A stretch of DNA of 23,420 nucleotides. It comes from an uncultured Subdoligranulum sp. GTDB taxonomy: Bacteria > Bacillota_A > Clostridia > Oscillospirales > Ruminococcaceae. Positions 1 to 23,420 of this stretch are shown piece by piece. The notes below the pieces were generated by a model. That model did no database searches. It was not told the DNA's origin and saw only the letters and a list, made by a program, of their open reading frames with translations. The position numbers and the translations under genes are program-made. The stretch covers positions 1 to 23,420 of the forward strand of contig NZ_CALADU010000141.1 in NCBI RefSeq assembly GCF_937890665.1, read 5' to 3'. The first letter of the stretch is position 1; each line of letters opens with the position of its first letter.

Positions 1-1
1 C

Positions 2-679
2 GATGGAGCCGACCCCGAAAAGGACCCTGCAGCGGATGCCGCCGACCCCAGCACCCCCACCGAGCGGGCTGAGGAAGCAGAGGCCAAGGGCGCTGCTGCC
101 TACTTGAATGCTTCGTCGGCACTGGAAGAACTGGATACCGACGACTCCAGCATTTTGAACACGCCGCTCTTCAGCTACGCCCAGAATCCCGATGCCAGCA
201 AGACGGTCAGCTACGCCAATTATCTGGCTACGCTGTATGAAGAAATCGCCGAGAATGACCGGGAGCATTGGCCGGAAGGCTGGGCCGATGCGGAGGTCAC
301 CGGCGTGGCGGGAGGCGTTACCGAACTGGAATACGGCGACATCACCCGGCAGGCGCTCATCGATTCGCTGCCCACCACCGCCCGTCTGGTGTTGGTTTCC
401 ACCACCGGCGAGGCCGCGCAGGCACTCATCGATGGCGGCATGGTGACCCGGACCTATCAAGCCAGCCTGACCGCCTATGAGCCGGAAGGGGACAACGTGC
501 TGCTGGTGGGGGACACCACCACCCTGCAAGCACTGGGCGAAGGCAATTATACCATCCTACGGGATTACGGCGACCTGTTCTGGGACGTCCGTATGAATAT
601 CAACGACAACACCAACAATTTCACCGAGGATTTCGTCCTGCCAGAGGCGCCCACCTACGGTGTGGGGCGCAACCCGTAA
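2..679 (+). CDS. C-terminal part of an unrecognised acidic protein (5' end outside window)
   Basis: The frame is open from base 2 to the TAA at 677-679, so the gene starts upstream of the window and at least 225 residues are visible. A TTG at 104 could be taken as a start, but it has no Shine-Dalgarno and the frame continues upstream of it. The first ~35 residues are rich in Asp, Glu, Ala and Pro and look like a flexible linker. The rest looks like a compact alpha/beta region; the end is Asn-rich, then Pro-rich (LPEAPTYGVGRNP). No transmembrane segment or known motif is visible. It lies 28 bases upstream of the metallo-hydrolase gene on the same strand and may be co-transcribed with it. I do not recognise the family. 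A secreted or surface-anchored protein would fit the acidic linker, but the N-terminus that would show this is missing. Confidence 0.75.
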   Translation, partial: DGADPEKDPAADAADPSTPTERAEEAEAKGAAAYLNASSALEELDTDDSSILNTPLFSYAQNPDASKTVSYANYLATLYEEIAENDREHWPEGWADAEVTGVAGGVTELEYGDITRQALIDSLPTTARLVLVSTTGEAAQALIDGGMVTRTYQASLTAYEPEGDNVLLVGDTTTLQALGEGNYTILRDYGDLFWDVRMNINDNTNNFTEDFVLPEAPTYGVGRNP

Positions 680-707
680 GCAGGACATTGGCAGGGAGGC
701 GTACTGT

Positions 708-2330
708 ATGAAACTTACCTTTTTGGGCGCGGCTCGGGAAGTAACGGGCAGTTGTACCCAGTTGGAAGCAGCGGGGCACCGTCTGCTTATTGACTGCGGC
801 ATGGAACAAGGGCGGGATGTCTACGAAAACGCCGACCTGCCCTATGCGCCCGGCACCTACGAGGCACTGCTGCTGACCCATGCCCACATCGACCACTCGG
901 GGCAGATCCCTTACCTGTACAAAAACGGGTATCGGGGGCCCATCTATTCCACCGATGCCACGATGGACCTGTGCGGCATTATGCTGCGGGACTCGGCCCA
1001 TATTCAGGAACAGGAAGCCGAATGGAAAAACCGCAAAGCCCAGCGCAGCGGTGCTGCCATGGTGGAACCGGACTACACGGTGGAAGATGCCGAAAAGGTC
1101 ATGGCACAGTTTGTGCCCTGCCCCTACGGCGGCTGGCAGACCTTGTTCGAGGACGACGGCGGCAAAATTGAAGTCTGCTTTACCGATGTCGGCCATCTGT
1201 TGGGCAGTTCTTCCATCTCGATCCGGGTTACCGAACCGCAGCGTGACCCCGAAACCTTGGTCTTTTCCGGCGATATCGGAAACACCCACCAGCCACTGAT
1301 CAAAGACCCGGTCACGCCGCCTCATGCGGATTACCTGATTATGGAATCCACCTACGGCGACCGCAGCCATGGTCCACGGCCGGACTATATCGGGGAACTG
1401 ACCGAGGTGCTGCAATCCACCTTTGACCGGGGCGGCAATGTGGTCATTCCCAGTTTTGCGGTGGGCCGCACACAGGAATTGCTCTATTTTATCCGGCAGA
1501 TCAAGGCGGAAGGGCGCATCCATGGGCATGACAATTTCCCGGTTTTTGTGGATAGCCCGCTGGCCAGCAAATCCACCACCATCTTCCGGGAAAATTTCAT
1601 GGAGTGCTATGACGAGGAGGCCATGGACCTCGTCAAAAAAGGCGAAAATCCGCTGTGGTTCCCGGGTCTGTGCATCAGCGAGACTAAGGAAGAATCCATG
1701 GCCATCAACGGGGACCCCACCCCCAAGGTCATCCTCTCGGCCTCCGGTATGTGCGATGCCGGCCGAATCCGCCATCACCTCAAATACAATCTCTGGCGGC
1801 CGGAGTGCACCATCCTCTTTGTGGGCTTCCAAAGCCCCGGTACGTTGGGCAATGCGCTGTTGGGCGGTGCGCAGGAAGTCAAGCTCTTCGGCGATGAGAT
1901 TCAGGTCAAGGCCCACATCCATCGGCTCAGCGGTCTGTCCGGCCACGCCGATCAGGACGGACTTGCCAACTGGCTGCACGCCTTTGATGAAAAGCCCAAG
2001 TTTGTCTTTGTCAACCATGGCGAGGATGCGGTGGCCGACCACTGGGCCCGCCGCTTGCAGGACGAAGGCTACGAGGCGGAAGCCCCCTACAATGGTTCCA
2101 TCTGGATCGTGGGGGATGGCCGGGTGGCCTGTGCCGAAGTGGGCAACACCAAGAAGATCGTCAAGACGCCGGGGGTGGCCACGGTGCGCAGCAGTGCCGC
2201 CTACGACCGGCTGGTCAACATGGGCAAACGCCTCATGGCCGTTATTCAGCACAATCAGGGCGGCGCCAACAAGGATCTGGCCAAATTTGCCAGCCAGATC
2301 GCCAGCTTGTGCGACAAGTGGGACCGTTGA
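708..2330 (+). CDS. MBL-fold metallo-hydrolase with beta-CASP / RNA-specificity domain
   Basis: This 540-residue protein is a two-metal hydrolase of the CPSF-73/RNase J-like superfamily; known members mostly cut RNA endonucleolytically in the cytoplasm. The N-terminus MKLTFLGAAREVTGSC is typical. Metal motif 2 is HAHIDH at residues 58-63. Further metal ligands sit in a DVGHLLGSS segment and in SGDIGNTH. The beta-CASP part shows MESTYGDRSH, then SASGMCDAGRIRHHL, SGHADQDGL and VNHGEDAVADHW, which matches the family with the C-terminal RNA-specificity loop. I chose ATG 708 because a GGGAGG site lies 8 bases upstream; an in-frame GTG at 660 has no such site and overlaps the preceding gene. The frame is intact and full length. 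The substrate cannot be told from sequence, so no gene symbol is given. Confidence 0.93.
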   Translation: MKLTFLGAAREVTGSCTQLEAAGHRLLIDCGMEQGRDVYENADLPYAPGTYEALLLTHAHIDHSGQIPYLYKNGYRGPIYSTDATMDLCGIMLRDSAHIQEQEAEWKNRKAQRSGAAMVEPDYTVEDAEKVMAQFVPCPYGGWQTLFEDDGGKIEVCFTDVGHLLGSSSISIRVTEPQRDPETLVFSGDIGNTHQPLIKDPVTPPHADYLIMESTYGDRSHGPRPDYIGELTEVLQSTFDRGGNVVIPSFAVGRTQELLYFIRQIKAEGRIHGHDNFPVFVDSPLASKSTTIFRENFMECYDEEAMDLVKKGENPLWFPGLCISETKEESMAINGDPTPKVILSASGMCDAGRIRHHLKYNLWRPECTILFVGFQSPGTLGNALLGGAQEVKLFGDEIQVKAHIHRLSGLSGHADQDGLANWLHAFDEKPKFVFVNHGEDAVADHWARRLQDEGYEAEAPYNGSIWIVGDGRVACAEVGNTKKIVKTPGVATVRSSAAYDRLVNMGKRLMAVIQHNQGGANKDLAKFASQIASLCDKWDR

Positions 2331-2375
2331 CGGGCACCCTTTGCATTCTATCGTCCCGAAGGAGGAACGCCGACT

Positions 2376-2915
2376 TTGTGGCATCCCATCAAACACTATA
2401 AAACCATCCATCACCATAAAATGTTGGTGATGAAGAACTGTTTTCGCTGCGGGCTGTACTGGCAGGGGCTGACCCATGATCTCAGCAAGCTGGCCCCGGT
2501 GGAGTTCTGGGCCGGGGCCAAATATTGGCAGGGAACCTGCAGCCCCAACAATGCCCAGCGCAAAGCCGAAGGGTATAGCGCGGCGTGGCTGCATCATAAA
2601 GGGCGGAACAAGCATCATCTGGAATACTGGATCGACTATGCGCCCCATGGCGACCATGCCATGGCCGGTATGCGGATGCCGGCCCGCTATGTGGCCGAGA
2701 TGGTCTGCGACCGCATTGCCGCCAGCAAAAATTACAAGGGGGCGGACTACACCGATGCGACGGCGTGGGATTACTATGACCGCAGCAAGGACCACTATGT
2801 TCTGCACCCCGAAACCCGGCGGGAACTGGAAACCTGCCTGTTGATTCTGCGGGATCAAGGGGAGGACGCCTGCTTTACCTACATCCGCACCCAACTGTTG
2901 GGCAAAAAAGCATAA
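2376..2915 (+). CDS. DUF5662 family protein
   Basis: This 179-residue protein matches the DUF5662 family common in gut Clostridia and some phages. The visible signature is an N-terminal HPIKHYKTIHHHK, then LYWQGLTHDLSKLAPVEFW, AKYWQG, and AWLHHKGRNKHHLEYW. The many conserved His and Asp residues (HDLSK, HHKGRNKHH) resemble HD-like phosphohydrolase metal sites, but the function is not established and that link is inference. The start is TTG 2376: a strong AAGGAGG at 2359-2365 sits 10 bases upstream and the codon is followed directly by the conserved WHPIKH. It follows the metallo-hydrolase by 45 bases on the same strand and ends 13 bases before an intrinsic terminator, so the two are probably one transcript. 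Confidence 0.85.
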   Translation: MWHPIKHYKTIHHHKMLVMKNCFRCGLYWQGLTHDLSKLAPVEFWAGAKYWQGTCSPNNAQRKAEGYSAAWLHHKGRNKHHLEYWIDYAPHGDHAMAGMRMPARYVAEMVCDRIAASKNYKGADYTDATAWDYYDRSKDHYVLHPETRRELETCLLILRDQGEDACFTYIRTQLLGKKA

Positions 2916-2928
2916 ACCGTACCGCAAA

Positions 2929-2961
2929 AGGGACGCACCCTCTGGGCGCGTCTCTTTTTTT
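2929..2961 (+). terminator. Intrinsic terminator after the DUF5662 gene
   Basis: An 8-bp stem AGGGACGC (2929-2936) pairs with GCGTCTCT (2948-2955), including one G-U pair. An inner CCC/GGG adds stability, and a run of seven T follows (2955-2961). It closes the metallo-hydrolase/DUF5662 unit. Confidence 0.88.
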
Positions 2962-2970
2962 CTGTGGGGG

Positions 2971-2997
2971 TGTAAGGTTTTGGGCAGCAGCACCGTC
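2971..2997 (+). promoter_or_regulatory. Probable ECF-type promoter of the sigma/anti-sigma operon
   Basis: TGTAAGGTTTT at 2971-2981 and CGTC at 2994-2997 are separated by 17 bases (TGTAAG-N17-CGTC). This resembles the TGAAAC-N16/17-CGT(A/C) promoters read by ECF sigma factors of Firmicutes. It lies just past the preceding terminator and 50 bases before the ECF sigma gene, as expected for autoregulation. No TTGACA/TATAAT pair competes here. The assignment is from pattern only. Confidence 0.5.
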
Positions 2998-3047
2998 TGG
3001 ATAGACAGAAGCGCTTCCAGAACCCAAACAAGAGGGAGGAATCTTAT

Positions 3048-3602
3048 GTGAAAGACCGGGATCTGACCCGTTTATTGCAAAGCGACCCAGACGCCGGGCT
3101 GCAAGCGGCGATGCAAGCCTATGCGCCCTTGGTCAAGGCGGTGCTGCTGCACATCCTGCCGCAGGACCCGCGGGATGTGGAGGAATGTATGGCCGATACT
3201 TTTGTGGCGCTGTGGCGGCATGCGACGCGGCTGGAACGGGCAGCTACGCCGCTGCGGCCTTGGCTCATCGTCACCGCACGGAATAAAGGCATCGACCGCT
3301 ACCATACGCTGTGCCGCCATACAGCCCTGTCGCTGGATGCTGAATTGGGCGAGACCATTGGCGAACTGGCGGAATTTGACCGTGCCACTACTGATGCTGC
3401 CGATTGGGTGGGGGCGTTGGTGGCCGCCATGGACCCGCCTGACCGGGAAATTTTTCTGCGCAAATACTATCTGCTGCAAACCAGCAAGGAGATTGCCGCG
3501 GCACTGCATATGGCCGAAGGCACCGTCAATACCCGCCTAAGCCGCGGCCGGGATCGGCTGCGCCGCCAACTGGCACAGAAAGGAGTGTACTCTCATGCGT
3601 AA
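3048..3602 (+). CDS. ECF-type RNA polymerase sigma factor (sigma-70 family)
   Basis: This 184-residue protein has only regions sigma-2 and sigma-4, the ECF layout. Region 2 spans roughly residues 15-90 (DPRDVEECMADTFVALW, then PLRPWLIVTARNKGIDRY). Region 4 lies at about 125-175, with DPPDREIFLRKYYLLQTSKEIAAAL and EGTVNTRLSRGRDRLRRQL forming the -35-binding helix-turn-helix. The GTG at 3048 is the start: GGGAGG at 3034-3039 is 8 bases away, and the overlapping ATG at 3046 is followed at once by TGA. The 3' end overlaps the next gene by 8 bases, so the anti-sigma partner is translationally coupled. In known pairs of this kind the membrane partner sequesters the sigma factor until a cell-envelope signal releases it. 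The specific signal here is unknown. Confidence 0.92.
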   Translation: MKDRDLTRLLQSDPDAGLQAAMQAYAPLVKAVLLHILPQDPRDVEECMADTFVALWRHATRLERAATPLRPWLIVTARNKGIDRYHTLCRHTALSLDAELGETIGELAEFDRATTDAADWVGALVAAMDPPDREIFLRKYYLLQTSKEIAAALHMAEGTVNTRLSRGRDRLRRQLAQKGVYSHA

Positions 3603-4788
3603 ATCGGACTATGATCCGTCCCTTCTTCACGAACTGGATACCTTGGACCTACCTTCCGTTCCGCTGAAAGAGGAGGAGTGGGACCGGGTATTGGCTTCTG
3701 CCCGGGGACAGGTCAACGCCAAGCGCCCCTACCGGAAAACCCGGCGGCCCCGGCCGCTGCTGCGGTTGGTACGCAGTGCGGCGGTGGCGGCTGCTGCCTG
3801 TGTGGTGGTGCTGGGCAGCGTGAATCTGGCCAACCCCGCTTTTGCCGAAAGCCTGCCGCTGGTGGGCACCCTCTTCAGCCGCATCAACCGGGAGGAGGAT
3901 ACCCGCCTGCGCAGCGAACAGCTCAACCAGTACGCCCAGACGGTGGAACAGACGGCGGAAAGCGCCACCAGCCCCTATACGGTGACGCTGGGACAGGTCT
4001 ACCGGGACGAGGACTGGATGCGATTGAGCTTGGTCCTCACCACCGAGGATGAGAGTCTGGCCGGGTTTGATACCATCCGGGCCGATGCCGGCGGTTCCAT
4101 GCCGGCTGACACAGCCGATGCCTCGGGTGCGTTGGTTCTGGACAGCGGAGGCGTTCTTTCGCAGGAAGGGGTGAGCTGGTTTACCCGGCAGGATGAACAC
4201 ACCTTTGTGATGGGCCTCAACTATCCGCTCTTCCTCTATGAGGAGGGGAATGGTTCCTTGACCGGACAGTCGGTGACCATGCATCTCTACGGACTGGTGG
4301 CCTGCAACGTGGAGGTCGTAGAGGAGCGCACCAACGACTGGGGCGGCCAGTACCAACAGGTGGCGTATCATGACGAAACCCCGCTGGAAGGGGACTACAC
4401 CCTGACTTTCACCATCCCGGCGCCGGGCACCGAGGGCATCCGCACCTTCACCGGGCCGCTGACGCAGGACGGGGTGACGCTCCACAGTCTGAAGGCTACC
4501 CCCGCTGCCGCCAAGATGGAGATCCAACTGCCTAGCTATGAGGGAAGCAACCGGTATACCACCGAGGTGAAGCTCACCGCTGCCGACGGTACGTTGCTGA
4601 AAGCGGAACGAGGGGAAGGCAAGCATCTGGACGAAGCCGATCCCCAGAGCGATTATCTCTGGACCTACTACTTTGACACCGTGCCGGAGGACAGCCAAAC
4701 GGTGACGGTAACAGTCTATCGAATCGACTATTCCGCCCAGCCCAGTACCGGAGAAGTGCTGACTGAATTGACCGTGCCGCTTTCGTAA
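3595..4788 (+). CDS. DUF4179-type membrane anti-sigma factor
   Basis: This 397-residue protein has a cytoplasmic N-terminus of about 57 residues, basic just before the membrane (RKTRRPRPLLRLVR). One transmembrane segment follows at about 60-80 (Ala/Val rich) and then a large extracytoplasmic part. The NPAFAESLPLVGTLFSRIN segment after the membrane helix is the hallmark of DUF4179 proteins, which are encoded next to ECF sigma factors. No HxxxCxxC zinc motif of the ZAS type is present. The start ATG 3595 lies inside the sigma gene with AAAGGAG just upstream. The outer domain (about 110-397) is rich in beta-strand-like segments and may sense the envelope; this is inference. The gene ends 9 bases before a strong terminator, so the pair forms a two-gene operon. 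Confidence 0.85.
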   Translation: MRKSDYDPSLLHELDTLDLPSVPLKEEEWDRVLASARGQVNAKRPYRKTRRPRPLLRLVRSAAVAAAACVVVLGSVNLANPAFAESLPLVGTLFSRINREEDTRLRSEQLNQYAQTVEQTAESATSPYTVTLGQVYRDEDWMRLSLVLTTEDESLAGFDTIRADAGGSMPADTADASGALVLDSGGVLSQEGVSWFTRQDEHTFVMGLNYPLFLYEEGNGSLTGQSVTMHLYGLVACNVEVVEERTNDWGGQYQQVAYHDETPLEGDYTLTFTIPAPGTEGIRTFTGPLTQDGVTLHSLKATPAAAKMEIQLPSYEGSNRYTTEVKLTAADGTLLKAERGEGKHLDEADPQSDYLWTYYFDTVPEDSQTVTVTVYRIDYSAQPSTGEVLTELTVPLS

Positions 4789-4797
4789 ACCAAAACC

Positions 4798-4830
4798 TTG
4801 CCCACAGCTTGTCCGCTGTGGGCAAATTTT
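4798..4830 (+). terminator. Intrinsic terminator after the anti-sigma gene
   Basis: A perfect 11-bp stem TTGCCCACAGC (4798-4808) / GCTGTGGGCAA (4815-4825) has a 6-base loop and is followed by ATTTTG. The T-run is short, but the stem is strong. A run of A on the other side is compatible with weak bidirectional use. Confidence 0.85.
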
Positions 4831-4831
4831 G

Positions 4832-4860
4832 TTGACAAAGCGCCCCGCGTGTGATTGAAT
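4832..4860 (+). promoter_or_regulatory. Housekeeping promoter of trpS
   Basis: A consensus -35 TTGACA (4832-4837) is followed after 17 bases by a weaker -10 TTGAAT (4855-4860). The expected start is near 4867, giving a leader of about 48 bases. That is too short for a T-box, so no tRNA-sensing leader is present. Confidence 0.65.
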
Positions 4861-4914
4861 AGTACTTATTACAGCGGGTCAATTCGGCCTGCGTATTTAT
4901 AGAAGGTGGAAATT

Positions 4915-5925
4915 ATGGCAGAAGAAAAACGTAAACGGATTCTTTCGGGCATTCAGCCCACCGGCACGCCCACGCTGGGCAACTACATCGGGGCGGTGCG
5001 GAACTGGGCCATGCTCCAGCCCGACTATGACTGCCTGTATATGGTCGCGGATCTGCACGCCCTGACGGTGCGTCAGGTCCCGGCGGATCTGCGCCGCCGT
5101 ACCCGGGAGCTGGCCGCCCTGCTGCTGGCCGTGGGTATTGACCCCCAAAACCATGTGCTCTTTGTGCAAAGCCATGTGCCGGCCCATTGTGAGCTGTCTT
5201 GGATCTTGGCCTGCAACACCCAGTTCGGCGAACTGTCCCGTATGACCCAGTTCAAGGATAAGAGCGCCAAGCACCCCGACAACGTCAACGGCGGCCTCTT
5301 TACCTATCCGGTGCTCATGGCGGCGGATATTCTGGTATACAATGCCGATCTGGTACCCGTGGGTCAGGACCAGACCCAGCATTTGGAGATCGCCCGTGTC
5401 ATTGCCAACCGTTTCAACGGCGTCTATGGCGACACCTTCACCCTGCCCGAGGGATATGTCCCCAAGGCGGGCGCTAAGATCATGTCCCTGTCCGAGCCCA
5501 CCAAGAAGATGAGCAAGTCCGACACCAACGTGAACTCCTTTGTGCTGATGACCGATGACAAGGACACCATCGTGCGCAAGTTTAAGCGCGCCGTCACCGA
5601 TTCGGACGGTGTGGTTCGCTTTGACCGGGAGAACAAGCCCGGTGTTTCCAACCTGATGGCCATCTATTCTACCTTTACCGATAAAACGATGGAGGAGATC
5701 GAAGCAGAGTTTGCTGGCAAAGGCTACGGCGACTTTAAGCTGGCGGTGGCGGAAGTGACTGCCGATGCGCTGGCCCCGGTGCAGGCCGAGTACAACCGCA
5801 TTCTGGCCGATAAGACTTATGTGGACACCGTGCTGAAAGACGGTGCGGCGCGGACGGCGCGGATTGCCAACCGGACGGTCAGCAAGGTCTATCGCAAGGT
5901 GGGTCTGCTGCAGTTGGATAAATAA
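4915..5925 (+). CDS. trpS: Tryptophanyl-tRNA synthetase
   Basis: This class I aminoacyl-tRNA synthetase charges tRNA-Trp with tryptophan in the cytoplasm. The 336-residue length is normal for the bacterial enzyme. The N-terminal SGIQPTGTPTLGNYIGAV (residues 11-28) contains the HIGH-equivalent TLGN, and KMSKS is at residues 198-202. LAADILVYN-like (LMAADILVYNADLVPVGQDQ) and RVIANRFN segments are also characteristic. I start it at ATG 4915, with AGAAGGTGG at 4901-4908 as ribosome site; a GTG at 4906 lies within that site and would be wrong. It has its own promoter, with the sigma/anti-sigma terminator just upstream. No terminator is visible before the greA promoter 20 bases downstream, so some read-through into greA is likely. 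Confidence 0.97.
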   Translation: MAEEKRKRILSGIQPTGTPTLGNYIGAVRNWAMLQPDYDCLYMVADLHALTVRQVPADLRRRTRELAALLLAVGIDPQNHVLFVQSHVPAHCELSWILACNTQFGELSRMTQFKDKSAKHPDNVNGGLFTYPVLMAADILVYNADLVPVGQDQTQHLEIARVIANRFNGVYGDTFTLPEGYVPKAGAKIMSLSEPTKKMSKSDTNVNSFVLMTDDKDTIVRKFKRAVTDSDGVVRFDRENKPGVSNLMAIYSTFTDKTMEEIEAEFAGKGYGDFKLAVAEVTADALAPVQAEYNRILADKTYVDTVLKDGAARTARIANRTVSKVYRKVGLLQLDK

Positions 5926-5945
5926 TGCGCCCCATCGCAAAACCC

Positions 5946-5974
5946 TTGACAAATTGGCTTTGAGCCGATATAAT
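5946..5974 (+). promoter_or_regulatory. Strong consensus promoter of greA
   Basis: TTGACA at 5946-5951 and TATAAT at 5969-5974 are both perfect and 17 bases apart. This is the best housekeeping promoter in the window. The start should be near 5981, giving a leader of about 65 bases that opens with a GC-rich hairpin. Confidence 0.9.
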
Positions 5975-5984
5975 ATCTAAATTG

Positions 5985-6008
5985 GTGCGGCTCTTTTGCG
6001 GGCCGCAC
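5985..6008 (+). promoter_or_regulatory. GC-rich hairpin at the 5' end of the greA leader
   Basis: GTGCGGC (5985-5991) pairs perfectly with GCCGCAC (6002-6008) around a 10-base loop. It begins only about 4 bases after the predicted transcript start and is followed by AACTTTTAC. It could stabilise the mRNA 5' end or act as a weak attenuator; the sequence does not decide. The ribosome site (6031-6037) is outside the stem. Confidence 0.6.
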
Positions 6009-6045
6009 AACTTTTACTATCGCGTATCAGTTAGGAGAATCGAGC

Positions 6046-6534
6046 ATGGCTAAAGAAGTCGTCGTTACCCGTGAGGGTTACCAGAAGCTGGAACAGGATC
6101 TGAACGAACTGCGCACCGTCAAACGTAAAGAGGTGGCAGACAAGATCAAGGTCGCACGCGGCTACGGCGACCTGAGCGAAAATGCCGAATATGACGCCGC
6201 CAAGGAAGAGCAGGCCATCGTGGAAGCCCGCATCGCCGATTTGGAGGCAACTTTGAAAGTGGCCCGTATCATCGATGACAGCGAGCTGTCCAACGACACC
6301 GTTTCCATCGGTATGCGCGTCAAGATCCTCGCCGAGGGGGATGACCCCGAGGATGCCGAAGAATACGACATCACCGGCTCTACCGAGGCCGATATGAACC
6401 TCAACCGCATCAGCGACGAGAGCCCGGTGGGCGCTGCGCTGATCGGCCACAAAGCCGGCGATGAAGTGGACGTTACCCTGCCCAACGGCAACATCATTGT
6501 GTACAAGGTGTTGGCCGTTTCGCGCTCGAAGTAA
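6046..6534 (+). CDS. greA: Transcription elongation factor GreA
   Basis: GreA enters the RNA polymerase secondary channel and stimulates cleavage of backtracked RNA, so stalled complexes restart. The 162 residues have the usual layout. The N-terminal antiparallel coiled coil (about 1-77) carries the conserved VVVTREGYQKLEQDLNEL and the acidic tip region ARGYGDLSENAEYDAAKEEQ. The C-terminal FKBP-like half includes SPVGAALIGHKAGDEV. The start ATG 6046 has TAGGAGA nine bases upstream. It is driven by its own perfect promoter, followed by a hairpin terminator and then lysS; greA next to lysS is a common order in Firmicutes. Confidence 0.97.
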   Translation: MAKEVVVTREGYQKLEQDLNELRTVKRKEVADKIKVARGYGDLSENAEYDAAKEEQAIVEARIADLEATLKVARIIDDSELSNDTVSIGMRVKILAEGDDPEDAEEYDITGSTEADMNLNRISDESPVGAALIGHKAGDEVDVTLPNGNIIVYKVLAVSRSK

Positions 6535-6541
6535 AACCAAG

Positions 6542-6569
6542 CAGGGGCGGGACATACCTGCCCCTGTTT
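6542..6569 (+). terminator. Hairpin terminator between greA and lysS
   Basis: A 10-bp stem CAGGGGCGGG (6542-6551) / CCTGCCCCTG (6557-6566), with one G-U pair and the 5-base loop ACATA, is followed by TTTGTCT. The T-run is short and no separate promoter is obvious before lysS. Partial read-through, with lysS expressed at a lower level from the greA promoter, is therefore likely. Confidence 0.75.
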
Positions 6570-6597
6570 GTCTATCAAAAAGAAAGGAAGATCTCCC

Positions 6598-8100
6598 ATG
6601 GAGCAGAACAAGCCCCAGACCGAGCAGGATCTGACCCAGCAGGCGGCAGTCCGCCGCCAGAAGCTGGCCGACCTGCGCGCCGCCGGCCATGACCCCTTTG
6701 TGATTACCAAGTATCCGCAGGATGCTTATTCCGCTGACCTCAAGGCGGAATTTGCCGATCTGCCCGCCGAAGCCGAGACCGGTAAAGTCGTCACGCTGGC
6801 GGGCCGTATGATGTCCAAGCGTGTGATGGGCAAGGCCAGCTTTGCCCATCTGCGGGACCAGAAAGGCGACATCCAGATCTTTGTCAAGCGTGACCTGCTG
6901 GGCGACGAGGCTTATGCGGCGTTTAAAAAGCTGGACATCGGCGATATCATCGGCTGCAAGGGCGAAGTGTTCCGCACCAAGATGGGTGAAATTTCGGTTC
7001 GGATCAGCGAGCTGACCCTCCTTTCCAAGAGCCTGCTGCCGCTGCCCGAAAAGTTCCACGGTCTGACCGACCGGGAGGCCCGGTACCGCCAGCGCTATGT
7101 GGACCTGATCGTCAACCCCGACGTAAAGCAGACCTTCATGAAGCGCAGCGCTATTTTGCGGGAACTGCGCAGCTATCTGGACGGCAAGGGTTTCCTTGAA
7201 GTGGAAACCCCCATCCTGACCCCCTTTGAGATCGGCGCCTCGGCCCGGCCCTTCCTGACCCACCACAACACGCTGGATATGGATATGGTGCTGCGTATCG
7301 AAACGGAGCTCTACCTCAAGCGTCTGATCGTGGGCGGCATGGACCGTGTCTACGAAGTGGGCCGTATCTTCCGCAACGAGGGTATGGACCCCAAGCACAA
7401 CCCGGAGTTCACCACCATCGAGCTGTATCAGGCGTACACCGACTATCACGGCATGATGGATCTGGTGGAAGAGATGATGAAGACGGTGGCCCAGAAGGTC
7501 TGCGGTACCCTGCAGATCTCCTATCAGGGCAAGGAGATCGATCTCTCCCACTGGGAGCGGATGACGATGGTGGAAGCTGTTAAGAAGTACTCCGGCGTGG
7601 ACTTCGATACCGTCAAGACCGACGAGGAAGCCATCGCACTGGCCAAGGAGCATCATGTGGAGCTGCCCGAGATTCCCACCAAGGGTTCCATCGTGGCTGA
7701 GTTCTTCGACGCCTTCGTGGAGGAAAACCTCATCCAGCCCACCTTCATCTATGACTATCCGGTGGAGGTCAGCCCGCTGGCCAAGCGCAAGCCCAATGAC
7801 CCGATGTTCACCGAGCGTTTCGAGTATTTCATCAATGCCACCGAGTTTGGCAACGCCTTCAGCGAGCTGAACGATCCCATCGACCAGAAGGGCCGTTTCG
7901 AGCGGCAGGTAGCCGAGCGCAAGCAGATCGACCCCGCCAGCAAGGCACAGGTGGACTACGACTACGTCACTGCGCTGGAATACGGCCTGCCCCCGACAGG
8001 CGGTTTGGGCTTCGGCGTAGACCGTCTGGTCATGCTGCTCACCGACTCCGCCTCCATCCGGGATGTACTGCTCTTCCCCACGATGAAGCCGTTGGACTGA
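6598..8100 (+). CDS. lysS: Lysyl-tRNA synthetase, class II
   Basis: This 500-residue class II enzyme charges tRNA-Lys. It has an N-terminal helical lead-in (RRQKLADLRAAGHDPF) and an anticodon-binding OB fold at about 55-150 (GRMMSKRVMGKASFAHLRDQKGDIQIF). The catalytic core has motif 1 around FLEVETPILTPF, motif 2 around residue 250 (VYEVGRIFRNEGMD, then HNPEFTTIELYQAY) and motif 3 GGLGFGVDRLVML from residue 468. The start ATG 6598 has AGGAAG at 6585-6590; upstream in-frame codons fall in the greA terminator. It is full length and ordinary. Transcription probably continues from greA through a leaky terminator. Confidence 0.97.
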   Translation: MEQNKPQTEQDLTQQAAVRRQKLADLRAAGHDPFVITKYPQDAYSADLKAEFADLPAEAETGKVVTLAGRMMSKRVMGKASFAHLRDQKGDIQIFVKRDLLGDEAYAAFKKLDIGDIIGCKGEVFRTKMGEISVRISELTLLSKSLLPLPEKFHGLTDREARYRQRYVDLIVNPDVKQTFMKRSAILRELRSYLDGKGFLEVETPILTPFEIGASARPFLTHHNTLDMDMVLRIETELYLKRLIVGGMDRVYEVGRIFRNEGMDPKHNPEFTTIELYQAYTDYHGMMDLVEEMMKTVAQKVCGTLQISYQGKEIDLSHWERMTMVEAVKKYSGVDFDTVKTDEEAIALAKEHHVELPEIPTKGSIVAEFFDAFVEENLIQPTFIYDYPVEVSPLAKRKPNDPMFTERFEYFINATEFGNAFSELNDPIDQKGRFERQVAERKQIDPASKAQVDYDYVTALEYGLPPTGGLGFGVDRLVMLLTDSASIRDVLLFPTMKPLD

Positions 8101-8110
8101 GCGGTTCTCT

Positions 8111-8180
8111 GATAAGGGCCTCTGCCGCTTATCAATCATAAATACAACAGGACTGCCGCATGGCCGGCAGTCCTGTTTTT
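8111..8180 (+). terminator. Tandem hairpins ending the greA-lysS unit
   Basis: A first hairpin lies at 8111-8133 (GATAAG-GGC with GCC-bulge-CTTATC, loop CTCT) and has no T-run. A second, clear terminator has a 13-bp stem, AACAGGACTGCCG (8146-8158) with CGGCAGTCCTGTT (8165-8177), followed by a T-run to 8180. The second alone should stop transcription efficiently. Confidence 0.88.
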
Positions 8181-8228
8181 GTTATAATCGAAAAACGCAA
8201 GTCAAATCAAGAAAGGCGGGCGGGGAAC

Positions 8229-8237
8229 TGCTATACT
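8229..8237 (+). promoter_or_regulatory. Possible extended -10 promoter of the AraC-type gene
   Basis: TGC TATACT at 8229-8237 is a good extended -10 element placed 24 bases before the start codon. No -35 match is seen 16-18 bases upstream. A TATAAT at 8183-8188 also exists, but its -35 position falls inside the terminator stem. Neither is certain. Confidence 0.35.
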
Positions 8238-8261
8238 GTTGGCAAAGGAGGCGAAGATTTC

Positions 8262-9275
8262 ATGGCTCGGTGGGATAAAAGGATTCAGGAACTTGTGAAA
8301 ATGATCGACGATTGCATCCATACCCAAGCGGATGAAGCTCTCACGCTGGGCTATCTGGCCGGTAAACTGGGATATTCGGAATTTTATCTATCCAGAAAAT
8401 TTAAGGAAATCTCCGGTATGCAGCTTCGGGATTATATGCGTTACAGAAAACTGGCCTTTGCCCTGCAAGAACTTCGGGATACGTCCAAAAGCGTTTTGGA
8501 TATCGCGCTGCACTACGGGTTTTCTTCTCATGAGGCATTCACCCGTGCCTTTAAGGAAGCCTACGGTATTTCCCCCAGTGAATATCGTCGCGCACCTGCG
8601 CCGGTTACGCTGCATACGGTAATCAAGCCTTTTGATTGCTATCTGTTAGGGAGCGGTGCGATCCCGGCACCAGCGGCTGTACAGGATGTGAAATTGTACT
8701 TTGTGACGATTCCGGCACACAAGTTTCTGCATATTCGGAATTATGAGAGCGTCGGTTATTTTGATTTTTGGCAGAAGCAAAGCAAAATCCCCGGACAAGA
8801 TCAACAGACGATATGCAGTTTGTTGAATCGCATTCCGGATAAGTTGGATGTACCGGAAGGAAATGAGGTGGATGACGGCAGCGGGCAGGTGATGGGATTT
8901 ATCAATGAACCGACAGGGCGGATCTGCAGTTGGGGGATTCCCTTGGCAGAAGCCTATGGAGTTCGGCTGCCTATGACCTATCAGGGGCCGGTTCCTGCGG
9001 GCATGCAGCTTATGACGGTGGAGGCGGGAACTTATCTGGTTTTTGAGCATGGTCCCTTTGATTTTGCCACGGAAAATGAGGCGGTGGAAGCCAAAATGGA
9101 ACGCGCTATGAAGGACTTTGCGTATCAGGACAGCGGTTATGAACTGGACACAACACAGGGCCGTGTATTCTACTTCTACCATGACTGTAAGCGATTTTGG
9201 AAATATATCCGACCGGTCCGAAAGATCGCATCGGCCCAGCCCCGATCAACTACAAAAGGACAAGCCTTGCCCTAG
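8262..9275 (+). CDS. AraC-family regulator with C-terminal GyrI-like effector-binding domain
   Basis: This 337-residue protein has the DNA-binding domain at the N-terminus, unlike classical AraC. Helix-turn-helix 1 is at about 29-50 (LGYLAGKLGYSEFYLSRKFK) and helix-turn-helix 2 at about 78-101 (LDIALHYGFSSHEAFTRAFK), followed by YGISPSEYRR. Residues from about 112 on match the Rob/GyrI-type small-molecule-binding layout (FVTIPAHKFLHIRNYES, then MTVEAGTYLVFEHGPF and YELD). Such proteins usually sense a hydrophobic compound or drug and activate efflux or metabolic genes. ATG 8262 has a strong AAAGGAGG at 8245-8252. The last seven residues, TKGQALP, and the TAG stop are encoded inside a palindromic terminator. 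The convergent neighbour is a small multidrug-export-like membrane protein, but a regulatory link is only a guess. Confidence 0.9.
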   Translation: MARWDKRIQELVKMIDDCIHTQADEALTLGYLAGKLGYSEFYLSRKFKEISGMQLRDYMRYRKLAFALQELRDTSKSVLDIALHYGFSSHEAFTRAFKEAYGISPSEYRRAPAPVTLHTVIKPFDCYLLGSGAIPAPAAVQDVKLYFVTIPAHKFLHIRNYESVGYFDFWQKQSKIPGQDQQTICSLLNRIPDKLDVPEGNEVDDGSGQVMGFINEPTGRICSWGIPLAEAYGVRLPMTYQGPVPAGMQLMTVEAGTYLVFEHGPFDFATENEAVEAKMERAMKDFAYQDSGYELDTTQGRVFYFYHDCKRFWKYIRPVRKIASAQPRSTTKGQALP

Positions 9276-9293
9276 GGCAAGGCTTGTCCTTTT
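9254..9293. terminator. Perfect 40-bp palindrome: bidirectional terminator between convergent genes
   Basis: Left arm AAAAGGACAAGCCTTGCCC (9254-9272), centre TA, right arm its exact reverse complement (9275-9293). Read either way it gives a long GC-containing stem ending in TTTT. It therefore serves the AraC-type gene on + and the membrane protein gene on -. The TAG stop of the AraC-type gene occupies 9273-9275, the very centre. Confidence 0.9.
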
Positions 9294-9324
9294 GCTTGTA
9301 AGAAATAGAGCGAAATGATGGGGA

Positions 9325-9804
9325 TTAGGCTACCACTGCACCCAGTGCCGAAACGCCGGCCAGACTCAGTGCGCCCATGATGCAGCCTGCCAGCAGCACG
9401 CCGCCCATGCAGGCCAGCACGCTGGACTTGAAATCCATATCCAGCAAGCTGGCAGCCAGTGTACCGGTCCAAGCACCGGTGCCGGGCAGCGGAATGCCCA
9501 CAAAGAGCAGCAGCGCCCAAGGCAGACCGCGGCCAGCCGTAGCTTTCAGCTTTTCGCCGCCCCGGTGACCCTTCTCCAGACAGAAGGTGAAAAACTTGCC
9601 GATCACCGGCTTGTTGGCACCCCATTCCAGCACCTTGCGTGCAAAGAAGAAGATGAAGGGAACCGGCAGCATATTGCCGATAATGGCTACTACGTAGACG
9701 CTCCACAGCGGCAGTCCAAGAAGAACGCCGGCGGGGATCGCACCGCGCAGTTCGATCAACGGTACCATCGAGATGAAAAAGACGTACAGATAATTTGTCA
9801 GCAT
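9325..9804 (-). CDS. COG2426-type small membrane protein (putative small multidrug export family)
   Basis: This 159-residue integral membrane protein has about four hydrophobic segments. The family signature ELRGAIP is at residues 18-24, and VAIIGNMLPVPFIFFFARKVLEW follows. A polar middle (KPVIGKFFTFCLEKGHRGGEKLKATAGRG) separates the helices, and a second half has LLLFVGIPLPGTGAWTGTLAASLL and a Gly/Ala-rich last helix. These match the Sm_multidrug_ex family (COG2426). The transport role implied by that name is weakly supported in general. The start ATG (9804-9802) has GAGG upstream on the minus strand and a good promoter about 50 bases further. It converges on the AraC-type gene across the palindromic terminator. 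Confidence 0.85.
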   Translation of the reverse strand: MLTNYLYVFFISMVPLIELRGAIPAGVLLGLPLWSVYVVAIIGNMLPVPFIFFFARKVLEWGANKPVIGKFFTFCLEKGHRGGEKLKATAGRGLPWALLLFVGIPLPGTGAWTGTLAASLLDMDFKSSVLACMGGVLLAGCIMGALSLAGVSALGAVVA

Positions 9805-9851
9805 CGTGAAACCTCACAGTGTCAAACTCGTATTTATACAGAACAGGCTCC

Positions 9852-9880
9852 ATTATACAGGATTCCCGCTGGTTTGGCAA
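9852..9880 (-). promoter_or_regulatory. Promoter of the COG2426-type gene
   Basis: On the minus strand, -35 TTGCCA (9880-9875) and a perfect -10 TATAAT (9857-9852) are 17 bases apart. The expected start is near 9845, about 40 bases before the ATG. Confidence 0.8.
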
Positions 9881-9943
9881 GCAAAAAACCACGGTGCTGC
9901 ATCGGTTGTTTTTGGTAGCCCTGCCCAAAAACGTTGGGAGGCC

Positions 9944-9979
9944 TTGCGTTTTGCGCCGGGTATGGTATCATAATACAAT
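9944..9979 (+). promoter_or_regulatory. Promoter of the polytopic membrane protein gene
   Basis: -35 TTGCGT (9944-9949), 16 bases, then a TGG-extended -10 TATCAT (9966-9971). An alternative pair in the same stretch is TTGCGC (9951-9956) with TACAAT (9974-9979), 17 bases apart. The sequence closely resembles the proximal pflB promoter at 11495-11522. It is divergent from the COG2426-type promoter. Confidence 0.65.
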
Positions 9980-10043
9980 ACGGTTATTCTGCCAAAAACC
10001 GGATCGTAAGGCGGCAAAACCGCCGGAAGGGAAGGACACCCGT

Positions 10044-11264
10044 TTGTCTAATACTGTAAAACGACGCCTTTGGTGGACGGCTGCGCTGGTGGCGCTGGCG
10101 GTGTTCGCTGTGGCGATGACATGGCTGCATTACCAACAGCTTTGCTCTCCCGGGGGCGGTAATGACCCCTATACCTCGGATCTGGGACAGCATCTGGCCT
10201 TTGCCCGCCGCGGTATGATTTATTCCACCACTTCACTCTTGGTAGGCCCTGCCTATGCGCTGGGCGGCCGCTGGGGTATTGCAGTGCTGTTGACCATCTT
10301 CCATCTGGCAGCAGTGGGCATCTTTGCCAGAGGGCTGAGCCCCGCGCTGCCGCGGGTGAGTTGCCCGGTGCGGCTGCTGTTCAGTTTGGCGGTCTGTTTT
10401 TCGCAGGCGGTTTGGATCCCGCGTGGAGGCTACTGGTATCAGGGAACGGTCATCGGCACCGTCTACCATAATACCACCTACATCATGTTGGCACCTTTTG
10501 CTCTGTGTACGATACTCGCTTTCTACCGGGTTTGGCAGGGCATGGCTGCAAAGCTGGACTGGCGCCTTTGGTTGGGGTATACCGTTCTGCTGACGATAGC
10601 CACCAGCTTCAAAGCCAGTTTTGTTTTTGCCTTTGCACCGGCGCTGCTCCTGTTGCTCATTGCTGATTTGGTGCGTACCCGGGGCAAGAATTTGGGGCAG
10701 GAGATCCTCATGGGCTGCAGTGTACTGCCGAGTATCGCCCTCTGCTTGATACAGGCCAACGTTCTGTTTGCTGACGCAGACAGCGGATTACAGTGGATCT
10801 TCTCCGTTTCCTTCGATCGTCATGCCATGCTCTGGGGGCCTTTCAATCAGGCAGCGCTGCTGGGGCTGCTGCGCTCCTTCGTATTTGTGGCTGCGGTGGG
10901 CATTCTGTTGGGCCGCCGCGCTTGGAAGCAGTTTCGGTACCGGTTCAGCCTGCTGGTGTTTGGTGTGGCGATGGCAGAAGCGCTATTCTTTGTAGAAAGC
11001 GGCGAGCGTCTTTACCACGCCAACCTCTGGTGGGGGCCCTTTATCTGCTTCTGGGTCTTTCTGCTGGAATCGGTTTCGGTGTGGCTGCGGGGGTGCGTCG
11101 ATTGGCGTGCCGGAACCCGAGACCATCGGCTTGGCCTTAGGCTGATGGTTTGCGGTGCGGCGCTGGTTTGGCACATTGTCAGTGGTCTTTGCTTCTTGGT
11201 ATTGCTGCTGCAAGGCTACTCCTATAACATTCCCATTCAAACCTATCATCTGTGGTTTTTATGA
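10044..11264 (+). CDS. Polytopic membrane protein of unknown function
   Basis: This 406-residue protein has about nine transmembrane segments. The first is at about residues 9-28, followed by an outside loop with GGGNDPYTSDLGQHLAFA. Other hydrophobic stretches include WGIAVLLTIFHLAAVGIF, VRLLFSLAVCFSQAVW, WLGYTVLLTIATSF, SFVFAFAPALLLLLIADL and a final helix before YNIPIQTYHLWFL. A conserved-looking acidic site in the first outside loop of a many-helix protein recalls GT-C glycosyltransferases and oligosaccharide-handling membrane proteins, but this is only a suggestion. The start is TTG 10044, with AAGGGAAGGA at 10026-10035; upstream in-frame codons fall in the promoter region. It is a single-gene unit with promoter and terminator. 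I do not recognise the family. Confidence 0.8.
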   Translation: MSNTVKRRLWWTAALVALAVFAVAMTWLHYQQLCSPGGGNDPYTSDLGQHLAFARRGMIYSTTSLLVGPAYALGGRWGIAVLLTIFHLAAVGIFARGLSPALPRVSCPVRLLFSLAVCFSQAVWIPRGGYWYQGTVIGTVYHNTTYIMLAPFALCTILAFYRVWQGMAAKLDWRLWLGYTVLLTIATSFKASFVFAFAPALLLLLIADLVRTRGKNLGQEILMGCSVLPSIALCLIQANVLFADADSGLQWIFSVSFDRHAMLWGPFNQAALLGLLRSFVFVAAVGILLGRRAWKQFRYRFSLLVFGVAMAEALFFVESGERLYHANLWWGPFICFWVFLLESVSVWLRGCVDWRAGTRDHRLGLRLMVCGAALVWHIVSGLCFLVLLLQGYSYNIPIQTYHLWFL

Positions 11265-11271
11265 TGGTTTT

Positions 11272-11310
11272 CAGGCGGTTTCTTCCAAAAGGAAGGAGCC
11301 GCCTGTTTTT
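11272..11310 (+). terminator. Intrinsic terminator after the polytopic membrane protein
   Basis: A 15-bp stem, CAGGCGGTTTCTTCC (11272-11286) with 11291-11305, includes two G-U pairs, has loop AAAA, and is followed by TTTTT. It separates this gene from the pflB control region. Confidence 0.9.
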
Positions 11311-11322
11311 CTGTGTGAACTC

Positions 11323-11351
11323 TTGACAAGGGAGAGGGGATGTGGTATCGT
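11323..11351 (+). promoter_or_regulatory. Distal pflB promoter (P1)
   Basis: Consensus -35 TTGACA (11323-11328), 17 bases, then a TGG-extended -10 TATCGT (11346-11351). The predicted start is near 11358, giving a long leader of about 220 bases. The inverted repeat GTTAG-N6-CTAAC begins 9 bases after the -10, the same layout as the promoter at 14716-14744. Confidence 0.7.
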
Positions 11352-11360
11352 AAGTTGCGG

Positions 11361-11376
11361 GTTAGCATAAACTAAC
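11361..11376. promoter_or_regulatory. Candidate operator: GTTAG-N6-CTAAC
   Basis: GTTAG CATAAA CTAAC has perfect 5-bp arms and starts about 3 bases after the predicted P1 start. A repressor bound here would block transcript initiation or clearance. A near-copy is found at 14754-14769. The GTTAG half-site recalls both Rex sites (but two bases too far apart) and TTAG-type sites of DtxR/MntR regulators; the regulator is not identified. Confidence 0.6.
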
Positions 11377-11440
11377 TTTCGAGGCAATTTTACCGTTTTG
11401 CCCAAATGTTGGCGCAACAACATACGATACCATATAAGTT

Positions 11441-11449
11441 TGCTATAAT
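11441..11449 (+). promoter_or_regulatory. Possible extended -10 promoter upstream of pflB (P2)
   Basis: TGC TATAAT at 11441-11449 is an ideal extended -10 sequence. No -35 match lies 16-18 bases upstream, so it may be weak or activator-dependent. The predicted leader would contain a small hairpin, AACGCC (11466-11471) with GGCGTT (11483-11488). Confidence 0.4.
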
Positions 11450-11494
11450 ATAAAAACAAAGGAAGAACGCCACTACAAAATAGGCGTTTGCCCC

Positions 11495-11522
11495 TTGCGT
11501 TTTTTTGCAGATATGGTATTAT
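11495..11522 (+). promoter_or_regulatory. Proximal pflB promoter (P3)
   Basis: -35 TTGCGT (11495-11500), 16 bases, then a TGG-extended -10 TATTAT (11517-11522). The start is expected near 11529, inside the inverted repeat GTATC-TGCGTC-GATAC (11524-11539). The leader is about 48 bases with AAAAGGAG at 11563-11570. Confidence 0.65.
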
Positions 11523-11576
11523 AGTATCTGCGTCGATACCACATATAGGCAATCTGAACGTGAAAAGGAGAGCTTT

Positions 11577-13829
11577 ATGACAGATTTCAAGCAGTGGGAA
11601 GGCTTTGAAGGCCGTATCTGGAAAGAGGAAGTCAATACCCGGGACTTCATCCAGAAGAACTATAAACCCTACGACGGGGACGAGAGCTTCCTCGCCGGTC
11701 CGACCGATGCCACCAACAAGCTGTGGGGCGCTTTGCAGGCCTTGCAGAAAGAGGAGCGTGCCAAGGGCGGCGTTCTGGATATGGAGACCGAGGTTGTTTC
11801 CGGTCTGACCGCTTACGATCCGGGCTATATTGATCCGGAGCTCAAGGATCTGGAAAAGATCGTGGGTTTGCAGACCGACAAACCGCTGAAGCGCGCCTTT
11901 ATGCCCTATGGCGGCATCAAGATGGCGGAGCAGGCTTGCACCACCTACGGCTACACCCCCAGCGAGAAGCTGCACGAGATCTTTACCAAATATACCCGAA
12001 CCCACAATCAGGCGGTGTTTGATGCCTATACCCCCGAGATGAAGAAGGCTCGTCACAGCCACATCGTCACCGGTCTGCCCGACACCTATGGTCGCGGCCG
12101 TATTGTGGGCGACTACCGCCGCGTGGCGCTCTACGGTATCGACTTCCTGATCCGGGAAAAGCAGAATGACTTCGCCAACTGCGGCGACGGCACCATGCTG
12201 GACAACGTGATCCGTCAGCGCGAGGAGATCGCCCTGCAGATCAACGCCCTTAAGGACATGAAGGCTATGGCCGCCACCTACGGCTACGACATCTCCCAGC
12301 CCGCCGCCAACGCCAAGGAAGCTGTTCAGTGGCTGTACTTCGGTTATCTGGCCGCCATCAAGACCCAGAACGGCGCAGCCATGAGCGTGGGCCGTGTGTC
12401 CACCTTCTTGGATATTTATATCCAGCGCGATCTGGAACGGGGCCTGCTCACCGAGACCGAGGCGCAGGAACTCATCGACCATCTGGTGATGAAGTTCCGT
12501 ATGGTCAAGTTTGCCCGCATTCCCAGCTACAACCAGCTGTTCAGCGGCGACCCCGTCTGGGCCACCTTGGAACTGGCCGGCATCGGCATGGATGGCCGTT
12601 CTATGGTCACCAAGAACGACTTCCGCTTCCTGCACACGCTGGAGAACATGGGCCCTGCCCCGGAACCGAACATCACGGTGCTCTATTCTTCGGCGCTGCC
12701 CAAGACCTTCAAGGATTATGCCGCTCGAATCTCCATCAAGACCTCCTCGGTCCAGTATGAGAACGACGACGTGATGAAGCCTGTCTGGGGCGATGATTAC
12801 TCCATCTGCTGCTGCGTGTCTGCTACCCAGACCGGCAAGGAAATGCAGTTCTTCGGCGCCCGTGCCAATCTGGCCAAGTGCCTGCTCTACGCCATCAACG
12901 GTGGTGTGGACGAAAAACTGGGCGAGCAGGTAGGACCGGCCTACGCGCCCATCACCAGCGAGTATCTGGACTACGATGAGGTCGTCAAGAAGTATGATGT
13001 GATGATGGATTGGCTGGCTGGCCTTTACGTCAACATCCTCAACCTCATCCAGTATATGCACGACAAGTACTACTACGAAGCCGCCGAGATGGCCCTCATC
13101 GACACCGATGTGCGCCGTACTTTTGCCACCGGCATTGCGGGCTTCAGCCATGTGGTAGACTCCCTCAGCGCCATCAAGTACGCCAAGGTCAAGTGCATCC
13201 GCAACGAACAGGGGCTGGTCACAGACTACGAGATCGAGGGTGACTTCCCGAAATACGGCAACGACGATGACCGTGCCGACGATATTGCGGTGAACCTGCT
13301 GCGCAGCTTCTTGGAGAAGATCAAGCGCCGCCACACCTACCGCGATTCCGAGCCCACCACCTCGATCCTGACCATCACCTCCAACGTGGTGTACGGCAAG
13401 GCCACCGGTGCCATGCCGGACGGCCGCAAAGCCTACACGCCTTTTGCGCCGGGCGGCAACCCCAGCTACGGGGCCGAGACCCACGGCCTGTTGGCTTCCT
13501 TGAACTCGGTGGCCAAGCTGCCCTACCACTGGGCGCTGGATGGTATCTCCAACACCCAGACCATCAACCCCGATGCCTTGGGCCATAGCGAGCAGGAACG
13601 TGTGGAAAATTTGGTGCAGGTCATGGACGGTTACTTTGATCAGGGCGCCCATCACCTCAATGTCAACGTCTTCGGCAAGGAGAAGCTGATCGACGCGATG
13701 GAGCATCCCGAGAAGGAAGAGTACGCCAACTTCACGATCCGTGTTTCCGGCTATGCGGTCAAGTTCATCGACCTGACCCGCGAGCAGCAACTGGACGTTA
13801 TTGCCCGTACCTGCCACGCCGTGCTGTAA
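11577..13829 (+). CDS. pflB: Formate C-acetyltransferase (pyruvate formate-lyase)
   Basis: This glycyl-radical enzyme converts pyruvate and CoA to acetyl-CoA and formate in anaerobic fermentation. The 750 residues equal the usual length. The active-site cysteine pair lies in [20 protein letters not shown]; by alignment to the E. coli ACCVS segment it is C412-C413, with an extra Cys at 411. The radical glycine is G725 in RVSGYAVKF near the C-terminus. [21 protein letters not shown] and [27 protein letters not shown] segments also mark true PFL rather than a glycerol or choline lyase. The start ATG 11577 has AAAAGGAG eight bases upstream. The 312-bp upstream region has several promoter candidates. 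The activase gene pflA follows after a terminator-like hairpin. Confidence 0.97.
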
Positions 13830-13855
13830 TCCTCTAAGCAAGCTACACTGGTAAG

Positions 13856-13888
13856 ATCCGCGGTCGCGCAGTCGGCCGCGGATTTTTT
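13856..13888 (+). terminator. Hairpin terminator between pflB and pflA
   Basis: ATCCGCGGTCG (13856-13866) pairs with CGGCCGCGGAT (13873-13883), 11 bp with one G-U, loop CGCAGT, then a T-run to 13888. No separate promoter is obvious before pflA, so this hairpin probably lowers pflA expression relative to pflB instead of closing the unit. Confidence 0.85.
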
Positions 13889-13912
13889 GGAACGATAAGG
13901 AGCGAATCCCCT

Positions 13913-14683
13913 ATGTCACAACTCAAATCCACGACGGGGTATATCCATTCCGTCGAAACCTTTGGTCTGGTCGATGGACCGGGCGTGCGGTATATCATCT
14001 TTTTGCAGGGCTGCGCCATGCGCTGCCAGTATTGCCATAACCCCGAAACGTGGGCGTTTACCCAAGATACTGCCAAGACGCCGCAGGAGGCATTTGATGC
14101 GGCCTATCGGTATCGCAATTACTGGCGCAACAACGGCGGTCTGACCATCAGCGGCGGGGAACCGCTGCTGCAACTGGACTTCGTGTCGGAGGTATTCCGT
14201 CTGGCGCATGCCAAAGGCATCCACACGGCGCTGGACACCAGCGGTCAGCCCTTTGCGCCGGACAATGCCGACTGGATGGCCCGTTTTGATAAATTGCTGG
14301 ACCACACCAGTCTGGTGATCCTCGACCTAAAAGAGATCGACGACGAGAAGCACCGTCTTCTGACCGGGCACGGCAACGCCAACATTCTGGCAATGGCTCA
14401 GTATGTGGCCCAGCGGGGCGTGCCTCTTTGGATCCGCCATGTGTTGGTGCCGGGGGTGACTGACGATGCCGAGGGACTGCGACGGCTAGACGCCTTTATT
14501 CAGACGCTGCCCACGGTACGCCGGGTAGAGGTGTTGCCCTACCATACGCTGGGATTGTTCAAGTGGAAGAATCTGGGGATTCCTTACCCGCTGGAGGGCG
14601 TCCGTACCCCCACCGCCGAGGAGGTGCAGGCGGCCGAAGCGCTGCTGCATGTCCGTGACTACCCCGACGCACCCAAAGAATAA
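13913..14683 (+). CDS. pflA: Pyruvate formate-lyase activating enzyme (radical SAM)
   Basis: This 256-residue radical S-adenosylmethionine enzyme installs the glycyl radical on PflB. The iron-sulfur cluster motif CxxxCxxC is at C34, C38 and C41 (GCAMRCQYCHNPETW). It is preceded by the family signature IHSVETFGLVDGPGVRYIIFLQGC and followed by GGLTISGGEPLLQ, where GGEP is the SAM-binding segment. HTALDTSG, DLKEID and LPYHTLGLFKW match PflA closely. The start ATG 13913 has TAAGGAG at 13896-13902. It lies 83 bases after pflB on the same strand, with a hairpin between, so it depends on read-through from pflB or on a promoter I cannot see. Confidence 0.97.
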   Translation: MSQLKSTTGYIHSVETFGLVDGPGVRYIIFLQGCAMRCQYCHNPETWAFTQDTAKTPQEAFDAAYRYRNYWRNNGGLTISGGEPLLQLDFVSEVFRLAHAKGIHTALDTSGQPFAPDNADWMARFDKLLDHTSLVILDLKEIDDEKHRLLTGHGNANILAMAQYVAQRGVPLWIRHVLVPGVTDDAEGLRRLDAFIQTLPTVRRVEVLPYHTLGLFKWKNLGIPYPLEGVRTPTAEEVQAAEALLHVRDYPDAPKE

Positions 14684-14715
14684 CGGCGGCGGATAGGCTT
14701 TTTTATAAAAAATGG

Positions 14716-14744
14716 TTGACAAAAGCCCAGCGGTATGGTAGAGT
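14716..14744 (+). promoter_or_regulatory. Promoter downstream of pflA, driving a gene-less stretch
   Basis: Consensus -35 TTGACA (14716-14721), 17 bases, then a TGG-extended -10 TAGAGT (14739-14744). The predicted start is near 14751. The layout through the following inverted repeat is the same as pflB P1. No + strand gene follows, only structured sequence and terminators. Confidence 0.7.
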
Positions 14745-14753
14745 ATATACGTG

Positions 14754-14769
14754 GTTAGCGTCAACTAAC
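14754..14769. promoter_or_regulatory. Candidate operator: GTTAG-N6-CTAAC (second copy)
   Basis: GTTAG CGTCAA CTAAC has perfect arms; one further G/C pair outside makes a 6-bp arm. It starts 9 bases after the -10, exactly as at 11361-11376. It could be a DNA operator. In RNA it would also form a hairpin at the transcript 5' end. Confidence 0.6.
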
Positions 14770-14891
14770 CATAACCAATCTTGAACTGCCGCCGGGTATT
14801 GCCTCCCCGGGGCGGCTCCTGTCAACCGGCGGTCGTGCCTCCGTTTTGGGTGTTTGCTCGCACCATTTTGCGACCTACTGGTTGGGATTTG

Positions 14892-14928
14892 CCCCCGCCG
14901 TTTACTGCTCCGAACGGTGGGGGATTTT
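14892..14928 (+). terminator. Strong hairpin, possible first terminator of the candidate RNA
   Basis: CCCCCGCCGTT (14892-14902) pairs with AACGGTGGGGG (14913-14923) over 11 bp with one G-U and a 10-base loop, followed by ATTTTGG. The short T-run makes termination here partial, or the hairpin may be the 3' domain of the RNA. Confidence 0.6.
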
Positions 14929-14935
14929 GGTACAC

Positions 14936-14969
14936 AAAAAGCGCTGCTTGAAAAAAGCAGCGCTTTTTT
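14936..14969. terminator. Bidirectional terminator between the candidate RNA and the glycosyltransferase operon
   Basis: AAAAAGCGCTGCTT (14936-14949) and its exact reverse complement (14955-14968) form a 14-bp stem with a 5-base loop. T-runs flank it in both reading directions. It lies 15 bases after the last glycosyltransferase stop codon on the minus strand. Confidence 0.92.
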
Positions 14970-14983
14970 ATTTTGGTACGTTT

Positions 14984-16045
14984 TTAATCACGGCGCAGCC
15001 GCCCGCCCAGCAGGTAGTAACCAGCCCAATCCAGTTTGCCGTACAAGGGGGAGCCGGTGCGTTTGGCTTCCGCCATGGTGTACAAAAGGCGGGTGCTACG
15101 CCAGCGGCAGGGCAGATAATAGGCGTTGTAACACCGCTCTTGCCGCATCAGGTCCAGCAGAGCCCGCAGCCAAGGGGTACGCAGCGCGGCAGCCGCTTTG
15201 TCCCGGCGGATGCCGGACAGCGGTGCAGGATCCCGACGCAAAATATCGGCTACCCCTTCGGCAAAGACGGTCAGCTCAGCGCGATGCAGTTGGCGGAGTG
15301 CCGCCTCGGGGCATTGGGCTGCCAGACAGGCTGCGTTCAGCTTGGCGAAATGCTGGGGCCAAATCTCGCAGTAGTTGGCGTGGTACTTGGTGGACAGCGT
15401 CCCTGTGCGGCTGCAATCGTAGAAGGTAAGGGGGCTTTGCACCACACGGTAGGCAAAATCCGGCTGTTGAGCCGTCAACAAGGCAATATAATCCAATACA
15501 AATTGTAAATCTTCGCCCAAAGTATACTGTGTGTTGAATTTTATCTGCTGGGCCAGTTCGGTTCGGTAGAGTTTGTTCCAAGGCATCGCCAGCAGACAGT
15601 CCAACCACAGCTGGGCCAGCCCGGTGCGAGGCACCTCGTCGGCAGAGGAAGTCACCGGGGTGGAATCTGTTTCAAGGGTGGTGTAGTGCCACAGGATAAA
15701 GTCCTTGGGGGCGGCGCGCTGGGCATCCAGTGCAGCTTGCAAGGCGCCGGGGCGCAGGGCGTCGTCGGAATCCAAAAACACCAGATAGTCACTATCGGCG
15801 GCGGCCATGCCCACGTTGCGGGCGCTGGATACGCCGCAGTCATCCTGATGGATGACCTGCACCCGGGCATCCCGGGCAGCCCAGTCATCGCAGAGGGTGC
15901 CGCTGGCATCGGGACTGCCGTCATCCACCAATACGCAGCTAACACCGCCTTCCACATTCTGGGACAAAATGCTCTGAACACAGCGGTCCAAGGTGGCCTC
16001 CGAGCGATAGACCGGCACGACCACACAGAAGGCAGGACGGCTCAT
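14984..16045 (-). CDS. Glycosyltransferase family 2 protein (last gene of the cluster)
   Basis: This 353-residue GT-A-fold enzyme is expected to transfer a sugar from a nucleotide donor in the cytoplasm. The N-terminal catalytic domain shows CVVVPVYRSEATLDRCVQSILSQ, the nucleotide-binding DDGS at 41-44, SSARNVGM and the metal-binding DSDD at 92-95. The C-terminal part has PWNKLYRTEL and GEDLQFVLDY, as in capsule and LPS-type GT2 enzymes. The ATG overlaps the stop of the preceding gene as ATGA, and GGAGGT lies upstream inside that gene, so translation is coupled. A terminator follows 15 bases after its TAA. Acceptor and donor sugars cannot be read from the sequence. Confidence 0.92.
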   Translation of the reverse strand: MSRPAFCVVVPVYRSEATLDRCVQSILSQNVEGGVSCVLVDDGSPDASGTLCDDWAARDARVQVIHQDDCGVSSARNVGMAAADSDYLVFLDSDDALRPGALQAALDAQRAAPKDFILWHYTTLETDSTPVTSSADEVPRTGLAQLWLDCLLAMPWNKLYRTELAQQIKFNTQYTLGEDLQFVLDYIALLTAQQPDFAYRVVQSPLTFYDCSRTGTLSTKYHANYCEIWPQHFAKLNAACLAAQCPEAALRQLHRAELTVFAEGVADILRRDPAPLSGIRRDKAAAALRTPWLRALLDLMRQERCYNAYYLPCRWRSTRLLYTMAEAKRTGSPLYGKLDWAGYYLLGGRLRRD

Positions 16046-17271
16046 AGGGCACCTCCGTTCTGCAAAACTTCTTGTACAATGCGAACAAAATCGGTATAAT
16101 AGCGCTCCACCGAGAAATCTTGTGCCCGTTTGGCACCGGCGGCGCCCATCTCGGCACAGAGGGCGGGGTGCTCATAGAGCATTCGGATGCTCCAAGCCAA
16201 CTGGTCGGCGATGTTCTCGCTGCGTTCCACCAGTACGGCCTGACTGCCCTCCAGATATTCGGGCATACCGCCGCTGCGGGTGGCCAGCACCGGGCGACCG
16301 CAGGCCATGGCCTCTACGGCTACCAGACCGGCGGCCTCCTCCACCAGCGTGGGGACACAAACCAAATCCGCCAGACGGTAATAGTCGGGCAGATCTTCGT
16401 TGGGGATGTAACCGATAAACTGGACACGGTTGCCCAGTGCGCGGGCCTGCTGTTCCAGCTTGCGCAAAAAGCTGCTCTGCTGGGTCCGACCGAAAAAGGG
16501 GCTGCCCACGATCAACAGTTTGATTTGCGGTACCGGCAGCAAGGCCAGCGCTTCCATCAATTTGTGGATGCCCTTGTCGGGGTCCAGACGGCCGCAGAAC
16601 AGTACCACGAAATCCCGCGCGCCGAAACCCAGCCGGGTACGCAATGCCAGCGGCGGCGGCCCGGGACGGAATCGCTGGGTATCCACGCAGTTGTACCAGA
16701 TGTACGCTCGCTGCGGGTCCAGCGTGCTGGTTTTCAGATAATCGTCACGAATGAATTGGCTCAACGCCAAAATGCCGCCGTAGATGGTATCCATCACGGG
16801 GCTGCAGGTGGTTTGGCCATGCAGATGGGCCAGACAGCGCCGACGGCCAAACATGCGGCTGATGGCGCTGCACTGGGTCAGGTTGCCGCCTTCGGCCACG
16901 ATCAGATCCGGGCCGGGGGGCTCCAGCGCCAGCGAAAGCTGTACCTTCTGGTACCAAGGGTCATAAGGGGCAGCGATACCCAGACACCGTTCCACAAACA
17001 CCATGGGCCAGTAACGGCGATGGCCGTGGGGGCGGGCAATGTAGAGCATTTTGGTGTGCTGCAGCCCTTCGGCGGCGCGGCGAGCCGCGTCGTCAGGTAC
17101 GCTGGCACACAGCAGGTCCAACTGTCCGTGTTTTTCGTTTTCACGAATCAGATGGGTCAGCAGTGTTTCCACCGCGCCGCCCTGCACCGCCGGAACCGGA
17201 AGGTCAGGCGGCGGCACCAGCAGTACGCGGGGGCGTCTTTCTTTGTCTTTTTCGGGTCTCAGGATGGCCAA
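16042..17271 (-). CDS. Glycosyltransferase family 4 protein
   Basis: This 409-residue GT-B-fold retaining glycosyltransferase has an N-terminal acceptor domain starting VLLVPPPDLPVPAVQGGAVETLLTHL, with the usual QGG motif. Its C-terminal donor domain begins near VVLFCGRLDPDKGIHKLMEAL and contains the E-x7-E motif in LVEEAAGLVAVEAMACGRPV, followed by ATRSGGMPEYL. The start is TTG 17271: AGAAGGAG is placed seven bases upstream and no ATG fits. It ends in the 4-base ATGA overlap with the next gene. The protein has no signal peptide or membrane helix and should act at the cytoplasmic face. Confidence 0.92.
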   Translation of the reverse strand: MAILRPEKDKERRPRVLLVPPPDLPVPAVQGGAVETLLTHLIRENEKHGQLDLLCASVPDDAARRAAEGLQHTKMLYIARPHGHRRYWPMVFVERCLGIAAPYDPWYQKVQLSLALEPPGPDLIVAEGGNLTQCSAISRMFGRRRCLAHLHGQTTCSPVMDTIYGGILALSQFIRDDYLKTSTLDPQRAYIWYNCVDTQRFRPGPPPLALRTRLGFGARDFVVLFCGRLDPDKGIHKLMEALALLPVPQIKLLIVGSPFFGRTQQSSFLRKLEQQARALGNRVQFIGYIPNEDLPDYYRLADLVCVPTLVEEAAGLVAVEAMACGRPVLATRSGGMPEYLEGSQAVLVERSENIADQLAWSIRMLYEHPALCAEMGAAGAKRAQDFSVERYYTDFVRIVQEVLQNGGAL

Positions 17272-17316
17272 CGGTCGGCTCCTTCTCGGATGGATTTACC
17301 CGGTTTGCCGGGCAGC

Positions 17317-18297
17317 TTACTTCTTCAACGGGCAAAGGCTCTCGGCGCTCATCATGGACCAGCGGGCGGCAGAGAGTTTCTCCGTCATCTTCATATGACG
17401 GCAGTTGGGCAGGTAACTGATCAGCCCCTGCATCAGGAATTGTTCCTTGCTGATGGCTTTGATCAACTGCGGGGTGGGGTTCTGGCGAACCTTGGCGCAA
17501 AGGAAGAGATATCGCCGCCAGCAGGCTGCATAGGCCGCGTCGATGACGCTGCGGTCGGCATTGTTTTCTACATAGAAGCGATAGCGGTCCGCCAGACCGT
17601 CCACCGCGTCGAAGGCCTCCGGCTTGATGGAAGAACGGCAGATGCTGCCGCTGCTCAGCCGGTAATGGTACAGGATGGTGTCCACGCAGACCACCTTATC
17701 GCAGCGCCAGAACAGCCGGTGGGCCACAAAATCGTCTTCGTGCAGGCGCCCTTCGGGGTAGTGCAGCAGTTTCCAAACTTCGGCACGGTAGAGCTTGTTC
17801 CAAGCCACGGTGTAAACAGTGCCGTTGGGGGTGTAGAATTCGTTGAGCAGATCCTTGCCGCAGAAAACCCCTTCCTGTGCGGGGTGGGTGGAATGAGGCG
17901 GCTGGCAGCTTTGGCCGTTTTCCTGTACGTCTTCTACGGCACAAAGGGCCATGTAGGCGTCATGCTCCTCGCAAGCGTTGTACAAGGTGCGCAGATAGGC
18001 GGGCATCACCACGTCATCGGAGTCCACAAAGGCGTAGTAACGGCCCCGTGCGGCATCGATGCCGGTGTTGCGGGCTGCAGAAAGGCCCTGATTCTCCTGA
18101 TGGAACACCCGGATCCGAGAATCTTTGGCGGCATATTCGTCGCAAAGTTCGCCGCAGCCGTCGGTGGAACCATCGTCCACCAGCAGCACTTCATAGGGCA
18201 GCGTAATATCTTGCGCCAGAATGCTGTCCAGACATTCGGCCAAAAAACGTTTGGTGTTGTAGATCGGTATGATCACGCTGATTGCAATCCGTTCCAT
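17317..18297 (-). CDS. Glycosyltransferase family 2 protein
   Basis: This 326-residue GT-A enzyme has ISVIIPIYNTKRFLAECLDSILAQ, DDGS at 41-44, GLSAARNTGID and the DSDD metal motif at 92-95. VAWNKLYRAEVWKLL and GRLHEDDFVAHRLFW follow in the acceptor half, typical of surface-polysaccharide GT2 proteins. ATG at 18297 is preferred. A TTG directly before it at 18300 is equally in frame and abuts the TGA of the upstream gene. The ribosome site GAGGAAGGGG lies in the end of that gene. It is followed after 45 bases by the GT4 gene. It resembles its two GT2 neighbours in layout and may have arisen by duplication, though the C-terminal halves differ clearly. Confidence 0.92.
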   Translation of the reverse strand: MERIAISVIIPIYNTKRFLAECLDSILAQDITLPYEVLLVDDGSTDGCGELCDEYAAKDSRIRVFHQENQGLSAARNTGIDAARGRYYAFVDSDDVVMPAYLRTLYNACEEHDAYMALCAVEDVQENGQSCQPPHSTHPAQEGVFCGKDLLNEFYTPNGTVYTVAWNKLYRAEVWKLLHYPEGRLHEDDFVAHRLFWRCDKVVCVDTILYHYRLSSGSICRSSIKPEAFDAVDGLADRYRFYVENNADRSVIDAAYAACWRRYLFLCAKVRQNPTPQLIKAISKEQFLMQGLISYLPNCRHMKMTEKLSAARWSMMSAESLCPLKK

Positions 18298-18300
18298 CAA

Positions 18301-19314
18301 TCAATTCCCCTTCCTCTTTTTTGCGGCCAACCGTCCCCAGCCGGTGGCTGCGGTGTACAGCACCGTGGGGTTGGCGCAAAATAAGACGGCACGCAGCAGA
18401 TCGCTGCGCAGAAGATTCGGCAATACGGCGTCTAAATGCTTTTTGTGGGCCAAAAACTTAGGCTTCAGTTCCGGTAGGTTGCCTGCCGCACCGGCTTGGC
18501 ACCAAAACTGATAAAATACCCGCCAATACCATACGGTGGCCCAGCGGCGGTAGTCCTCTCGTCCCGGTCGGATGGCAAAATATTGTAGCCAATCCCAGTA
18601 CATGCGCAAATCATCCAACTTTCGCGGGGGAAAGGTCGCGGTCCCTGTGCCGGTGATCTGTCCGGCCCGGGTGCGGTAGTGGTATAGAACATCAGGCAGG
18701 CAGTTGCATTGCTCGCCCTCAAATACGCGGTGCAGCACACTGGCATCGTCCCCAAAGAGCATCGTTTCGTCGTAGTGGATGCCCTTTTCCCGGAACAGAC
18801 GAATGTCAAACAATTTGTTCCAGCTCAACGGTCCATAGTAACTGCCGGTCTGAAAGGTCTCCAGCAACAGTTCCTCGGCATCCCGTACCCCGTGCTGACG
18901 AATGGCCACCTGCCGTCCTGCAATGGTTTGTCCTGCTTCGTCGATGCAGTCGCCGCTGCAGGCGGCCAGCCGCACACCGGGCAGTTGAACCGCCCGGTAC
19001 AGCACTTCGTACATGGTGGGCTCGATCAGGTCGTCGGAATCCACAAACCCGATATAGGCGCCCCGGGCATTGTCAAGGCCTTTATTGCGGGCGCTGGCGG
19101 GGCCGCCGTTGGGTTGGTGAAAGACCCGGATCCGCCCGTCCTGTGCTGCCAGAACATCGCAGAGCGGCCCGGACCCGTCGGAACTGCCGTCATCGATCAA
19201 GAGCAGTTCAAAATCCGAGAAGGTCTGCGCCAGAATACTGCGCACAGCCTGTTCCAGAAAAGGTCCGGTGTTATATACCGTAGAAACAATACTGATTTTT
19301 GGGGGACTACCCAT
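18301..19314 (-). CDS. Glycosyltransferase family 2 protein
   Basis: This 337-residue GT-A enzyme starts with KISIVSTVYNTGPFLEQAVRSILAQ, followed by DDGS at 41-44, GPASARNKGLDNARG and DSDD at 92-95. The acceptor half has PLSWNKLFDIRLFREKG and a GDDASVLHRVFE segment. ATG at 19314-19312 has AAGGAG seven bases upstream and lies 15 bases after the previous gene. The C-terminus is basic (AAKKRKGN) and rich in aromatic residues around YWRVFYQFW, which may mean membrane-surface association; this is inference. Its TGA abuts the next start. Confidence 0.92.
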   Translation of the reverse strand: MGSPPKISIVSTVYNTGPFLEQAVRSILAQTFSDFELLLIDDGSSDGSGPLCDVLAAQDGRIRVFHQPNGGPASARNKGLDNARGAYIGFVDSDDLIEPTMYEVLYRAVQLPGVRLAACSGDCIDEAGQTIAGRQVAIRQHGVRDAEELLLETFQTGSYYGPLSWNKLFDIRLFREKGIHYDETMLFGDDASVLHRVFEGEQCNCLPDVLYHYRTRAGQITGTGTATFPPRKLDDLRMYWDWLQYFAIRPGREDYRRWATVWYWRVFYQFWCQAGAAGNLPELKPKFLAHKKHLDAVLPNLLRSDLLRAVLFCANPTVLYTAATGWGRLAAKKRKGN

Positions 19315-19329
19315 GCGGTTGCTCCTTGG

Positions 19330-20331
19330 TTACAGAAAACGTTGTTTGGCCAGCGTATAAGCGGCCAGAAAACCGGGCCAACGGCCTGCCACACCCAGAC
19401 GGTAGGGCAAAGCCAACAGCCGGTTGGGATCTTGCTGCAGGCGGCGGGTCAGGGCTGCCCGGGCATCGTTGTCGGCCAAAATGCGGGCGAAAAGTGTCCG
19501 CCGCTGCCCAAAAGACAGGGAACCTCGGCATCCGGTAAGCAGCCCGTACTGGTTCAAACAAGCGCGCACCCGGCTGGTTTGCAGGTAGGGGGCGGGGTCC
19601 AAGCCCTGCTGGGTGAGCAGGGCCTCTAACGCGGGGCGGGTAACAGCCTCGGCATCCAGCAGATCCCCCCGCAGGGAACGGGACAAACTGCCGGCCTCCT
19701 GATCATTTTGCTTATAGTATACACCACGCAGACAATAAATGGCAGTCGTTTTTTGTAAAAAAAGTATGTTAAACAGGACATCTTCATTGATTTTGAGGGT
19801 TTCGTCAAAGCGAAGGTCCCCCATCGTGGTGCGTTTGAACAGTTTGGGGTAGGGGGCGGCCAACAGTCCGGTTTCAAACAGTAAGGCAGACAACGCCTCT
19901 CCCAGCGCAGCCAGACCGGCGTACCGACCGGTGGCTGGGGGCAAAACCGCCTGCTGAGGGGCACTGGCCCGTCGTAAACCAAAGAGGATCATCTCCTCGT
20001 CGGTGATGGGCAGCGCAGCTAAAGCTTGCCAAAGACCGGGCAGCAGCTCGTCATCGGCGTCTAAAAACAAGACCCAGTCGCCATGGGCTGCATCCAGCCC
20101 GGTGTTGCGGGCGGCGCCGGCGCCGCCGTTGGGGCGGTGCAGTGCCGTAATACGGGCATCTTCGGCGGCCAGCTCGTCACACAACGCGCCGGTATCATCG
20201 GGGCTGCCATCCTCCACCAACAGCAGCTCCACGTCCTGCGGAGCGCCGTCCAGTGCACTTCGTACCGCCCGGCGCAGCGTGCCGGCAGCCTTATAGCAGG
20301 GAATGATGATGCTGGTTTTCCACTGGCTCAC
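19330..20331 (-). CDS. Glycosyltransferase family 2 protein
   Basis: This 333-residue GT-A enzyme has TSIIIPCYKAAGTLRRAVRSAL, an EDGS variant of the usual DDGS at 40-43, AGAARNTGLDAAHGDW and the metal motif DADD at 91-94. In the second half PYPKLFKRTTM replaces the WNKL motif of the sister proteins, and NEDVLFNILF follows. The start is GTG at 20331-20329, overlapping the upstream TGA as GTGA, with AGGAGG seven bases before it; translation is coupled. The C-terminal 80 residues are Arg/Leu-rich and helical. The A/T-richer patch at about 19700-19800 stands out from the GC-rich surroundings. Confidence 0.92.
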   Translation of the reverse strand: MSQWKTSIIIPCYKAAGTLRRAVRSALDGAPQDVELLLVEDGSPDDTGALCDELAAEDARITALHRPNGGAGAARNTGLDAAHGDWVLFLDADDELLPGLWQALAALPITDEEMILFGLRRASAPQQAVLPPATGRYAGLAALGEALSALLFETGLLAAPYPKLFKRTTMGDLRFDETLKINEDVLFNILFLQKTTAIYCLRGVYYKQNDQEAGSLSRSLRGDLLDAEAVTRPALEALLTQQGLDPAPYLQTSRVRACLNQYGLLTGCRGSLSFGQRRTLFARILADNDARAALTRRLQQDPNRLLALPYRLGVAGRWPGFLAAYTLAKQRFL

Positions 20332-21602
20332 CGTGTTTCCTCCTGCAAGATGGTTTGGTAGATACCCGTTAGGGCTTCGGCGTTGGCGGCGGCATCATGA
20401 GTTTGCAGTGCGCGGGCCCGTGCCGCTTGCCCCAATGCTGTGCCGCCATCGGGGGCGCTGAGTACCGTCGTGATGGCATTGGCCAACCCTTCGGCATCCA
20501 GCGCTGCGCCATACAGCAGCCCCTGCGTGCCGTTCGTCAGCATGGTGGGGATTCCGCCGGCGCAACTGGCTACACAGGGCATTCCCAGCAACATGGCCTC
20601 TCCCAAGCTGTTGGGACTGTTTTCGCTCAGCGATGGCAGCAGAAAGAGGTCGGCATCCAGATAGGCCTGCCGCATGGCGGCGGCATCCAACGGGCCGGTG
20701 TACCGAATATGGTCGGTTACGCCCAGTTGAGCGGCCAGCTCCCGGCAGTACCGCTGGTAGGGGAAGAGCCGCCCGATCAAGGGCTGAAACAGCGGACCTT
20801 TGTCCAACGGCGGCCAGCCCGCGATGCGCAGTTGGGCGTCGGGCCAACGCTGCAAAATGGCGGACAAAGCCTGCAATACGGTGTGCAGGTTTTTCAGCGG
20901 ATAATTTCCCTGCGACAGCAGCAAGACCGGCGCCCGGCCAAAATGCCGCGCCTGCCATAGCGGACCGCGGTAAAAAGCGGGCCGCAGTGTTTCGTTGCAG
21001 GAAAAATAGCGGGCCTGTGGGACCAAATCCGTTACGGCTTGACGATCAAACGCCGTGCGGCCGGTAATGTAGCGGGCTTGGCCCAGCAGGGCAGCCTCGC
21101 TTTGGGCCAGTGCATCAAAACTGGCTTGCAGGTTGTCCAGCAAAGCACCGGGGATCAAGCGATCCAGCAGATGGTCCAGTTTGGTAGATTGACGGTAACG
21201 CGGGGGGACGCCGTCGCACAGATGGGCGGCGCAATCCCGCATGACCCCCTGCATGCCGATCAAAACCGGTAGGTTTTGGGCGGCAGCAGCCTGCTGCATG
21301 GCGGCTGCTGCCGCGTATTCGGTCCCCCAGATGTGGACGAGATCGGGGCGGTGCTGCTTCAACAAGGCAGGAAAATCTTCGGCACTGGGCAGAATGTGGT
21401 AACGCACACCGTCCCAGTCACCGCACCGTTCGGCTTGCTGGCGTGCGTCCACACAGACCACTGCAAGCTGCAAGGTCGGGTGGTCCCGCAGGGCGGTGAG
21501 CTGACCGGTCAGCCAACCACCGCTCACATCGCTGGCTCCGGGCAGCCCGCAAGCGGCAGCCGCCTGCGGCAGGGTCATACTGACAAGCCATAGAACGTGC
21601 AT
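20328..21602 (-). CDS. Glycosyltransferase family 4 protein
   Basis: This 424-residue GT-B enzyme has an N-terminal domain (MHVLWLVSMTLP, SGGWLTGQLTAL) matching GT4 acceptor domains, and DLVHIWGTEYA is typical. The donor domain begins near APVLLLSQGNYPLKNLHTVLQAL. It contains DLFLLPSLSENSPNSLGEAMLLGMPCVAS with the E-x7-E pair, then GGIPTMLTNGTQGLLY. The start ATG (21602-21600) has AAAGGAGG upstream on the minus strand and lies 24 bases after the previous gene. Its stop overlaps the next start as GTGA. The protein is Ala/Gln-rich. The donor sugar is unknown. Confidence 0.93.
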   Translation of the reverse strand: MHVLWLVSMTLPQAAAACGLPGASDVSGGWLTGQLTALRDHPTLQLAVVCVDARQQAERCGDWDGVRYHILPSAEDFPALLKQHRPDLVHIWGTEYAAAAAMQQAAAAQNLPVLIGMQGVMRDCAAHLCDGVPPRYRQSTKLDHLLDRLIPGALLDNLQASFDALAQSEAALLGQARYITGRTAFDRQAVTDLVPQARYFSCNETLRPAFYRGPLWQARHFGRAPVLLLSQGNYPLKNLHTVLQALSAILQRWPDAQLRIAGWPPLDKGPLFQPLIGRLFPYQRYCRELAAQLGVTDHIRYTGPLDAAAMRQAYLDADLFLLPSLSENSPNSLGEAMLLGMPCVASCAGGIPTMLTNGTQGLLYGAALDAEGLANAITTVLSAPDGGTALGQAARARALQTHDAAANAEALTGIYQTILQEETR

Positions 21603-21626
21603 GGCGGGACCTCCTTTCTTAAAAAA

Positions 21627-22844
21627 TCAGCGCAGGGCAGACAAGAAATCCGTGGCGACCTGCTCGGGGGTGAATTCAGGGTACAGAGCGGCTACCTGCT
21701 CATAGGGAAGCCGCTGTCCTAGGACAGTGCGCAGCCAACCGCGCAGCCGGTCCACCACCGCCGGGGTGACGCCCTCCTGCTGGTGCAATACCAACGCCAG
21801 TGGATACCGGGCCAGATAGGGCAGGGTGGGATCGGTAGGGCTTACAGCGAGATGCAGTACCGGTTTGCCGGTGCCCAGATAGCCAAACAGTTTGCTGGGC
21901 ATCTGGTTGTCGTACCGGTTGCCCAGACTAAGCAGGATGTCGGCACCGGTCTCCAAGGCGGCGGCCTGCGCCGGGGGGACGGGACCGGGACGCACAAAGC
22001 GGTCACCCAGCACTTCGGCGGCCTGTTGGGCTTGGGCGGCAAAGCGCTGCCAACCGCCGCCGGCCATGGTCAGCGTTACATCCGGTTCGTTCAGTGCGGC
22101 AAACAGGGACAAGGCAAAATCCGGTTCCCGCACCGTGGGGTATAGGCTGCCGCAGAATACACAGCGAATGCCGGTATGGGCGGGCACCGGCTGACCGGGC
22201 AGCAGCACCGGGAACCCCAGAAGATGAACCTTCTCTCGCCAAGGGCTTAAGGGGCCGCCTTCATAATCGGGCAGAGCCTGCGGTGTAATAAAGGAAGCAT
22301 CAAGGGCGTCCAGCAACTGTCCTTCCCGGGCAAAGCCGCCCGGTGCCTGATAGTCCTGATTGCTGGCATAGGGGTCCAACTGCCACAGCAGTTTCTTCCC
22401 GGTAATATGGGCAGTTTCCAGTGCAAAGGCAGCGCGGTAGGGCGCGCAGACGGCGCAGACCGCGTCAAAATGATAGCGTGCATCCAACCGCTCGATCTCC
22501 CGGCGGGTATCCACCGTGCGGCGGGGCGCATGCAGCACCAACTGACGAAAAGCTGCCGCCACCGCTGTGGGGTGTGCGGCCAGACGCAGAAGCCGCAGCG
22601 GCACCGGCGTGCCACCTTTGACACCGTTTTCCAACGCGGTGTTCATCAGGCGCTCATCGGCAAAGGCGAGGGTATGCTGTACAGCACCGGCGGGCGCTGC
22701 GGGGGGCAGTGTTTGGCCGTCCCACAGTTCCAGCAGATCTACGCTGTGCCCTGCCGCCAGTAGTTGGGCGGCCAGACGGCTGGCCAGCAGTGCGTTGGCA
22801 CTGGCGGGATTTTCCACCCGGTCAAGGATCCATAAAAAACGCAT
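21627..22844 (-). CDS. GT-B fold (GT4-like) glycosyltransferase with an altered donor-site motif
   Basis: This 405-residue protein has a Rossmann-like N-terminus (MRFLWILDRVENPASANALLASRLAAQLLAAGHSVDLLEL). The C-terminal half has IRCVFCGSLYPTVREPDF, VTLTMAGGGW, and GADILLSLGNRYDNQMPSKLFGYLGTGKPVLHL. The last segment matches the PSKLFEY-type donor-binding motif of GT4 enzymes, but the usual Glu before Tyr is Gly here. The ATG (22844-22842) is 5 bases from the TAA of the preceding gene, with only a modest GGATAGG site upstream. The context leaves little doubt that it belongs to the polysaccharide operon. Whether it is a normal transferase, uses another residue, or is inactive cannot be settled by eye. 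Confidence 0.85.
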   Translation of the reverse strand: MRFLWILDRVENPASANALLASRLAAQLLAAGHSVDLLELWDGQTLPPAAPAGAVQHTLAFADERLMNTALENGVKGGTPVPLRLLRLAAHPTAVAAAFRQLVLHAPRRTVDTRREIERLDARYHFDAVCAVCAPYRAAFALETAHITGKKLLWQLDPYASNQDYQAPGGFAREGQLLDALDASFITPQALPDYEGGPLSPWREKVHLLGFPVLLPGQPVPAHTGIRCVFCGSLYPTVREPDFALSLFAALNEPDVTLTMAGGGWQRFAAQAQQAAEVLGDRFVRPGPVPPAQAAALETGADILLSLGNRYDNQMPSKLFGYLGTGKPVLHLAVSPTDPTLPYLARYPLALVLHQQEGVTPAVVDRLRGWLRTVLGQRLPYEQVAALYPEFTPEQVATDFLSALR

Positions 22845-22849
22845 GAAAC

Positions 22850-23420
22850 TTATTGCCTATCCTTCAAGAATTTGCGGCAGATCCGCCGCCAGAATTTGGG
22901 GGCATAGATGCTGGCCCACGCCGCAAGGCGGATGGACCAAGGCAACCGGGGATTGCGGCCCAGCTGGGGGTCCCACAGTCCCGCAGTGATGCCGATATTT
23001 AACTCGCCCAACTGGACACGGTACTCGTCCGCGTCGGCCCGGCGATGGATCATACTGGCCAGATACACCAGCTTTTCATAGTAGAAGGCGTTGGCAGACT
23101 GCTGCAACGACGGCCATTGTTCCGGTACGCTGGCCCGGATCAGGGCGGCGGCCCGGCGCTGGTCGTCAATGCTTTGGGGCGGCAGCGCCCGGTGACTGGC
23201 GCTGTCGGGGTGCTGCCGGTAATGGTATCCTGCAAAATCGCAGAAGGCGCATCCCGGCGCCCGCAGAAAGGCTTGCCAGTTGGCCAGCAAATCTTCGTTG
23301 TAGGCAAGGCCGTTGTCCAGCATCGCCTCGGTCAAAAGGCCAGCGGCATACAATTTGTTCCACAGCCCATAGTCTACCCCATGGTCGTGAAGCAGCGCCT
23401 CCAGATGATCCGGGGCGGTC
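22850..23420 (-). CDS. Glycosyltransferase family 2 protein, C-terminal part (5' end outside window)
   Basis: The frame is open from the right edge to the TAA at 22852-22850, giving about 190 residues of the C-terminal half of a GT2-like protein. YGLWNKLYAAGLLTEAM, the equivalent of the WNKL motif in the sister genes, comes first. NGLAYNEDLLANWQAFL and FAGYHYRQHPDSAS follow, the usual acceptor-side signature. The catalytic DDG and DxD motifs lie beyond the edge. A TTG at 23353 is not the start, because the conserved WNKL motif runs across it. The basic C-terminus (PKFWRRICRKFLKDRQ) could contact the membrane. It is the first visible gene of the minus-strand glycosyltransferase operon; the promoter is outside the window. 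Confidence 0.85.
   Translation of the reverse strand, partial: TAPDHLEALLHDHGVDYGLWNKLYAAGLLTEAMLDNGLAYNEDLLANWQAFLRAPGCAFCDFAGYHYRQHPDSASHRALPPQSIDDQRRAAALIRASVPEQWPSLQQSANAFYYEKLVYLASMIHRRADADEYRVQLGELNIGITAGLWDPQLGRNPRLPWSIRLAAWASIYAPKFWRRICRKFLKDRQ

Follow-up and report, generated by a model that had tools for sequence, protein, structure and literature searches.

The window, i.e., the whole stretch of 23,420 nucleotides analysed here from an uncultured Subdoligranulum sp., carries the genes for pyruvate formate-lyase (PFL) and its activating enzyme. A promoter stands ahead of pflB and another behind pflA, each joined to the inverted repeat GTTAG-N6-CTAAC. The features are, with transcription starts predicted:

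11323..11351, plus strand: distal promoter P1 of pflB, TTGACA (at 11323), 17 bases, TGG-TATCGT; read from the sequence and kept in relatives
11361..11376, no strand: operator GTTAGCATAAACTAAC, which on prediction covers the very start of the P1 transcript
11577..13829, plus strand: pflB, pyruvate formate-lyase; 27 of the 35 genus genomes have a homologue (E <= 1e-100)
13913..14683, plus strand: pflA, PFL-activating enzyme
14716..14744, plus strand: predicted small-RNA promoter, TTGACA (at 14716), 17 bases, TGG-TAGAGT; read from the sequence and from relatives
14754..14769, no strand: operator GTTAGCGTCAACTAAC, spanning roughly +3 to +18 of the candidate small RNA; exact in 13/13 strong RNA matches
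14751..14927, plus strand: candidate small RNA gene of about 175 nt, ending at the terminator
14799..14806, plus strand: RNA loop motif UUGCCUCC; variable surroundings, in which no conserved stem was found
14835..14842, plus strand: RNA loop motif GUGCCUCC, then GUUU; GCCUCCG and the following UUU invariant (14/14)
14854..14859, plus strand: RNA loop motif UUGCUC; UGCUC invariant (14/14)
14892..14927, plus strand: intrinsic terminator with an invariant CUGCUCC loop (14/14), probably also stopping read-through from pflBA

Re-reading of the sequence bore out all promoter and repeat coordinates of the original prediction, and the window holds no third exact copy, as had been judged by eye. Both exact copies lie on TTGACA-17-TGG(-10) promoters. 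First-order Markov simulation gave an expectation of 0.006 exact operators per window, and two sites occurred in 0 of 2000 simulations; with up to two mismatches allowed, the window scan found four matches against 4.39 expected, both non-exact ones having two mismatches. The distance of exactly 9 bases that had been claimed between the -10 box and the repeat was found in all 10 sequences of the second promoter, but at 10 pfl/eno promoters it ranges from 7 to 12 (7 in four, 9 in three, 10 in two and 12 in one). Because the pfl/eno spacing varies, the identical geometry of the two window promoters is partly coincidence, and by comparison of these sequences the conserved feature is an operator beside the start region rather than a fixed spacing.

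Conservation of the operator upstream of pflB in close relatives had been set beforehand as a test of the original prediction, and its outcome did not refute that prediction. Besides the window, all nine Gemmiger loci (L001-L006, L009, L010 and L020) keep a perfect-arm operator at both places, which is good support for a single regulator acting on pflBA as well as on the transcript behind it, although all near-relative comparisons are phylogenetically correlated. The upstream operator of L004, L009 and L010 stands before eno, 83-85 bases from its start. Fourteen genomes have pflB but lack the RNA; the 10 pflB regions scanned among them gave four exact sites, one with a single mismatch and five without a site, one of the latter (L273) having no upstream sequence at all.

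The candidate RNA behind pflA

The stretch after pflA had been called gene-less, which holds for proteins, but it looks like a gene for a conserved structured RNA of about 175 nt with its own predicted promoter and terminator. An RNA model built without the operator gave 13 strong matches in 35 genus genomes, four of them independent of model building. All 13 carry the exact operator that is common to feoAAB, as would be expected of an iron-sparing sRNA. The folding z-scores were -2.5 and -5.1, and the stems covary, with all five pair measures exceeding 500 of 500 shuffles, a control that does not amount to a probability. The 5' third contained no conserved stem among the 14 sequences. At most four ORFs were listed for each of these, and none of those lying wholly inside the RNA recurred across the set. 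Weak model matches in G405 and G140 lack the operator and resemble chance terminator matches. Rfam covariance models gave no match in the window at gathering score; in 14690-15000, 15 hits with E <= 5 all fell below it and were taken as chance. The small RNA has apparently not been described before, and no description of an iron-sparing sRNA or a DtxR regulon for the Gemmiger group was found in open-licence PMC papers.

Pyruvate:ferredoxin oxidoreductase (PFOR) was the obvious candidate target. Its ribosome-binding site (RBS) AAAA(C/T)GGAGG can pair with the invariant RNA loop in each of the 10 PFORs that have it (an eleventh, L146, is of another type), yet the pairing energy is ordinary, with five entries ranked 80-174 of 379 and a rank of 276 of 661, so the PFOR pairing was set aside as evidence. 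Searched for genome-wide, this RBS pattern occurred 8-17 times per genome in four genomes. The RBS of a GltA/NfnB-like gene ranked first of 661 gene starts for one of five RNA segments, and this pairing is present in 10/10 genomes with the RNA versus 1/18 others, a comparison confounded by clade. The GltA/NfnB-like mRNA is only a lead as a putative target. The other strong partners in the ranking of 661 included no visible iron proteins, and the ranking shows no enrichment of iron proteins.

The regulon and its candidate regulator

A whole-genome scan of six genomes found 46 exact sites against six for a reversed-pattern control. Gene classes were assigned by reading the neighbourhoods: pfl/eno and the RNA account for 12 sites (six each), and 26 lie at feoAAB (8), DUF3793 alone or paired with flavodoxin (10), NifU-like (5), ZIP (2) and ECF S component (1) genes. 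One site in G003 adjoins eno with its promoter pointing away and was counted outside the pfl/eno class. Six of the remaining eight sites are at methyltransferase / alpha-beta hydrolase / TetR loci and may be a similar palindrome of a different regulator. Judged by this gene content, GTTAG-N6-CTAAC appears to be an operator serving an iron regulon. The original prediction contained neither this iron link nor the description of the downstream transcript as a conserved structured RNA. Exact sites precede feoAA in 21 of 31 genomes but the feoAB fusion in 0 of 26; in L186, the 705 bases before the fusion contain none. At the NifU-like gene the operator lies upstream of the -35 in 5/5 cases, a position which suggests activation there.

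The genomic context points to a feo-linked protein of the DtxR/MntR family as the regulator. The protein at L079:6316-6693 matches PF01325 (Fe_dep_repress, N-terminal; 48.1 bits) and PF02742 (Fe_dep_repr_C; 53 bits), each above cut-off. By coordinates, its gene lies inside the feo operon in seven genomes and is divergent to feoAA in another seven (L291-L297), these divergent loci having 3-5 exact sites apiece. An exact feoAA site was found in 20/20 testable genomes with a close DtxR orthologue versus 1/11 without. Outside the genus, 94 kb of sequence from 28 DtxR loci held 22 exact sites, while the control gave none; all 10 loci with the DtxR gene beside FeoB had exact sites, and FeoB was detected in none of the 16 loci lacking one. 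For the close orthologue, 12 of 21 loci have no site in the examined flank because the gene sits inside the feo operon or elsewhere. The linkage has two exceptions: in G002 the operator is present but no DtxR orthologue was detected, and in G404 an exact site stands at pflB, yet the DtxR homologue is only a 53% one.

The metal sensed and the identity of the protein have to be weighed against other readings. The closest solved structures are those of MntR (2h09, 1on1) and the regulon includes a ZIP transporter, so a regulator of MntR type that senses manganese or another metal was considered. We regard this as improbable, as feoAAB and flavodoxin genes belong to the regulon and, in an alignment to MntR that keeps EDYLE, RH and IEH, a Cys replaces E99 (DACKIEH versus DVEGIEH). 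This Cys we take to be a DtxR/IdeR-like ligand, the set presumably mixing MntR-like Asp and DtxR-like Cys. In addition, iron represses feoAABC but not the feoAB fusion in Faecalibacterium duncaniae (PMC10781979). A Fur/PerR-family protein encoded near feo is very unlikely to bind the operator: although several genomes carry a PerR-like gene next to rubrerythrin and feo, a search of G002, with its four sites, detected none, the known Fur/PerR boxes differ, and it is the DtxR gene that sits amid the sites. Rex controls pfl in some Firmicutes, but action of Rex or another redox regulator on pflB through this repeat seems extremely unlikely. The arms and spacing differ from the Rex consensus, most of the regulon consists of iron-uptake and iron-saving genes, and the sites cluster at DtxR-feo loci. 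Regulon content and the feo-linked gene support the original prediction in favouring a metalloregulator of DtxR/MntR type rather than Rex.

A further reading keeps the operator and regulator but sees in the transcript behind pflA a separately promoted 3' end or terminator element of pflBA, or an RNA acting on the convergent glycosyltransferase gene downstream, rather than a general base-pairing regulator. When 379 gene starts were ranked by pairing, the RBS of this gene came out strongest and took 7 of the top 9 places, and the RBS in the window (16046-16060) fits. It lies, however, inside the 3' end of the upstream ORF, whose coding can account for its conservation; L004, L009 and L010 keep the RNA while their downstream sequence is, by eye, unlike the glycosyltransferase gene; and the RNA has invariant C-rich loops and covarying stems. 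We consider this reading rather unlikely.

Proposed iron response and known systems

We think it likely that an iron-loaded DtxR-type protein represses pflBA P1 and a small RNA of the iron-sparing type, and that a lack of iron switches on the RNA together with PFL, flavodoxin and Feo. Operator conservation, regulon content, the linkage of regulator and operator across genomes and a conserved covarying RNA were computed; from these we infer that the DtxR protein binds the operator and represses, that the metal is iron, and that the RNA works by pairing. With enough iron as the presumed co-repressor, DtxR would bind over the start regions of P1 and the promoter behind pflA and block both. When iron is short, pflB P1, the RNA promoter, feoAAB and the DUF3793/flavodoxin genes would open together. 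PFL would then supply acetyl-CoA, bypassing the iron-rich PFOR route, flavodoxin would take over from ferredoxin, and the second promoter would yield the structured RNA. Through its GCCUCC/GCUCC loops this RNA probably base-pairs with the ribosome-binding sites of enzymes that use iron, in an iron-sparing response.

A wider version is possible and is advanced here tentatively. Anaerobic gut Clostridia would have a two-armed iron switch, in which a single DtxR-type repressor and its 16-bp operator control PFL, as the acetyl-CoA route for low iron, and an adjacent iron-sparing sRNA that silences Fe-S enzymes such as the GltA/NfnB-like oxidoreductase; the NifU-like Fe-S assembly gene would be activated at high iron from upstream of its -35, and the pfl operator would have come first, with the sRNA added in one Gemmiger clade. 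Whether gut anaerobes use PFL or PFOR decides how much formate and hydrogen they give off, and the operator, the candidate regulator and the discrete predicted sRNA gene make iron control of this choice directly testable. That the operator of iron-uptake genes also stands at PFL and the adjacent RNA suggests a built-in iron-saving programme in the Gemmiger group.

A similar shift occurs in C. pasteurianum, where PFL and flavodoxin (14-fold) are up at low iron while PFORs are down there and up at high iron; the available text of that study describes no regulator or sRNA for it (PMC5395762).

The system shares with the DtxR/IdeR/MntR family a protein with PF01325 and PF02742 and a palindrome of TTAG/CTAA half-sites. 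Its operator is 16 bp with an N6 centre, whereas the DtxR box is 19 bp and the MntR box also differs.

FsrA of B. subtilis and IsrR of S. aureus have promoters under an iron repressor, as proposed for the Gemmiger RNA, and gltAB is among the FsrA targets. Both are Fur-controlled, whereas the Gemmiger RNA lies behind pflA, matches no Rfam family and has putative targets; we know of no synteny relation between them. MrsI of M. tuberculosis (named in PMC9410917) is likewise an iron-sparing sRNA, predicted to be under the DtxR-family repressor IdeR, but it belongs to an unrelated organism, and the likeness is one of description. According to the same source, FsrA and IsrR have C-rich regions facing Shine-Dalgarno sequences, as the RNA loops here probably do, and the IsrR targets include the glutamate synthase gene gltB2, which may be compared with the GltA/NfnB-like lead (PMC9410917).

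The operator at pfl and behind pflA

An iron-linked operator, GTTAG-N6-CTAAC, probably of the DtxR type, appears from its sequence context to control both the distal pflB promoter (P1) and a conserved, predicted small RNA gene:

11361-11376, exact operator at P1
11577..13829 (+), pflB
13913..14683 (+), pflA
14754-14769, exact operator behind pflA
14751..14927 (+), predicted small RNA gene, about 175 nt

Both promoters and both perfect repeats were confirmed where the original prediction had placed them, and a pattern search of the window yielded no third exact copy, as it had also held (0.006 exact copies expected by simulation). A Gemmiger-like bacterium is the source of the window: the pflA genes most similar to its own belong to nine Gemmiger loci (83-88% identity; L001-L006, L009, L010 and L020) and to two contigs labelled Pseudoflavonifractor (83%). 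The expected conservation upstream of pflB was borne out in all nine, where an element with perfect arms and a variable middle precedes pflB or, with pflBA further on, eno (L004, L009 and L010). A second perfect-arm element lies directly behind pflA in the same loci. L007 and L008 have a single exact site each, about 2.4 kb before pflA. The exact 9-base distance from -10 to GTTAG, claimed for both promoters, holds at the RNA promoters (10 of 10) but ranges from 7 to 12 at the pfl/eno promoters (n = 10), so that the common geometry is partly chance. Four genomes without the RNA (pflB 89-91% identical to that of the window) keep the exact pflB operator, and the pfl operator is therefore probably older than the RNA, which is present only where this identity is at least 94%.

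Exact sites were also seen in loci of more distant Clostridia (L011:2950 and L049:5142) and beside eno at L086:3704 (genome G003), where the promoter points away from eno towards another gene and a one-mismatch copy comes next. The pflB leader holds other repeats:

11407-11419, TGTTGGCGCAACA, lying between P1 and the proximal pflB promoter in a TGTTGC...CAACA repeat that is conserved in part
11507-11531, GCAGATATGGTATTATAGTATCTGC, palindrome across the -10 of the proximal promoter (TTGCGT...TATTAT), nearly invariant in 7 aligned leaders, putative site of a different regulator

The RNA gene and its possible targets

The 177 bases from 14754 are conserved and fold well (z -2.52; -5.07 with the next hairpin included). 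A covariance model of ten sequences, with the operator left out, gave 14 matches in the 35 genus genomes (13 strong, E <= 7e-25, and one weak) and, under stricter filters, 6 among 396 sampled from the family, of which five were strong and the other weak. Each of the 13 strong matches is immediately preceded by a TTGACA promoter and the exact operator; nine of them are loci in the model and four new to it (genomes G324, G226, G406 and G401); the two weak matches are without operator. Across 14 sequences, covariation at 21 base pairs, spread over three helices, exceeds that of all 500 shuffles and all slid controls. This is support rather than proof, since the structure had been derived from that very alignment and kin sequences can beat such shuffles. 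No conserved stem lies in the 5' third, and no ORF with a stop inside the RNA recurred among those listed (up to four per sequence). The stretches GCCUCCG-UUU, UGCUC and CUGCUCC are invariant; the predicted fold places all of them in loops, which resemble anti-Shine-Dalgarno loops. An Rfam search of the region gave no family above its cut-off, and searches of open-licence PMC papers yielded no description of this gene.

The RNA probably has an iron-sparing function, if an unproven one. One study found that C. pasteurianum at low iron has PFL up and PFOR down (PMC5395762), which makes PFOR a physiologically attractive target. As a candidate it was set aside, its pairing being ordinary in two gene-start scans. 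In the scan of 661 starts, from a quarter of one RNA-bearing genome, five RNA segments were tried, and the top partner of the invariant-loop segment was a GltA/NfnB-like oxidoreductase (TIGR01316), which we take to be an Fe-S protein. Of the 13 RNA-bearing genomes 10 were examined, and in all 10 its ribosome-binding site (RBS) pairs at -20.7 kcal/mol or below, versus 1 of 18 genomes without the RNA; the two groups are themselves clades. Because of this, because that RBS overlaps the upstream reading frame and because none of the remaining best partners is recognisably an iron protein, the gene counts as no more than a lead. The sRNA FsrA targets glutamate synthase. IsrR targets the glutamate synthase gene gltB2 (PMC9410917). 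A further RBS was noted in the window:

16046-16060 (-), GAACGGAGGTGCC, RBS of the convergent glycosyltransferase, within the end of an upstream ORF, highly complementary to the sRNA loop

Regulon and candidate regulator

Six genomes contain 46 exact sites (7, 4, 10, 7, 10 and 8), against 6 for the reversed control pattern (0, 0, 1, 0, 3 and 2).

Exact sites by class, as we read the neighbouring genes (domains checked for examples)
pfl/eno, 6/46
RNA, 6/46
feoAAB, 8/46
DUF3793, 10/46 (flavodoxin adjoins in L101)
NifU-like, 5/46
ZIP, 2/46
ECF S component, 1/46
methyltransferase/hydrolase/TetR, 6/46
outside the named classes, 2/46

Where the palindrome precedes methyltransferase or alpha-beta hydrolase genes (L082, L083, L092, L093, L094 and L099), it may serve a different regulator; the upstream genes include a TetR gene in L099, identified by Pfam, and one in L092, identified from similarity. 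At pfl, RNA and DUF3793 the operator lies 3' of the -10 and within the start region, the position expected of a repressor site. At the NifU-like gene it ends exactly 3 bases before the -35 in 5 of 5 genomes (spacer 17 bases), and this upstream position suggests activation by the metal-loaded regulator:

L078, L084, L088, L097 and L098, near 3972-4053, NifU-like gene with operator before the -35

Domain search places the candidate regulator, a 125-aa protein, in the DtxR/MntR family. Aligned with MntR, it has Cys at the Glu99 position, which is typical of DtxR/IdeR. Close orthologues (at least 64% identity) occur in 21 of the 35 genus genomes; by coordinates, and counting all but that of G401, 7 lie in the feo operon, 7 divergent to feoAA and 6 on another contig. 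The seven divergent loci (L291-L297) have 3-5 exact sites each. The exact feoAA site is present in 20 of 20 testable genomes with a close orthologue (including the split copy of G003) versus 1 of 11 without (Fisher 2.5e-7), the genomes being related and the threshold set post hoc in the gap that separates homologues of 64% identity from those of 55%. Exceptions are G002, with operator sites and no orthologue detected, and G404, with an exact pflB site and a homologue of only 53%. In G003 the orthologue is split across two frames (L298), and a more divergent DtxR-like protein adjoins feoB. A family-wide search found a homologue in 191 of 297 genomes; 28 loci outside the genus, from those returned for the best matches, contain 22 exact sites in 94 kb versus none for the reversed control. 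An exact site occurs in 12 of these 28 loci and in 10 of 10 with a detected FeoB motif. Genomic linkage, rather than proof, thus ties the DtxR candidate to the operator, and its role in binding is putative.

Tandem feoAA has an exact site upstream in 21 of the 31 genus genomes examined (6 of the first set and 15 of 25 further ones; the search for tandem feoAA found none in 4 of the 35). The feoAB fusion has none in 26 loci; one-mismatch sites lie about 40 bases ahead of the match in three (L193, L195 and L197, from G005, G006 and G003 only). In Faecalibacterium duncaniae, ferrous iron represses feoAABC and not feoAB, and a flavodoxin gene rises together with feoAABC (PMC10781979). This division is mirrored here by an operator at feoAA and none at feoAB.
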